Below are positions 1 through 64,000 of a stretch of 64,000 bases of DNA, piece after piece. Position 1 is the first letter of the stretch. The number at the start of each line of letters is the position of its first letter. The notes under the pieces were generated by a model. That model searched no databases and was not told the origin of the DNA. It was given only the letters and a program-made list of their open reading frames with translations. The DNA lies in the NCBI GenBank assembly GCA_017512885.1, contig JAFWEP010000001.1:1-64000 (forward strand). The letters are read 5' to 3'. The position numbers and the translations under genes are program-made. This DNA comes from Erysipelotrichaceae bacterium. Lineage in GTDB: Bacteria; Bacillota_I; Bacilli_A; Erysipelotrichales; Erysipelotrichaceae.

Positions 1-45
1 AAAGTGGGAGAAACAATGCGTATACCAAGGGAATATGATGGTTAG
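1..45 (+). CDS. C-terminal end of an unidentified gene (partial)
   Basis: The frame is open from the first base and stops at TAG (43-45), giving a 14-residue tail ending in MRIPREYDG. The start lies outside the window and the tail is too short to identify. It may be chance coding. Confidence 0.25.
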   Translation, partial: KVGETMRIPREYDG

Positions 46-100
46 ATCCCATTATTAGTGCTTATAAGGTGCAAAAGTGGTAATCAGAAAATGCATACAA

Positions 101-158
101 TGACAAAGTCGGCCAAAGCCGACTTTGTCAACAGGCTGAGGCGGGATAACATCCCGCC
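101..158. terminator. Two adjacent hairpins
   Basis: A perfect 13-bp inverted repeat (101-113 with 118-130, loop CAAA) is followed by an 8-bp GC-rich stem (140-147 with 151-158, loop AAC). They lie between the end of the left-edge frame and the stop of the leftward gene at 169. Neither stem has a good T-run, so a bidirectional terminator is inferred from position. Confidence 0.5.
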
Positions 159-168
159 TTCTTTAGAT

Positions 169-945
169 TCAGACTCTTCTGCCGGTATACATGGACCCAG
201 ACTTCTTACATCTCGGACAGCTGAATTCGATCTCTCCGTTCCCTCTCGGAAAACGCATCTTCTGTCCGCATGTACAGGTGAAATAGACATACGGATCTGC
301 AGCAGCGGCTTTGCCGCCGGAATGAAAGAGGTCATTCACCTCGTTTACCGCTTTCTGATGTCTCTCTTCTTCCAGTCTCTTTTTCTCCGCTTCGTATGCT
401 TCTTTGGCAGCAGCCGGATCGACCGGCTTCATCCCCTTTGCAAGATACGCATTCCTGCGTTCCAGTTCTTTCTCGATGACCCTTTTCAGGTAGACTGCAT
501 CTGATGCCGTAGCAATGTCCATCCTGATCCCGTCGTCAGAATACACACCGTCCAGATTCGTTTCGAACACGTACTGTTTCAATGCATTCAGTACCTGAGC
601 GGAATACTTCGCTGTTCCGTTCTTCAATTCCGCATCATCATAGATCGGGATCGTCCTCCCATCCATGAGCTGACCGTAGATATTCCCTCCGCTGTTGCCA
701 AATAAGGAATGGGTAAACGGTGTAAAGGAAACAAACTTCAGGATCAGATGGCTGAGTGCATTATAGATCGTATCACCGGTCACTCCGGCATAGTTTACTC
801 TTCCGCCATACGTCAGGACGATATAGTCAGAACCGGTCAGTTTTCCGTATCTTTCGTTCCAATACTCGTAATTGTAATGATTCTTTGACTTTACCCAGTT
901 GGTCCTGTACAGAAGGTTGTAAGATTCATCAAAACCGGTATTCAT
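169..945 (-). CDS. Hypothetical protein with C-terminal zinc ribbon
   Basis: This is a 258-residue protein of unrecognised family. The first ~150 residues form a soluble domain without a familiar motif. A charged, Ala/Glu-rich segment (~170-215) looks like a coiled coil. The last ~35 residues carry CTCG and CPRC pairs typical of a zinc ribbon. There is no signal peptide or membrane segment. The start is supported by GGAGG seven bases upstream, and TATAAT sits further upstream on the same strand (near 990). The gene is monocistronic, with the DeoR-type gene behind it on the same strand. A role in nucleic-acid or protein binding is only a guess from the ribbon. Confidence 0.75.
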   Translation of the reverse strand: MNTGFDESYNLLYRTNWVKSKNHYNYEYWNERYGKLTGSDYIVLTYGGRVNYAGVTGDTIYNALSHLILKFVSFTPFTHSLFGNSGGNIYGQLMDGRTIPIYDDAELKNGTAKYSAQVLNALKQYVFETNLDGVYSDDGIRMDIATASDAVYLKRVIEKELERRNAYLAKGMKPVDPAAAKEAYEAEKKRLEEERHQKAVNEVNDLFHSGGKAAAADPYVYFTCTCGQKMRFPRGNGEIEFSCPRCKKSGSMYTGRRV

Positions 946-1072
946 GTCTTACCTCCGAAATATCCGTATCTGTCTGTTTCTGCTACAGTCATTATATCAA
1001 TGACATACAGCAAAAAGATACTCTCCGATGCTGACCCATAAGAAAGCATCGGTATCGTATTGGTCATCTATG

Positions 1073-1104
1073 AAAAAACACCGCAGACAGTATGTCCGGC
1101 GGTG
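1073..1104 (-). terminator. Intrinsic terminator of the DeoR-type gene
   Basis: On the minus strand a CACCGC/GCGGTG stem is followed by six T. The loop contains a small nested GACA/TGTC stem. Confidence 0.75.
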
Positions 1105-1137
1105 CTCTAATCTGTGTAATCTTTCCGTACCGGCCGG

Positions 1138-1908
1138 CTAGACGATATAGACCGTAACCCCAGCTTCTTGTATCTTCTTTACGGCTTCAGCATCTGCTGT
1201 TTCATCGGTGATCAGAGTATCGACCTTCTCGATGCTTCCGGCAATAAAGCACTCTTTCTTTCCGATCTTAAATCCTTCGGCGATCACGATCACCTGATCG
1301 TTCGTCTGCTCGATCATTTTCTGGGCAGCAGCTGCTTCATCCATTTCGGTCAATGTGATCCCGGTCTCTGCACTGATACTTCGTACACCGAGGATACACT
1401 TCCCCGTCAGGGTCCTTTCGACCGTATTCAACATGATCGGTCCGGTCAGAGAGTTCCGCGAAGGATCGACAGTCCCGCCGGTGCTGATCAGAGTGGTCTT
1501 CCCTGGGTCCGAATTCAACAGGCGCTGGTTGTTTGTAATGATCGTCAGTTCTTTTGACCGGGCATGATCCAGCAGATAGCGAGCTGTAGCGCTGCTGTTG
1601 ACCAGAACGCTGTCGCCGTCTTCCAGCAATCCGGCTGCCTTGCTGCAGATCTTTTTCCGGACTTCTGAAGTCTTTTCGGCTACAGGATCCTTCCTTTTTG
1701 GATCAGAATGAATATGAGGGAACTCTGCCCCGCCGAAAGTCCTGCGAAGGAGTCCTTTGTTTGCCAATAACACCAGATCGTGGCGGATCGTAGCGGTACT
1801 GACTTTCAGAGTCTCTGCCAGTTCTTCGGTCGTTGCCGATCCTTTTTCAAAAAGGATCTTCTGGATCTGGCTGTGTCTTTTTTCGATAACGCTTTTACTG
1901 TTTTTCAT
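1138..1908 (-). CDS. DeoR/GlpR-family transcriptional regulator
   Basis: The protein has 256 residues, the usual size for the family. Residues ~8-60 form the DeoR winged helix-turn-helix, with the hallmark RHDLVLLANKGLLRRTFGGA at its end. The rest is the sugar-phosphate-sensing DeoRC domain, which resembles ribose-5-phosphate isomerase. These proteins usually repress sugar or polyol operons and release DNA on binding a phosphorylated sugar. The gene is divergent from a sugar-binding lipoprotein across a 180-bp AT-rich region with long inverted repeats, so it probably controls that pair and itself. The effector cannot be read from the sequence. Confidence 0.9.
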   Translation of the reverse strand: MKNSKSVIEKRHSQIQKILFEKGSATTEELAETLKVSTATIRHDLVLLANKGLLRRTFGGAEFPHIHSDPKRKDPVAEKTSEVRKKICSKAAGLLEDGDSVLVNSSATARYLLDHARSKELTIITNNQRLLNSDPGKTTLISTGGTVDPSRNSLTGPIMLNTVERTLTGKCILGVRSISAETGITLTEMDEAAAAQKMIEQTNDQVIVIAEGFKIGKKECFIAGSIEKVDTLITDETADAEAVKKIQEAGVTVYIV

Positions 1909-1981
1909 AGTTCTGCCCTTACGTTTTAATAGTATTATTTTACCTTCATTCGTGCAATCGAAGAATCATTATATTAACAAA

Positions 1982-2077
1982 ATAAAAGTTAAATATACTT
2001 TTATATTTACATTTCAAAAGTTTAAAGTTACTATTAAATCGAAAGTAAACAAATTTATACTTTCGTATTAATAGTAA
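1982..2077. promoter_or_regulatory. Divergent operator region with inverted repeats
   Basis: A 20-bp inverted repeat (2028-2047 and 2058-2077, 18 of 20 matched, 10-bp spacer) runs into the Shine-Dalgarno of the binding-protein gene. A second perfect 8-bp repeat, ATAAAAGT/ACTTTTAT, lies at 1982-1989 and 1997-2004. Both contain the core AAAGT...ACTTT, which suggests one protein binds both. The adjacent DeoR-type regulator is the obvious candidate. Confidence 0.65.
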
Positions 2078-2088
2078 AGGAGAAGACA

Positions 2089-3174
2089 ATGAAGAAATTT
2101 ACTGCGCTGCTGCTGGTATTTGCTGTATTGCTGACACTGGTTGGGTGCTCCGGCAGTTCTTCCGATGCTGCTCCGGCGAGTTCCGAAACGCCGGCTTCCT
2201 CTGATGCTCCGGCTCCTGCCGATGATCACATTACTGATCTGGAGTATTGGGCTAATCTTTCTCCTGAAGATGAGATCTCCTGGAACCCGCCGCACAACTA
2301 CATGCGGATCGGTATGGTCGTTCCGGACGGTACTCAGGAGTTCTATGTTCAGATGTGTCAGACCGTTGAAGAGATCGTCGGCAAGGAAGGATATGAGCTC
2401 TCCTGGGTCGGCGCCGGTGACAGCGAAGCGGCGATCAATGCCGTTGAGACCTGGGTCACGCAGGGTGTAGATGCTCTGATCCTGCTCGTCACGGACACTG
2501 CCTGTGAAAACGTTGCGCTGAAAGCCATGCAGCAGGGTGTTCTGGTCGTTCTGGGTTCGGCTACTTTCTCCAGTTACCATGTCTGGTGCAATCAGGATTA
2601 CTATCAGATCGGTCAGAACATCGCCAAGATGGCTGCTGAGGATATGAAAGAACGCTTCGGAGACGACGCTGCCTATATCGTCATTGGTGCTACTTCTGCG
2701 GAATTCCAGACTCAGAAAACGACCGGCATTACTGACGGAATGGATAAATACTATCCGAACGGTACCCGTTATGAAGTCCTCAACAATATCCCCGGCATTC
2801 AGGATGATGTAGAAGCTCTTCTTACGCAGCATCCTGAGATCAAGGCAGTCGTTACCTGGCATGCAGTATTCGCACTGAGTTCACTGGCAGCCGTTACTAC
2901 TCTGAACCGCAACGATCCGAAAGATTTCGCAATCTATGGCTCTCAGATGACTGCACAGTCTCTGCTGGAGATCAAAGACCCGGAAAGCTGCTATATCTCG
3001 GACACCTGGATGGGTGATCAGGGCCGTCAGTATGCCAATGTCGTCCTGGATCTGCTGAAGGGCGAAAAGATCCGCCACCATGATCCGGCTCCGGATATCG
3101 TCGTCAATGCGGAAAATGCAGAAACATACTACGAGGAATACTACAAGCAGTACGGCGACACTTACAAATACTAA
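2089..3174 (+). CDS. Sugar-binding lipoprotein, periplasmic-binding-protein type 1 fold
   Basis: A 361-residue secreted lipoprotein. The N-terminal hydrophobic signal ends in lipobox LVGC with the lipid-bearing Cys at 20, followed by a Ser/Ala/Pro-rich linker (~21-45). The rest resembles the ribose/galactose binding-protein family that feeds sugar ABC importers. A start MRIGMVVPDGTQEFYVQM is followed by two-lobe strands, including ALILLVTD and AYIVIGATS. GGAG lies just upstream of the start. No ATPase or permease gene is nearby, so it either works with a transporter elsewhere or acts as a sensor. It is probably co-transcribed with the MBL-fold gene 40 bases downstream. Confidence 0.85.
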   Translation: MKKFTALLLVFAVLLTLVGCSGSSSDAAPASSETPASSDAPAPADDHITDLEYWANLSPEDEISWNPPHNYMRIGMVVPDGTQEFYVQMCQTVEEIVGKEGYELSWVGAGDSEAAINAVETWVTQGVDALILLVTDTACENVALKAMQQGVLVVLGSATFSSYHVWCNQDYYQIGQNIAKMAAEDMKERFGDDAAYIVIGATSAEFQTQKTTGITDGMDKYYPNGTRYEVLNNIPGIQDDVEALLTQHPEIKAVVTWHAVFALSSLAAVTTLNRNDPKDFAIYGSQMTAQSLLEIKDPESCYISDTWMGDQGRQYANVVLDLLKGEKIRHHDPAPDIVVNAENAETYYEEYYKQYGDTYKY

Positions 3175-3180
3175 GAGTGC

Positions 3181-3196
3181 GGCGGGTCGTCCCGCC
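3181..3196 (+). other. Intercistronic hairpin
   Basis: GGCGGG and CCCGCC flank a TCGT loop between the binding-protein stop and the next ribosome binding site. It has no T-run, so it may be a processing or mRNA-stability stem rather than a terminator. Confidence 0.5.
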
Positions 3197-3214
3197 CTCT
3201 CTTAAGGAGGGCAT

Positions 3215-4192
3215 ATGAGTTTAGCAAGCAAATACGGTGATAGAGAATTAGTCAAAGGTCTGGGCATCTACAAAGATATGCGCCTGGATGCCATGCCTCC
3301 GGAGTACCGTGCCCGTTTCCTTTCCCGTCCGCACGAATTCTTCGTGGATCCGTTCTGTGTGGAAGGAAATCTCTACTTCATTGGTAACCGGGAGATCGGC
3401 TGCTATCTGATCGACAGCGGAGACGGTCTGATCGTGATCGATACCGGCTATGAGTTTACAGCCGGGCAGCTGTTCAATTCCATCTGGATGCTGGGCTTCG
3501 ATCCGCGGAATATCAAACACGTATTCCATACCCACAACCACAATGATCACATCGCTGCGACCAACCTGATCGTGAAGATGTCCGGCGCCAGGACCTACAT
3601 GAGTGAGGTTGACGGCAAAGCTATGGTCGAATCCATGACAGCCAAGCCCAGCATGCGCTATGCAGCGATCGGAGCTCCTTCGATCAAATTCGTTCCGGAC
3701 GTCTATACACACGATGAAGAGTCTTTCACTATCGGAAATACCACGATCACCTGTTACGATACTCCCGGTCATTCGCGAGGCTGTCAGTCCTTTGTATTCA
3801 ATGTAGAAGGACATGACGGAAAGACTTATACCGCCGGTATACACGGAGGTCTGGGCATCCTGAGCCTTCATAAGGAATTCATGGAAGCCGAGGGGTATTA
3901 TTCCGCCAGAGATGAATTCTTTGCACAGTTAAGAAAGGTCGTCGATCTTCCGGTAGACATCTATCTGGGAAGTCATACTTTGCAGGGGAACATGATGGAG
4001 AAACTGGAAAAAAGAAAAGCCGATCCGAATGGTCCCAACCCCTTCATCGACCCCACAGAATGGAAAAAAATGATCAATACAGCCTGGGTACAGGCCATGC
4101 AGCTGATCGATGATGAAGAGAACGGCAATACACCGGAATGGCAGAAGAAGATGTATGCCGATATTCTGAAGCAAAGCGGAAACAGCAAATAA
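3215..4192 (+). CDS. MBL-fold metallo-hydrolase
   Basis: A 325-residue cytoplasmic protein with the metallo-beta-lactamase fold. The zinc-binding HNHNDH (residues 107-112), the DTPGHSRG histidine (~186) and a later histidine (GSHTLQ) are present. It is longer than a minimal MBL domain, with an extra N-terminal ~45 residues and a helical C-terminus. Class B3 lactamases and related hydrolases share this layout, but the lack of a signal peptide argues against an antibiotic lactamase. AAGGAGG lies six bases before ATG. It follows the sugar-binding lipoprotein closely, so an ester or lactone of the imported compound is a plausible substrate; this is inference. Confidence 0.85.
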   Translation: MSLASKYGDRELVKGLGIYKDMRLDAMPPEYRARFLSRPHEFFVDPFCVEGNLYFIGNREIGCYLIDSGDGLIVIDTGYEFTAGQLFNSIWMLGFDPRNIKHVFHTHNHNDHIAATNLIVKMSGARTYMSEVDGKAMVESMTAKPSMRYAAIGAPSIKFVPDVYTHDEESFTIGNTTITCYDTPGHSRGCQSFVFNVEGHDGKTYTAGIHGGLGILSLHKEFMEAEGYYSARDEFFAQLRKVVDLPVDIYLGSHTLQGNMMEKLEKRKADPNGPNPFIDPTEWKKMINTAWVQAMQLIDDEENGNTPEWQKKMYADILKQSGNSK

Positions 4193-4218
4193 AGACCAAC
4201 TGCTTTTTCATCTTTTTA

Positions 4219-4250
4219 GATAAAGGAGATCCTTAAGGATCTCCTTTATC
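4219..4250. terminator. Bidirectional terminator between convergent genes
   Basis: A perfect 14-bp stem with loop TTAA. It contains the stop codon of the leftward gene (4246-4248). No long T-run lies outside the stem on either side. Confidence 0.65.
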
Positions 4251-5733
4251 TAACTCTGTATTCCAGTTCTTCCGGCAGTTCCAGTACTGTCTTTCCTTCG
4301 AATGTCAGTATAAAGCGATCGTCCTCCGAATAAGACCGGCGATAATCATCAAAGACATAACTGCCGACCGGAAAGTCTTCGCCCTGGAAATAGAGCGTGA
4401 TCTTCTCCGTCAGGACACAATAATCACACTCCGGGACTGTCACCAGCATCTTCCTTCCGGTGAACCGTTTTTTCTTCAGCGTTAGTTTATAGCCCTTCTT
4501 CAGCTTACTGACAGAAGCGATACAGTCTTCTCTGTCCTGCATCAGAAACCGCAGGAAGGGACCTGCGTTGCCACGCAGGATCTTTCCCTTATGATCTACC
4601 GCGTCTCTTGTCCTGTCCAAAGCATCCCGGATATACCCGGCTACCTGATCATCTCCGTAGTGTTCTTCGTCCATACGTCTCTTCAGGGCATAGTCTGCCT
4701 GCAGATAACAGCCGTAGGCCTGCGGCAGATCTCCGTAAACATCCTCATAGACTCCACCCATCCGTAAAGCGACATCCGCAAACTTCTTGTCTTCCCCGTT
4801 GCAGAAGTCATTCAGGGCATAGCCATACAGTTCTTCGATGATCTGACGATAGGTCTCCGTACTCTGAACGACCCCCTTCCCGCCTTTGTACATATCGGCC
4901 AGTTTATACGTAGACTCATAGAGTTTGTGGATATACCCATAGACAAAGTACGGAAAGGCTTTTTCGTACTCCGGCTTAAAGCCGTTGCAGCGTCCGTAGT
5001 AATAGATATAGCCTAACGCATTCGCATAGGTGGGATCCTGACTCAGTTCAAAGGCTTTCTGCAGGCAGTCCCGGCTGACCTGCCAGTCACAGGGATAAAG
5101 GGAAGAACCGCCATAGGACAGGAAACCTTTGGCCTTTAAGGCCGTGATGTTATGAAGAGCGATCATCTCTTCCACATACCTGCGGAACAGTACTTTCTCT
5201 TCTTCGGAGATCTCTTCCCGGTCTCCTTCTTTCTCATAGATATAGTCGATATAGTCTTCTTTGATGGGGTAAGGGAATTCCCATTCGGTGAAGGGAAGGG
5301 GCTTGTTGAAGAGGTAGGAACGGATGACATCCAGGAGGAGGTCGACTTCGATAACCTGTCCGACCTGTGCTTTTTCCGGGAACCGTGCACTTCTCCAGCA
5401 AGGCAGATCATCAAAAGCATGCAGGACATAGAGCAGCAGATCTTTATCACTTTCGATCAGGCCCCTTGCACAGTAATCCTCTTCCAGCAGATCATCTGTT
5501 CTCAGAACTTCATTCAGCGGGGAAGCCATATCAAAGACCGGAACGAGCCATTCATCCCAGAAACGAAGGAACGGTTCTTCGAACATACTGTCCAGTTTCT
5601 CTACGACAGCGATGATATCTTCAGTCGTAAGGTCGTAGGGTTCATAGGTATCGTGTTTGGGATCAGAAGTGAGTTCGGAATAAGGGATCTCATAGCGGGC
5701 AAAACGCTGCAGCTGTTCTTTTGAGATATGCAT
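4246..5733 (-). CDS. SEL1/TPR-like repeat protein of unknown function
   Basis: A 495-residue soluble protein. Residues ~215-340 hold helical repeats of SEL1 type, with short patterns such as ANALGYIYYYGR and TYKLADMYKGGKGV. The ~200-residue N-terminal part is acidic and helical. The C-terminal ~100 residues look beta-rich. SEL1 repeats usually mediate protein contacts. No signal peptide or catalytic motif is visible. Upstream on the minus strand is TATAAT near 5825. It lies between the sugar/MBL pair and the defence cluster, with no clear functional link to either. Confidence 0.7.
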   Translation of the reverse strand: MHISKEQLQRFARYEIPYSELTSDPKHDTYEPYDLTTEDIIAVVEKLDSMFEEPFLRFWDEWLVPVFDMASPLNEVLRTDDLLEEDYCARGLIESDKDLLLYVLHAFDDLPCWRSARFPEKAQVGQVIEVDLLLDVIRSYLFNKPLPFTEWEFPYPIKEDYIDYIYEKEGDREEISEEEKVLFRRYVEEMIALHNITALKAKGFLSYGGSSLYPCDWQVSRDCLQKAFELSQDPTYANALGYIYYYGRCNGFKPEYEKAFPYFVYGYIHKLYESTYKLADMYKGGKGVVQSTETYRQIIEELYGYALNDFCNGEDKKFADVALRMGGVYEDVYGDLPQAYGCYLQADYALKRRMDEEHYGDDQVAGYIRDALDRTRDAVDHKGKILRGNAGPFLRFLMQDREDCIASVSKLKKGYKLTLKKKRFTGRKMLVTVPECDYCVLTEKITLYFQGEDFPVGSYVFDDYRRSYSEDDRFILTFEGKTVLELPEELEYRVR

Positions 5734-5915
5734 AAATGATCCTTTCCAGAGAATGTACTCGTTAGTAAAAAACTATGTATCGATGATGGGATTGATTCTG
5801 AGTAAACTTGGTTTCTACTATAGACATTATATCAACGGACGGTTAGTGAATGAATATCCTCTGTTGCCGGCCCACAAGAGAGTACATACGCAGCACTGCG
5901 TGAACTCCCCCGAAG

Positions 5916-5954
5916 AAAAGCGCCACTCTGACAAAATGTCCAGCGGCGCTTTTT
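5916..5954 (-). terminator. Terminator of the large helicase gene
   Basis: AAAAGCGCC pairs with GGCGCTTTT around a loop that contains a nested GACA/TGTC stem. It has a T-run in both directions and lies 15 bases past the helicase stop. It resembles the hairpin at 1073-1104. Confidence 0.7.
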
Positions 5955-5968
5955 ACTACATAGACCGG

Positions 5969-8900
5969 TTAGTTACTTTCTTCGTTGATGCTCAGCATAT
6001 CCCCATTCACATTGATCTTTCTCCAGTTCAGTCTCAATGCTTTATCGAATAGTGGTATGGACTGTTCCGTAACCCTCTTAATGCCGCATTGATCTGCAAG
6101 GGTATGGTACAAGGACGTTTTTTCAGCAGAAACATTTATCTTCAGCAGTTCATACATGCCGGCAGCTAGTTCTTCTGGTGCAATTGATGCTATTTCTCGT
6201 TTTTCTAATTCCCCAGCCGTACGGAATTTGATCGGCCGGTCTTTAATATAAAGGAATCCGTCCTTTCTCACTATTCCATAGCTATGACAATTTACCATTT
6301 CTTTCCGGTACTGGTCTTTTACATAACTTGAGACGACTGTTCTATCAAAATAGGCCGAGGTCTTTTTCATCATATATTCTTCAGAAACGGGCGCTTCGAC
6401 CGAAAGAATATCAAAAACCAATTTGACATAACTCCGATATCTGGGCATATATCCAACCCTCGCTACTCTATATGGTTCAAATATCGTTTTGTTCGGGCTC
6501 TCGTTAACTTCATAATTCTTGTCAGATTGTTCGGTATCTGCTGCTCTATTTGTGTCCTTTTGGATCGTAGGACCTGAAGACAAAGCCCTTTCGACTCTAT
6601 CGAGAAGGTCCTTTTTTGCGTTCTCCTTGTGTTTAAACCAGTCTGTAGACCAAATACGATAGAACTTCCACCCCATTCTCTCCAGCACTTCCTGCCTGAG
6701 TCTATCTCTGTCTCTGGCGTTCTTAGAGGAGTGATACGATGCTCCGTCACACTCTACTGCCAAAATGTAGCGTGTATCTTCCTTGTTTCTTAACGCAAGG
6801 TCAATCTTGTAACCGGAGCACCCAACTTGAGTATCCACCCGATATCCATTCGACCTCAAAAATTCACATACTTCCATTTCAAAGTCAGAATCGAATTGGT
6901 CGAACGGATTAACTGTGATACTTCTTTGCAATGCAGCTTCGCCGTTTTCTGCAAAGTCGAGGTATTCCCTTAACAATCTCGCGCCTTCTGCCGAAGTTCT
7001 CGAGAGATCAATATCGTAATAATGCAAAGATGTGACAAGTTGAACATTGATTTTTGCGCGGGTTATGGCTACATTCAGTCTTCGCTCTCCTCCGGCATTA
7101 TTCAAAGGACCAAACCTGTGGTAAAATACTCCGTTTTGGTCTTTCGCATATGCCGTGCTAAAAATGATCGTATCTCTCTCGTCGCCTTGAACGGTTTCAA
7201 GGTTTTTAATAAAGAAAGGCTCTTTTTTCGACTTATTGAAGAAAGATTCGCATTCCGGTTTTTGGATTCTCCTATTTGAGAGTATATTATCGATCATATC
7301 CTGCTGCGCAACACTGAACGCAACCACACCCAAACTTCTGTCTGGACAGTGTTTTATATGATCATAAATCAAATCAACGACTCTCTCCGCTTCAACTCGA
7401 TTTGTACGAGATTTTCTATCAAAAATCCCGTTTACATAAAAGTAAGATATTCCGTTTTCTTCATCCGAAAAATGCGGGGAAGGGAAAGTCAACAATCCGT
7501 TATCATAGAAATTTCTATTTGAAAAGGAAATAAGATCTTCGTTCCTGCTTCTATAATGCCAGGACAACCGTCTCTGCGGCATCGATACAGAACAGATATC
7601 AAGTATTGATTCAAAATCACCGATATCTTCTATTGCATCGTCATCATATTCAGAACCATCTAAACTGACATTAAAGAAATTGCTGGGCGGCATTTGTTTG
7701 GAGTCGCCGACAACAATCAACTGCTCTGCTCTGTAAATAGATCCAATTGCGTCTTGTGGAAAGATCTGAGACGCCTCGTCAAAAATGACAGAATCGAAGT
7801 GAATTGCTCCGTTTCCCAAGAACGTGCTTACGCTAAGCGGAGACATAAGGAAGCAAGGTTTGATACGTTGTATCAATTCGCCGATCGTCAACATTAAGTT
7901 CCTTACTGTCATTTGCTTTCTTTTTTTCTGTCCTTCTCTCATGAGAATAGACAAAGCACTTCCGGCAGCTGCATATGCAATGTTTGGTCTTGTTTCGGAA
8001 AGACGCGACTTGATAATGGCTTTGTTGATCTCAAACTGTTCGCGGTCTGCCTGCTGAAATCTGCGCATTGCGGCATCCTGAATAGCTTTATCAAAAGTTC
8101 TGATTGTTTGGTCAGAAAACACTATGTACTGAATCCAGTTTTTATAGAATACCTTCTGGAATACTCTCGGGACGTTTTCTGGGTATATACCCTCCTCAAT
8201 GATCCGCTCAATAAACGGGATAAGTTCCTGTTCCTTTGCGTTACTCAATAAGTGCCTGAATCCTATCCAATTATCAACTCCATCCGGTTCGGACAGACAC
8301 TTATCCAGTTTACTAATGACATACTCTATGCTTGATTTATCAAAATCAAGTATGTCTTTTTCAAAGCACTCTGCTATGACGGCTTTTTCTTTGGCTTCTT
8401 GTTCAATCAATTCTGATAGTTTCTGATTGAAATCTCTGAAAGCATCCCTTTCACTCTCTAACTGATCATCGTTGATTTTCTCAAAATCCCCAATTTCCAA
8501 TGCCTTTAGAATATCGCCTAACCTACCGATTTCTTCATTAAACCGCTGCCAATCAGTGGATACGCCTTCGTATTCTTTACTAAAATCCGTTGTAATGATC
8601 GTTTCAATACTATCGAATTTTGTTACTAGCTCATGGTACGAATTAAGCTCATCCATCAAGGAAACGGCATCCTGATATGAAATCTTACCGTTATCCTTCT
8701 TTATCATCCTGATTTGATTGATAAACGTTTTGTAGTCGCTGTTAAAGAACCGCTTAAACGGGCTGGAGAACTGCACTTTTAATTCTTTTGCATTCTTTTC
8801 TGAATCAATATTGAAAATCGATTCATCATAATTCTGAAGAATTCTATCTTTTGCTATAAGGACCTCTTGACCGGTATTAGCTAAATTCTGATAGTTAGAA

Positions 8901-10582
8901 ACATTTTCGAAAAGTTTTGTTTCTTTTAGCATGGAAGAGGATATGTATTTCGATTGCGAAAGCAAGCCAAATAACTCTGACCATTTGGCCACATCATCAC
9001 GTTTATTTACATACAGATGATATCTATTGTTTATTGCGTTAATAATAAACTTCAGGTCCTTGTAGTAACTCAGCGTGTTTTCAAGTTCGCCTATCAATCT
9101 ATCTTTTTCTAAAACAGACGAAGGCGTTGCTTTAAAACCATTCCATGGATACAGGTGGTAATCGCTGCCAACTACTTTGGTGTATTCGGTGTATTCTTCC
9201 AAAACCAAAAGCGCACGAGAAAGATAATCTGTGTCTTTCTTCTCGATACCACTTATTTGATAGTTGAGATCCTCGGTATTCCTGAGTTTATAGTAATCCT
9301 CGTATAATTCAAAAAGGCTTTTATTTATTGGCTGATGTACTTTATGCAATTCTTTCGCATAGGTATCAAGCGTCTTTTGTGCCCCAATCTTCTCATCGAT
9401 CTTCGTGCTTGCAGTTTTGCTTATACCTGCGGTTCGTGCTGCCGTTAACGATTTGACGAGATTAGCAATTACTTCTTTCTTGTTCGACTTATAGCTGTGT
9501 AGCTCAAGGCAAAAATCGTCTATGCCAGCCTGTTTTAACTTATCAAATACAACGTTTAACGCTGCCAGTTTCTCTGATACAAATAAGACCTTTTTCCCTT
9601 GCCCAAGAAGTTCAGCAATTATGTTTGTAATTGTTTGGCTTTTTCCAGTACCCGGAGGCCCTTGAAGCACAAAACTCTTACCCGCTCTCGCCATTTCGAT
9701 CGCTTCAATTTGACTGGAATCGGCATCAACAACATTTAACAGATTTACTATGGGATTAGGATCTCTTTCGAATTCGTCCGAATAGCCATCAAATGTATTA
9801 TCTTCGATTGGCTCATTCAGAATGCTCAGCACATTCTTGTTTTGAAGAATTGTTTTTTCGTTATCAATGATGTCCCGATACATATTGATTTTAAGAAACG
9901 AGAAGATTCCGAGTTTGCACTCGTTGCTGACTTCCCACGCCAACGGTTTAAGAACATCACGAATAGTATTTAAGTAGTTATTCAATCCTGATTGGCTCTC
10001 ATCATATTCCGGCAGTTTTAAACCTTGTTCTGTTTCAAGTTTGTACTGGAATGTTGGGTTAAGAATCATTTCGTCGAAACTAACCGTCATTTTATACTGT
10101 TCGAGTTGAGATTCTCTTTCTAAAGAAACCGGCACCAAAAGAACGGGAGCCTTATAGATGTCATTGGAGTAGCCGCTCTCTTTCCAATGAATAAACCCAA
10201 ATGCAATATATGCTACGTTAACGCCAGTTTCTTCCAGATGCTCTCTAGCCTTTTTATCGATACCTTTAATCGCGGCATCTGAATCAGTATGTACATTGAA
10301 CGCAAGAAGAGTCTTTTCGTCCTTTATCTTTCTCTCATACCTTTGCAGATAGTTTTCTTTTGTAACATAGCGCCTTTCTTCTTTTGATATATCATCAAAG
10401 TCCAGCTTAGGACTGTAGATATGAAACACCGAAGTTTTATCAAGTTTTGAGAATAGAGTATTTGAATTTGGCAGAAGAATCTCAGCAGATGCAGTTTTAC
10501 TATCTCTGAAATTGATCAGATTATTACGCTTACCAAAATCAAGCAACTTATTTGCGAGCAATTCTAATTTAGTGTTTTGCAT
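5969..10582 (-). CDS. Giant DUF4011-type superfamily 1 helicase with C-terminal nuclease
   Basis: A 1537-residue protein. The N-terminal ~270 residues match the DUF4011 region found before large UvrD/NAM7-like helicases. Walker A GPPGTGKSQTIT lies at ~308. Walker B FDEASQ and GDSKQMPP follow in the middle, then VQGDERD and NVAITRAK of the second helicase core. Residues ~1230-1310 form a PD-(D/E)XK-type nuclease (KIDLAL...LAVECDGASYH) of the MTES/Vsr-like group, and a DUF3320-like segment lies near ~1390-1450. The long middle is coiled-coil-like. Helicase-nuclease proteins of this build are frequent in anti-phage islands. GGAGG lies seven bases before ATG, and TTGTTT-17-TTATAA is a possible own promoter. 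The gene is AT-richer than the core genes. Confidence 0.85.
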   Translation of the reverse strand: MQNTKLELLANKLLDFGKRNNLINFRDSKTASAEILLPNSNTLFSKLDKTSVFHIYSPKLDFDDISKEERRYVTKENYLQRYERKIKDEKTLLAFNVHTDSDAAIKGIDKKAREHLEETGVNVAYIAFGFIHWKESGYSNDIYKAPVLLVPVSLERESQLEQYKMTVSFDEMILNPTFQYKLETEQGLKLPEYDESQSGLNNYLNTIRDVLKPLAWEVSNECKLGIFSFLKINMYRDIIDNEKTILQNKNVLSILNEPIEDNTFDGYSDEFERDPNPIVNLLNVVDADSSQIEAIEMARAGKSFVLQGPPGTGKSQTITNIIAELLGQGKKVLFVSEKLAALNVVFDKLKQAGIDDFCLELHSYKSNKKEVIANLVKSLTAARTAGISKTASTKIDEKIGAQKTLDTYAKELHKVHQPINKSLFELYEDYYKLRNTEDLNYQISGIEKKDTDYLSRALLVLEEYTEYTKVVGSDYHLYPWNGFKATPSSVLEKDRLIGELENTLSYYKDLKFIINAINNRYHLYVNKRDDVAKWSELFGLLSQSKYISSSMLKETKLFENVSNYQNLANTGQEVLIAKDRILQNYDESIFNIDSEKNAKELKVQFSSPFKRFFNSDYKTFINQIRMIKKDNGKISYQDAVSLMDELNSYHELVTKFDSIETIITTDFSKEYEGVSTDWQRFNEEIGRLGDILKALEIGDFEKINDDQLESERDAFRDFNQKLSELIEQEAKEKAVIAECFEKDILDFDKSSIEYVISKLDKCLSEPDGVDNWIGFRHLLSNAKEQELIPFIERIIEEGIYPENVPRVFQKVFYKNWIQYIVFSDQTIRTFDKAIQDAAMRRFQQADREQFEINKAIIKSRLSETRPNIAYAAAGSALSILMREGQKKRKQMTVRNLMLTIGELIQRIKPCFLMSPLSVSTFLGNGAIHFDSVIFDEASQIFPQDAIGSIYRAEQLIVVGDSKQMPPSNFFNVSLDGSEYDDDAIEDIGDFESILDICSVSMPQRRLSWHYRSRNEDLISFSNRNFYDNGLLTFPSPHFSDEENGISYFYVNGIFDRKSRTNRVEAERVVDLIYDHIKHCPDRSLGVVAFSVAQQDMIDNILSNRRIQKPECESFFNKSKKEPFFIKNLETVQGDERDTIIFSTAYAKDQNGVFYHRFGPLNNAGGERRLNVAITRAKINVQLVTSLHYYDIDLSRTSAEGARLLREYLDFAENGEAALQRSITVNPFDQFDSDFEMEVCEFLRSNGYRVDTQVGCSGYKIDLALRNKEDTRYILAVECDGASYHSSKNARDRDRLRQEVLERMGWKFYRIWSTDWFKHKENAKKDLLDRVERALSSGPTIQKDTNRAADTEQSDKNYEVNESPNKTIFEPYRVARVGYMPRYRSYVKLVFDILSVEAPVSEEYMMKKTSAYFDRTVVSSYVKDQYRKEMVNCHSYGIVRKDGFLYIKDRPIKFRTAGELEKREIASIAPEELAAGMYELLKINVSAEKTSLYHTLADQCGIKRVTEQSIPLFDKALRLNWRKINVNGDMLSINEESN

Positions 10583-10664
10583 AAGCGGCCTCCGGAATAG
10601 TGTGGATCCTTATAAATAATACCATATCGCTAAAACAAGCCTGTTGTGGGCGGCATTTATTCAA

Positions 10665-11140
10665 TCACTCTACGTCAACAATACTTCCTAAGTTTGCGTA
10701 GTACTCCACCAGGAATCTCTTTTCTTTTTTTGTGATCTCTTCTTTCTTCTCCTCGGTCAGTTCTCTCCAGAGCACCGGATTGAACGAAAGAATATTGAGA
10801 TCTTTGGAATAGTAGACGAATCGCTTTCTTTCGAATTTCTCGAAAGGATTGGAGAGGATCGACTGTTTCATCTTTGTCCTGTCATTCAGATATTCACGGT
10901 CCAGCACACAGTTTTTCCTGTCCACGGGCAATCCTTTATCCAGTCGGTCGATATAGAACGCACAGTAACGATCGATCAGTTCATCGATATTCACTTCTCC
11001 TTCTGTATCCGCCAGCTTCAGCATCGACAACATGAATATCAGTTTGAAGGAGAAAGTCAGTGTATTCTCGTCGATGAAATCTTCAAAGTCCTTCAGGATC
11101 GTAGAATCATCATGTTTCCCAAGTTTATGCTCAGTCCGTA
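10665..11140 (-). CDS. C-terminal part of the nuclease-helicase, in the -1 frame
   Basis: This frame is open from the A7 run of the upstream gene to TAA at 10665. It encodes a continuation (HDDSTILKDFEDFIDENT onward, ending ANLGSIVDVE) that looks like the usual C-terminus of DEAD/DEAH nuclease-helicases of this type. The first ATG in frame (11031-11033) lies in the middle of this domain and has no good ribosome binding site, so it is unlikely to be a separate gene. It is probably joined to the preceding frame by -1 slippage, or it is the distal part of a frameshifted gene. Confidence 0.6.
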
Positions 11141-13171
11141 TTTTTTTACATCTTCTTTCGAGAAGTATGGCACCATCCGGGAACCTATCGGCAGCTGCAA
11201 TGAGCTGATCGAGTTGTCTTTGCGATACCAGCTCATCAGCGAGGAAGTGCCGATAAACAGTTCTCTGGCTGCCTGTTCCGGAGAAAGATAATCGCCGTAT
11301 TTTTCTTCAAAGGTATAGATATCGATCTCCTGCATGGCAACTTCTGTTTCACTCAGGCCCAGGATCTCCAGATATTCGCTGTCATTGTTTTTGACGCCCA
11401 TAAAGTCTGAATACAGCGGAATATGCATCAGCGAGTTGAAGCAGATCGGAACCAGTTTTCCGGCATAGTTATCTACCACGTCGATAACGTAAAGACACTC
11501 TTTCCCGTCGTTCTTTCTGACGCCGCGTCCCATCTGCTGCATATACAGGACCTTGGAAAGGGTAGGTCTGGCCATGACCACGACTTCGGTCTGCGGTGAA
11601 TCCCAGCCTTCTGAGATCAGCTGACAGGAAAGCAGGAACTGGATCTCCTTGTTGGCATACTGTTCCAGGATCTCTTCGTTGTTCTTGTTGGAACCGAAGA
11701 CAGCCTTTGCCTTGAAACCGGCTTTCGTCATCATCTTCTCCAGCTTCTGTGCGTGTTTGACATTCACGCAGAAAACGATGCCCTGTTTATAGAAATCTTT
11801 TCTGGGAGAGAAATACTTCTTCAGTGTCTGAACGATAAGTTCATTCCGCGAATCTACGATCAGCGTCCTTTCCAGGTCGGCGCCGTTATAGTCCTTGCCG
11901 TTATAGCGGACCATAGAAAGATCAATATTGGAGATCAGCCGGTAACAACGGATGTTTGCAACGATGTCTTTGTCGATCGCTTCCCGGAGGGTCAGCTGCG
12001 TTTTGTACTGTCCGAAGATATCTTCCAGTTTCTTACGGTCCAGTCTCTCCGGTGTTGCGGTCAGGCCCACCAGGTACCTCGGTGTAAAGTACTGCAGTGT
12101 CTTTGCACAGTTAGCTGCCTGAGCGTGCTGGGCTTCGTCAAACAGGATATAGTCATACGCTTCCGGGGGCAGTTCATGGCGGCTTAAGAAGGTTCGGTTA
12201 TATAACTGTACCTTTATATATCCGTGATAATTCATGCGGCTGACGCGATCATTCCAGTCATCCCTGATAGCCTTCGTCGGAACCATGATGAGTGCATTCC
12301 GGATCCTGCCTTCATCGAACAGCCTGGTCATATCCTCAATAGCGATCTGCGATTTCCCGGAACCGGTCGGACATACTACCAGCGAGGTATTGATCCCTCT
12401 GCTGCGGGCCTCACTCAGTTCTTTCAGGGTATCTTCCTGATGTTCATAAAGGGCGAACGGTCTGCTTGCGCCAATCGTATGCGCATTCAAAAACCGGTTC
12501 TTCTCTCCCAGAAAAGAGCGCAGGGTATCAATCGCCTGATCCCGGAACTTCAGATTCTCAAAAGAGAAACGGTAGGTTTTAAAGCCCAGCATCGTTAGCA
12601 TGTTCTGCTTCTCCAGCTGTCTGCGATAGGCCTTTTCTTTGATGATCTGCGGATGATGATAACGGACGCCGTTCTCTTCTATCGCGTAGTTCCCGTCTTC
12701 CGTCTCTACGACATAATCCACGAAGGCATTCCTGCCGTTGTCCAATGAGAGCGAATACTCTTTCTGCAGATAACTCAGAGAATCGTTGCCGTATGCTTCC
12801 AGGAAGATATCTTCAAATTCCTTCTCCAGCGGTGTATTGTCTACATGACTTTTGTCAAAGGACCCGCCATTGTCGCTGATCTCTATGTTGTCCAGTTCAA
12901 CACTGAACCAGCTGTCGAGTTCCTTTTCAATATCCGTATCGTCAGAAACATAGAAACGCATCAGTTCGTCCGCTTTTGCCATCCAGACATTCTGCATCTC
13001 ACAGTATTTCGAGTATTCAAAAACCCTGTCCGAATCCAGACGGCAGAGATCGTGATCTAGGATCACGTACTTCTTATGGTTTCTGTATACAGAGGAGTAA
13101 TGTGTTTCGTCGTAATAGTAGTCTTCTACCCACTCATACCCTCTGTTTTCTAACGATCTTCTTTCACTCAT
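11093..13171 (-). CDS. Nuclease-DEAD/DEAH helicase (type III-like), frame-interrupted near the C-terminus
   Basis: 692 residues in this frame. Residues ~110-215 resemble a PD-(D/E)XK/DUF559-like nuclease (NAFVDYVVET...YAIEENG). A superfamily 2 core follows: Walker A CPTGSGKS at ~268, DEAQ at ~342, TATPER, and motif VI QQMGRGVRKNDGK. The frame stops at 11093, seven codons after GGGAAAC, while a -1 frame continues for ~145 residues with the expected C-terminal domain. Spliced in silico, the protein would have 835 residues. The start codon overlaps the methyltransferase stop (ATGA), so the two are translationally coupled. Function is inferred as defence or restriction-like from domains and neighbours. 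Confidence 0.8.
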   Translation of the reverse strand: MSERRSLENRGYEWVEDYYYDETHYSSVYRNHKKYVILDHDLCRLDSDRVFEYSKYCEMQNVWMAKADELMRFYVSDDTDIEKELDSWFSVELDNIEISDNGGSFDKSHVDNTPLEKEFEDIFLEAYGNDSLSYLQKEYSLSLDNGRNAFVDYVVETEDGNYAIEENGVRYHHPQIIKEKAYRRQLEKQNMLTMLGFKTYRFSFENLKFRDQAIDTLRSFLGEKNRFLNAHTIGASRPFALYEHQEDTLKELSEARSRGINTSLVVCPTGSGKSQIAIEDMTRLFDEGRIRNALIMVPTKAIRDDWNDRVSRMNYHGYIKVQLYNRTFLSRHELPPEAYDYILFDEAQHAQAANCAKTLQYFTPRYLVGLTATPERLDRKKLEDIFGQYKTQLTLREAIDKDIVANIRCYRLISNIDLSMVRYNGKDYNGADLERTLIVDSRNELIVQTLKKYFSPRKDFYKQGIVFCVNVKHAQKLEKMMTKAGFKAKAVFGSNKNNEEILEQYANKEIQFLLSCQLISEGWDSPQTEVVVMARPTLSKVLYMQQMGRGVRKNDGKECLYVIDVVDNYAGKLVPICFNSLMHIPLYSDFMGVKNNDSEYLEILGLSETEVAMQEIDIYTFEEKYGDYLSPEQAARELFIGTSSLMSWYRKDNSISSLQLPIGSRMVPYFSKEDVKKYGLSINLGNMMILRS

Positions 13172-13770
13172 CTACTTTTTCGAAGAAATACATTCAGCCA
13201 TTTTTCTTCACCACGACCAGGACGGACATCGGAGGTAATGCGCTGTTCCAGAACGGTATACCCGCCTACAAACTGCATAAGAACAGAAAACCTTTCTTCG
13301 TTCATATCCGTAAAGTATCTCCCGTTTCTATATCCTTCGAATGTTCCGTACTTGAAAGATACATAGAAAACGCCTTCCGGTTTAAGCGCCTGTTTTATAC
13401 GTTCCAGGATCTCCGGCAGTTCTGCAGAAGGTACGTGCAAAATGGATGCACAGGCAAAAACGCCATCGTACTTCTCACATTCATTCAGTTCATTGAACAG
13501 CATCTGCTTTACCGGGATGCCCGTTGTCTCTGTCGCGATCTTTACCATCTCTTCGGAACCGTCGGTCGCTTCGACCTGATAACCTTTCGAGAGGAAATAA
13601 CGGCTGTCACGTCCGGAACCGCAGCCAAAATCCAGGATCAGTGAACCAGGTTCCAGGTATTTCAAAAAACTGTCCTGGATATCCGTAAAACCGACATCAA
13701 GAGTCGTATTTGTAAAAGACTGTGAATGGGAATTGTAGTATTCCAGTGTATTCGTCTCGTTGTCTTTCAT
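13168..13770 (-). CDS. Class I SAM-dependent methyltransferase
   Basis: A 200-residue protein with SAM-binding motif I LDFGCGSGRD (46-55), an acidic residue at the end of the second strand (ATDGSEEM), and motif IV-like FACASILHVP. It belongs to the Methyltransf_11/25 type, which usually acts on small molecules or proteins. No NPPY or DPPY motif for DNA amino-methylation is visible. Its stop overlaps the start of the nuclease-helicase, so the two form an operon. An AGGAGG lies upstream of the start. Whether it modifies DNA, RNA or a metabolite cannot be told. It could be an accessory of the helicase system or a passenger. Confidence 0.8.
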   Translation of the reverse strand: MKDNETNTLEYYNSHSQSFTNTTLDVGFTDIQDSFLKYLEPGSLILDFGCGSGRDSRYFLSKGYQVEATDGSEEMVKIATETTGIPVKQMLFNELNECEKYDGVFACASILHVPSAELPEILERIKQALKPEGVFYVSFKYGTFEGYRNGRYFTDMNEERFSVLMQFVGGYTVLEQRITSDVRPGRGEEKWLNVFLRKSR

Positions 13771-14217
13771 ATAAACCTCCTGATGCAGCTGATCACTTAT
13801 AAACTAATTATACGTGTCCGATCCGAAGCGTTGTACCGCTAATCGCCAATATAAATGTCAAACACAAACTTTTTACTTCATACAACAAATATTTTTTGGA
13901 ATTAACCTGGAGTTCTCCAAAATCGGATAAAACGTGAGATAATTTTGATAGTTATTATCTAATACAAGGTTTATGTACAAAACATAAAGAAACACAAAAG
14001 ACCTTACAGTGCCTTCAAAAACTTCTCAACAAACCAGTTAATGTTCGAGCATCGCAAAGATATGATTCCCGAAACAATTGATACCGCATCTTAATACCGC
14101 CCGAGGTGAAAAAACGGCTGGCAGGTTATTTGGACTGTTAAGTTGATTTAATAGTAATGGATGGGTCGCTGTGAGAAAATGAAGTTAGTCATTTCTCGGC
14201 CATCAGGAGGTATATTG
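13771..14217. other. AT-rich intergenic region upstream of the Wadjet operon
   Basis: About 450 bases without a convincing gene, separating the leftward defence cluster from rightward jetA. AGATAAT/ATTATCT (13937-13943, 13954-13960) is an inverted repeat with a 10-base loop. TTGGAC near 14130 with an AT-rich -10-like stretch 16-17 bases on could be the jet promoter. The strong ribosome binding site of jetA (AGGAGG) lies at the end. Confidence 0.5.
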
Positions 14218-15627
14218 ATGAACCTGTTTGAAATAGTTGGCGATGACTTTTTCAAACCACTTACAAGCATTTATAGATCGATATATCTTCAGTGCATGAA
14301 GATCATTTTTGATTCCTACCGAACAGAATTATCTTACGGTATAGACCGCGAGCTACTGGTTCAGAAACTGACTTATTTCTTTGATGACCTAAATATTCGG
14401 GACATCCATTTTGAAGACACCGAGGAAGTATTGACTGATTCCAGGAATAAAGCCAGCACGTTTCTTAGAAAACTGAAAGAGTATGGGTGGGTCGAATACG
14501 AGACCGGGCCGGATCAGAGGGCTAAAGTCAATATGCCCACTTATGTCGTAACAATCCTACGGAGCTTCGAAAGCATTGAATCAGGAAAAGAAACCGAGTA
14601 TCAAAGCGAGATCTCTGCGATCTATTCGCTGCTGACGAATCCAGATCTTCTTCGAAATCCTTATCCCCAGGTCGTGAAGCCTGTTTATGACCGAACGGTA
14701 GAACTATTCACTGCCTTAAAGATGCTGAATTCCAGTATTAAAAAGTATATTGATGAGCTTACCGAGGACAAAACGGCCGAGGAAATCATTGCAAACTACT
14801 TCACCTATGCCGACAATATCGGTTCTAAAGCCTATCACCGTCTAAATACAAGCGATAACGTATCAAGATTCCGCAACATGATCTTGTCCAAACTCAATGA
14901 TATAGAAGGAAATCCGGACATCTTCGAGCGTGTGGCCTGGGGTTATCAGACAGTCGAGTCAGAACCGGATCTGGATAGCGCCAAAGACCAGGTAAGAAAA
15001 ATGATCAATGATATCCTTGATTACTTTAATTCCTACGATGCTCTCGCAGAAGAGATACGCAAGAAGCATAGTCGCTATCTGGGCAACACAGTTCGCCGGG
15101 CACGCTTCCTGCTCATGAATACCAACAATACCGAAGGGAAGATCAGTACGATCCTTCGATATATGGCGGATCAGTTGAACAAAGACGAAGAATCTCACCT
15201 GGACGAGGACGCTCCGGAAGAGATCTGTTCGCTCTTCAGCATATTCCCGCAAGGATTTATCAGCGAAGAGTCGATCAAATCCATGCCTGTATCTAGAAAG
15301 ATCACGGATGTGGAAGAGATATTCTCTCCGCTTTCACTGAGCGAAGAAGAAAGGAGAGCAATCAGACTCTCTGCCTACGAAAAGAACAAAAACCGCTTCA
15401 GCAAGAAAAACATTACGGCTTTTGTAAACGAACTGCTGAAAGATAAGGATCATGTGCTCGCCTCATCGATCGAGATAAACAGCCGACGTGACATGATCCG
15501 CGTGATCTTCATAAGTTTATACGGTCAGGGAAACAGATCGGAATATGAAGTAAAGCAAACCGACATGACCATAAGAAAACAGGGATTCATCTACAATGAC
15601 TTCGAAATAAGGAGGCGACGTAAATGA
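14218..15627 (+). CDS. jetA: Wadjet subunit JetA
   Basis: 469 residues from the ATG that sits eight bases after AGGAGG; an upstream in-frame ATG at 14161 has no such site. It matches the DUF5716-type JetA, the kleisin-like subunit with winged-helix ends that bridges the SMC heads. Wadjet is an SMC-family complex that senses and cuts small circular DNA such as plasmids. Its 3' end overlaps jetB (ATGA), the first of four tightly coupled genes. The subtype was not decided, because that needs comparison of all four families. Confidence 0.88.
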   Translation: MNLFEIVGDDFFKPLTSIYRSIYLQCMKIIFDSYRTELSYGIDRELLVQKLTYFFDDLNIRDIHFEDTEEVLTDSRNKASTFLRKLKEYGWVEYETGPDQRAKVNMPTYVVTILRSFESIESGKETEYQSEISAIYSLLTNPDLLRNPYPQVVKPVYDRTVELFTALKMLNSSIKKYIDELTEDKTAEEIIANYFTYADNIGSKAYHRLNTSDNVSRFRNMILSKLNDIEGNPDIFERVAWGYQTVESEPDLDSAKDQVRKMINDILDYFNSYDALAEEIRKKHSRYLGNTVRRARFLLMNTNNTEGKISTILRYMADQLNKDEESHLDEDAPEEICSLFSIFPQGFISEESIKSMPVSRKITDVEEIFSPLSLSEEERRAIRLSAYEKNKNRFSKKNITAFVNELLKDKDHVLASSIEINSRRDMIRVIFISLYGQGNRSEYEVKQTDMTIRKQGFIYNDFEIRRRRK

Positions 15628-16259
15628 TGGATGTACAGGATATTTTGGGAAATGTCCCAAAAGACAGATTCCGTTCCGTTATCAACTCACTTTTGAATGA
15701 GTGTTTTATCCTCAAGGGAGTTGCGGATACAGCATCTGATTACCGTTTTATCATGGCTAATACAGAAACGTTTGAGACCGTATTGGACCTCCTTGGCTAC
15801 GATCTGATCGTCCGAGACGATTTGGGAGTCATTACCGTCAATAATCCCGCCGGTACTGGCAGAGTACATTTTTCTAAACTTGAAAGTATCCTGGCTCTGA
15901 TCCTTCGGCTGCTCTACATCGAAAAAATGAAGGAACTGTCGCAGTCAAAAGAAGTGATCGTTCTTCTGGAAGAGATCTATGAAAAATACGATATGTTGAA
16001 ACTAGGGAAATTAGGAAAGCTGCAGATGTTGAATTCCCTGCGTTCCTTTAAACGTGTAAACCTTATCCAGAACCTGGATCGTCTCGATACTGGTAATATG
16101 GATATCCGTATTCAGATATATCCATCTATCATGCTGGCGCTGACCGCAAGCAGTCTTGACGATGCGTATAAACTGGCGCAGGAAAAACTGAACGAGTTCA
16201 GCAAGGGAGGTGAGGACGTTGACGATGCAGACGAACGATCAGATGAAGACATTGACTAA
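15624..16259 (+). CDS. jetB: Wadjet subunit JetB
   Basis: 211 residues of the DUF4194 type, the KITE-like small subunit that binds the JetA kleisin. The N-terminal part is a winged-helix-like fold. The C-terminus is very acidic (EDVDDADERSDEDID). AGGAGG precedes the start, and ATG overlaps the jetA stop. The 3' end overlaps the start region of jetC by about 40 bases. Confidence 0.87.
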   Translation: MMDVQDILGNVPKDRFRSVINSLLNECFILKGVADTASDYRFIMANTETFETVLDLLGYDLIVRDDLGVITVNNPAGTGRVHFSKLESILALILRLLYIEKMKELSQSKEVIVLLEEIYEKYDMLKLGKLGKLQMLNSLRSFKRVNLIQNLDRLDTGNMDIRIQIYPSIMLALTASSLDDAYKLAQEKLNEFSKGGEDVDDADERSDEDID

Positions 16260-19200
16260 GATCCGTCTGATCAACTGGCACTATTTCACTGACGAGACCA
16301 TCGATGTCCGCGGTTCAGTTTTGTTCAGCGGGGAAAATGCCTCCGGTAAATCTACGATCCTCGATGCGATCCAGCTGGTCTTAACGACCAACTCTACACG
16401 CTTCAATCCTGCGGCAAACGAAAGAAGCAAACGAAAACTAAACGGTTACGTCCGCTGTAAGACCGGCGAAGAGGGAAATACCTACATCCGGAACAGCGGT
16501 GCTGTAATCTCTTATGTTGCTCTTGAGTTCTATGAACAAAGCAAGAACAATTATTTCGTGATCGGGGTAAAACTTGATTCACCTGATGTCGAATCCGATA
16601 TCACCAAGAAATGGTTTACCGTTGAAGGGCCGATGGATTCTTTGTCTTTTATTGTGAACGGAAAACCGGCAATGGACAAAGAGTTTACTCAGAACGGAAG
16701 ACGAATTCAATTTGAGACCCAGGTCAGCCGAGCAAAGGATAATTTCAAAGTTCGCTTAGGAAGGCTGGACGATAATTTTGAAGAAATGATCATTAAATCC
16801 ATGGCATTCCGTCCCATGGATAAAGTAAAAGACTTTATCAATAATTTCATCCTTCCGAAGAACGTTATTCGAACAGAAGTGCTGCAGGAAAACATCCGCA
16901 ATCTGAAAGAGTTGCAGAATCTCATCAATGAAGTTAAAAAACAGATCGCCCAATTACAGGCGATCCTCAGCAAAGCAGACGAGATTGAACAGAAGAACTA
17001 TGACATTCAGGTGATCGATATCCTGATCAAGATTGCTAGGTTAGAAGATCTGAAGCAGAAGGCGGAGGCGCTGGTACAAAAGATCTCATCTGACCAAACA
17101 ATACTGGAAAACAACAAAAAGAAGCAGGAAACGCTGGAAGAGTCCTTAAACAGCGCTCACAGCAAGCAGGAGGAAGTTAAATTAGCTCTGCAATCCAGCG
17201 AAACCGGTCGGATGATCGATAAACTTAAAGAAAGCGTACGGATCCTTCGTTCAGATCTTTCCAAAGCAGAAAGCGAAGTTAATGCGTTTAAAACACATCT
17301 AAGTCATTTTTCCGTCGCTCTTGACAGTATCTCCGCAGACAAAAGATCATTGAACATTCTGCGCTCACTGAACTACACGACGGAAGAAAAATCAAACGAA
17401 CTGGAGAATATAAAGTCGATATTATCAGACGCAAAAAGGGAAGCTTATAACAATGTTTTTCAACTGAGCGAACGTAAAAACGAGCTAAACAGACAAGCTT
17501 CGGAATTGGAGACCAGAGTTGGAGAGCTAAAAAAGAATCGCTTTGTCTATGATGAAAACACTAACGCCTTGTTGAAAGCCATCAACGAAGAATACACCTC
17601 AAGACGAATCGATTCTAAAGCCAGAGTTTTTGCAGATCTTCTGGAAATCGAACTACCTGAATGGCAGGATGCCGTAGAAGGGTATCTTAATACTCAGAGG
17701 TTCAATATCATCGTGGATCCTGAGTACTACGATATTGCCTCAGAAGTCTATGACCGATTAAGAAAAAAGATACATACGGTCGGTCTGGTCAATACTGGGA
17801 AACTGATGAACGAGGAAAACAGCGATGTTTCAGGTACCCTTGCAGAATGTGTGTCTTCTGAAAACAGATTTGCCAGAGCCTACGCAGATTATCTGCTGAG
17901 AAGAGTAGTGCGCTGCGACTCAGTCCGCGAACTGAAGAACCACAGCATTGCAATCACAAAGACGTGCATGAAATATCAAGGACATGTCCTCTCAAAGATC
18001 AGTGAATCTGTTTATAGAAATCCGTTTATTGGTAAATCAGCTTTACAGATCCAATTGCAGAATGCGGAGAAGGAACTGAGTGATGTGCGCTGTAAACTAG
18101 CTGGTATCAGCGAAGAAAAGAAGAAGAACGATTTCGTCATCAATTGCATCGAGCAATGCAATTTTGACCGCGCCGCTTCTTTGATCACTTGCCAGGAAGA
18201 AATGCATGACATTAAACAGAGGCTCGCAAAAGAAGAGAGAGATCTGAAAGATGCAGAGAACAATCCAACGTTTATCGATCTCAAACAGAAACTCACTGCC
18301 GTTGAAGGTGCGATCGAAACGCTGCAGAATGAAATCAAAGCAGTCATAAAAAGCACAGCAACCAAAGAGGACGAGATCGTCAGAAATCAGAATGATTTAA
18401 AGGATAACGAAGAGTCGTTGCGAAATGCACAGTCTGAGATCGATTCGATCGCCGGATCAGCTCACCGGGCATACACCGATGCAACCGCACGCTATCAGGA
18501 AAATACGCGAACAAAAGATTCCCAGACCATCATCGATAACTACATGCCCCGCAGACAAACCTTGGTAAACCAAAGGGCCAGGATCAACGACTCTCTTATC
18601 GAACTGCAGGCACGTTATAAAGACGGTGATTTCGGCACAGGATTAGAAGTGATCAGCAATTACAGGGATGATTTGAATAAGCTGGAAAGATCAGACCTAG
18701 TCTCTTATGAAGACAAACTCGCTACGATCCAGCGTGACTGTGAGATCGAGTTCCGGGAGAACTTCTTAGCGAAGCTAAGGGAAAATATCGAACGTGCGGA
18801 AATAATCTTCTCCAGGCTCAACCGCTCACTGAAAGGGATCTACTATGGAGAGGATTCTTATAAATTCGAACTGTCTGCTAACAAGCAGAAACAAAGTCTC
18901 TACGACATGATCACATCGGATGTAAATGTTGCCGGAGAGAATCTTTTCTCCTCTTTCTTTGAAGAGAAGTATCACGAAGAGATGGAAGATCTGTTTGCCA
19001 AACTGACCGACGAAGATCTTAGCGATGCAAAAACGATCGATGAGTTAACAGACTACCGTTCGTATCTGGATTATGATATTCATGTCATCTCCAAAGAGGG
19101 AAGAATTCAGAAGTTTTCAAAGACTTACGCAGAAAAAAGCGGTGGCGAAACACAGACCCCGTATTATGTGGCGATTGCAGCCTCCTTTGCGCAAATGTAC

Positions 19201-19431
19201 AGTGGCAGGGAAACGGCACGTATCATTATGCTTGATGAAGCCTTCAACAATATGGACGAGGATCGTATCGCCAGCATGATGCAGTTCCTAAAAAGCCAGA
19301 ACTTCCAGGTGATTTTAGCAGCACCCCCTGCTCGCATGGAGATCATCGGTGAATATGTGGATTCTATTTACCTGACCATACGTCACGGCAATACCAGTGT
19401 TGTTGAGGAGTATTTCTATGAAGAACTATAG
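16219..19431 (+). CDS. jetC: Wadjet subunit JetC, SMC/MukB-like ATPase
   Basis: About 1070 residues. Walker A GENASGKST lies at ~38-46, long coiled-coil arms flank a hinge in the middle, and the C-terminal head has signature EKSGGETQTP and Walker B IIMLDEAFNNMDED (~1004). This is the motor that extrudes DNA loops in Wadjet. The start is uncertain: TTG (16219) is eight bases after GGAGG, ATG (16225) is 14 bases after it, and GTG (16210) lies inside the ribosome binding site. The head motifs are intact, so the protein should be active. Confidence 0.9.
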   Translation: MTMQTNDQMKTLTKIRLINWHYFTDETIDVRGSVLFSGENASGKSTILDAIQLVLTTNSTRFNPAANERSKRKLNGYVRCKTGEEGNTYIRNSGAVISYVALEFYEQSKNNYFVIGVKLDSPDVESDITKKWFTVEGPMDSLSFIVNGKPAMDKEFTQNGRRIQFETQVSRAKDNFKVRLGRLDDNFEEMIIKSMAFRPMDKVKDFINNFILPKNVIRTEVLQENIRNLKELQNLINEVKKQIAQLQAILSKADEIEQKNYDIQVIDILIKIARLEDLKQKAEALVQKISSDQTILENNKKKQETLEESLNSAHSKQEEVKLALQSSETGRMIDKLKESVRILRSDLSKAESEVNAFKTHLSHFSVALDSISADKRSLNILRSLNYTTEEKSNELENIKSILSDAKREAYNNVFQLSERKNELNRQASELETRVGELKKNRFVYDENTNALLKAINEEYTSRRIDSKARVFADLLEIELPEWQDAVEGYLNTQRFNIIVDPEYYDIASEVYDRLRKKIHTVGLVNTGKLMNEENSDVSGTLAECVSSENRFARAYADYLLRRVVRCDSVRELKNHSIAITKTCMKYQGHVLSKISESVYRNPFIGKSALQIQLQNAEKELSDVRCKLAGISEEKKKNDFVINCIEQCNFDRAASLITCQEEMHDIKQRLAKEERDLKDAENNPTFIDLKQKLTAVEGAIETLQNEIKAVIKSTATKEDEIVRNQNDLKDNEESLRNAQSEIDSIAGSAHRAYTDATARYQENTRTKDSQTIIDNYMPRRQTLVNQRARINDSLIELQARYKDGDFGTGLEVISNYRDDLNKLERSDLVSYEDKLATIQRDCEIEFRENFLAKLRENIERAEIIFSRLNRSLKGIYYGEDSYKFELSANKQKQSLYDMITSDVNVAGENLFSSFFEEKYHEEMEDLFAKLTDEDLSDAKTIDELTDYRSYLDYDIHVISKEGRIQKFSKTYAEKSGGETQTPYYVAIAASFAQMYSGRETARIIMLDEAFNNMDEDRIASMMQFLKSQNFQVILAAPPARMEIIGEYVDSIYLTIRHGNTSVVEEYFYEEL

Positions 19432-20584
19432 AGAGCAGATACTCAACAGATTGCTTGATAAATACGAATCCAGCAAGAGTTTCATCGGTGCGAATTCGGT
19501 GAACCAATCCTTCAAGATCGAACTTTCAAAAGTTTTTCCGGAGTATGCCGATGATTCACACGTCAAAGAGATCCAACAGGTGAATGAAGCGGTGAACGAG
19601 CTGGAAAAAGATAGATTTGTCTCCTCTGTATATAGAAGAAACGGTCTTTTGTATGCAGTAAAATTGAACACCGACAGACTGGATGACTGTTACGCAAAAC
19701 TAAAAAGAAGGCCCAAAAAGGACACGAATGAGCAACTTTTAGCAATTCTTGATAAGTACTGCAAAGGCAGTGATGTCGTGAACACATTCGCTCGCACTCA
19801 GATCGAGCGGATCCGGAACAATAAAAAAGTAGAACATTTTAAAGGCGATATAAATGAGTATGAGAGTCTTTTGAAAATTCTCTCCGAAGTTACGAGAGTC
19901 GATAAGGAAACCTTTATACGTGATTTTTCGATCCGGGTGCTGGGTGATTCCAAAGCTTTTGAAAAGATCAAAAGCACTGTAGTCTCGGTGCTTGATCAAT
20001 ACGGTGATTTTCCTGATCGAGATGCTATACTGCAGGATCTGAATATCATAAAGAATCCCGGTCATGTATTTCTTAAAGGTAACGGGATCATTCAGATCAA
20101 AGGTCAGACTATCGATCTGAATGTCCTTCAGGGAGATATTGCCGTTTCTTCATCTCTCCTTCCGGATATAGAAAAGATCACTGTGACCGGGAAATCCGTT
20201 GTAACGATTGAGAACCTGACAACATTCAATTCCTATCGGCCCAGGGATGAGTTTGTCATTTATCTTGGTGGTTATCACAACGCACTGCGCCGGGAGTTCA
20301 TAAAACTCCTTTATAAGCAGAATCCCGAAGCAGAGTACTACCATTATGGTGATATAGATGCCGGTGGATTCTATATCCTTTTGCATCTACGTGCCAAAAC
20401 AGGTGTACAGTTTAAACCGCTGCACATGGACGTAACTACCCTCTCAAACAACATGCAGTTTTCAAAACCCCTGACCGAAAACGATATAAAACGTCTCAAA
20501 AGCTTTGAACAGAGCGAATTCAAAGAAGTCGTTGCGTATATGCTGAAGAATAACTGCAAACTCGAGCAGGAGGCACTTGATTAG
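19418..20584 (+). CDS. jetD: Wadjet subunit JetD, Toprim-type nuclease
   Basis: 388 residues from the ATG preceded by GAGGAG; it overlaps jetC by 14 bases. The N-terminal half is a helical arm domain. The C-terminal half carries the Toprim metal motif YGDIDAGG (~310-317) of the DUF2220/JetD family, related to topoisomerase VI A. It is the DNA-cleaving subunit of the complex. It ends at TAG (20582-20584), four bases into the convergent gene. With all four subunits complete, the operon is probably functional. Confidence 0.9.
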   Translation: MKNYREQILNRLLDKYESSKSFIGANSVNQSFKIELSKVFPEYADDSHVKEIQQVNEAVNELEKDRFVSSVYRRNGLLYAVKLNTDRLDDCYAKLKRRPKKDTNEQLLAILDKYCKGSDVVNTFARTQIERIRNNKKVEHFKGDINEYESLLKILSEVTRVDKETFIRDFSIRVLGDSKAFEKIKSTVVSVLDQYGDFPDRDAILQDLNIIKNPGHVFLKGNGIIQIKGQTIDLNVLQGDIAVSSSLLPDIEKITVTGKSVVTIENLTTFNSYRPRDEFVIYLGGYHNALRREFIKLLYKQNPEAEYYHYGDIDAGGFYILLHLRAKTGVQFKPLHMDVTTLSNNMQFSKPLTENDIKRLKSFEQSEFKEVVAYMLKNNCKLEQEALD

Positions 20585-20922
20585 TGCCTTTCATTTTGTT
20601 TCCTGTCATACTCCCTTCTCCACTCCCCCAGCAGTTCTTTGGTCTCTTTCCTGTTCGGATGTTTCCAGAAAGCAATCGCATCATCTATCGCATAGGCAAA
20701 TACATCAGCGTTGTATTCGACCCATTCATAGGGATGATTCTTAAATACCCGGAATACCCTCCAGACTCCATCACTGGTATGCAATCCGATATACAGCGTA
20801 TCATCATCGAAGGTCATTCCTTCAACAGCTTCCCTCTCGATCATGTCTTCGATCTCTTGAACAGCCTCCCGAAAGATCTCTTCGCCGTTTTCACATTCTT
20901 CCAGTCTTACAAATTCTGTCAT
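20581..20922 (-). CDS. Hypothetical acidic protein
   Basis: 113 residues, acidic and soluble, with no motif recognised. GGAGG lies upstream of ATG. It is convergent with jetD, and the stops overlap by four bases, leaving no terminator between them. It is too small and featureless to assign, and a link to Wadjet is not supported beyond position. Confidence 0.6.
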   Translation of the reverse strand: MTEFVRLEECENGEEIFREAVQEIEDMIEREAVEGMTFDDDTLYIGLHTSDGVWRVFRVFKNHPYEWVEYNADVFAYAIDDAIAFWKHPNRKETKELLGEWRREYDRKQNERH

Positions 20923-21134
20923 TGCTTTTCCTCCAGTCTCATACTATCCGGTGTATCTCATCCCTTCCAGCAAGCCCTCTTTCAGCTTTTCTGAGGTTCT
21001 TCAAGAGACACTTGTGGTCGTATCCCGGATCTCAATCCCGGCTTAATGTCGTTTTTTTATGCCTGTTTCCCGTTCTATTATCAGATCGTAGAAGAAGCTC
21101 TCTTCTGTTTGTGTCAGATAAGAAAGGAGACACC

Positions 21135-22166
21135 ATGAAAACAAAGCTTTGTAAACACTGTCGTTCTGAGATCGACAAGAAAGCAAAAGTCTGTCCTTAC
21201 TGCGGAAAGAAACAAGGTTCCGGGATCCTGGCCAAGATCGTTGGTTTCTTCCTCATCTTCGTTGGTCTGACTGCTATACTGGGCGGCGGAAACAGCGGAA
21301 GCAGCGGGACCACAAAGACCGTAACTGTGCCGAAGGATACTGACTCAAGTGTAAAAGTAACCGTTACTGACTTCAGCGAAATGACCTACGAAGAGATCCA
21401 AAAGTGGTCAGAAGAAAACAAGATCGCTGTAGAGATCTCTAATGTGTATTCCAATGATGTTCCGGATGGAGGATTCATCTCTCAAAGCAAGGAAGCAGGC
21501 AGCCAGGTCAGTGAAGGCAGCCGCATCACGATCAGTTACTCGCTCGGTGAAGAACCGCCCCAGGAGTACCAGAACGCTTTAAAGAGAGCGCAGCGCTACT
21601 CCGACAACATGCACATGTCCCGGGAAAGGATCTACCGTCAGCTGACCTCTGATTATGGTGAGAAATTTGAAAAGGATGCTGCAGAGTGGGCACTGGAACA
21701 CCTGAATGCAGATTATAAATACAACGCTCTGAAAAAAGCCGAGGATTATTCTTCCATGTACATGTCGAAGAACAGGATCTACAGCCAGCTGGTATCTACC
21801 TATGGCGAGAATTTCACGCCGGAAGAGGCACAATATGCGGTAGATAATCTGGAAGCCGATTATTTCAAGAATGCTCTGGAGAAGGCCGAAGATTACTCGA
21901 ATTCCATGTACATGTCGAAAAAAAGGATCTACGATCAGCTGGTCTCTACCTATGGTGAAGACTTTACACCGGAAGAAGCGCAGTATGCGATAGACAACCT
22001 GGAAGCAGACTATTTCAAGAACGCACTGATGACTGCTAAGAACTACCACAGTGCAATGGGCATGTCAGCAAACGAGATCTATAACCAGCTGGTATCTTCT
22101 TACGGAGAAGGGTTTACTGCCGAAGAAGCACAGTATGCGATCGACCACCTGAACGACTCCCAGTAA
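21135..22166 (+). CDS. Zinc ribbon / PASTA-like / Ltp-repeat membrane-anchored protein
   Basis: 343 residues from the ATG after AAAGGAG. Residues 1-25 hold a double-CxxC zinc ribbon (CKHC, CPYC). A transmembrane segment follows (~30-50), then a PASTA-like domain (~65-135) and four ~45-residue repeats with the pattern ALxxAxxYxxxMxMSxxxIYxQL. These repeats match the host-cell-surface lipoprotein (Ltp) family. In streptococcal phage TP-J34, Ltp blocks DNA injection by superinfecting phage; this is known for that protein, not shown here. The ribbon would face the cytoplasm and the repeats the outside. It lies just after the Wadjet operon, so a defence role is worth testing. Confidence 0.8.
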   Translation: MKTKLCKHCRSEIDKKAKVCPYCGKKQGSGILAKIVGFFLIFVGLTAILGGGNSGSSGTTKTVTVPKDTDSSVKVTVTDFSEMTYEEIQKWSEENKIAVEISNVYSNDVPDGGFISQSKEAGSQVSEGSRITISYSLGEEPPQEYQNALKRAQRYSDNMHMSRERIYRQLTSDYGEKFEKDAAEWALEHLNADYKYNALKKAEDYSSMYMSKNRIYSQLVSTYGENFTPEEAQYAVDNLEADYFKNALEKAEDYSNSMYMSKKRIYDQLVSTYGEDFTPEEAQYAIDNLEADYFKNALMTAKNYHSAMGMSANEIYNQLVSSYGEGFTAEEAQYAIDHLNDSQ

Positions 22167-22220
22167 CACTGTCCCCTTCCTGCTGCCTTTTGCTGTAATG
22201 ACTACTTAAACTGTTTTCAA

Positions 22221-22264
22221 AAAAGACCGCTTCCCGACCATTAAGGCCTAAAGCGGTCTTTTCG
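22221..22264 (+). terminator. Terminator of the Ltp-repeat gene
   Basis: AAAAGACCGCTT pairs with AAGCGGTCTTTT (22221-22232 with 22251-22262), giving a long stem ending in T. Confidence 0.8.
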
Positions 22265-22453
22265 TTATTCTGAAACTCAAGCCCCGGTTCATGGAACCTC
22301 CCTGCAAGTGCTTTGCCTCTATGATCAGTGTGGATGTCCCTTCCCGAGACAGATCCTGCAGGAAGCCCTGAAAGAAAAGCTTTTGTGATCTGTTTAGCTG
22401 CCAAACTGAAATAAAATTCTGAAAAATGCCGTTCTGTGCCCTTTTTCCGTTTT

Positions 22454-22924
22454 TTATTCCGCTTTTTCCAGAGTGATCTTTACTTCCGCTCCCAACGCTT
22501 CCGCCAGTCTCTGCAAAGTCTTCAGGGAGAGGTTTGCGGTGCCTCTTTCGATCCGGGAGATATCCGACTGATCGATCCCGGTCAGTAAGGCCAGCTCTTT
22601 CTGCGACAGGTCTTTCTCTGCCCGTAGAGCCTGGACCTGCTCACCCAGTTCACTGTAGGGAGCCGGCTTCCCTTTGTGTACGGTGATCCCTTCTTCGTAG
22701 ACCGTCTCCGTTTCCAGATCCAGTTCCTCGTTCCAGACGATCCCGTAATAGCCCTGCAGTCTCCCGGAACAGAATAATTCTCTGCTGCGCAGGGCCTTCA
22801 GCTGCGGGTATTTCGCAAACAGCACGGCTATGTCATAGCTTTTGGTAAGTCCGTCCTGAAAGCGTACTTCCAGGACTGTGCCCTCTTTGAATCTCAACTG
22901 TAATGCTTTGTGGAACATATTCAT
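22454..22924 (-). CDS. DUF2442 domain fused to an XRE helix-turn-helix
   Basis: 156 residues. The N-terminal ~80 residues are a DUF2442 domain. Residues ~95-150 are an XRE-type helix-turn-helix (LSQKELALLTGIDQSDISRI). It overlaps the upstream DUF4160 gene by 92 bases in another frame and has no clear Shine-Dalgarno, so translation is probably coupled. DUF4160 and DUF2442 genes often occur as neighbours in bacteria, and the fused DNA-binding domain suggests autoregulation, as in toxin-antitoxin pairs. This is inference from layout. Confidence 0.8.
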   Translation of the reverse strand: MNMFHKALQLRFKEGTVLEVRFQDGLTKSYDIAVLFAKYPQLKALRSRELFCSGRLQGYYGIVWNEELDLETETVYEEGITVHKGKPAPYSELGEQVQALRAEKDLSQKELALLTGIDQSDISRIERGTANLSLKTLQRLAEALGAEVKITLEKAE

Positions 22925-23174
22925 TTAATGGCGGGAGTTTTCTGTATGTTTCTGTCTCCCACATTTCCTCCGGTTCTTTTTGATACTGTAAGATAAACTC
23001 TTTGACCATCACCTTCGCTTTTGCCGGAAACGAACCTTCCATGATCTCCCCGGTTGCAATAAGGAATGGCGCATCATAATCCTGCGTGATCGCATGTACG
23101 TGCGGCGGATTGTGTTCCTTGTTTCTTAAGTACATAACGATAATGATTCCGTAGAAATAACTGATTGTTGGCAA
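22833..23174 (-). CDS. DUF4160 protein, TTG start
   Basis: 113 residues starting at TTG (23172-23174 on the plus strand), seven bases after AGGAGG. This gives the family-typical N-terminus MPTISYFYGI. A longer frame from an upstream ATG would lack this fit. The conserved NPPHVHA motif is present. The last ~30 residues overlap the DUF2442-XRE gene. Function is unknown. The pair looks like a two-gene module with its own palindromic operator upstream. Confidence 0.78.
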   Translation of the reverse strand: MPTISYFYGIIIVMYLRNKEHNPPHVHAITQDYDAPFLIATGEIMEGSFPAKAKVMVKEFILQYQKEPEEMWETETYRKLPPLNEYVPQSITVEIQRGHSPGSTLSGRTYQKL

Positions 23175-23196
23175 TTTCGATCCTCCTTCATTATAT

Positions 23197-23229
23197 GGGA
23201 TATATCCCCTTATGTCCATATATCCCTCA
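23197..23229 (-). promoter_or_regulatory. Palindromic operator candidate of the DUF4160/DUF2442 pair
   Basis: GGGATATATCCC is a perfect 12-bp palindrome (23197-23208). A second half-site, CCATATATCCC, lies just beyond (near 23217-23227). They are placed where the promoter of the pair would be, fitting autoregulation by the XRE domain. Confidence 0.5.
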
Positions 23230-23336
23230 TATTATTATTGAAGGGAAACTATGGAATTCCTTACCCTATAGAAAAAGAGCGGATCTCCCTTAACGGATCC
23301 CCTCTATAAGCAATACCCATCCCTGCCTCCTGTTCA

Positions 23337-23366
23337 TTGACAGAAAACTTCGCTCGTTCCTATAAT
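23337..23366 (+). promoter_or_regulatory. Sigma-A type promoter
   Basis: TTGACA (23337-23342) and TATAAT (23361-23366), both consensus, are separated by 18 bases. They are followed by AGGAGG and the lipoprotein start at 23394. Confidence 0.8.
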
Positions 23367-23393
23367 TTCAGCAGATGCTCAGGAGGAATGTTT

Positions 23394-24119
23394 ATGACTA
23401 TCAGAAAGCTTCTTTGCACTGCCTTCTGTCTCCTGCTGGTAAGCTGCAGCAGCGCTTCCGCAGGCAGTGAAACGATATCGCAGACCACTCCGGAACCAAC
23501 GATTGAAACAACACCGGAACCCACTGTTGTACCGACACCGACACCCACCCCGGAACCGAAGACCTTCCTGGAAGAGGAAGGCATCGTCATTACCCCGCAG
23601 GGAAACTTCGACTATACAGCCTGGGCAGAGAAAGGAGAGTTCCCGATGCATGCCAACTGCACCATCACGGAAGAGCCTGCCGAGACCGAAGGATACAAGA
23701 AAGTGATCGCCACGGTCACCTATGATGTGACCGATACGACCGGAGGCAGGATCCTGACCCGGGAGTTCCCCTTTGACCGCTATACCGGCCTCTGTTTCGA
23801 TACGACCAACGAACTTTCCCAGCATCTGGAAGCCGGAGAGAGCCAGCTGATCGAATCCGGACAGACCGTCGTCTATGAAGGTAAAGAATACCAGACTGCC
23901 TATACCATAGACCGGGCCAACAACTGGCCGGAACTGATCGCACGTCTGACCGTCGTCTGTCCGGAAGACTATGACGGTACGGTCTTCGTGGTAAGATATG
24001 CCGACGAAGAGACCAACGAACTGGATACCGCTCACGACTGGACGCAGCCTGCTACGATCGATGAGCTGCCCTGCTACGATACAGCCGAAGCCTTTTATTT
24101 CACCGCTTCCGACAAATAA
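23394..24119 (+). CDS. Hypothetical lipoprotein with Thr-Pro linker
   Basis: 241 residues from the second of two ATGs, eight bases after AGGAGG. The signal peptide ends in lipobox LVSC. A Thr/Pro/Glu-rich linker spans ~28-60 and would lift the domain off the membrane through the wall. The ~180-residue folded part is beta-rich and has no motif I recognise. It has a consensus promoter and a strong terminator, so it is monocistronic and probably well expressed. Confidence 0.75.
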   Translation: MTIRKLLCTAFCLLLVSCSSASAGSETISQTTPEPTIETTPEPTVVPTPTPTPEPKTFLEEEGIVITPQGNFDYTAWAEKGEFPMHANCTITEEPAETEGYKKVIATVTYDVTDTTGGRILTREFPFDRYTGLCFDTTNELSQHLEAGESQLIESGQTVVYEGKEYQTAYTIDRANNWPELIARLTVVCPEDYDGTVFVVRYADEETNELDTAHDWTQPATIDELPCYDTAEAFYFTASDK

Positions 24120-24140
24120 GCGCTGATCATAACGAAACGA

Positions 24141-24165
24141 AAGACGGGAGATCTCCCGTCTTTTT
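24141..24165. terminator. Bidirectional terminator
   Basis: A 22-bp perfect palindrome centred on AGATCT is followed by TTT, between the convergent lipoprotein and nitroreductase genes. Confidence 0.85.
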
Positions 24166-24169
24166 GGAT

Positions 24170-24697
24170 CTAACGGATCACGGCGAAGTCTTCGACTTCC
24201 TTTCTTGCGGCTGTCTTTACGTCCCCTTCTCTCTTGCCCAAGGCAATGACACTGAGGATCTCTTCTTCCTCCGGAATGTTGAAGACAGCTCGGAGTTTCT
24301 CTTCGTCTCTGAGGCCCAGGATCAGGGTATCGTAGCCCTTTTCCTTCGCAGCCAATACAAAGTAGGCATTGTGCAGTCCGGCATCGTAGACGCCCCATTT
24401 GTCCCCTAAATGATCGACCGGACCTTCCGGACCGAAACCGGACTGCCCTTTGACATAAGCCGTTACGACATAGACCGCATTCTCGGTAGAACGCTGGTTG
24501 AAGGAAGGCAGAGCTTCATAGACTGCCTGAACAGCTTCTTCGCTGACAGCCACATAGTAGCGGGAGGCTTCGTTATTCTTCCAGCTGGGGGCATAGGAAG
24601 CCATCTGCAGGATCTCCCGGACATCCTCGGCAGGAATGATGCATTTCTGATATTTCCGTACGCTTCTTCTCTCTTTGATCAGTTCTCTGAATTCCAT
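24170..24697 (-). CDS. Nitroreductase-family flavoprotein
   Basis: 175 residues, the usual short form. The N-terminal FMN-phosphate-binding RRSVRKYQ, the central SYAPSWKNNEASRYYV and the C-terminal VIALGKREG are typical of FMN-dependent nitroreductases, which use NAD(P)H to reduce nitroaromatics, quinones or flavin-like substrates. It is monocistronic. The substrate is unknown. Confidence 0.88.
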   Translation of the reverse strand: MEFRELIKERRSVRKYQKCIIPAEDVREILQMASYAPSWKNNEASRYYVAVSEEAVQAVYEALPSFNQRSTENAVYVVTAYVKGQSGFGPEGPVDHLGDKWGVYDAGLHNAYFVLAAKEKGYDTLILGLRDEEKLRAVFNIPEEEEILSVIALGKREGDVKTAARKEVEDFAVIR

Positions 24698-24835
24698 AAA
24701 CAGGCTCCCTTCTCTCTGACATCATTATAACTTCAGATCATCCTCCCGGTCGTATTTCACTTATTGCAGGAACATCAAGAAACACGATCATGGAAGGGTT
24801 GCTGAAAGATTTATTTTGTATTTCATTCGTAGTTA

Positions 24836-24878
24836 TTTGTATATTGTTTGTATATCAATCGTTAGCATCTGGTATAAT
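24836..24878 (+). promoter_or_regulatory. Promoter and direct-repeat operator of relB-yafQ
   Basis: TTTGTATAT occurs twice with an 11-base period (24836-24844, 24847-24855), followed by TATAAT (24873-24878). The repeats lie over the -35 region and are likely antitoxin binding sites. Confidence 0.55.
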
Positions 24879-24901
24879 CTGAGTGAAAGGAAATAAAGGA
24901 A

Positions 24902-25186
24902 ATGGCACAGAAGACAGCAATTTTCAATATGCGGATGGAGTCACAGAAGAAAGCAGAAGCAGAAAAACTCTATCAGACATTAGGTATGACACTCCCGCAG
25001 GCTATTAACGTATTTATCTCTCAGTCGCTGCTGGTGGGTGGCCTTCCTTTTGAGGTGAGATTGCCAGTGTATAATCGGGAAACAGAAGCCGCTATGCAGG
25101 AAGCACGTGACATCGCTTCCGGAAAGATCTCAGCGAAGACATACAGTTCGGCAGAAGAACTGTTTGCAGAACTGGATCAAGAATGA
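24902..25186 (+). CDS. RelB/DinJ-family antitoxin
   Basis: 94 residues. The N-terminal ribbon-helix-helix (KTAIFNMRMESQKKAEAEKL...GMTLPQAINVFISQ) is typical of RelB/DinJ antitoxins, which bind their own promoter and wrap the toxin with the C-terminal tail. GGA lies before ATG. The 3' end overlaps the toxin start by four bases (ATGA), the usual coupling. Confidence 0.9.
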   Translation: MAQKTAIFNMRMESQKKAEAEKLYQTLGMTLPQAINVFISQSLLVGGLPFEVRLPVYNRETEAAMQEARDIASGKISAKTYSSAEELFAELDQE

Positions 25187-25458
25187 ACCTGAAAACAACT
25201 TCACAATTCAGAAAAGACTACAAACGCTGCCGCAGACAAGGCAAGGACATGCGTTTATTGAAAAACGTCATCGATGAACTGCTTACAGGAAAAGTGTTGG
25301 ATCCCCGTACACATGATCATGCCTTGTCAGGAGATCACATCGGCTTTCGTGAATGTCACATTCAACCGGACTGGCTGCTGATCTACAAGATCGATAAAGG
25401 ATCTCTGATCCTGACAGCAGTCAGAACGGGTTCACATGCAGATCTCTTAAAACTATGA
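25183..25458 (+). CDS. YafQ-family mRNA interferase toxin
   Basis: 91 residues of the RelE/YafQ fold. Residues equivalent to the YafQ active site are present: His/Asp in ECHIQPDWLLIY and the C-terminal His in GSHADLL. Such toxins cut mRNA in the ribosomal A site. It is coupled to the RelB/DinJ-type antitoxin upstream. The pair looks intact. Confidence 0.9.
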   Translation: MNLKTTSQFRKDYKRCRRQGKDMRLLKNVIDELLTGKVLDPRTHDHALSGDHIGFRECHIQPDWLLIYKIDKGSLILTAVRTGSHADLLKL

Positions 25459-25489
25459 CCGCCGGTGTTGATCGGTTCAGGAGGTACCC

Positions 25490-26149
25490 ATGAGTCAGTC
25501 AAAGACCATCAAAGTCACCTGTCCCTTCTGCAAGAAGGAACACGAATTCACTGTCCACCCTTCTCTAAATGTTACTCTCGATCCGGAACTGAAACAGAAG
25601 GTCCTGGACCGTTCCCTCTTTTCCTTTACCTGCCCGGACTGTCAGAAAGAGTCTCCGGTCTTCTATCCCTTCCTCTACCACGATATGGAGAAGTCAGTGA
25701 TGATCCAGTTCTGTGCCAGGGAACAGGTCGAAGGCTATAAGAAGGCCCTGCAGGACAGCTGTGAACAGGCGAAAGACCTGGCCAAAGTCGACATGTTCAA
25801 GGATTACCGTTACCGCATCGTGACCGATCTTAATGACCTTAACGAGAAGATCTATCTCTTTGATGCCGGGCTGGATGATCATGTGGTGGAACTGGCCAAG
25901 CTGAGCGTCCGTTTCCAGCTGAAGTCTCAGCACAACATCGAGAAGCTCTACTACCAGAAAGACAGGAAAGACGATCTCCTGCTGGTACAGAGCGAAGGAA
26001 AGTTCATCGGCACCGTTCCTCTGACCAAAGAACTTTATGAAGCTTATAAGACCTACTACGAAGAAAGAAAAGATACCGAACCCTTCTGTATCGATGAGAA
26101 CTGGGCGGCTTCACTGATCATGCAGGAACCGGAAGTTCCCAAAGCGTAG
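25490..26149 (+). CDS. CpXC domain protein
   Basis: 219 residues. Two CPxC pairs (C11-C14, C48-C51) form the metal-binding CpXC domain (~1-130), and a second small alpha/beta domain follows. Function is not known; the domain is found in cytoplasmic bacterial proteins of unknown role. AGGAGG precedes the start. The 3' end has been copied: ~85 bases of it recur at 26514-26599 as part of a tandem duplication. Confidence 0.8.
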   Translation: MSQSKTIKVTCPFCKKEHEFTVHPSLNVTLDPELKQKVLDRSLFSFTCPDCQKESPVFYPFLYHDMEKSVMIQFCAREQVEGYKKALQDSCEQAKDLAKVDMFKDYRYRIVTDLNDLNEKIYLFDAGLDDHVVELAKLSVRFQLKSQHNIEKLYYQKDRKDDLLLVQSEGKFIGTVPLTKELYEAYKTYYEERKDTEPFCIDENWAASLIMQEPEVPKA

Positions 26150-26167
26150 AAGTGCTATAATACTTAC

Positions 26168-26255
26168 GGAGGGGCCACCGGTGACGGTCGTCCTCGTAAA
26201 GTCAGAGCGATCGTCTAATCTTTGCGAGACTTGTTATGGCGATCGCTTTTCTTTT
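26168..26255 (+). ncRNA. Antitoxin RNA, element copy 1
   Basis: TATAAT (26156-26161) precedes a predicted ~88-base RNA. It begins with a hairpin, ACCG-GTGA-CGGT, then the shoulder GGTCGTCCTCG (26186-26196). It ends in stem AGCGATCG/CGATCGCT and TTTTCTTTT. It overlaps the 3' end of the convergent toxin frame by about 54 bases. The role is inferred from the type I toxin-antitoxin layout. Confidence 0.6.
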
Positions 26256-26345
26256 GTGCCTTCGGTCCAATATGTCTAAAAGCAGTTCCGTGACCGCAGT
26301 GACCGCTAACACGATCTCTGTGGTCAAAAGGTATATATCGACCAT
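26202..26345 (-). CDS. Small hydrophobic type I toxin candidate, copy 1
   Basis: 47 residues: MVDIYLLTTEIVLAVTA followed by a Leu-rich stretch and a basic tail (RRHKRK). It has one membrane segment. AGGGAGGG lies six bases before ATG; another in-frame ATG touches the site. Size, single helix and basic tail fit holin-like type I toxins. Its mRNA leader contains CCTCTCGAGAGGGAGGG, which can fold the ribosome binding site into a stem. The last 14 codons extend into the antitoxin RNA terminator. Confidence 0.6.
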   Translation of the reverse strand: MVDIYLLTTEIVLAVTAVTELLLDILDRRHKRKAIAITSLAKIRRSL

Positions 26346-26497
26346 AAGCATCCCTCCCTCTCGAGAGGACGACCGCCACCGTTTTCCGATGGTCCAATAT
26401 ACTGTTTCCGGGAAAAACGGAAATTCCTACGCTATGCAGACTTTTTCATAAGAAATAACATTCTGCTATACTGACAGAGTATTCAGGAGATACGTAT

Positions 26498-26599
26498 ATG
26501 AAAACATTGAAGTAAGAAAAGATACCGAGCTCTTCTGCATCGATGAGAACTGGGCAGCTTCGCTGATCATGCAGGAACCGGAAGTTCCCAAAGCGTAGA
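26498..26599 (+). pseudogene. Duplication remnants: cyclophilin start joined to CpXC tail
   Basis: The copied cyclophilin leader and ATG (26498) run MKTLK and then hit TAA, because the sequence switches to the copied CpXC tail, which ends at TAG (26597-26599). Neither fragment can make a functional protein. It records the breakpoint of the tandem duplication. Confidence 0.8.
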
Positions 26600-26616
26600 A
26601 GTGCTATAATACTTAC

Positions 26617-26700
26617 GGAGGGACCACCGGTGACGGTCGTCCTCGTTATTCTAAAGCGACCGCTTTTTACTTACGAGGTGTATGGCGATCGCTTTTCTTT
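26617..26700 (+). ncRNA. Antitoxin RNA, element copy 2
   Basis: Promoter TATAAT at 26605-26610. The 5' hairpin and GGTCGTCCTCG shoulder (26635-26645) match copy 1. The 3' stem AAGCGACCGC with GCGATCGCTT has one mismatch and ends in TTTTC. The stretch between shoulder and terminator differs from copy 1, which could make the antitoxins specific. Confidence 0.55.
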
Positions 26701-26792
26701 TTGTGCCTTCGGTCCAATATGTCTAAAAGCAGTTCTGTGACCATAGTGACCGCTTCTACGATCTCTACGATCAATAAGTATACATCGACCAT
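26667..26792 (-). CDS. Small hydrophobic type I toxin candidate, copy 2
   Basis: 41 residues, MVDVYLLIVEIVEAVTM then the same Leu-rich helix, ending in HKKKSDRHTPRK. It is a close paralogue of copy 1 with a different C-terminus, because an indel shifted the end. AGGGAGGG lies six bases upstream of ATG. Divergence of the paired RNA suggests the two copies have begun to separate. Confidence 0.58.
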   Translation of the reverse strand: MVDVYLLIVEIVEAVTMVTELLLDILDRRHKKKSDRHTPRK

Positions 26793-26944
26793 AAGCATCC
26801 CTCCCTTGCGAGAGGACGACCGCCACCGTTTTCCGATGGTCCACTATATTGTTTCCGGGAAAAACGGAAATTCCTATCCTCAGCAGTTGTTTTTCGAAAA
26901 GTTTCCCATCTGCTATACTGACAGAGTATTCAGGAGATACGTAT

Positions 26945-27526
26945 ATGAAAACATTGAAACTTCTTTTTCTGTCCCTGCTGCTGGTCTTAAGTAGCTGCAG
27001 TTCCGCGTCTTCTTCCGCATCGGCAGAACCTGTCACCCCCACTGCGATCATCCCCATCGAGATCACTGTCAAAGACTATGGAACGATGAAAGCAGAACTC
27101 TATCCGGAGATCGCTCCTGAGACCGTGGAGAACTTCGTGAACCTGGCCAGGTCCGGCTTCTATGACGGCAACCGTTTCCACCGTATCATCAACGGGTTCA
27201 TGATCCAGGGCGGCGCGGACCTCAGCGGTACTGTCGCCAACATCCCCGGCGAATTCGCTTCCAACGGTTTTGAAAACGATCTGAAGCATACCACCGGCGT
27301 GCTCTCCATGGCCCGGGCCAACGATCCCGACTCCGCTTCCTCCCAGTTCTTCATCATGGTCGGAGATGCGGACTGGCTGGACGGCCAGTATGCGGCTTTC
27401 GGCAAGGTCACCGAAGGCATCGAGATCGCTCTGAAGATCGCTGAGGATGCCCGTCCTCTCGACAACAACGGCACCATCGCCGAAGAAGCGATGCCCATCA
27501 TCGAATCCATCAAAGTCCTGGATTAG
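26945..27526 (+). CDS. Cyclophilin-type peptidyl-prolyl isomerase lipoprotein
   Basis: 193 residues. The signal peptide ends in LSSC, and a short Ser/Ala linker leads to a single-domain bacterial cyclophilin with FHRIINGFMIQGGA, the Arg/Phe/Gln active-site region, and SSQFFIM. It catalyses prolyl cis-trans isomerisation on exported proteins at the outer face of the membrane. GGAG lies upstream of ATG. Its leader and first five codons are duplicated at 26483-26512. Confidence 0.9.
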   Translation: MKTLKLLFLSLLLVLSSCSSASSSASAEPVTPTAIIPIEITVKDYGTMKAELYPEIAPETVENFVNLARSGFYDGNRFHRIINGFMIQGGADLSGTVANIPGEFASNGFENDLKHTTGVLSMARANDPDSASSQFFIMVGDADWLDGQYAAFGKVTEGIEIALKIAEDARPLDNNGTIAEEAMPIIESIKVLD

Positions 27527-27555
27527 TTCAAGGTTGACTTGAACTCTTCTTTTTT
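27525..27555 (+). terminator. Terminator of the cyclophilin gene
   Basis: AGTTCAAG/CTTGAACT with loop GTTGA, followed by CTTCTTTTTT. The stem begins in the stop codon. Confidence 0.75.
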
Positions 27556-27622
27556 CTTTCGGGGAATGCTTTCTGGCAGAAATGCCGGGAAGAGGTATCA
27601 TAAAGATGCAGGAGGTGGTGTT

Positions 27623-28438
27623 ATGTCCTTAGGAAGCAATATCCTCAAAGCCCGCAAAGATGCCGAAATGACTCAGGAAAAACTGGCCGATGCGGTAGGT
27701 GTCAGCTTTCAGGCGGTATCGGCCTGGGAGCGGGATGAATACCTGCCGGATACGGAGAACCTGATCAGGCTGGCAGAAGTCCTTGAAGTCTCTCTGACCC
27801 GGCTCGTGGAAGACAAAGCCGCTGACTTTGAGACTACAGATGCCCTCTTCGACTGGAGCCACATGAAGACCTTCGTCAAGACGACAGCCAAGGCCAGGGG
27901 AATGGAGAACACTCTGAAGGCACTGCCCTTTGCGGAAATGGCTCACGAAGGAGCCGTCCGCAAGCATTCCAACATTCCTTACATCTATCATCCCCTGAAC
28001 CTGGCCTGCCATGCGCTGGCGATGGGACTGGAGGAAGATGAACTGATCGCCGCCTGTCTGCTTCACGATGTCGTGGAAGATACGGATTATACGCTTGAAG
28101 ATCTGCCGGTCAATGACGAAACTAAAAAGCTGGTCGCGCTGATGACCAAGCCAAAGGTCGCTGAGGATCAGAAAGCAGCGATGCTGAAGGAATACTTTGC
28201 CGGTCTGGCATCTGACCCCAGAGCCGCTCTCCTGAAGTGTCTTGACCGCTGCAACAACCTCACCACCATGTCCTGGGGAATGGGTCGCAATAAGATCTTC
28301 GAATACATCGAAGAGACGGAAGTGTACATCCTGCCTCTGCTGAAGGTGGTCAAAGCCGATCCCCGCTACAACAATGCTGCCTGGTTATTGAAGTACCAGA
28401 TCTGCAGCATGCTGGATATCTATAAGAGACTGCTGTAG
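27623..28438 (+). CDS. XRE helix-turn-helix fused to a RelA/SpoT-type HD hydrolase
   Basis: 271 residues from the ATG after AGGAGG. Residues ~5-60 form an XRE DNA-binding domain. Residues ~80-220 match the HD hydrolase of RelA/SpoT and small alarmone hydrolases: His108 (AHEG), His148-Asp149, Glu152-Asp153 and Asp208 fit the metal and catalytic set of (p)ppGpp hydrolases. No synthetase domain is present. It could be a transcription factor whose HD domain senses or destroys (p)ppGpp or a related nucleotide; that coupling is inference. It is convergent with a small XRE gene across a shared terminator. Confidence 0.85.
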   Translation: MSLGSNILKARKDAEMTQEKLADAVGVSFQAVSAWERDEYLPDTENLIRLAEVLEVSLTRLVEDKAADFETTDALFDWSHMKTFVKTTAKARGMENTLKALPFAEMAHEGAVRKHSNIPYIYHPLNLACHALAMGLEEDELIAACLLHDVVEDTDYTLEDLPVNDETKKLVALMTKPKVAEDQKAAMLKEYFAGLASDPRAALLKCLDRCNNLTTMSWGMGRNKIFEYIEETEVYILPLLKVVKADPRYNNAAWLLKYQICSMLDIYKRLL

Positions 28439-28447
28439 CAGTCTCTT
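28424..28447. terminator. Bidirectional terminator with stop codon in the loop
   Basis: AAGAGACTGC/GCAGTCTCTT with loop TGTA, followed by TAT. The TAG of the HD gene is at 28436-28438, spanning the end of the loop and first stem base. Confidence 0.8.
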
Positions 28448-28746
28448 TATATTGTCTCGTTTCGCCGGGGAACGAACGTGATCTTCAGATCCATGTCCAT
28501 GGCATCAGCCAGTCTCCGCAGGACAGCCACCGAAGGATTGTATTCTCCGTTTTCGATCTTGCTGATGTTTGCCTGCAAGACCCCGGATCTTCCGGATAAC
28601 TCTTTCTGTGTCATTCCGCTGGCAATACGGGCGTCCAGAAGTGCTTCGATCAATGAAAACTCTGTTTCCAGTGCATCATATTCCTTTTTGAACTCGGAAT
28701 CTTTCATGAGGTCTTTTTTAAGATCGTTATAATTGCGTTTACTCAT
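28447..28746 (-). CDS. XRE-family regulator, HigA-like
   Basis: 99 residues with an N-terminal helix and a helix-turn-helix (MTQKELSGRSGVLQANISKI). This layout is common among antitoxins of HigBA/RelE-XRE pairs, whose toxin lies upstream. Here the 160 bases upstream hold no RelE-like frame, so it is a solitary antitoxin or a plain regulator. Confidence 0.8.
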   Translation of the reverse strand: MSKRNYNDLKKDLMKDSEFKKEYDALETEFSLIEALLDARIASGMTQKELSGRSGVLQANISKIENGEYNPSVAVLRRLADAMDMDLKITFVPRRNETI

Positions 28747-28909
28747 TTTTCTGCCTCACTTGTCCTTATATATCATACATAACATATCTTCATGAATACC
28801 GTTTTCCCATTGTCATCCTCCTTATTTGCCTTCTGTTATATTCTTTCCGGGAAGTCGGCAGATCCCTGCCCCGATCGTTATTTTTTTCAGAAAGTACTAC
28901 AATAGAGAC

Positions 28910-30139
28910 ATGCTGTCAGTGATCGACCAGTACCGCGGCTTACGCAAAGAACTCTATATCCTCTTTATCGGCAGGATCGTGACCTCCATGGGTTCCATGG
29001 TCTGGCCGATGCTGACGATGATCCTGAACCAGAAGATGGGCTGGAATGCCAGCACCATCGCTTTTGTGATGCTGCTCTTCGGCTTCCTGCAGATGCCGAT
29101 GACCTGGATAGGCGGCAAACTGGCTGATTCCGCCAACAAGCGAAACGTCATCATCACCTTCGATCTCTGCTCCGTGCTCTGTTTCCTGATCGCCGCCTTC
29201 CTGCCGATCAGCTTCATTTCCGTCATTTTACTGGGTCTGGCCGGGCTCTTCCAGTCTGTCGAGAATGCCAGCTACGATGCCCTGATCGCCGATATGAGCG
29301 CTACCCGGGACCGGGAAAGAGCCTACTCCCTGATGTATCTGGGAGGAAATCTGGGCATGATCCTTTCTCCCGTGATCAGCGGCCTCCTGTTCAAGAACTA
29401 CCTCTGGCTGGCCTTCCTGATCAGCGGTCTCTCCGTCGGGACTTCGACCCTGCTGATCTACCTCTTCGTCAAGGACATCCACCGTATCGAAGAGAAAGAA
29501 GAAACGGCCGTCTACCAGCAGGCCGACGACAATATCAGCACCCTCTCGATCCTGAAAGGAGCGCCTGTCCTCTGTCTCTTCTTAGCCATGTCCCAGCTCT
29601 ACTGGGCCATCTACAGTCAGTGGAACTACCTGCTGCCTCTGGATATGGCCAAAGTCCACGGAGAGAACGGAGCGGCTGTCTACGGCACCGTCTCTTCCAT
29701 CAACTGCATCGTGGTCGTGCTCTGTACGCCCTTATTGACGAAGTGGGCTTCAAAACAGAGCCATCCGCAGACCCATCTCTGCGGAGAGATCTTCACGGCA
29801 GCCGGCTATCTGGTCTTCCTGCTGTTCCTGGGGCATATCCCCTTCTACTATCTGGCGATGGTGCTCTTCACCTTCGGCGAGATCCTCTGCACCATCATCA
29901 ACGGACCTTACCTGACCAGCCGGATCCCGGCTTCGCATCGGGGCAGGGTCGTCTCCTTCTCCAACATCCTGGGCTCGATCCTCTACGGCATCCTGGAACT
30001 GTCTGTCGGTTTCCTCTATGATCAGAAAGCGGAGTATGCCTGGTATCTGGTGATCGTACTCTGCGTCCTGACCTTCGTGATGGCGGGGATCCTGATAAAG
30101 AAAGATCCGGAAGAATATCCGGCACTGTATCGCAAATAA
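28910..30139 (+). CDS. Major facilitator superfamily transporter
   Basis: 409 residues with about 12 membrane segments and the MFS signature between helices 2 and 3 (GGKLADSANKRNVI). It resembles drug:H+ antiporter-type exporters. The ATG at 28910 is preceded by TACAAT only six bases away and lacks a Shine-Dalgarno, so the message may be leaderless. A longer in-frame start at 28826 would add a tail not typical of the family. The substrate is unknown. Confidence 0.85.
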   Translation: MLSVIDQYRGLRKELYILFIGRIVTSMGSMVWPMLTMILNQKMGWNASTIAFVMLLFGFLQMPMTWIGGKLADSANKRNVIITFDLCSVLCFLIAAFLPISFISVILLGLAGLFQSVENASYDALIADMSATRDRERAYSLMYLGGNLGMILSPVISGLLFKNYLWLAFLISGLSVGTSTLLIYLFVKDIHRIEEKEETAVYQQADDNISTLSILKGAPVLCLFLAMSQLYWAIYSQWNYLLPLDMAKVHGENGAAVYGTVSSINCIVVVLCTPLLTKWASKQSHPQTHLCGEIFTAAGYLVFLLFLGHIPFYYLAMVLFTFGEILCTIINGPYLTSRIPASHRGRVVSFSNILGSILYGILELSVGFLYDQKAEYAWYLVIVLCVLTFVMAGILIKKDPEEYPALYRK

Positions 30140-30161
30140 AGATGCTGCGGCATCTTTTTTT
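30138..30161 (+). terminator. Terminator of the MFS gene
   Basis: AAAGATGC/GCATCTTT with loop TGCG and seven T. The stem starts at the stop codon. Confidence 0.85.
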
Positions 30162-30271
30162 GGTAGGAAAATTCCTGATCGACGGAAAGAATAATATAGG
30201 AGGTCTGAGACAGATAGCAGTATATTATGAATATTATGGTATTATATGACTACAGAAAGGAGGGTAACGAT

Positions 30272-30538
30272 ATGAAGATCTACCCTTCCGCAACGGTCCG
30301 TCAGAACTACAATAAAGTCTCTGAAGAATGTAAGAAGACAAAAGAGCCGATCTACCTGACCAAGAACGGAGAAGGGGATCTGGTCGTCATGGATATCGAA
30401 TCCTTCCACCGGAGAGAGAAGATGCTGGAACTGCGGGAAAAGCTTCTGGCCGCGGAAGAAGACCGTGCTTCCGGTCGAAAGGGGATCGGCATCGAGGAAC
30501 TCGATGAAAAGCTCGATGCCCTTCTGAAGGAGCTGTAG
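30272..30538 (+). CDS. Phd/YefM-family antitoxin
   Basis: 88 residues starting MKIYPSATVRQNYNKVSEE, the Phd/YefM DNA-binding fold that makes antitoxins of RelE/ParE-type toxins. AGGAGG precedes ATG. The upstream region is AT-rich, with repeated TATTAT/ATTAT motifs suited to antitoxin binding. It ends one base before the toxin start. Confidence 0.88.
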   Translation: MKIYPSATVRQNYNKVSEECKKTKEPIYLTKNGEGDLVVMDIESFHRREKMLELREKLLAAEEDRASGRKGIGIEELDEKLDALLKEL

Positions 30539-30539
30539 G

Positions 30540-30845
30540 ATGGCCTATACGATCATCGTCTCCAAAGCCGCCGAAGATATGCTGCTGCAGCATATCGCCT
30601 TTCTGGCAAGAATCTCCAAAGAAGCCGCCCGGAAAGAGAAAGAGAAACTGATCACAGCCATCCGTGGACTGGCCGAAGATCCCCTGATCTATCCCTTTCT
30701 GGACGAAGAATACCTTCCCCGCAACAAGTACCATAAACGACTGGCCGATAAACGTTATCTCATCCTTTATCAGGTAAAGGATGAGACTGTCTATGTCGAT
30801 TTTATACTGGATGTCCGCCGGGACTGTTCCTGGCTGGTCCATTGA
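30540..30845 (+). CDS. RelE/ParE-family toxin
   Basis: 101 residues with a helical hairpin and a beta sheet ending YLILYQVKDETVYVDFILDVR, the RelE/ParE superfamily fold. Whether it is a ribonuclease (RelE) or gyrase poison (ParE) cannot be settled by eye. It is paired with the Phd-type antitoxin one base upstream. Confidence 0.85.
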   Translation: MAYTIIVSKAAEDMLLQHIAFLARISKEAARKEKEKLITAIRGLAEDPLIYPFLDEEYLPRNKYHKRLADKRYLILYQVKDETVYVDFILDVRRDCSWLVH

Positions 30846-30856
30846 ACGGAGTTCCT

Positions 30857-31795
30857 ATGACAAAGAAATATGACATCCTCTATATCGGTGTCGCCCTGAT
30901 CGATTCCATCATCCGGGGCTTTGATCCGACCCCGGTCTCCGCTTCCGGTTACCGGGCCGTTTCCGGTTCCCTGCATGTCGGCGGAGAAGCGGTCAACGGT
31001 TCGCTGGCTGCTGCCAAACTGGGAAAGAAGACCGCGATCCTCTGTGCTCTGGGACAGGATGAAGCCGGGGATCTGGTCGTCCACCAACTGGAAAGAGAAG
31101 GGGTCGATACCTCTCTGATCCGGCGCAGTGAACATCCCACCCCGGTCACGACCATGTTTGTGAGGGAAGACGGTGGAAGACAGTCGATCACCAATCAGGC
31201 TCACTTCTACAACTTCCATCCCGAACAGTATCTTACAGAAGATCTGGAGGTCCGGGCTCTGGTCATCGGTTCCCTGTTCCGGGCGCCCTTTGATGATCCG
31301 GAGATCATTCAGAAGACCCTGAGTTTTGCCAAAGAAAAAGGCATCCCGGTCTTCTGTGACACCAAGCTGCCCAACTTCCGCCGTCTGTCTTTAGAAGATA
31401 TCGCCGCTGCTCTGCCGCTGATCGACTGGATCACGCCCAACGAAGATGAAGCCCGCTACTATTCCGGAAAGGAAACACCGGAGGAGATGGCTGAGGTCTT
31501 CCGGCAGTACGGGGTAAAGAACGTCATCATCAAGCTGGGAGAGAAGGGCTGTTATTGGAAAGGGGAGACCGGTTCCCTGCGGCTGCCGGCTTTTCCCATC
31601 GAAGCTGTCGATGCGACCGGAGCCGGAGATAATTTCCTGGCCGGACTGGTCTCGGAACTGCTGAACGGCAGCAGGATCGAAGAGGCCTTACGCTTTGCGA
31701 ATGCCTGCGGAGCGATCTGTACGACCGCCGCCGGCTCTTCCGCCGCGTTAAAGGACCGGAAACAGGTACTGGGATTCTTGAAGGAAAACGGTTAA
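30857..31795 (+). CDS. PfkB-family sugar kinase
   Basis: 312 residues. The N-terminal GGEAVNGSLAAAKLG substrate motif and C-terminal DATGAGDNFLAGL anion hole with catalytic Asp are intact. This is a ribokinase-like enzyme that phosphorylates a sugar or nucleoside with ATP. It follows the Phd/ParE pair by 11 bases. The substrate is not identifiable. A paralogue lies at 46965-47891. Confidence 0.88.
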   Translation: MTKKYDILYIGVALIDSIIRGFDPTPVSASGYRAVSGSLHVGGEAVNGSLAAAKLGKKTAILCALGQDEAGDLVVHQLEREGVDTSLIRRSEHPTPVTTMFVREDGGRQSITNQAHFYNFHPEQYLTEDLEVRALVIGSLFRAPFDDPEIIQKTLSFAKEKGIPVFCDTKLPNFRRLSLEDIAAALPLIDWITPNEDEARYYSGKETPEEMAEVFRQYGVKNVIIKLGEKGCYWKGETGSLRLPAFPIEAVDATGAGDNFLAGLVSELLNGSRIEEALRFANACGAICTTAAGSSAALKDRKQVLGFLKENG

Positions 31796-31823
31796 GACAA
31801 CGGTCAGATAAAACACAGTGAAG

Positions 31824-31863
31824 AAAGACGGAGAAGGCCTTTTGAACTTTCTCCGTCTTTTTT
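31824..31863. terminator. Terminator after the PfkB kinase
   Basis: AAAGACGGAGAA/TTCTCCGTCTTT with a 13-base loop and six T. It lies between convergent genes and can serve both. Confidence 0.85.
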
Positions 31864-31885
31864 ACCTGCGTTTCCAGACAGCAGA

Positions 31886-32749
31886 TCAGTACCAGTTGTA
31901 CTTGTAATAAGAGCTCTCGCTGCCCATCAGAAAGCTGTTGATCATCTGGGCATAGCGGGCAGAGGTCGTTTCGATATCCGTATATTCAAACGTGAATCGG
32001 GCAGTATCCAGCCACTCATCATCGCCTGACGGAACGGAGCAGACCGCTTCCGTTACCACACCGTCTTCTTTCGTTAAGGTGTATTTACCGTCGATCCCGG
32101 AGGGGCCCACCCGGTGCACGGCAGAAGAGAGTGAAACGATGCCGTCTTCATCATATTCAGCCGTATAAGTCCCGCTGAAGCGCAGCCACTGTTTCTCTTC
32201 TTCGCCGCCCCAGTTGGCATACATGCCGGTATTCACTGTTTTTACCAGCAGGCCGTTCTGTACAGTGACCGAAACGGAATCTACCTCCTCGGCATGTGAC
32301 TCAGGATCAGCAGTCCGTTCCTCCCGCAGCACCATCGTGAAGTAGTCGTCACCATTCCCGTACTGGTAGTACAGAGTATTCGTGCGGATCTCGTTCTTTT
32401 CATATACATCGTAAACACGGCCGTTCTGATACTCCGTCACCGACAGAAGATCACCGTCTTCATCGATCGTATTTCTTACCGTGGGGACCCCGTCCTCAAA
32501 CGCATAGGAAAATGCCGTCAGCACATGCCTGTCCGAATCGGTCTCATACAGATCGATCACGGTCGGATAGCCGTTTTCATAGCTGAAGTCCCAGGTCCTG
32601 ACCGGGGTCCATTCATTCGTTTCAAAGTCGATGCCGTATTCCGTTACCGTTTTGACCAGCCTTGGCTGATCAGCCATCTCTTCTTTCGGAGAACAGGCAG
32701 CCAACCCCGGCAGCATCATCAACAAAATCAGGAAAAACAGTTTCTTCAT
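31886..32749 (-). CDS. Hypothetical lipoprotein
   Basis: 287 residues. The signal peptide ends in LAAC. The rest is beta-rich with repeated short Tyr/Asp-containing strands reminiscent of RHS/YD-like or DUF-type sheet repeats (FDFSYENGYPTVIDLYETD type), though no family is certain. Its start overlaps the stop of the Fic gene (ATGA), so the two are co-translated. Confidence 0.75.
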   Translation of the reverse strand: MKKLFFLILLMMLPGLAACSPKEEMADQPRLVKTVTEYGIDFETNEWTPVRTWDFSYENGYPTVIDLYETDSDRHVLTAFSYAFEDGVPTVRNTIDEDGDLLSVTEYQNGRVYDVYEKNEIRTNTLYYQYGNGDDYFTMVLREERTADPESHAEEVDSVSVTVQNGLLVKTVNTGMYANWGGEEEKQWLRFSGTYTAEYDEDGIVSLSSAVHRVGPSGIDGKYTLTKEDGVVTEAVCSVPSGDDEWLDTARFTFEYTDIETTSARYAQMINSFLMGSESSYYKYNWY

Positions 32750-33864
32750 ATAATACCTCTTCCGGTTTTAAAAAGCTCCTCTCTGGCCAGGATCTCTTCC
32801 TGATACTGACCGCTGTAATCACTTACCCGGTATGTGCGTATCCTCTGACCGCTCATGACCGGCTCCAGGAATCCATAGCGGCAAAGCTCTGCCGACCAGT
32901 TGATGACGGTACGATTGCTTACACGCAGGATACGGGCGGTCTCGGCCGGCGCAAAGGAATAGATCCGGTTCTGCAGCAGATAAGCCAGAAACCTTCTTTC
33001 TTTCGTGCGCAGATGCGACAGTGCCGTATACAGCGCTTCATCGTCCTTCTGCACGCTGCGCAGGACGGCTGCCGAATACAATTCGACCATATGCAGGAAG
33101 TAGGTGATCCAGATCTCCGGATGTGGAGGATCGTTCCTGCCGGAATAATACAGAGCCGGAAGCCCCATCTGCAGAGAATCATAGTATTCCTCCGGATCAT
33201 AGGCAAAGTATTCATCCAGTGACCCGATCCCCAGGAAACCGTACCCGTATTTCTCCAGCAGATAGCCCGAAAGAAGCCTGGCTGTCCTGCCGTTTCCGTC
33301 TTCAAAAGGATGGATCGTGACCATCTGGTAATGAACGACTGCTGCTTTGATCAGGGGGTGGTCATCACTGGTACGGACATACGCGACCAGTTCCTCAAGC
33401 AGCTTCGGGACATCGCAGTATTCCGGAGGGATATAGTCGATGTTTCCGGTGTTGCTGTCGTAGACCGCAAAAAGAACACCGGGAGGCATCGGTCCGCGCA
33501 GACCGATCTTTTCCTTGGAAGAGCCCTGTACCACTTTCGCCTGTACCTGCAGGATCAGTTCCTTGGAAAAGTCTTCGTTCTTCTTTTCTTCCAGCAGTTC
33601 CAGTGCCTGATAATAATTCCGGATCTCCTGCTCCGGTTTCAGAAAGTGACCGTGCGGATCCCTGTTCAGAACTTTTTCGACATCTTCTTCCGAGAGCGGA
33701 TTGCCTTCGATCCTGTTGGATGCATAGGTGCTCTTGCGGCGGGATATACGCCGCATCCTGTGCACAACGCCCTCAGGAAGATGATGCGTCTGCAGGAGAT
33801 CACGGTTCTTTTCGATCTTTATGATCCGCCGCAGCAGATCGTTCGATAACGTGATATGGATCAT
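32746..33864 (-). CDS. Fic-family protein
   Basis: 372 residues. The catalytic motif HPFEDGNGRTAR (~184-195) is complete, which predicts nucleotide transfer, usually AMPylation of a hydroxyl group. An N-terminal inhibitory motif S-N-R-I-E-G (49-54, pattern S/TxxxEG/N) marks a class II Fic with intramolecular autoinhibition. The C-terminal ~80 residues form a winged helix (RILRVSNRTVINWSAELCRY). The target is unknown. Three 11-base repeats lie just upstream of its start and may bind its own winged helix. Confidence 0.9.
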   Translation of the reverse strand: MIHITLSNDLLRRIIKIEKNRDLLQTHHLPEGVVHRMRRISRRKSTYASNRIEGNPLSEEDVEKVLNRDPHGHFLKPEQEIRNYYQALELLEEKKNEDFSKELILQVQAKVVQGSSKEKIGLRGPMPPGVLFAVYDSNTGNIDYIPPEYCDVPKLLEELVAYVRTSDDHPLIKAAVVHYQMVTIHPFEDGNGRTARLLSGYLLEKYGYGFLGIGSLDEYFAYDPEEYYDSLQMGLPALYYSGRNDPPHPEIWITYFLHMVELYSAAVLRSVQKDDEALYTALSHLRTKERRFLAYLLQNRIYSFAPAETARILRVSNRTVINWSAELCRYGFLEPVMSGQRIRTYRVSDYSGQYQEEILAREELFKTGRGII

Positions 33865-33889
33865 TCGTACCTCTTGTATCCCTATTTTA

Positions 33890-33930
33890 CACTATAATTT
33901 CACTATTTCTTCACTATTTCTTCACTATTT
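33890..33930 (-). promoter_or_regulatory. Three 11-bp direct repeats upstream of fic
   Basis: CACTATTT recurs at 33901, 33912 and 33923, exactly 11 bases apart, with a degenerate fourth copy (CACTATAATTT) at 33890. On the minus strand this places them one helical turn apart over the promoter of the Fic gene (TAAAAT near 33885). Confidence 0.6.
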
Positions 33931-33939
33931 GTGTATTTG

Positions 33940-33964
33940 AAAAGGACGAGATGCTCGTCCTTTT
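33940..33964 (-). terminator. Terminator of the trxB operon
   Basis: AAAAGGACGAG/CTCGTCCTTTT, with the trxB stop (33963-33965) in the stem and four T after it on the minus strand. Confidence 0.75.
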
Positions 33965-34874
33965 ACCTTTCATTGAGATACCGGCAGGCTGCCAATGCGG
34001 CACAGGCGCCGTCGGCTACGGCTGTCGTCAGCTGACGGATGGTCTTGCTGCGGCAGTCTCCGGCTACGAAGATGCCCGGAGTCTTCGTCAGGCAGCGTTC
34101 ATCGCTGTCGAAGTAGCCCCAGTCATTGAGATCGGCCAGACCCTTGAAAGCGTCATTCTCCGGGATCAGTCCGACCGCTTCGAAGACGCCGTCACAGGGA
34201 TAGAGCGTTTCTTCGCCGCTGGCCTTATCCTTGGCCCTGACTCCGCAGAGCTTGCCGTCCTTCGTCTCGAAGGACAGGATCTGCTGGTTGGCATGTTTCT
34301 CGACATTCTCCTTACTGAAGAGCACGTCCTGCAGTCTCGCCTCTCCGGTAAAGAAGGGCAGATCCTGCAGTACCGTCACCTTGTGGCACTTCTCACTCAG
34401 CAGGATCGCTTCCTGCAGGGCGGAGTTGCCGCCGCCGATCATCACCACGTCCTTGCCGGCATAGAAATCACCGTCGCAGACTGCACAGAAGGAGATGCCT
34501 TCGCCGATCAGATCTTCTTCTCCGTCCAGTCCCAGCACCCGGTGTTTGACGCCGGTCGCCAGGATGACGGTCTTTCCTTCGTAGCTGCTTCCGTATTCGG
34601 TCTTTACCGTCTTGACCTCGCCGTCGATGACAGAGGTCACGGTATCGATCTCGAATTCCACACCCTGCGCCACGATCTGCTCAAAGAGCTTATCGGCGAT
34701 CTCATTGCCGCTGGCGGAAAGGAAGCCCGGGAAGTTCTCGACCTTCGGAGAATGGGTGATCTGCCCGCCGAAGCCTTCCTTCTCCAGGATCAGCACCGAC
34801 TTGCCGTTACGCAGGGCATAGAGCGCTGCGGTCATGCCGGCGGCACCGCCGCCGACCACGATCACATCGTACAT
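33963..34874 (-). CDS. trxB: Thioredoxin reductase
   Basis: 303 residues with FAD-binding VVGGGAAGMTAAL near the start, redox centre CAVC (130-133), NAD(P)H-binding VVMIGGGNSALQEA, and C-terminal GIFVAGDCR. It transfers electrons from NADPH to thioredoxin. It lies one base after the NrdD gene, whose C-terminal domain is itself thioredoxin-like, so the pair could supply reducing power to ribonucleotide reduction or reactivate the fused domain. Confidence 0.92.
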   Translation of the reverse strand: MYDVIVVGGGAAGMTAALYALRNGKSVLILEKEGFGGQITHSPKVENFPGFLSASGNEIADKLFEQIVAQGVEFEIDTVTSVIDGEVKTVKTEYGSSYEGKTVILATGVKHRVLGLDGEEDLIGEGISFCAVCDGDFYAGKDVVMIGGGNSALQEAILLSEKCHKVTVLQDLPFFTGEARLQDVLFSKENVEKHANQQILSFETKDGKLCGVRAKDKASGEETLYPCDGVFEAVGLIPENDAFKGLADLNDWGYFDSDERCLTKTPGIFVAGDCRSKTIRQLTTAVADGACAALAACRYLNER

Positions 34875-34875
34875 C

Positions 34876-37272
34876 CTATTTCCTCATCAGCCAGCCCTTG
34901 ATGTCCGAAACACCGCGGAACTTCTCGAATCCGCCGTCTTTCAGAACGACCAGGGTCGGAGCCTGCTTGACACCGTAGACATCAACGAGTTCTTTCTCTT
35001 CGTTGGCATTCAGAGTCGTGTAGTGGACACCGGCTTTGTCCAGCAGGGCTGTTGCCGCCTTGCAGTTGGGGCAGGTCGGGGTCTTGAACAGCAGGATCTC
35101 GTCGTTTACCGCGACATCCTCCGCCGGAGCAGCCTTTTCGACATATTCTGCGACCGGAACATCATCGACCGGTGCCGGCAGAGGTCCGGTGTGGGTCAGA
35201 TGGGAATGACCGATATCGTAGACCTTACGATCCTTGAACTCCTGAGCCTTGCCGTCGTTCCAGTTCTGGACCGGACGGTAGTAACCGGTGATACGGCTGT
35301 AGACTTCCGTCTTCTTGCCGCAGATCGGGCAGGTGTACTGTTCACCGGTCAGATAACCGTGATCAGCACAGACCGAGTAGGTCGGAGACATCGTGTAGTA
35401 GGGCAGCTTGTAGTTCTCGGCGATCTTGCGCACCAGCGCCGCAGCAGCCTTCCAGTCCGGCAGCTTCTCGCCTAAGAAGGCATGGAAGACGGTACCGGAA
35501 GTGTAGAGCGTCTGCAGGTCGTCCTGGATATCCAGAGCGGAGAAGACGTCTTCAGTGTAGCCGACCGGCAGGTGCGAAGAGTTGGTGTAGTAGGGAGTAC
35601 CGTTCATATTGGCGGTGATGATATCCGGATAGAGCTCCTTGTCATGCTTCGCGAAACGGTAGGTGGTGGATTCGGCCGGGGTGGCTTCCAGGTTGTAGAG
35701 GTCGCCGTACTTCTCCTGGTAGTCGGAGAGACGTTCACGCATATGGTTCAGGACATCGCGGGTGAAGCGCTGTACACGCTCATCCGTCAGATCGGCCCGC
35801 AGCCACTTCGCATTCAGACCGGCTTCGTTCATACCGATCAGACCGATGGTGGAGAAGTGGTTGTCGAAGGATCCCAGATAACGCTTGGTGTAGGGGTAGA
35901 GGCCCTGTTCCAGCAGCTTGGTGATGACCGTACGCTTCGTCTTCAGGGAACGGGCAGAGATATCCATCAGGTTGTCCAGACGCTTGTAGAAGTCAGCTTC
36001 ATCCTCGGCCAGGTAAGCGATCCGCGGCATATTGATGGTGACGACACCGACGGAACCGGTGGATTCACCGGAACCGAAGAAGCCGCCGGACTTCTTGCGC
36101 AGTTCACGCAGGTCAAGACGCAGTCTGCAGCACATGGAACGGACATCGGAGGGTTCCATATCGGAGTTGATGTAGTTGGAGAAGTAGGGGGTACCGTACT
36201 TCGCGGTCATCTCGAAGAGGAGTTTGTTGTTTTCCGTCTCGGACCAGTCAAAGTCTCTGGTGATGGAGTAAGTCGGGATCGGGTACTGGAAACCGCGGCC
36301 GTTCGCATCGCCTTCGATCATGATCTCGATGAAGGCCTTGTTGACCATGTCCATTTCCTTCTGGCAGTCGCCGTAGGTGAAGTCCATCTCCTTGCCGCCG
36401 ATGATGGCCGGCAGGTTCTTCAGATCATTCGGGACGGTCCAGTCCAGGGTGATGTTGGAGAAGGGAGCCTGCGTGCCCCAGCGGGAAGGCGTATTGACAC
36501 CGTAGACGAAAGACTGGACGCACTGTTTGACTTCCTTCTGGGACAGGTTGTCGACCCGGACGAAGGGAGCCAGGTAGGTATCGAAGGAAGAGAATGCCTG
36601 TGCACCGGCCCATTCATTCTGCATGATGCCCAGGAAGTTGACCATCTGGTTGCAGAGCGTGGAGAGGTGGTTGGCCGGAGAAGAAGTGATCTTGCCGGGA
36701 ACCCCGCCCAGACCTTCCTGGATCAGCTGCTTTAAGGACCATCCGGCACAGTATCCCGTCAACATGGACAGGTCGTGGATGTGGATGGCGGCGCTGCGGT
36801 GGGCATTGGCGATCTCTTCGTCATAGACTTCGCTCAGCCAGTAGTTGGCAGTGATGGCGCCGGAGTTGGAGAGGATCAGGCCGCCTACGGAGTAGGTAAC
36901 GGTGGAGTTTTCCTTGACCCGCCAGTCATTGATGCGCAGATAATTGTCGACCAGTTCCTGATAGTTCAGTAAGGCACTGTTGACGTTTCTGACCTTTTCA
37001 CGCTGTTTACGGTATAAGATATACGCTTTCGCGACATCGGCATAGCCGGATTCGGACAATACTTTTTCGACACTGTCCTGGATGTCTTCGACCGTGATCT
37101 TGCCGTCCTTGACCTTCGGTTCAAAGTCCGAAGCGACCCGTAAGGCGATCAGATCGATCACCGACTGATGGTATTCCTTCTGTAAGGCTTCAAAAGCCTT
37201 GGTGATCGCTGCGCTGATCTTGTTGATGTTGAAGTCAACGATCTTGCCGTCTCTTTTTACGACCTGGTACAT
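34876..37272 (-). CDS. nrdD: Anaerobic ribonucleoside-triphosphate reductase with fused C-terminal thioredoxin-like domain
   Basis: 798 residues from the ATG after GGGAGG; an upstream in-frame ATG has no such site. An ATP-cone (~1-95) precedes the class III reductase barrel. Zinc cysteines (CPICGKK) and the glycyl-radical loop (YSRITGYYRP) close the catalytic part at ~665. Residues ~715-798 form a thioredoxin/glutaredoxin-like domain with CPNC. The usual NrdD ends soon after the glycyl radical, so this tail is an extra. It reduces ribonucleotides to deoxyribonucleotides without oxygen and is activated by NrdG, encoded nearby. Confidence 0.93.
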   Translation of the reverse strand: MYQVVKRDGKIVDFNINKISAAITKAFEALQKEYHQSVIDLIALRVASDFEPKVKDGKITVEDIQDSVEKVLSESGYADVAKAYILYRKQREKVRNVNSALLNYQELVDNYLRINDWRVKENSTVTYSVGGLILSNSGAITANYWLSEVYDEEIANAHRSAAIHIHDLSMLTGYCAGWSLKQLIQEGLGGVPGKITSSPANHLSTLCNQMVNFLGIMQNEWAGAQAFSSFDTYLAPFVRVDNLSQKEVKQCVQSFVYGVNTPSRWGTQAPFSNITLDWTVPNDLKNLPAIIGGKEMDFTYGDCQKEMDMVNKAFIEIMIEGDANGRGFQYPIPTYSITRDFDWSETENNKLLFEMTAKYGTPYFSNYINSDMEPSDVRSMCCRLRLDLRELRKKSGGFFGSGESTGSVGVVTINMPRIAYLAEDEADFYKRLDNLMDISARSLKTKRTVITKLLEQGLYPYTKRYLGSFDNHFSTIGLIGMNEAGLNAKWLRADLTDERVQRFTRDVLNHMRERLSDYQEKYGDLYNLEATPAESTTYRFAKHDKELYPDIITANMNGTPYYTNSSHLPVGYTEDVFSALDIQDDLQTLYTSGTVFHAFLGEKLPDWKAAAALVRKIAENYKLPYYTMSPTYSVCADHGYLTGEQYTCPICGKKTEVYSRITGYYRPVQNWNDGKAQEFKDRKVYDIGHSHLTHTGPLPAPVDDVPVAEYVEKAAPAEDVAVNDEILLFKTPTCPNCKAATALLDKAGVHYTTLNANEEKELVDVYGVKQAPTLVVLKDGGFEKFRGVSDIKGWLMRK

Positions 37273-37412
37273 GTTTCTGCCTCCCTTTCCTGCAAAGTGT
37301 GTTAGAAAATGCTTCGCGATCACACACGAAACATCTCTGATCATATTCCATGAAGTTCCCAAGCGGTACGATCTCCTGCCGTTCAGGCACCGGAAAACTT
37401 CTTACGAACTCA

Positions 37413-37441
37413 CTTTAACACCGCGAAAAAAGCCCCGTCAA
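37413..37441 (-). promoter_or_regulatory. Promoter of nrdD-trxB
   Basis: On the minus strand, TTGACG (37441-37436), 17 bases, then TTAAAG (37418-37413). About 140 bases of leader follow, including a GTGTGT/ACACAC stem (37297-37327) before the ribosome binding site. No clear NrdR box was found. Confidence 0.5.
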
Positions 37442-37526
37442 TAGACATGACCGAAAAATGATTGAAAATTCAACTAATTATTTTCAGCACAATTTCGCTT
37501 GTGTTTTTGCCCTTGTTTCTCACAGA

Positions 37527-37545
37527 AAAGACTGCGTTTCCGCAG
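37527..37545 (-). terminator. Terminator of the butyrate kinase gene
   Basis: GACTGCG/CGCAGTC with loop GAAA and TTTT on the minus strand. Confidence 0.8.
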
Positions 37546-37554
37546 TCTCTTTCC

Positions 37555-38664
37555 TTACTTTTCGAAGTCGAAACCTTTCCAGTAAGGTTCTCCCTTGTAT
37601 TCCTTCGCTTCTTCCTTACCTTCCAGGACCCGGATGGCACCGGAAGCCAGTGCGATCATCTCAAATTCACCCGGATAGACATAGACCGGAGCGATCCAGC
37701 CGATCGCTTCTTTGATATCTGCGACCAGACCGTCATTATGCGCCATGCCGCCGCCGACCAGGATCGCATCGACATCCCCCTTCAGGACAGCCGCCATCGA
37801 TCCGATATTCTTTTCGACCTGGTAGATCATCGTCTCCCAGACCATCTCCGCATACTTGTTGCCTTCTTCGATCATGGCCACCACATCGAGACCTTCGTTG
37901 GTCCCCAGATGACTGACGAAGCCGCCGGTCTTGGTGCAGAGCTTGCGCATCTCATCAGCCGTAACGTGATTCTTTTCCATATAGTTGAGGACTTCCGCGA
38001 CCGGGATCGAACCGCAGCGGGTAGGAGTCATCGGACCGTCGCCGCCGACGATGTCATTTCCGTCGATCATCCTTCCTTTGCGATGGGCATTGACGGTGAT
38101 GCCGCCGCCCAGATGGCAGGTGATGTAGTTCTTTTCGGTATACTTCTCTCCCATCTTTTCCGCATGGCGGATGGCCATCTCCTTCAGGTTCAGGGCATGC
38201 ATATGAGAAGCCCGGTAAAGCCCCTTGATGCCGGTCATCCTGGCCACATCCTGCAGTTCATCGGTATCCGGCGGATTGACGACGAAAGCCCGCTTGCCGT
38301 ACTTTTCCGCAAACTTGCGGCAGAGCTGGGGACCCAGCTGGGCCGGATGATGGACGCCGTTGGCAGCGATGGTGGCGTGTTCCAGGAGGATGTCGTTGAT
38401 CTCGTAGGTGCCGCCCTCTACGGACAGCAGGCTGCCGCCCCGGCCGCTGAAGGCATCCACCGCGGAGAGATCGATGTGGGCCTTCTCCAGTTCATTCAGG
38501 ATCGTCTCCTCGCGGTAGGGGAGCTGATCACTGATAGTGGCATACTCTGCCAGTTTCTCCGCTTCGTGCGGAACGTTGGCGGAGAAGATCTCCTGATCTC
38601 CTTCGTAGAGTGCGATCTTGGTAGAGGTGGAACCGGGGTTGATGGTAAATACCTTGTAAGACAT
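37555..38664 (-). CDS. buk: Butyrate kinase
   Basis: 369 residues from the ATG that gives MSYKVFTINPGSTSTKIALY, the acetate/butyrate-kinase start. The acetokinase-type ATPase fold includes DELQDVARMTG, CHLGGGITVNAHRKGRMID and LVGGGMAHND. It converts butyryl phosphate and ADP to butyrate and ATP at the end of butyrate fermentation, or acts on branched acyl phosphates. No phosphotransbutyrylase gene is adjacent. It lies between nrdG (28 bases upstream) and nrdD, an unusual place for it. Confidence 0.9.
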   Translation of the reverse strand: MSYKVFTINPGSTSTKIALYEGDQEIFSANVPHEAEKLAEYATISDQLPYREETILNELEKAHIDLSAVDAFSGRGGSLLSVEGGTYEINDILLEHATIAANGVHHPAQLGPQLCRKFAEKYGKRAFVVNPPDTDELQDVARMTGIKGLYRASHMHALNLKEMAIRHAEKMGEKYTEKNYITCHLGGGITVNAHRKGRMIDGNDIVGGDGPMTPTRCGSIPVAEVLNYMEKNHVTADEMRKLCTKTGGFVSHLGTNEGLDVVAMIEEGNKYAEMVWETMIYQVEKNIGSMAAVLKGDVDAILVGGGMAHNDGLVADIKEAIGWIAPVYVYPGEFEMIALASGAIRVLEGKEEAKEYKGEPYWKGFDFEK

Positions 38665-38692
38665 GCCTTGTCCTTTCTTTCGGCTTAGCCGT

Positions 38693-39385
38693 TTATTCCA
38701 CTCCGCGCAGCTGCGCATCCTCAACATAGGGCAGGATGAGCTGGCGGTAATGCTGCATCTCTTCAGGCAGCGGGGCATGCAGGCCTCCGTAGGGCACAGT
38801 ATCGCGGTCGGTAAAGGCCTGCAGATAGTAGTGCTTCGCTCCCCGGATCAGTTCACCGATCTCCTTGAAGTCTTCCGCTTCATGCAGTTCATGGACGACG
38901 GTGGTACGGAACTCGTAGTCGATGCCGGAGTTCATCAGCAGGGCGATCGTCTCCTTGATCCTATCAAGCTCGACCGTCTTCATCCCGGCCGTCAGGGCAT
39001 ATTTGCGGGGCGAATTCTTGATGTCCATCGCCACGTAGTCGATGAGCTTCTCTTCCAGCAGTTTCTGCACCATCTCCGGATGCAGGCCGTTGGTATCCAG
39101 TTTGACCGCAAAGCCCAGCTCCCGGATCTTCTTCATCAGTTCCGGCAGATCCTTATGCAGGCAGGGCTCTCCGCCGGTAAAGGCGACCCCGTCCAGAAGA
39201 CCGGTCCGCTTCTTTAAGAAGGACAAGAGTTCTTCTTCCTCCATCACCGGCTTCGCAGTGCCGTCGACCAGTTCAAAGTTATGACAGAACGGGCAGCGCA
39301 TATCGCAGCCGTTCAGAAAGACCGTGCAGGCGACATGTCCCGGAAAATCCAGCAACGTCATCTTCTGCAGTCCGTAGATCTTCAT
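38693..39385 (-). CDS. nrdG: Anaerobic ribonucleotide reductase activase
   Basis: 230 residues. The radical-SAM cluster motif CDMRCPFC (27-34) and GGEP-like VAFTGGEPCLH are intact. It uses S-adenosylmethionine to form the glycyl radical on NrdD. It belongs to the PflA-like NrdG subtype common in anaerobes. It is in the same leftward run as nrdD, but butyrate kinase separates them. Confidence 0.88.
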   Translation of the reverse strand: MKIYGLQKMTLLDFPGHVACTVFLNGCDMRCPFCHNFELVDGTAKPVMEEEELLSFLKKRTGLLDGVAFTGGEPCLHKDLPELMKKIRELGFAVKLDTNGLHPEMVQKLLEEKLIDYVAMDIKNSPRKYALTAGMKTVELDRIKETIALLMNSGIDYEFRTTVVHELHEAEDFKEIGELIRGAKHYYLQAFTDRDTVPYGGLHAPLPEEMQHYRQLILPYVEDAQLRGVE

Positions 39386-39388
39386 CTT

Positions 39389-40336
39389 CTATACCTCCCG
39401 ATAAGCAGCCAGGATGTGCAGATTGCGCACATCTCCGTCCTTGATATGGTCATTGACCGAATAGGCGTGTTTCTCCAGATCGCCGCAGCTGGCGGAAGTC
39501 AGACCGCTGTCGATCAGTTCATCGATCACATCGGCCGCGATCCCTTCGATCACCTTCTGCTTCTCTTCCGCCGATCCTTCATTGTCGCTGATGAGCAGGA
39601 ACTCCAGCAGTTCCGCTTCATAGGACAGCTTCGGCAGAGCGCGCAGAGCCCGGAAGCTCCACTTGTAGTAGGGCTGATAAGTATGGTTCAGCAGGAAGAG
39701 CACGTTGAGGCTGCTGCGCACGAACTCATTCACCGCCAGCTGGGCAGCTGCTGTCTCCTGATGCTGCAGACAGCGCGGATAGTTATACTGTCCGGCCTGG
39801 GCCATGATCAGCAGGTTCCCGGCCAGCTTCTTCAGAGCGACCGCTTCCGGATAGAAAGAGAGCCGCTCCCGGATCTTCGTCACTTCCCCATAGTTGTCCA
39901 GGAAGATCTTCCCGTTCACCGCTTCGGCCAGGGCATATTCCGGTACCTGCAGCCACTGCGTAAGGGTCAGGTAGCCGTCGCTACTGCCGCACTTCTCCTG
40001 AAAGAACTCCGCCGTACGCAAGACACCTTTACGGCTGCCGCCGACCGGCGCCAGTAAAGAACGCTTCAGTCCTTTATACTCTTTGGGAAGCTTGCTGTAG
40101 GCTCTTTCCAGCAGGAAGGCCTTCCGGCGGTCGACGACTTCCTCTCCCGGCAGGAAGAGACAGAAGCCCGGCTCCATGTCATGGTCGCGCGAGACTTCGT
40201 CATCATAGCCGAAACAGTCCGAGCCGCTGCCGCAGATCCCGGCCGCGATATACGGCAAGAGTTCCGGGAACTCCTCCTCCAGCATCTTCCTTCCGTAAAG
40301 CTCGAAGTATTCTTCTGCCAGTTCAATTCCGGCCAT
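39389..40336 (-). CDS. DUF4037 nucleotidyltransferase-like protein
   Basis: 315 residues. The N-terminal GSGSDCFGYDDEVSRDHDME carries the GS...D.D pattern of a nucleotidyltransferase fold, followed by the DUF4037 helical part. The substrate is unknown. It overlaps the TPR gene upstream by 14 bases and precedes nrdG by three bases, so the three are probably one transcript. Confidence 0.85.
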   Translation of the reverse strand: MAGIELAEEYFELYGRKMLEEEFPELLPYIAAGICGSGSDCFGYDDEVSRDHDMEPGFCLFLPGEEVVDRRKAFLLERAYSKLPKEYKGLKRSLLAPVGGSRKGVLRTAEFFQEKCGSSDGYLTLTQWLQVPEYALAEAVNGKIFLDNYGEVTKIRERLSFYPEAVALKKLAGNLLIMAQAGQYNYPRCLQHQETAAAQLAVNEFVRSSLNVLFLLNHTYQPYYKWSFRALRALPKLSYEAELLEFLLISDNEGSAEEKQKVIEGIAADVIDELIDSGLTSASCGDLEKHAYSVNDHIKDGDVRNLHILAAYREV

Positions 40337-41156
40337 AGATCTCCTCCGCCCGTTTCTTCAGTTCTTCCGCAAAGAGGAAGTAACCGTAATAGGAAAAGGA
40401 AGGGGCACACTTCTCACAGACGAAGGCATAGTAGCCGTTGCGGGGCAGGGAAGGAGTATTCAGGAACTCTTCCGCTCTGTCCAGCAGTCCTTCGATCTTC
40501 TTCTCGGCTGCTTCCGCACCCAGCTCCGCGCTGTACAGATCCGCTTCATTGAGACAGGTGATGGCCTGCTCCAGTTCGCCGTGTTCCACTTTCGACATCG
40601 TCTGCAGGGCTTTCTCATAATAGGCATGCGCCTCGGCATATCTCCTCAATGAGGTGCAGGTCAGGGCCATATTGTTGTAGAGGCCGCCTAAGAGCGAGGG
40701 ATCGACATGTGCGGCCTTCTCATAGACTTCCTTGGCCTTTTCGAAGAGGGAGAGCGAACGTTCATCCTTCCCGAAGGCATTGAGGGCTGTGGCGCAGTTG
40801 ATATAGGTCGTACCGGCCGAAACGTTCTCCGAGAAATCCAGTTCCCTCAGAAGACGCAACGCTTCCTCGATCGAAGCGAAGGCTTTCTCCTTCACACCGG
40901 TCTTGCGGTAATGGCCGACCAGTTCGTTGCGGATCAGCAGTTCGCCGCGCTGATCATGACCGATCTTCGCTTCTTCCAGCCAGTACAGCAAATGCCGCTC
41001 CGCTCCGGCGTAGTCGCGTTTGCTCATATATTCATCCATCTTCCCGATGATCCTCTGCTGAGGGATCGGGGTGATGTCTTCCTGTTTGGGGGTGCACAGG
41101 ACACAGGCCGGTTCTTCGTAGTCTTCCTTCTCCAGCCAGCCTTTTTTCTCTTCCAT
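40323..41156 (-). CDS. Tetratricopeptide-repeat protein
   Basis: 277 residues made of TPR-like helix pairs (~40-200), for example AYYEKALQTMSKVEHGEL and LLGGLYNNMALTCTSLRRY. The C-terminus has a small Cys motif (CEKC). It probably binds a partner protein; the overlapping DUF4037 product is the best candidate. No signal peptide. Confidence 0.8.
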   Translation of the reverse strand: MEEKKGWLEKEDYEEPACVLCTPKQEDITPIPQQRIIGKMDEYMSKRDYAGAERHLLYWLEEAKIGHDQRGELLIRNELVGHYRKTGVKEKAFASIEEALRLLRELDFSENVSAGTTYINCATALNAFGKDERSLSLFEKAKEVYEKAAHVDPSLLGGLYNNMALTCTSLRRYAEAHAYYEKALQTMSKVEHGELEQAITCLNEADLYSAELGAEAAEKKIEGLLDRAEEFLNTPSLPRNGYYAFVCEKCAPSFSYYGYFLFAEELKKRAEEIYGRN

Positions 41157-41218
41157 AATTGTTTTCCTTTCGCTTCCCTATCATTATATAACAGCTCTGA
41201 CCTGCTATAATGGATACG

Positions 41219-43069
41219 ATGAAAGTCCTGCGTATCCTGCTCTGTCTGCTGCTGCTGGCCGGCTGTCAGACAGCAGACAGTTCAGCAGTTCCTGTCTCTG
41301 AAGAAACGGCCGAAGAGACCACACCGGGAGGTCTCAGCTTACAGGAAGAGATCGCCCAGATGATGATGGTCTCGGTGGAATCCTGGGGACAGGGCAATAA
41401 TAAGGTGCTCATTACCGAACTGAATCCGGCTCTGGATGCTTTTCTGCGGGAGATCCCTTTCGGCGGCTATATCCTTTTCGCTTCCAATATCGAAACAAGC
41501 GAACAGCTGCTGAAACTGGAAGGACAGCTCCTGGATACCTCCGGAAAGTATCCGCCTCTTTTTGCGATCGATGAAGAAGGCGGAGAGATCACAAGACTCT
41601 CGACCGGTCTCAATTTCCCCGGGAATATGGCTCTGGGAGCGCTGGATGATCCTCGGAAGACCCGTGAAGCCTACTCCCTGATCGGTCAGGAGCTGAAGGT
41701 ATCGAAGATCGATATCGACTTCGCTCCGGTCAGTGATCTCAATACCAATGTGAACTCTTCGATCGGTATCCGCTGCTTCTCCGATGATCCCGACTATACC
41801 GCCAAACAGGTCTCGGCAGCCATCCAGGGCCTGCATGATGCCGGTATTCTATCTGCCTTAAAGCATTTCCCGGGTCATGGAGATACCGCGATCGACTCCC
41901 ATACCGGACTGCCGGTCCTCTATCTGACCGAGGAACAGCTGCTGGAAAGAGAGCTGGTCCCCTTCAAAGCCGGGATCGCTGCCGGCTGCGATATGATCAT
42001 GACCGCTCACATTCAGTTCCCACTGATCGAAGACACTATCTATCATTCTCCCAAAAGCAATGAAGACCTGACATTGCCGGCGACCTTCTCCGAACATATC
42101 CTGCAGGACATCCTGCGCGGAGAACTGGGCTTTGAAGGTCTGATCGTGACCGATGCGCTGAACATGGGCGCCATCGCCAGACACTTCGATCCCTACGAAG
42201 CCTGCGTACGGGCCATCGATGCCGGAGCCGACATCCTGCTGATGCCGGCCGCCCTGAACAGCGAAGACGGTCTGCGGGCAGCCCGGGCTCTGGTCAACCA
42301 GCTCTATGTCAAGGCGACCTACGACGATGCCTTCCGGGAAAAGATCGATGCCGCCGTGACCCGCATCCTGGCGATGAAGGAAGCGTGTGCGCTGGCCGAA
42401 AAGACGATCGATCCGGCAGTAGATGCCGAAGCGGCTGAAGCCTTCCTGACTTCAGAAGAACTGCAGCAGCAGGAGTGGCAGCTCTGCACCGAAGCTGTAA
42501 CGATCCTGCGCAATAATGACGTCCTGCCTTTCTCCGGCAATAAGAGCACGGTATTGCTTTATCCTTATGCAGAAGAAGAGACCGGCATCCTCAGAAGCCT
42601 TGAGCTTTTAAAGGAGAAAGGACTCCTGACCACTGATGTGGAAGCCTATGCGATGGAAGATCTCGATATCGACAGGATCGAAGATTCGATCCGCAGCTGC
42701 GATCAGCTGATCCTGATCAGTGAATTCTATTCCGAGGAGGATATCCGCTGGAATGCCTTCCAGCCGCAGGCCTATGAAGAAGTCCTGGCCATCCGCAGGC
42801 AGGAAGAAAAACCGGTCACTGTCCTCTCCGCCCATCTGCCCTACGATCTTTCGATCTATGAAGAAGCCGATGTCCTCGCCGCTTCCTACGGCGGCAAGCT
42901 GATCCCGGAAGAAGGAAGATCCTGGAACCACAACATCGCTGCCGGACTGGCTGTCCTCTTCGGAGAAGAAGGCGGCAGAGGAAAACTGCCGGTCAGCGTT
43001 CCGATCTACTGGTATGATTACTTCCTGGATGAGATCCGTTATCCGCTGGGAAGCAATGATAAACAATAA
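41219..43069 (+). CDS. Family 3 glycoside hydrolase, NagZ-like lipoprotein
   Basis: 616 residues. The signal peptide MKVLRILLCLLLLAGC ends in a lipobox. The GH3 N-terminal barrel holds KHFPGHGDTAIDSHTG, the loop His of NagZ-type enzymes, and the nucleophile Asp in IVTDALNMGAI. A C-terminal GH3 domain follows. It probably removes N-acetylglucosamine from wall fragments at the cell surface. An in-frame ATG nine bases earlier lies inside TATAAT (41206-41211), so the second ATG is preferred; no Shine-Dalgarno is visible and the mRNA may be leaderless. Confidence 0.88.
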   Translation: MKVLRILLCLLLLAGCQTADSSAVPVSEETAEETTPGGLSLQEEIAQMMMVSVESWGQGNNKVLITELNPALDAFLREIPFGGYILFASNIETSEQLLKLEGQLLDTSGKYPPLFAIDEEGGEITRLSTGLNFPGNMALGALDDPRKTREAYSLIGQELKVSKIDIDFAPVSDLNTNVNSSIGIRCFSDDPDYTAKQVSAAIQGLHDAGILSALKHFPGHGDTAIDSHTGLPVLYLTEEQLLERELVPFKAGIAAGCDMIMTAHIQFPLIEDTIYHSPKSNEDLTLPATFSEHILQDILRGELGFEGLIVTDALNMGAIARHFDPYEACVRAIDAGADILLMPAALNSEDGLRAARALVNQLYVKATYDDAFREKIDAAVTRILAMKEACALAEKTIDPAVDAEAAEAFLTSEELQQQEWQLCTEAVTILRNNDVLPFSGNKSTVLLYPYAEEETGILRSLELLKEKGLLTTDVEAYAMEDLDIDRIEDSIRSCDQLILISEFYSEEDIRWNAFQPQAYEEVLAIRRQEEKPVTVLSAHLPYDLSIYEEADVLAASYGGKLIPEEGRSWNHNIAAGLAVLFGEEGGRGKLPVSVPIYWYDYFLDEIRYPLGSNDKQ

Positions 43070-43084
43070 GGAGGGAGATATCTT

Positions 43085-44185
43085 ATGCAGCAGACTTTAA
43101 AACTAGGCTTCGGTCTGATGCGGCTGCCGAGACTTGCCGACGACACCATCGATGTCGAACAGGTCAAAGTCATGGTCGACCGCTTTATCGAAGCCGGAGG
43201 CACCTACTTCGATACCGCCTTCATGTATCCGGGCAGTGAAGAAGCCATGAAGAAGGCGCTCGTCGAACGCTATCCCCGTGACAGCTACACCGTTGCCACC
43301 AAACTGATGTGCTCCCCGGACATCGACAGCGAAGAGAAGGCCAAACAGGAAGTCCTGACCAGTCTGGAAAGATCGGGAGCCGGCTATTTCGACTACTACC
43401 TCCTGCATGCCATCCAGCGCAGCAACGTCCACAAGTACGAAGAGTATCACCTCTGGGATTATGTCAAAGAGTTAAAAGAAAAAGGCATCATCAGACACTA
43501 CGGTTTCTCCTTCCATGCCGATCCGGTACTGCTGGAAGAACTGCTGCAGAAGCATCCCGATGTGGAATTCGTCCAGCTGCAGATGAACTATGCCGACTGG
43601 GAGAACCCCGGTGTCAATTCCCGTCTCAACTATGAGATCTGCCGCAAATACAATAAGCCGGTCGTGGTCATGGAACCGGTCAAGGGCGGTATCCTGGCTG
43701 ATCCGATCCCGGCTGCCAAAGCCATCTTCGACCGTGAAAACAACGGCATGTCCTATGCTTCCTGGGCTTTACGCTTCATTGCCGAGAAGGAAGGCCTGCT
43801 GGCTGTCTTAAGCGGTATGAGCTCCATCGCCCAGATGGAAGACAACCTCAGTTTCATGAAGGACTTCAAGCCCTTAACGGAACACGAAGAGGAGGTCATC
43901 AAAGAAGTACAGGCTGCCTATGATGCCAACAAGGCCATCCCCTGCACAGCCTGCCATTACTGCACCAAGGGCTGCCCGATGAACATCCCGATCCCGGAGA
44001 TCTTCACTGTTGAGAACCGCAAGGAAGGTTCTCCGGAGTTCCGGACCAAGAGAGAATACGTCATCGTCACTCAGGACAGAGGCAAAGCCAGCGACTGCAT
44101 CCAGTGCGGTCAGTGCGAGAGCGTCTGCCCCCAGCACCTGCCGATCATCGAACTGCTGCAGCAGTGCCGGGCTCTGGAAGGCTGA
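43085..44185 (+). CDS. Aldo/keto reductase with C-terminal ferredoxin domain
   Basis: 366 residues. The N-terminal ~280 residues are an aldo/keto reductase barrel with the usual Asp/Tyr/Lys/His region. The C-terminal ~75 residues hold two 4Fe-4S motifs, CTACHYCTKGCP and CIQCGQCESVCP. This clostridial-type fusion is common in anaerobes and probably links substrate reduction to ferredoxin. AAGGAGG precedes the start, 15 bases after the GH3 gene, so they may share a transcript. The substrate is unknown. Confidence 0.9.
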   Translation: MQQTLKLGFGLMRLPRLADDTIDVEQVKVMVDRFIEAGGTYFDTAFMYPGSEEAMKKALVERYPRDSYTVATKLMCSPDIDSEEKAKQEVLTSLERSGAGYFDYYLLHAIQRSNVHKYEEYHLWDYVKELKEKGIIRHYGFSFHADPVLLEELLQKHPDVEFVQLQMNYADWENPGVNSRLNYEICRKYNKPVVVMEPVKGGILADPIPAAKAIFDRENNGMSYASWALRFIAEKEGLLAVLSGMSSIAQMEDNLSFMKDFKPLTEHEEEVIKEVQAAYDANKAIPCTACHYCTKGCPMNIPIPEIFTVENRKEGSPEFRTKREYVIVTQDRGKASDCIQCGQCESVCPQHLPIIELLQQCRALEG

Positions 44186-44219
44186 TCTGTCTTTTGGAAA
44201 ACGTGCTATAATCAGAGTA

Positions 44220-44306
44220 CAAGGGGACCACCGGTGACGGTCGTGCTTCCTCGGTTAACGAAAACGGTCCGCTAACGTTTGGTAGACTGAGAGCGGCCGT
44301 TTTTCT
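44220..44306 (+). ncRNA. Antitoxin RNA, element copy 3
   Basis: TATAAT at 44207-44212. The RNA would start with the GACCACCG-GTGA-CGGTC hairpin, then the shoulder GGTCGTGCTTCC (44239-44250). It ends in stem AAAACGGTCCGCT/AGCGGCCGTTTT with one bulge and TTTTTCTTT. It overlaps the toxin 3' end (from 44272). It is a diverged relative of the two copies at 26 kb. Confidence 0.6.
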
Positions 44307-44400
44307 TTGAATTCATCATCTGCCAGACTTCAAGAGTCAGAGCCAGTACGGCAACGATCACTCCAAGAAGTGTCGCTGCCAATGTCAATTCATCGAACAT
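44272..44400 (-). CDS. Small hydrophobic type I toxin candidate, copy 3
   Basis: 42 residues: a short MFDELT start, one membrane helix (LAATLLGVIVAVLALTLEVW), and a basic tail NSKKNGRSQSTKR. AAGGA lies seven bases before ATG. The protein sequence is unlike copies 1 and 2, but the element layout (convergent antitoxin RNA, inverted arms) is the same. It fits the holin-like type I toxin group. Confidence 0.62.
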   Translation of the reverse strand: MFDELTLAATLLGVIVAVLALTLEVWQMMNSKKNGRSQSTKR

Positions 44401-44469
44401 AGGCATTCCTTCTTTCAGTATCATCTACTTTAAGAAAGGAAGCACGACCGCCACCCGTCAAGGTGGTCC

Positions 44470-44844
44470 CTATATCGTTATTGTCGGGATAACGAAGAGA
44501 TTCCTACCCAAAATGAAAAAGAGTGCCCAGCACCCTTTCCCATCCAGTCCGCAGGCGGCACCGGCCGGTACCTCTGCGGTCTTTTCGTTTCCTTTGTGAT
44601 CCAGGAACTTCTCCCAGTCCAAAGAGACTTCTCCTTCCTCGGTGACCACTGTCGGGATCCCGATCGCACCTCTCGCTTTGACTTCGTCATAGAGAGGCAG
44701 ATGATCCCGCAGATGCAGGAATTCCTTCAGATTCCGCAGTGAGCCAAAGATATCCACATACTCATAGGCAACACCGTTCCCGTCATATCCCTTCTTGCAG
44801 GCTGCACAGTCCGGGCACATCTCAGTTCCGTATACCTTCAACAT
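44470..44844 (-). CDS. Glutaredoxin-related protein with run-on C-terminus
   Basis: 124 residues. The redox site is CPDC (10-13), followed by a glutaredoxin fold with IGIPTVVTEEG. The expected end is the GLDGKGC segment at ~105. Instead the frame continues 19 residues through its own terminator hairpin (loop codon TGG, 44527-44529) and into the arm of the toxin element, stopping at 44470. A TGA-to-TGG change at residue 106 would explain it. Whether the extension is made depends on whether transcription ends first. Confidence 0.75.
   Translation of the reverse strand: MLKVYGTEMCPDCAACKKGYDGNGVAYEYVDIFGSLRNLKEFLHLRDHLPLYDEVKARGAIGIPTVVTEEGEVSLDWEKFLDHKGNEKTAEVPAGAACGLDGKGCWALFFILGRNLFVIPTITI
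44516..44538 (-). terminator. Terminator inside the glutaredoxin-like frame
   Basis: On the minus strand AAAGGGTGC/GCACTCTTT with loop TGG and a run of T. It lies within the last 19 codons of the open frame. Confidence 0.65.
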
Positions 44845-44949
44845 TCTCTCGTTCCTCCTGTTTCGATTATTTCATATAGACGGATACGTTTCCACACACA
44901 CGCTTCCCATCGTTCCTTTATAATAAAAGAAAGATACGGGGTACCGCAT

Positions 44950-46230
44950 ATGGAGAAACTGTTGAAATACCGGGCTGACGATCCCTCTGAAGCAGTTTAT
45001 CGTCTCAATCTCATTACATCCCTCATCCTTATCGCTTTTGGTCTGCTGATCGAAGGATCTCCGCTGAAGTCCTTACAGGAACTCTGGACGGTATGGACCT
45101 CTCCGGCGACCCTGGTCACGGACTTCGTGGCTGTCGGCGGCATGGGCGGCGCTTTCCTGAACTGCGGCGGAGTGATGCTGATAAGTGTCCTGTTCATCGG
45201 CCTGGCGAAAGCAGAGTGGAACGGTCTGGCTTTTGCGACCTGCTTCATCAATGCCGGTTATGCCCTCTACGGCAAGACGGTCCCCAATATGTTGCCGATC
45301 ATCCTCGGTTCCTGGCTCTATGCGAAACTCTTAAAGCAACCCTTTAAGACCTCTGTCATCACCGGGCTGGCCATCACCTGCTTAGGACCGTTGATGACCT
45401 TTCTGGCCCTGCAGGGACCGGGAGCACTGCCTTTCCGGCTGTTCCTGGCTGTCCTCTTCGGGATCATCGTCGGTTTCCTGGGCCCGCTGTGCGCACCGGT
45501 CACCCTGCGTCTGCATAACGGCTTCAACCTCTACAATGCCGGTCTCGCAGCCGGATTCATCGGAATGACCCTGGTCAGTTTCCTGAAGAACTTCGGCATC
45601 GAGTTCGCTCCTGTATCGACCTGGACCAATGATCATGATCTGCCTCTCTTCTGTCTGATGCTGGGGATCTGTCTCCTGTACCTCCTGGGCGGTCTGTGGA
45701 TGAACAAGGGCCTCAAAGGCTATAAGGGGATCATCGAACACAGCGGACGGGGCAGTGATTATGTAAAGATCACCGGACTGCCGGTCGCTATGATCAATAT
45801 GGGCACCGTAGGCATCATGGTGATCATATATACCTTCCTGGTCGGCGCCCATCTGGCGGGTCCGGTCTGTTCCGGTGTCCTGACCCTGCTGGGCTACGCT
45901 GCCTTCGGCAAGAATCCCTATACCGTCATCTGGCTCTGGCTGGGCGTCATCCTGCTTTCCTTCTTCTCGGTCTGGAACCTGAATGATCCGGGCATCCTGC
46001 TGGCGGCCTTCTTCATGACCTGCCTCTCTCCGGTCACCGGCGAACTGGGACCGGTCTGGGGTATGCTGGCGGCCATGCTGCACATATCGTTAGTGCAGAA
46101 CACGGCTGCCGCAGCCGGCTGGATGAACCTCTACAACAACGGTTTTGCTGCCGGTCTTTCCCTGATCGTGGTACTGCCGCTGCAGGAATTCACCGTCAAA
46201 CTGAAAGAAGTGTGGACAACGAAAGAATGA
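44950..46230 (+). CDS. DUF1576 integral membrane protein
   Basis: 426 residues with about ten to eleven membrane segments and a short cytosolic N-terminus. It matches the DUF1576 family of unknown function. Gly/Asn-rich motifs (GGMGGAFLNCGG, FNLYNAGLAAGF, NLYNNGFAAG) recur and may line a pore. TATAAT precedes it near 44920. A transporter or channel role is inferred only from topology. Confidence 0.85.
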   Translation: MEKLLKYRADDPSEAVYRLNLITSLILIAFGLLIEGSPLKSLQELWTVWTSPATLVTDFVAVGGMGGAFLNCGGVMLISVLFIGLAKAEWNGLAFATCFINAGYALYGKTVPNMLPIILGSWLYAKLLKQPFKTSVITGLAITCLGPLMTFLALQGPGALPFRLFLAVLFGIIVGFLGPLCAPVTLRLHNGFNLYNAGLAAGFIGMTLVSFLKNFGIEFAPVSTWTNDHDLPLFCLMLGICLLYLLGGLWMNKGLKGYKGIIEHSGRGSDYVKITGLPVAMINMGTVGIMVIIYTFLVGAHLAGPVCSGVLTLLGYAAFGKNPYTVIWLWLGVILLSFFSVWNLNDPGILLAAFFMTCLSPVTGELGPVWGMLAAMLHISLVQNTAAAAGWMNLYNNGFAAGLSLIVVLPLQEFTVKLKEVWTTKE

Positions 46231-46256
46231 AAGATCTGCCTCAGGCAGATCTTTTC
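46230..46256. terminator. Bidirectional terminator
   Basis: AAAGATCTGCC/GGCAGATCTTT with loop TCA, and TC after it. The loop holds the stop codon of the leftward gene. Confidence 0.85.
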
Positions 46257-46951
46257 TTTATATAGAAGATCCCGTAAGCACCCGAGAGGATGCTCAGCAG
46301 GTAGATGAACGTCTCCGGCAATTCTCCGTATCTTTCAGCGATCTCATGGAAGACCGGCTGCAGGGTCACGGTATAGGGGGAGATATAGAAGAGATCGATG
46401 ACTCTTTCCGGCCACAGCTGATGAAAGAGGATATTTGCCAGAAAAGCCAGCAGAGCAAAGCCCAGGAAGATCTTCACCGCTCCCGGAAAACTGTCTCTGC
46501 CCATCGTGAAGAAGCCCCAGACTGCCAGGAAGACCAGGATCCCGTGCCAGAGGAAGCTCTGCAGGGTCAGGAAGACCTCCTCCTTCAGCATATCCTCCGG
46601 ATAGATCAGGGCTGCCAGAGCTGCGATCAGGATGAAGGTCGCGAAGTACGTCTTCACGCTGTCTTTCTCTTTCAGGAAGGGATAGGCCAGACAGAGATAT
46701 AAGGGTGTGGAGCAGAGCTGCAGCGGAAAGGCTTCCGGATGCGGCTGACCGTCACTGTACAGCAGGAACTGCTTGAAGAGCTCCAGCGACAGCAGGAAGA
46801 GCCCGCAGCGGAAGATGATCTCCGTCTGCAGTTTTTCTTCTCTCTTTGCCAGATATCTTCCACCGAAGTAACCAATAAGTAAACATAAAAGAGCAGCACT
46901 GCAGTGAAAGATCCCAAACATCTCCGGTCTGGTCATCTTCAGTCCCTGCAT
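46241..46951 (-). CDS. YwaF-like membrane protein (TIGR02206 type)
   Basis: 236 residues from ATG after AGGAG. It has six to seven membrane segments with HCSAALLCLLIGYFGGRY and the conserved PLQLCSTPLYLCL typical of the YwaF/TIGR02206 family, whose function is unknown. It is probably in one transcript with the PfkB kinase upstream. Confidence 0.85.
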   Translation of the reverse strand: MQGLKMTRPEMFGIFHCSAALLCLLIGYFGGRYLAKREEKLQTEIIFRCGLFLLSLELFKQFLLYSDGQPHPEAFPLQLCSTPLYLCLAYPFLKEKDSVKTYFATFILIAALAALIYPEDMLKEEVFLTLQSFLWHGILVFLAVWGFFTMGRDSFPGAVKIFLGFALLAFLANILFHQLWPERVIDLFYISPYTVTLQPVFHEIAERYGELPETFIYLLSILSGAYGIFYIKKRSA

Positions 46952-46964
46952 ACTGCTCCTTTCT

Positions 46965-47891
46965 TTATCGGTCGATCTCGATACCGAATTCTGCCGGCTG
47001 GAAACGCGGACAGACGCTCTCTTTGGTGGTGATGACGGAAGCCGCCAGACGGTTGCCGATGGCACAGGCTTCTTCCATGGACTTGCCATAGGTCAGTCCG
47101 ATGGTGACGCCGGCAAAGAAGGCATCGCCGGCCCCGGTGGTGTCGATCACATCGACCTTCCAGGCCGGGACATAACCGCTCTCGCCGTTCTCATCAGCAT
47201 AGACAGCGCCCCACTCTCCTAAGGTGATGACCATCCTGCGGATGCCGGCGCTCTTGATCTTGGCAGGCAGGAAGCTCCGGATCTCTTCCGCCTGATACTG
47301 GGTAAAGTCTTCCGAGAAGAACTGTCCGGCTTCCTGCTGGTTGCAGACGAAGCAGCCGATCTTCATAAGCAGGTCTCTTCTTTCGACAGCGATCGACATA
47401 TTGGAGACGACCCCGTAAACTTCTTTATGATACTTGTCTGCCAGGGCAAAGATCTGCTGCAGCAGTTCGTGTTCCATATCGATCTCGACGACGACGCTGT
47501 CGCACTGGGAGATGATCTCGTCTCCGTGCTTCTCCAGCACCTCCGCGATCAGCGAAAGATCCGGCCGGCGGGAGATCGAAGCGGTGACATCGCCGTTGTT
47601 GTCGAAGACGGCCAGCCAGGTGCCTAAGGCATCCGGAGCCTTGGCGATATAGTCCGTATTGACCTTATGTTTCTTCAGTTTCTCGATGACATCGATCCCG
47701 GTGCCGCTGTCATCCACAACAGATACGAAAGTAGGTCTCAGTTCCACATTGGCGATATCTTCCGCTACATTGCGGCTGACCCCGCCGTGCGTCTGCACGA
47801 CCCTGCCGACATTCCTTCCGCCCGGTATATACTGTGCTAACGGATATCCCTTGATATCCACGAAGACTGCTCCGAATACTACGATCCCCAT
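46965..47891 (-). CDS. PfkB-family carbohydrate kinase
   Basis: 308 residues with DTTGAGDAFFAGV near the C-terminus and the NVGRVVQTHGGVSRNVA substrate region at the start. It is a ribokinase-like enzyme, perhaps acting on pseudouridine or an adenosine-like sugar; the substrate is not clear. It is distant from the paralogue at 30857-31795. Confidence 0.87.
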   Translation of the reverse strand: MGIVVFGAVFVDIKGYPLAQYIPGGRNVGRVVQTHGGVSRNVAEDIANVELRPTFVSVVDDSGTGIDVIEKLKKHKVNTDYIAKAPDALGTWLAVFDNNGDVTASISRRPDLSLIAEVLEKHGDEIISQCDSVVVEIDMEHELLQQIFALADKYHKEVYGVVSNMSIAVERRDLLMKIGCFVCNQQEAGQFFSEDFTQYQAEEIRSFLPAKIKSAGIRRMVITLGEWGAVYADENGESGYVPAWKVDVIDTTGAGDAFFAGVTIGLTYGKSMEEACAIGNRLAASVITTKESVCPRFQPAEFGIEIDR

Positions 47892-47935
47892 AAGTACCTC
47901 TTTTCCCTAAAAGTGTACCGAAGTTTCCAGAAAAG

Positions 47936-47954
47936 AAAAAGAGGCTTTCGCCTC
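47936..47954 (-). terminator. Terminator of the antiporter/MgtC-like pair
   Basis: GAGGC/GCCTC with loop GAAA and TTTTTCTTTT on the minus strand. The stem contains the stop of the MgtC-like gene. Confidence 0.8.
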
Positions 47955-48672
47955 AGATCTCTTCGATATGCGAGATGTAGTCCAGAGAACGCAGTGCCTC
48001 AATGATCTCGGTGTGCGTCTTGAACCTTTTCAGTTCCTCGCTCTGGATCGTCAATGCTACCGTGTAGACGCTGAGTCCCGAACGCTGATAGGCCGGATTG
48101 GCTTCCAGATCATCGACCCGCATGCCCAGTTCCCGGACCATGGAAACGAATTCCTTCAGGTTGGTCTGAGACTGCAGTTCCAGATGCACCTCAAAATGAT
48201 TGGAACGGTCCTTCAGATACTTCTCCAGAGCCGGAAGCCGGGAGATGCATACCAACAAGGCGATAAAGGCCAGCACAGCCGGGAAATAGTATCCTCCGCC
48301 CAGAGCGATCCCGATCAGAGAACAGCACCATAAAGCCGCCGCTGTCGTCAGACCTTTGATCTGGTTGCGGGAAGAGTAGACCGTGGAATACCCTGCCGTT
48401 ACCACGGCACCGATCAGCGAAACCGCCGAGAGGACCGGCAGGATCTCCCGGCCGTTCTCCATCAGGATGGTATCGATCAGCATCGCTGTCGTAGACGACA
48501 GCGTGATCGCAATAAAGGTGCGCAGACCGGCCGAATGCCGCTTGGAAGCTCTCTCCCAGCCGATCACTGCCGCAAACAGCAAGGCCAGTGCCAGACGGAA
48601 ACAGATCGAAGCGGCATTGATGCCTGCCGCCCACGTTCCCAGCATACCGGTAATAATATCTTGATAGTTCAT
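47953..48672 (-). CDS. MgtC/SapB-family membrane protein
   Basis: 239 residues from ATG after AGGAGGAG. The N-terminal ~130 residues hold four to five membrane helices with the family motif ALLFAAVIGWERASKRHSAG. The C-terminal ~100 residues form a cytosolic ACT-like domain. Family members act in magnesium homeostasis or modulate ATP synthase and cyclic dinucleotide-linked potassium control; the exact role here is not known. TGATG joins it to the antiporter gene. Confidence 0.87.
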   Translation of the reverse strand: MNYQDIITGMLGTWAAGINAASICFRLALALLFAAVIGWERASKRHSAGLRTFIAITLSSTTAMLIDTILMENGREILPVLSAVSLIGAVVTAGYSTVYSSRNQIKGLTTAAALWCCSLIGIALGGGYYFPAVLAFIALLVCISRLPALEKYLKDRSNHFEVHLELQSQTNLKEFVSMVRELGMRVDDLEANPAYQRSGLSVYTVALTIQSEELKRFKTHTEIIEALRSLDYISHIEEI

Positions 48673-50099
48673 CAGTATCTCCTCCTGCGGGACCTTCTGC
48701 CCCAATAGGCTTCCATATTCTCTTCCGCCGCTTCGGTAAAGGCTTCTTCGGCCTCCTGCAGCGGATCGCTCTTCGGTGTCATCTCCCGGATCTTACGGAT
48801 CCTTTCTGCCAGTTCTTCCGCCGGAGTCCGTTTCTCTTCCGGCGTGATCTCTGTGATCTCTTCCAGATCCTGTCCATAGGAACCGGAAAGATAGAGCGAC
48901 AGTTTGGCACAGGCCGGTCCGATCAGTTCATAGAGCACGGAAGAAGCCAGGATGATCGTATGCAGAGCCTGTCCGCTGCTGCCGCCCAGGGTCCTCGCAC
49001 CCAGAGCTGCCAGACCGATCGCGACTCCCGCCTGCGGGATCAGAGCCAGACCCAGGTAGTTCCTGACCTTTCGGTCCTTGCCGACGAGTCTGCAGCCCAG
49101 CCAGGCGCCTCCGTACTTTCCAACGATACGGAAGAAGAAATAGAGCACTCCCACCAGCAGCAGAGGTGTCGTTCCGGTCTCGGAAGAAGAACGGAACAGA
49201 GCGCTCAGGTCAAAGGAAAGACCGGAGCGCACAAAGAACAGCAGCATGATCGGAGGACTGAAGTAGTTCAGCTGTTTGTACAGACGTTCATCATCACTGA
49301 GATTGATATAGACCGTGCTCATCAGCATCACACCCAGCAAGGGAGAGATCTCCAGCAGGGAACAGATACCGCAGAAGGCAAAGAGCGTAGCGATGCAGAT
49401 GATCAGGCGGTTGTCGGTGGAATGCTTGTTCAGCATGAATAACTGCAGGAAAGCGCCGAAGACCCCGCCCAGCAGCAGTGCTGCCAGATTCAGCAGGATC
49501 GGTCTAACTAACTGCGGCAGTGAGAACTGCCCGCCGTTCATAACACTTAAAGCTACCGAGACCGCCAGACTGTATTCAATGAGACCGATGACATCATCCA
49601 GCGCCACGACCTGCAGCAGAGTATCCACGAAGTCCCCGTGGGCATGGGTCTGTCTTATCGTCATCATCGTGGAAGCCGGGGCTGTTGCCGCTGCCAGAGC
49701 AGCCAGCACGATCGAGAAGGGCAGATTCAGATGCAGAACGAAATACATGACCAGGAAGATGATCACGGAAGCCAGAAAAGCTTCCAGGAAGGTGATGATC
49801 ATTACTCTTGGTCCGTTCTTTTTCAATACTTCAAAACGGAAGTACTCGCCGGTACTGAAAGCGATGAAAGCCAGGGCGATATCCGACAGGAAGTCCATCC
49901 CGCCGATGATGCGGGGCGGAATGATATTCAGGACATAGGGACCTAACAGGATGCCGCAGAGGATATAAGCGGTCACATTGGGAAGATGGACCAGTTTGGT
50001 CAGACGGGTAAACAGAAAACCGCCAAACAGCATGGTCGCGATCGAGATGATGATCGCCGAAGCCGGCGACATGTCGTGAAGCATAGAAAAAGTCATCAT
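48672..50099 (-). CDS. CPA2-type monovalent cation:proton antiporter
   Basis: 475 residues. About 12 membrane segments match the Na+/H+ exchanger CPA2 fold, with the discontinuous-helix Asp in VVALDDVIGLIEYS. A ~65-residue acidic and basic C-terminal tail follows. No TrkA-N/C domain is fused. It probably exchanges Na+ or K+ for protons. Coupling to the MgtC-like gene suggests a joint role in ion balance. Confidence 0.87.
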   Translation of the reverse strand: MMTFSMLHDMSPASAIIISIATMLFGGFLFTRLTKLVHLPNVTAYILCGILLGPYVLNIIPPRIIGGMDFLSDIALAFIAFSTGEYFRFEVLKKNGPRVMIITFLEAFLASVIIFLVMYFVLHLNLPFSIVLAALAAATAPASTMMTIRQTHAHGDFVDTLLQVVALDDVIGLIEYSLAVSVALSVMNGGQFSLPQLVRPILLNLAALLLGGVFGAFLQLFMLNKHSTDNRLIICIATLFAFCGICSLLEISPLLGVMLMSTVYINLSDDERLYKQLNYFSPPIMLLFFVRSGLSFDLSALFRSSSETGTTPLLLVGVLYFFFRIVGKYGGAWLGCRLVGKDRKVRNYLGLALIPQAGVAIGLAALGARTLGGSSGQALHTIILASSVLYELIGPACAKLSLYLSGSYGQDLEEITEITPEEKRTPAEELAERIRKIREMTPKSDPLQEAEEAFTEAAEENMEAYWGRRSRRRRY

Positions 50100-50140
50100 T
50101 TCCCTTTAATGTTTAATGATACGAAAAAGGCAGACATCTA

Positions 50141-50680
50141 TCAATCCTTTGGCTGATATTTTCTGACTTCTGCCTTCCGGGAGATCTCTCCCCAGTGCTT
50201 CCGCATCAGTTCCTTCCAGTCCTCTTCCTCAATGAGACCGTGGGCACTGAGCAGTTCATAATCCACTTTATAGAAGTAATAAGAGATCTTATCTGAACAG
50301 AAACCGTTGCGCAGATAGAATTCCCGGCGCCGCTTCCTCTCTTTCATATTCTCTGCACGCTCATCGATCTTCTCGATATCGACGATGATCCTCTGCTGCG
50401 GATATTCCCGGAGGATCTCCTGCAGGATCGCCGAACCGTATCCTTCATCCTGATGATCCTCTTCTACACAGAGATAGCTTAAATAGGAGAGATCCCGGTA
50501 ATGATAGAGATAGGTCAGCCCGATCCGTTCCTCTCCTTCCAGCCAGACCCGCAGCTCTCTTCCTTCTTCTTCCCGGCTGATCACGGAGAAGGGCATCCTC
50601 TCTTCGACAGGAAAGGATCTTTCGTACAGTTCCCGTACTTTCCCTTTCTCCCTGCAGTCTTTATAAGCAATGGATCTCAT
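50141..50680 (-). CDS. GNAT-family N-acetyltransferase
   Basis: 179 residues. The acetyl-CoA motif DEGYGSAILQEILREYPQ matches the Q/RxxGxG/A loop. The substrate is unknown. A weak promoter region separates it from the WYL gene, which is divergent. Confidence 0.82.
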   Translation of the reverse strand: MRSIAYKDCREKGKVRELYERSFPVEERMPFSVISREEEGRELRVWLEGEERIGLTYLYHYRDLSYLSYLCVEEDHQDEGYGSAILQEILREYPQQRIIVDIEKIDERAENMKERKRRREFYLRNGFCSDKISYYFYKVDYELLSAHGLIEEEDWKELMRKHWGEISRKAEVRKYQPKD

Positions 50681-50772
50681 AGTTCTATACTACCAAAGAA
50701 AACAGGTTTTTAAAGGAATAAGGCAAAACTTCTTTCCCATTCTTTATATAATAAAAACAGGAGGTCTCCCCG

Positions 50773-51753
50773 ATGTCCAACAATAATCTGCAGAAAGTGA
50801 TCACCCTGTTTCAGTACATGTACCGCAACACCGATGAAGAACATCCGGTCAGTATGGCCAGGATCCTGAAGGATATGGAAGAACAGTACGGTCTTTCCTT
50901 AAGCGATGAGACCGTCAAGGCCTACTTCCGGGCCATCCGGGAGTATACCGATCTGGATGTCGTGCAGACTCAACGAGGCCGCTATGCGAAGCATTACCTG
51001 ACCGGCAGACTGTTCCAGAAGGAGGAGTTAAGAGTACTGATCGATGCAGTCAACTCCTCGATGCTGATCAACGAGAAGAACAGCCGCAGTATCAATAAAC
51101 GTTTACTGTCTTTAGCCAGTGCGGCCGAAGAGAAGACCGTCACAAGGAATGCCTTAGGCATCTCGGCGGCCAAGTCCCTCACCAACAACACCTGGGTCAA
51201 GATCTCTGCCATCGAAGAAGCCATCAATAAGAACTGTCAGGTCTCCTTCTGCTACAGCCGCTGGAACAGCGAGAAGAGGCTGGAGAAGGGAAAGGAACAT
51301 AAAGTTTCTCCTTTCTTCTTCCTCTGGGGCTGTGACCGTTATTATCTCTACTGTTACGAGAACGGCAAGACCAAGACCTTCCGGGTCGATAAGATCGAAA
51401 AGATCACACTCTGCGAAGAGAAAAGAGAACATCTCGAGCTGGGCAAACGCTTCAGCGGCCGGCAGATCAACGACTATGTCGCTCAAAGGATCGATATGTT
51501 CGACGGGGAAGTCAGGGAATTCACCCTGCTGATCCCGGAGAAGGTGATCGGAGCCTATATCGACCGTTTTGGCAAGGACAATATCACTGTCCTCGGACAT
51601 CAGGAAGAAGGACTGATGATCTCCTTCCGGGCTGCGGAGAGCGATCTTCTCTTTGGCTGGATCCTGGGGGTAGGGGTAAAGAAGATCCTCTCTCCGGAGT
51701 CCTTTCAGGAAAGAGGAAAGGAGATCCTCTGTCGGTGTAAAGACATCCTGTAA
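50773..51753 (+). CDS. WYL-domain transcriptional regulator
   Basis: 326 residues. A winged helix-turn-helix (~1-75) is followed by the WYL domain (~150-215, FLWGCDRYYLYCYE) and a WCX-like C-terminus. WYL proteins bind nucleic-acid or nucleotide ligands, and several regulate phage defence or DNA damage genes. AGGAGG precedes ATG, and a TATAAT-like box lies upstream. No obvious target operon is adjacent. Confidence 0.87.
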   Translation: MSNNNLQKVITLFQYMYRNTDEEHPVSMARILKDMEEQYGLSLSDETVKAYFRAIREYTDLDVVQTQRGRYAKHYLTGRLFQKEELRVLIDAVNSSMLINEKNSRSINKRLLSLASAAEEKTVTRNALGISAAKSLTNNTWVKISAIEEAINKNCQVSFCYSRWNSEKRLEKGKEHKVSPFFFLWGCDRYYLYCYENGKTKTFRVDKIEKITLCEEKREHLELGKRFSGRQINDYVAQRIDMFDGEVREFTLLIPEKVIGAYIDRFGKDNITVLGHQEEGLMISFRAAESDLLFGWILGVGVKKILSPESFQERGKEILCRCKDIL

Positions 51754-51800
51754 TACAAAACAAGGCCTGAATACCGGTGAGCATTTCATTAAGAGTAAAA

Positions 51801-51827
51801 GAAAACCCCCTGATCTCGGGGGTTTTC
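51801..51827. terminator. Bidirectional terminator
   Basis: GAAAACCCCC/GGGGGTTTTC with a seven-base loop, between the convergent WYL and isochorismatase-family genes. Confidence 0.9.
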
Positions 51828-51848
51828 TTCAGCTTTAATCTGTGACGA

Positions 51849-52559
51849 TTAGAAACGAGCTTCGTCACCGTGAGCCGGCTCATAGAATTCAGCCGGTTCC
51901 GGATCAGCGTGACGAGTTTCGATCTCGTTACGGATTCTTTCCTGGAAGGTAGCTTCCGGACCCTGCGGATCCTTCTTCAGGCATTCGCAGTATTCTTCGG
52001 TGGTCATCATCTTGATACCGATGTTCTTCATATCGAACAGGTTAGCCTGATGAACTTCCGGAGTCTTAGCATTGGTAGCGTCGGTCAGAACGATGACTTC
52101 GTAGTCCAGGGAGTTAGCATCCCAGACAGTGCCACGAATGCAGTTCGGGGTCTGAACGCCAGTCAGGATGACCTGCTTGACGCCGAGACGACGGAGGATC
52201 AGATCCAGTTCAGTGTGGAAGAAAGCGGACCAACGCTGTTTGACAACGCTGTATTCGCCAGCGATCGGACGAACGCCTTCCAGTTCATAAGCGCCGGGTT
52301 CAGCGATGGTGCAGCCATGGAATCCCTTGCTCTTGAAAGCATCGTAACGAGTGATTTCGCAGTCGGAACCGTCAGCACGGTAGTAACGGAAGACATGGAA
52401 AACCGGGATGTTGTTGACTTCCTTGTTGACTTCGCGGGTAGCAGCCAGAGCCTTTTCGATGAAGGGTTCAGCTTCGAGACCGCAGTCTACACGGAACGGA
52501 GCGCCGACCAGGTTAAAGTCGTTCTGCTGGTCGATGATGATGAATGCATTTCTTGCCAT
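51849..52559 (-). CDS. Isochorismatase-family cysteine hydrolase
   Basis: 236 residues. The catalytic triad of the family is visible: Asp10 (FIIIDQQNDF), Lys107 (VVKQRWSAF) and Cys140 (TGVQTPNCIRGTVWDA). Such enzymes hydrolyse amides, for example nicotinamide, or act on isochorismate. The C-terminal ~40 residues are an acidic extension. It is the leftward neighbour of oriC, where rpmH is often found in related bacteria. Confidence 0.88.
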   Translation of the reverse strand: MARNAFIIIDQQNDFNLVGAPFRVDCGLEAEPFIEKALAATREVNKEVNNIPVFHVFRYYRADGSDCEITRYDAFKSKGFHGCTIAEPGAYELEGVRPIAGEYSVVKQRWSAFFHTELDLILRRLGVKQVILTGVQTPNCIRGTVWDANSLDYEVIVLTDATNAKTPEVHQANLFDMKNIGIKMMTTEEYCECLKKDPQGPEATFQERIRNEIETRHADPEPAEFYEPAHGDEARF

Positions 52560-52599
52560 AGAATTTATTCCACCTTTCTATACATTTAATCTAACACCC

Positions 52600-53229
52600 C
52601 TAAAAATGAAAGTCAACGGAAACACCGACGGCTTTTGTAAAAAAATCATAACGCTTTCATTCATCATTATGTAATAGCGGAAATCCGCGTTGTTATCGTA
52701 TTTTTTCACATTCCTGACACATAGCGATTTGTTCATGAACAGGAGAAACTCAGCTATTGATCAAGGTTTCCGGAACGGTGCATAAACTCTGTGCAAAACT
52801 GCACGAAATTGCAAGCGATCTATGTCAATAAGATAGTTATCCACACCTAATTTATTGGTGGAAAACTTCGGTAGATTCTGTTTTTCCACATTCTATTTCA
52901 TTGGTTTTCCACATCTGTGCAGAAGCGTGGAAAAGTAGGAATAAACGCATTGTAAAGGGATTTTACCCGCTTGATAACCAGAGTGGCCGATGTTGATACT
53001 CTGTTTTTATCCACATTTATCCACAGTGGAAAGTACTGTGTATATCTTTTCCACCTTTTTATCCACAACTTTCAAGATGTGGAAAACTGTGGAAAACTCT
53101 CAGATAGCCTGTATTATCGCTATCTATGCAGATTTCTCCACTGTTTATAAGTCTCCCGGGCCCATTTTTCCACATAGAAATCGAATTTTGGCTTTGATAA
53201 AATGAATCTGTACTTTAAGGGATACCACT
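52600..53229. other. oriC: Replication origin, upstream DnaA-box cluster (oriC)
   Basis: No gene lies here. Consensus DnaA boxes TTATCCACA are at 52837, 53007, 53017 and 53059. Near-consensus TTTTCCACA is at 52882, 52905 and 53166, and on the other strand at 53078 and 53088. The spacing between 53007 and 53017 is ten bases, one helical turn. The layout matches the incAB-like part of Bacillus-type origins. Confidence 0.92.
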
Positions 53230-54582
53230 ATGACAACACTCGACTTTTATTTGAATGATGTATGGAAGAAAACGCTGGACGGGGTCTACAGTTCCCGACA
53301 GATCAGCGAATCCATGTTCAATGATTATCTGTTGTCGACCAGGCTGACTTCACTGGATGATGAATATGCATACATCCTCTGCCCGACCTACATCCACTTC
53401 ACGATCGTCGATCAATACCGCGAGGTCGTGGAATTCTATCTGGAACAGGTCTTAGGAAAACATCTTCTCCTGAAGATCCAGCAACAAAGTCTCCTGGACG
53501 CACAGAAGGAAACGGTCACCCCGGTTCCTTCTTTTGCCAATCGTTTTATCCGTACTGATTTCTCTGACCAATACTCCTTTACGAATTTTGTTGTCGGACG
53601 TTCCAATGCCCAGGCACAGGTCGCTTCCTTAGCGGTCGCCGTCAATCCCGGACTGGTCTATAACCCTTTATTCATCTACGGAAACTCCGGTCTGGGCAAG
53701 ACCCATCTGCTGCTGGCCATCGGCAACAAGATCCGGGAAGTCTTTCCTGCGAAGAAGATCGCCTATATCTCCGGTCCGGATTTCGTAGAAGGTGTCTACC
53801 ATTCCATTAAGGAAAAGAAGATCGAAGAGTTCAAACTGAGCTTCCAGGAACTGGATGTGCTGCTGATCGATGATATTCAGTTCATCGCCGGCAAGGAAAA
53901 GACCCATGAAGTCTTCTTCTCGGTCTTCAATGATCTGGTCAACAACCGCAAACAGATCTGTCTGACCGCAGACCGGACGCCTTCTCAGATCAAAGGTCTG
54001 GAAGACAGGATCATCTCCCGTTTCAATCAGGGATTGAACGTCAATATCGAAGCGCCGGAATATGAGACCTGCGTCAAAATCCTGGAAACGAAGATCTCCA
54101 ACAACATCCAGAACCCCAATATCAGCGAAGATGTCATCTCTTATATCGCTACAAACTTTAATAAGGATGTCCGACAGCTGGAAGGGGCTCTGACCAGACT
54201 GCTGTTCTATGCGATCAATTTCGCACCGGAGAAGGAGATCATCACTCTGGATGTGGCGGTAGCTGCCTTCCAGGACACCAATCTCAAGGACTCCAGCAAG
54301 GAGATCACGATCGAACGCATCAAGCGGGCGGTCGGAGATTACTACGGTCTGACTGTGAACCAGCTGAATTCCAAGACGAGGACGAAGAATATCGCCATGG
54401 CCCGTCATATCGCCATGTATCTCTGCCGGAAGATGCTGGATGCGCCTTACAAGGATATCGGTGTCTCCTTTGGCAACCGTGACCATTCTACGGTCATCAA
54501 TGCCTGCGACAAAGTAGAGAAGAATATGAAGGGCTCCGCTGTCTACCAGCAGGTCCTGCGCGATCTGGAATCAAGGATCTAG
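53230..54582 (+). CDS. dnaA: Chromosomal replication initiator DnaA
   Basis: 450 residues. Domain I is at ~1-90, the AAA+ domain carries Walker A GNSGLGKT (151-158) and Walker B LLIDDIQFIAG, and the C-terminal DNA-binding domain ends with the signature FGNRDHSTVINA. It binds the boxes on either side of its gene and opens the duplex. ATG at 53230 fits the family start. Confidence 0.97.
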   Translation: MTTLDFYLNDVWKKTLDGVYSSRQISESMFNDYLLSTRLTSLDDEYAYILCPTYIHFTIVDQYREVVEFYLEQVLGKHLLLKIQQQSLLDAQKETVTPVPSFANRFIRTDFSDQYSFTNFVVGRSNAQAQVASLAVAVNPGLVYNPLFIYGNSGLGKTHLLLAIGNKIREVFPAKKIAYISGPDFVEGVYHSIKEKKIEEFKLSFQELDVLLIDDIQFIAGKEKTHEVFFSVFNDLVNNRKQICLTADRTPSQIKGLEDRIISRFNQGLNVNIEAPEYETCVKILETKISNNIQNPNISEDVISYIATNFNKDVRQLEGALTRLLFYAINFAPEKEIITLDVAVAAFQDTNLKDSSKEITIERIKRAVGDYYGLTVNQLNSKTRTKNIAMARHIAMYLCRKMLDAPYKDIGVSFGNRDHSTVINACDKVEKNMKGSAVYQQVLRDLESRI

Positions 54583-54728
54583 ACATCTCCACAGTTTCTC
54601 CACACTCATTTTCCAACATCAAAAAAAGGCTTCATAAAGCCTTCTGCAACACTTATCCACATTATCCACAGCCTTAATAATAATAAAAATACTTTAAGAA
54701 TAAACAAAGAAAAGAAAACGGAGGCCTT
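54583..54728 (+). other. Origin unwinding region (DnaA boxes plus trinucleotide repeats)
   Basis: After dnaA, two TTATCCACA boxes lie nine bases apart (54653, 54662), then TTAATAATAATAAAAATACTTT (54675 on), resembling the DnaA-trio region of Bacillus-type origins. A weak hairpin lies at 54626-54643. Confidence 0.7.
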
Positions 54729-55853
54729 ATGAATTTCACGATCTCAACGAGCCGCTTGCAGAAAGCGATCAACCTGGTCAGCAGGTGCATCTCCAGTACA
54801 ACGCCCTTGCCGTCGTTGTCCGGGATCCTGCTGACAGCGAAAGATAACGAACTGACTCTCACTGCTTCAGATTCCAGCATCTCCATCCGTACCGTTATCG
54901 ATGCGAATGATGAGAAGAACCAGCTGACGATCGAAGAAGAAGGAAAGATCCTGATCAACGCCCATACCCTGGGTCAGATCATTCAGAAGATGCCGACAGC
55001 GATCACTTCCTTAGAAGTCATCGACGGCAATCTGATCGAAGTGAAGTCCGGCAAGGCTCAGGTCAAGATCAACGGCATGGATCCGGAGACCTATCCTTTG
55101 ATCGCCTTCGATACCAATTCTCCTTCCTTCCCTTTAAAGGCCGCCGTCATTCAGGATATCATCGCTTCTGTCGCTTTCTCGGTCAGTACCGATGAGACCC
55201 GTCCGGCTCTGACCGGCGTCAATCTGAAGGCTGACGGCGAACAGCTGAACTGTGCAGCGACTGATACCCATCGTCTGGCGACCAAGACGATGACGATCGA
55301 AGGCGGAGATCAGCATTTCGATATCGTCATCCCGGCCAAGCATCTGGACAAGGTCGGCGCTTCCATCGGCGACAGCCAGGATCTGGAAGTCTCCATCGAC
55401 TCCCAGAAGATCACTTTCGCCTTCGACGGCACTTTGATCGCTGCCCGTCTGATCGATGACGCCTTCCCGACGATCTCCCATCTGCTGCCGAATGCCTATA
55501 CCCAGACGATGCGGATCTCTTCCAAAGAGCTCTCTGCGGCTATCGACCGTGCTTCGATCTTCCGTTCGGAAGGCAAGAATATCATCAAGCTGACGATGAA
55601 CGGCTCCAGTGTCAATATCTCCGCTCTGGCCAGAGAAGTCGGTTCTTCCCGGGAGACCATCGATATCGTCGCCTATGAAGGAGAACCTTTAACAGTATCC
55701 TGTTCCGGCAAGTATCTCTATGATGCGATCCGGGCGCTGAAAGTGCCGGAAGTGCTGCTCTGCTTCAATGGGGCGGTCCGTCCGATCATCATCAAGGATC
55801 CTGATGATGATTCCCTGATCATGTACGTATCTCCGGTACGTTTCTACGAGTAA
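54729..55853 (+). CDS. dnaN: DNA polymerase III sliding clamp (beta subunit)
   Basis: 374 residues covering the three clamp domains. MNFTISTSRLQKAINLVSRC at the start and MYVSPVRF at the end are family-typical. It encircles DNA and holds the replicative polymerase. A strong terminator follows at 55875. Confidence 0.96.
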   Translation: MNFTISTSRLQKAINLVSRCISSTTPLPSLSGILLTAKDNELTLTASDSSISIRTVIDANDEKNQLTIEEEGKILINAHTLGQIIQKMPTAITSLEVIDGNLIEVKSGKAQVKINGMDPETYPLIAFDTNSPSFPLKAAVIQDIIASVAFSVSTDETRPALTGVNLKADGEQLNCAATDTHRLATKTMTIEGGDQHFDIVIPAKHLDKVGASIGDSQDLEVSIDSQKITFAFDGTLIAARLIDDAFPTISHLLPNAYTQTMRISSKELSAAIDRASIFRSEGKNIIKLTMNGSSVNISALAREVGSSRETIDIVAYEGEPLTVSCSGKYLYDAIRALKVPEVLLCFNGAVRPIIIKDPDDDSLIMYVSPVRFYE

Positions 55854-55874
55854 AAATTCATTCAAGGCATTTCT

Positions 55875-55896
55875 GGGCGGTTTTCCGCCCTTTTTT
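55875..55896 (+). terminator. Terminator of dnaN
   Basis: GGGCGG/CCGCCC, loop TTTT, followed by TTTTTT. Confidence 0.92.
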
Positions 55897-55978
55897 CTTT
55901 TTTACGTATTCCTGTACCTGTCCTGTCTTCGGAGGCTCTGACTGGCATTTATGAGAGAAAAATGTTATTATAATAAGG

Positions 55979-56187
55979 ATGAAAGAAGTAATTGTTCAGA
56001 TCAACAGTGACTACATCACCCTGGGTCAGCTGCTGAAAAAAGAAGATCTGATCCAGACCGGCGGAGAAGCCAAATTCTACCTCCATTCCCAGGAAGTCCT
56101 GGTGAACGGAGAGAAGGAAGACCGGAGAGGACGGAAGTTATATTCCGGAGATGTCGTCACTGCAGAAGGACAGGATTATAAAATCTT

Positions 56188-56191
<4 letters not shown>
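55979..56191 (+). CDS. rlbA: S4-domain protein RlbA/YaaA
   Basis: 70 residues of the small S4 RNA-binding type encoded between dnaN and recF in many Bacillota. TATAAT (55969-55974) lies five bases before ATG with AAGG between, so the start region also holds the promoter. Its stop overlaps the recF start. Confidence 0.88.
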
Positions 56192-59171
<2,980 letters not shown>

Positions 59172-59183
59172 AGAGGAGGGTCT

Positions 59184-61703
59184 ATGGCTGATATCAACGA
59201 TGATAAGTACAACGAAGACGAAAGTCTGTACTTCAACCACGGAAAGATCACGGACATCAATATCAGTAATGAGATGCGTGACAACTTCCTCTCTTACTCC
59301 ATGTCGGTCATCATCGACCGTGCGCTGCCGGACATCAAGGACGGTCTGAAACCGGTCCACCGCCGTGTTCTCTGGGCGATGTATTCGATCGGCAATACAC
59401 CGGATAAACCGCATATCAAGTCCGCCAACATCGTCGGTGAAGTTCTGGGTAAGTACCATCCGCACGGTGATACCGCTGCCTACGATACGATGGTCCGTAT
59501 GGCTCAGGACTTCTCCTACCGCTATCCGCTGGTAGACGGTCACGGCAACTTCGGTTCCGTCGATGGTGATGAAGCGGCTGCCATGCGTTATACCGAAGCC
59601 AGGATGTCCAAGATCTCCCTGGAGATGGTCCAGGATATCCGTAAGGAAACGATCGACTGGAAGGACAACTATGATGCCCGTTTCAAGGAACCGGTGGTCA
59701 TGCCTTCCCGTTTCCCGAATCTGCTGGTCAACGGTTCGATGGGTATTGCGGTCGGTATGGCCACCAACATGCCGCCGCACAACCTGAATGAAGCGATCGA
59801 TGCGATCATTGCCACCATCGATGATCCGGAGATCAGCGTTGTCGAACTGATGGACAAATACATCTCCGGTCCGGACTTCCCGACCGGCGGATATATCATC
59901 GGACGTTCCGGCATCCGCAAAGCTTATGAGACCGGAAGAGGTTCGATCATCTGCCGTTCCAGGATCGATGTCGAAGAGATGAAGAACGGCAAGAAACGGC
60001 TGATCGTACGGGAGATCCCGTATCTGGTCAACAAGGCGATGCTGGTAGAAAAGATCGCTTCGCTGGTCCGCGACAAGGTCATCGACGGCATTACCTCGCT
60101 GGTCGATGAAAGTAACCGTAACGGTATCCGCATCGTCATGGAAGTCCGTAAGGATGTACAGGTCGATGTCCTGCTGAATCAGCTCTATCGTCTGACCCAG
60201 CTGCAGACCAACTACGGCGTCAACAACAACGTCCTGGTCGACAACCGGCCGATGCTGCTGCCGTTGAAGGAGATCATCCGTTACTACATCGAACATCAGA
60301 TCGAAGTCATCGAGCGCCGCACCCGCTTTGACCTCAACAAGGCCCAGGAACGGGCACATCTCCTGGAAGGTCTGAAGATCGCCGTCGACAATATCGATGA
60401 AGTCGTTCATACGATCCGTTCCGCCAAAGACAATGACGAAGCGATGAAGAACCTGATGGAACGCTTCGGTCTGGATGAAGTACAGGCCAAGGCGATCCTG
60501 GAGATGCAGCTGCGCCGTCTGACCGGTCTCGAAAGAGAGAAGATCGTCAACGAACTGAATGAGCTGTATGTCACGATCGATGATCTGAAGGATATCCTGA
60601 ACAATCACGGACGGGTATTGGAGATCATCAAGAACGAACTGACCGTGATCAAGGAAAAATACGGTGACAAACGCCGTACTGAGATCCTGGAAGGCGAATA
60701 CAGCATGGAAGATGAAGAGCTCATTCCGGAAGGCGGAGTCATCATCTCCATGACCAAGAACGGCTACATCAAACGTCTGCCGATCGATACCTACCGGGCG
60801 CAGAACCGCGGCGGACGCGGCATCAAGGGCCTCGGTCTGAATGAAGATGATGATGTGGAACAGAATGTAGCGATGTCTACCCATGACTTCCTGCTGCTGT
60901 TCTCCAACCGCGGACGGGTCTTCCGGATCAAGGGCTACGAGATCCCGGAAGCTTCCCGCAATGCGAAAGGCCTGCCGCTGATCAACCTGCTGAAGCTGGA
61001 TAAGGACGAAAAGATCAAAACCCTGGTCGTCATCCAGCGTGACAAGGAGATCGCCGGTTATCTCTTCTTCGTTACGATGAACGGTCTCTGCAAGCGAGTT
61101 CCGGCGGAAGAGTTCGAATCGATCCGTCAGAACGGCAAGATCGCCATCTCACTGAAGGATGATGATGAACTGGTCGCTGTCCTGCCCACCAGCGGGGAAG
61201 ATGAGATCATCATGGGTGCTTCCAACGGCAAAGCTGTCCGTTTCAATGAGAATGATGTCCGTCCGATGGGACGTACCGCTTCGGGTGTCAAGGGTATGAA
61301 TGTCGATGGTTCAAGGATCATCGGTGTCTGCACCAACCGCGAAGGACAGAACATTCTGGTCGTCTCCCGCCATGGTTACGGCAAACAGACGCCGATCGCC
61401 GACTACCGTATGACGAGCCGCGGCGCCAAGGGCGTCAAGACCATCAACATCAACGAAAAGAACGGTGATCTGGTCGCACTGAAAGCTGTACGCGGCGACG
61501 AAGACTGCCTGATCATGGCCAGTGACGGTGTCGTGATCCGCTTCTCGCTGGAGGATGTCTCCATGCAGGGCCGGGCCACGCAGGGCGTCCGTCTGATCAA
61601 ACCTACCGAAGGCGCTTATGTCTCTTCGATCACCATCCTGGATCCGCTGATGGCTCCGGAGGAAGAAGAAAAAGAGCCGGAACAGGAAACGTCGGAAGAA
61701 TAA
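59184..61703 (+). CDS. gyrA: DNA gyrase subunit A
   Basis: 839 residues. The catalytic Tyr136 ([11 protein letters not shown]) and the winged-helix/tower are present, and the C-terminal domain has GyrA box QNRGGRG. The residue equivalent to E. coli Ser83 is Thr97 ([10 protein letters not shown]), as is natural in some clostridia. This may reduce quinolone binding but is not evidence of acquired resistance. AGGAGG precedes ATG. Confidence 0.97.
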
Positions 61704-61708
61704 ACGAT

Positions 61709-61724
61709 GTTTCACGTGAAACAT
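61709..61724. other. parS: Centromere-like site parS 1
   Basis: A perfect TGTTTCACGTGAAACA, six bases after the gyrA stop. ParB binds such sites to load SMC and segregate the origin. Confidence 0.95.
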
Positions 61725-61731
61725 TGAAAGA

Positions 61732-61764
61732 CCGCTGTCACTCCAATAGGTGGCAGCGGTTTTC
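61732..61764 (+). terminator. Terminator of gyrA
   Basis: ACCGCTGTCAC pairs with GTGGCAGCGGT (one mismatch) and TTTTC follows. It lies directly after parS 1. Confidence 0.85.
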
Positions 61765-61806
61765 TTGTGGTAGAATAGGGATACTGAATGATCGGAGGAA
61801 ATTACT

Positions 61807-63093
61807 ATGATCGATATTCGTCTGATTCGGGAAGAGCCCGATGTCGTACGCGAAAATATCCGTAAGAAATTCCAGGAAGAAAAGCTTCCTTTAGTGGATG
61901 AGATCATCGCTCTGGATCTCCGTTACCGTGAGATGCGGAAGAAGGGCGATGACCTGCGCAGCGAGCGCAACAAGGCTTCCAAGGAGATCGGCGGTCTGAT
62001 GAAGGCCGGCAAGAAGGAAGAAGCCGAAGCCAAAAAGGCAGAAGTCGCCAAGATCGGTGATGAGATCACGGCGACCGGTGAAGAAGAAAAGAAGCTGGAA
62101 GAAGTCATCCGTCAGAAGATGATGATCATCCCGAACATCATCGACCCGTCGGTCCCGATCGGCAAGGATGACTCGCAGAACGTTGAGATCCAGAAATACG
62201 GTGAACCGGCTGTTCCGGCTTATGAAGTCCCGCACCATGCGGACATCCTGGACAGACTGGACGGTCTGGACAAGGAGTCTGCCGGACGTACTTCCGGTGA
62301 GGGCTTCTATTACCTGAAAGGGGATATCGCCCGTCTGCATGAGGCCATGCTGGCATATGCGCGCGACTTCATGATCAATAAGGGCTTCACCTATTTCATC
62401 CCGCCCTTCATGATCCGACACGATGTCGTTGACGGCGTCATGTCTTTCGCAGAGATGGATGCCATGATGTACAAGATCGAAGGGGAAGACCTCTTCCTGA
62501 TCGGTACTTCCGAACATTCCATGATCGGCCGCTTCAAGGGCCAGCTGATCCCGGAGAAGGAACTGCCGCAGGCTCTTACTGCGTATTCTCCCTGCTTCCG
62601 CAAGGAAGGCGGCAGCCATGGTCTGGAAGAGAGAGGCCTCTACCGTGTCCATCAGTTCGAGAAACAGGAGATGGTCGTCCTCTGCAAGCCGGAAGAATCC
62701 ATGGAATGGTATGACAAGATGTGGTCCTACACTGTAGAGTACTTCCGCAGTCTGGACATCCCGGTCCGTACGCTGGAATGCTGCAGCGGCGATCTGGCAG
62801 ACCTGAAAGTCAAATCCTGTGACGTCGAAGCCTGGTCTCCGCGTCAGAAGAAATACTTCGAAGTCGGCTCCTGCTCCACCCTGGGCGATGCACAGGCCAG
62901 ACGTCTGCAGATCCGGGCCAAGGGTGAGAACGGCAACTACTTCGTTCACACTCTGAACAACACCGTGGTTGCTACACCGCGCGGTCTGATCGCTCTGCTC
63001 GAAAACAACTACAATGAAGACGGCAGCGTGACCGTTCCGGAAGTCCTGCGTCCGTACATGGGCGGCACGGCGCTGATCACCCCGAAGAAATAA
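61807..63093 (+). CDS. serS: Seryl-tRNA synthetase
   Basis: 428 residues. The N-terminal coiled-coil arm (~30-110) precedes the class II catalytic core with motif 2 FRKEGGSHG and motif 3 ending GLIALLENN. It charges tRNA-Ser (and selenocysteine tRNA where present) with serine. GGAGG precedes the start. No T-box leader was found in the 40 bases upstream. Confidence 0.96.
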   Translation: MIDIRLIREEPDVVRENIRKKFQEEKLPLVDEIIALDLRYREMRKKGDDLRSERNKASKEIGGLMKAGKKEEAEAKKAEVAKIGDEITATGEEEKKLEEVIRQKMMIIPNIIDPSVPIGKDDSQNVEIQKYGEPAVPAYEVPHHADILDRLDGLDKESAGRTSGEGFYYLKGDIARLHEAMLAYARDFMINKGFTYFIPPFMIRHDVVDGVMSFAEMDAMMYKIEGEDLFLIGTSEHSMIGRFKGQLIPEKELPQALTAYSPCFRKEGGSHGLEERGLYRVHQFEKQEMVVLCKPEESMEWYDKMWSYTVEYFRSLDIPVRTLECCSGDLADLKVKSCDVEAWSPRQKKYFEVGSCSTLGDAQARRLQIRAKGENGNYFVHTLNNTVVATPRGLIALLENNYNEDGSVTVPEVLRPYMGGTALITPKK

Positions 63094-63095
63094 AC

Positions 63096-63120
63096 GAAAG
63101 AGGAGGAAACGCCTCTTTTC
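63096..63120 (+). terminator. Terminator of serS
   Basis: AAAGAGG/CCTCTTT around AGGAAACG, ending TTTTC. Confidence 0.75.
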
Positions 63121-63133
63121 CGAAGGAGGGACT

Positions 63134-63700
63134 ATGTTGGAAGGATTCTATCAGGCAGATACAGTGCTGGAGACAGAAAGACTGCTCCTGCGTCCCATGC
63201 AGGAAGAAGACCGGAGCGCTCTCTTCCGCAACATCAATAATGACCGGGAAGTGCTCCGCTACTATCTGGACCGTTATCTGGAGAAGGAAGAGGATCTGGA
63301 TCTGAAGCCGCTGATCGAATGGTGTCAGAAGGCGAAGCGTTATTGCTTTGCGATCGTCCGGAAAGACAGCGGGGAAGTGATCGGGATGATGAATCAGTGC
63401 AGCGGACCGGATAAATACTTCCGGAATGTGGAAGTCGGTTATGCGATCGGCCGGAAGTACTGGGATCAGGGTTATGTCAGTGAAGCTTTGCCGGTCTTCA
63501 TCGATCTGCTCTTCCGAAAAGGCATCCACAAGGTGACAGCTTCCGCCATGAAGGAGAATGCTGCCAGTATCCGGGTGATGCAGAAAAGCGGTATGACTTA
63601 TGAATGTACGAAAAAGGAAGAAGTCTTCTACCGTGACCGCTACTGGGATCTGGAGGTCTTCTCAGTCATCAATGATGTTTCACGTGAAACATCACACTGA
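63134..63700 (+). CDS. GNAT-family acetyltransferase, RimJ/RimL-like
   Basis: 188 residues. The start (TERLLLRPMQEED) and AIGRKYWDQGYVSEAL acetyl-CoA loop match the RimJ/RimL-type group, which acetylates ribosomal proteins or small amines. The substrate is unknown. AGGAGG precedes ATG. The last codons contain a perfect parS site, read as DVSRETSH. Confidence 0.87.
   Translation: MLEGFYQADTVLETERLLLRPMQEEDRSALFRNINNDREVLRYYLDRYLEKEEDLDLKPLIEWCQKAKRYCFAIVRKDSGEVIGMMNQCSGPDKYFRNVEVGYAIGRKYWDQGYVSEALPVFIDLLFRKGIHKVTASAMKENAASIRVMQKSGMTYECTKKEEVFYRDRYWDLEVFSVINDVSRETSH
63676..63691. other. parS: Centromere-like site parS 2
   Basis: A perfect TGTTTCACGTGAAACA inside the 3' end of the acetyltransferase gene. 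Confidence 0.95.
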
Positions 63701-63747
63701 GGAAGACAGACGGAGGTTGCCTCCGGAGGCAAAATAGTGTATTATCT

Positions 63748-63831
63748 TTCTTGGTACAACAGCCACGCTCTAATTTGGTCAGGTCCGGAAGGAAGCAGCC
63801 ATACGAACCTCTGACTGTGTGTACCTTTTTT
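63748..63831 (+). ncRNA. ffs: Signal recognition particle RNA, small bacterial type
   Basis: GGTCAGGTCCGGAAGGAAGC, the SRP RNA domain IV core, lies at 63777-63796. Outer strands GGTACA (63753) and TGTACC (63820) pair to close the helix, and TTTTTT ends it. TATTAT lies upstream. It binds Ffh to target membrane proteins. Confidence 0.95.
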
Positions 63832-63844
63832 CATAGGGGACAGT

Positions 63845-64000
63845 ATGGAACAGGATCATTACTACATGGAGCTGGCTCTGGAAGAAGCCAGACTGGCCTA
63901 TCAGGAAGACGAAGTACCGATCGGGGCAGTGATCGTCCGCAACGGAGAAGTCCTGGCCAGAGACCACAACCGCAAGGAACGGGATCAGAATGCGATGCAT
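63845..64000 (+). CDS. tadA: tRNA adenosine(34) deaminase TadA (partial)
   Basis: The first 52 residues are present (MEQDHYYMELALEEARLAYQ, then DEVPIGAVIVRNGEVLARDHN), typical of the TadA/CMP-dCMP deaminase fold. The window ends at NAMH, whose His would begin the zinc HAE motif. It makes inosine in the tRNA-Arg anticodon. The ATG follows AGGGGACAGT. The position after SRP RNA is conserved in Bacillota. Confidence 0.92.
   Translation, partial: MEQDHYYMELALEEARLAYQEDEVPIGAVIVRNGEVLARDHNRKERDQNAMH

Follow-up and report, generated by a model that had tools for sequence, protein, structure and literature searches.

A nuclease-helicase gene broken at an A7 run in an Erysipelotrichaceae bacterium: very probably a recent indel or a sequencing slip rather than programmed -1 frameshifting

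The nuclease-helicase gene (ORF1) carried by a 64,000-nucleotide stretch of an Erysipelotrichaceae bacterium (assembly GCA_017512885.1, contig JAFWEP010000001.1, positions 1 to 64,000; here termed the window) is very probably a frame-broken version of a gene that is normally uninterrupted. The break would stem from a recent, lineage-specific indel in an A run prone to slippage or from a sequencing or assembly slip at the same place. The intact protein of this family has about 830 residues and combines a PD-(D/E)XK-like nuclease with an SF2 helicase of the restriction type, an HTH and a C-terminal domain that is conserved. Through a one-base net change in or next to the A run, the last ~158 codons would have come to lie in the -1 frame, and normal translation would then yield 692 residues with the nuclease, the helicase and most of the HTH, followed by a wrong tail of 15 residues in place of the C-terminal domain.

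The features of the locus are compiled in Table 1. On the minus strand, the codons for the C-terminal remainder continue without a stop in the -1 frame down to position 10665, and a -1 step at either the A7 run or GGGAAAC gives an 835-residue product that ends there. ORF1 stops at the seventh codon past GGGAAAC, after six sense codons. The gene therefore presents an in-frame X_XXY_YYZ heptamer ahead of the 0-frame stop together with an open -1 frame. The sequence-only reading had proposed that short and long forms are generated here by programmed -1 frameshifting, with a simple indel in the A7 run as its fallback. Its placement of the ORF1 end, of the -1 frame to 10665 and of both heptamers is accurate to the base, and its count of the stop as seven codons after the second heptamer is right as well. 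It had also stated that both heptamers shift into the correct frame: either one leads to 835 residues, but only a shift at A7 gives the homologous protein, as a shift at GGGAAAC would leave about nine wrong residues (YGLSINLGN).

Table 1. Features of the nuclease-helicase locus and its surroundings (positions in the window)
Feature	Position	Strand	Remarks
DUF4011/AAA_11/AAA_12/MTES_1575 helicase-nuclease	5969-10582	minus	nearly full-length PADLOC PDC-S37 match
Conserved C-terminal domain, 158 codons	10665..11141	minus	-1 frame, unjoined to ORF1; contains NPFEKFERKRF
First ATG-initiated ORF of the -1 frame, 122 aa	10665..11033	minus	no ribosome-binding site
ORF1, truncated nuclease-helicase	11093..13171	minus	692 aa, ATG...TGA; TGA at 11095-11093
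GGGAAAC	11114..11120	minus	phase TT[G GGA AAC] only within the out-of-frame stretch
A7 run	11141..11147	minus	in phase GT[A AAA AAA]TAC; homology changes frame here
Excisionase/MerR-type HTH, ~residues 620-677	11141..11314, approximate	minus	conserved YLSxEQxARELF...PYFSxxD segment; position inferred
SF2 helicase core, ~residues 236-570	11462..12466	minus	best solved relative SauUSI 7clg
PD-(D/E)XK-like nuclease region	12506..12832, approximate	minus	D152, E165/E166-N-G, YHHP; weak MTES_1575
Class-I SAM methyltransferase, small, 200 aa	13168..13770	minus	4-base overlap with ORF1 start
Wadjet type I-like operon, complete: JetA, JetB, JetC, JetD	14161-20584	plus	divergent from methyltransferase/nuclease-helicase

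The break point was compared among homologues collected from 60 relatives, 273 genomes of the family and the genome_contigs collection, which extend from Erysipelotrichaceae (70-74% identity) to Lachnospiraceae, a spirochaete and the archaeon Methanomicrobium mobile. The break point is spanned by 49 records (about 37 distinct genomes once same-contig duplicates are merged) from bacteria and one archaeon, with identities of 40-74%, all of which lie outside the source species and genus. Each of the 49 reads through in a single continuous frame and none, including those at 70-74% identity, has A7 at this point; homologue codons are, for example, GAT ATT GAG AAG ATC AGA versus GAT GTA AAA AAA TAC GGA in the window. 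Protein homology restarts in the -1 frame directly after the A run (DVKK followed by IRTEHKLGKHDDST; homologues DIEKIRTSRNLGVHDETT and DIENIRVTHNLGKHDDTT), and a DNA alignment with eight relatives places the single-base gap of the window sequence at A7. More distant homologues have Tyr directly after the run; since the nearest ones carry Ile there, a base event within the A run appears favoured over an event in the codon just beyond. A break confined to one genome amid continuous homologues is the pattern of a singleton indel pseudogene or a sequencing error, and the conservation of frame change and slippery site that marks programmed -1 frameshifting is absent among these homologues. An alignment of relatives had been named as a check by the sequence-only reading, with unbroken relatives free of slippery sites as the outcome that speaks against programming. 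This is the outcome obtained, so that its headline of programmed short and long forms fails, and its fallback of a simple indel is backed by homologues that read through in one frame. In a published survey, programmed frameshifting is considered to need a conserved site, and singleton breaks confirmed by homologues are attributed to indels or sequencing errors (PMC3711429). The GeneTack singleton frame-broken genes of that work are likewise confirmed by homologues, confined to one genome, associated with a poly-A run and broken close to the 3' end, and no difference of substance separates them from the nuclease-helicase break (PMC3711429).

Programmed -1 ribosomal frameshifting at A_AAA_AAA or G_GGA_AAC, with the short and the 835-residue forms as regulated products, is an extremely unlikely explanation, even though a canonical in-frame heptamer stands right at the frame change and the downstream frame is undecayed. 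Both heptamers are also known from frameshift sites of IS elements, A_AAA_AAA being common among those with -1 frameshifting (PMC4066793). Apart from the lack of conservation in all 49 records, the presence of these motifs carries little weight. The source genome was sampled in stretches totalling ~790 kb, which served for heptamer and homopolymer counts alike. In this sample, 680 ORFs of 120 aa or longer comprise 237,006 codons and contain 494 X_XXY_YYZ heptamers in frame, or about one per 480 codons, so that ~1.4 are expected in the 692 codons of ORF1 and two are present. In-frame A_AAA_AAA is rarer, with seven occurrences in the same 237,006 codons, and A7 has been described as under-represented in all three frames, for which indel mutation and transcriptional slippage are possible reasons (PMC4066793). 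Here, the loss of a base from an A run covering two lysine codons leaves A_AAA_AAA automatically, and the heptamer is therefore not independent evidence. The second heptamer derives from the true coding sequence: read in the homologous frame, GGGAAAC encodes Gly-Lys and supplies the first base of a His codon, and one homologue (L070) contains the same letters as GGG AAA CAC in normal register, where they do not form a slippery site. GGGAAAC was rejected as the site of a shift, as the stretch from A7 to GGGAAAC already reads like the family in the -1 frame, and it plays no part because homology restarts immediately after the A run. Additionally, neither kind of stimulator accompanies the heptamers. 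The stretches downstream of the two sites, searched for a stem-loop, fold no better than shuffles (z = -0.73 and -0.79), and the 15 bases before A7, screened for an upstream SD-like element, reach an anti-SD energy of -1.8 kcal/mol, which is equalled at 59% of in-frame positions; the sequence-only reading had likewise seen no clear stimulatory stem or upstream Shine-Dalgarno. The best heptamers attain only ~0.3% in E. coli when no stimulator is present (PMC4066793), which further argues against programming. The -1 frameshifting of dnaX and of the IS3 family (A_AAA_AAG or A_AAA_AAA) resembles ORF1 in that an A-rich heptamer lies in frame and the -1 frame beyond it is open; in contrast to these systems, the nuclease-helicase site is unconserved and has neither an upstream SD-like element nor a downstream structure.

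The state of the downstream frame bears on the age of the break. In comparison with the six nearest full-length homologues, identity is 70-74% before and 70-75% after the break, and differences from homologue L069 at codon positions 1/2/3 (0.19/0.14/0.53 versus 0.22/0.16/0.58) are alike on either side. As both sides are equally conserved, the break is either very recent or an artefact; recent mutation, error and recoding are told apart by the absence of site conservation and not by the equal identities. Separate translation of the C-terminal part from the ATG at 11033 was considered and rejected, with an anti-SD duplex of +0.6 kcal/mol, and the 122-aa ORF is probably not made separately because it has no ribosome-binding site. 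A recent indel could instead be partly rescued by unprogrammed slippage of the ribosome or of RNA polymerase on A7, yielding a little full-length enzyme. Such a rescue is considered very unlikely: A7 allows either kind of slippage in principle and the C-terminal frame is intact, but an error, or a break of very recent date, would leave the C-terminal sequence just as intact, and seven A's are at or under the length at which transcriptional slippage operates, usually runs of eight or more (PMC3711429). It is likewise very improbable that the fresh loss of frame created a heptamer which now splits expression into a truncated product and a little full-length protein, so that a defence gene would just have acquired a recoding site by accident. 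Still less probable than any of these is phase variation, in which the A run would toggle the nuclease-helicase gene between cells. The homopolymer does lie inside a probable defence gene, and A/T runs of at least 7, a length that A7 reaches, have been counted as possible phase-variation repeats (PMC3711429); however, seven A's make a short run for a switch based on replication slippage, and the run is missing in the homologues, whose own breaks sit at unrelated sites. The broken-copy reading, in turn, has to accommodate that A_AAA_AAA is usable by bacteria, so that some full-length protein is possible, that the C-terminal frame is free of decay and that the source assembly shows no credible frame break in ~180 compared genes.

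Within the broken-copy reading, a genuine indel at the A run is, by judgement, somewhat more probable than not, and a sequencing or assembly error at the same position is a serious but lesser possibility. Other copies of the gene are broken as well. Among cultured strains, the copy of Sarcina sp. DSM 11001 has a frame break near residue 80, beside A6 (L034 near 4220-4270), and that of Sharpea azabuensis DSM 18934 an in-frame TAG at 218; two further copies contain a TGA at 516 (L048) and a TAG at 557 (L081). These independent breaks at other sites indicate that loss of the nuclease-helicase gene is common, as for many defence genes. The comparison of the ~180 source-assembly genes was made with same-genus counterparts, and its result implies that neither errors nor pseudogenes are common in this assembly; apparent breaks in the protein-based scan against the same-genus genome were traced to antisense ORFs, to starts set too far upstream or to the edges of sampled stretches, and a codon-usage scan for further frame breaks returned adjacent or overlapping genes only. 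Regarding homopolymers, the 790 kb of the source genome contain 65 A/T runs of length 7, two of length 8 and none longer, versus 172 of length 7, 12 of length 8 and 13 longer than 7 in a same-genus genome (G003). The scarcity of A/T runs of at least 8 fits runs that are unstable or selected against, as well as runs that are under-called. Genome-wide homopolymer collapse was considered and is not proven, given that the same-genus genome also drops sharply, if less so, past length 7.

The assignment of ORF1 as a nuclease-helicase, made in the sequence-only reading, is borne out: the protein has an SF2 helicase and, at its N-terminus, a PD-(D/E)XK-like nuclease. Pfam matches are ResIII (4e-23) and Helicase_C (2e-13), with MTES_1575 (0.0012) below the cut-off; the nuclease motif residues D152, E165/E166-N-G and YHHP are invariant or nearly so across homologues (alignments A1, A2 and A3). 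HTH_17 is matched in 5/20 and MerR_1 in 2/20 homologues. The nearest solved helicase core is that of SauUSI (PDB 7clg), both by sequence (9.7e-46) and by fold (4.8e-17), the latter based on a model of the intact homologue L032 with moderate confidence (pTM 0.45). SauUSI is an ATP-dependent type IV restriction enzyme, categorized as mREase_IV in PADLOC, and shares with the nuclease-helicase an arrangement of N-terminal nuclease, SF2 helicase and C-terminal extension. An SF2 helicase core of the SauUSI type is thus present, and PADLOC matches are limited to this region. The nuclease of SauUSI is of the phospholipase-D type (PMC3874153), whereas no PLD match was obtained for the N-terminus of the nuclease-helicase, which has the PD-(D/E)XK-like MTES_1575 instead; the HTH and an unrelated C-terminal domain are additional differences from SauUSI.

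The C-terminal domain, which ORF1 no longer encodes in frame, contains an invariant NPFEKFERKRF in all homologues aligned over that end (alignment A5). Loss of this domain, which all these homologues possess, probably leaves the 692-residue protein inactive or altered, as the analogy to SauUSI-like enzymes also suggests. In an intact homologue (L032:6038-6499), the domain has no Pfam relative and no clear PDB relative. A high-confidence model generated from 20 homologues and the window fragment (pLDDT 91, pTM 0.85) gave only sub-threshold, winged-helix-like matches among solved structures (best E 0.21). In a viral library, two fold matches were obtained (TM 0.84 and 0.90, E ~1e-8 and 1e-7), whose carriers, an 'AAA ATPase' and a 'DUF262 protein', are encoded on one contig of Siphoviridae sp. 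ctg0K17. The fold shared with these two proteins suggests a recognition or partner-binding domain that may circulate as a mobile module among defence proteins. As for the distribution of the family, a nuclease-helicase 61% identical to that of the window is present in the archaeon Methanomicrobium mobile (L063), and the other copies belong mainly to gut and rumen Bacillota. The archaeal gene is likely to reflect a transfer between domains. A scan of viral contigs returned distant helicases only.

A methyltransferase gene adjoins the nuclease-helicase gene on the same strand in 29/35 loci, upstream in 21 and downstream in 8; the neighbouring methyltransferases are 28-69% identical (L032-L061, L065 and L066), and the pair is also present in the window. 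By this recurrent gene order, the methyltransferase and the nuclease-helicase are a predicted conserved two-gene module, with the downstream DUF4011 gene outside it. No match to this pair as a system was obtained in PADLOC 2.0 or NCBIfam, and a literature search on the pair returned nothing specific. The DUF4011 helicase-nuclease falls below the NCBIfam anti-phage ProA cut-off and is without ~356 N-terminal model positions. Together with the Wadjet JetABCD operon, it makes the genomic setting of the nuclease-helicase a defence island, and ORF1 is probably a gene for anti-phage defence.

Recoding of a defence enzyme by programmed frameshifting would have been a rare find, but it is not supported here. 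The lesson of this locus is that a frame break which coincides with a slippery heptamer says little for recoding on its own, as the loss of a base in an in-phase A run creates one. What is worth keeping is a nuclease-helicase family that the defence library used does not cover as a system and that is accompanied by a methyltransferase in most genomes.
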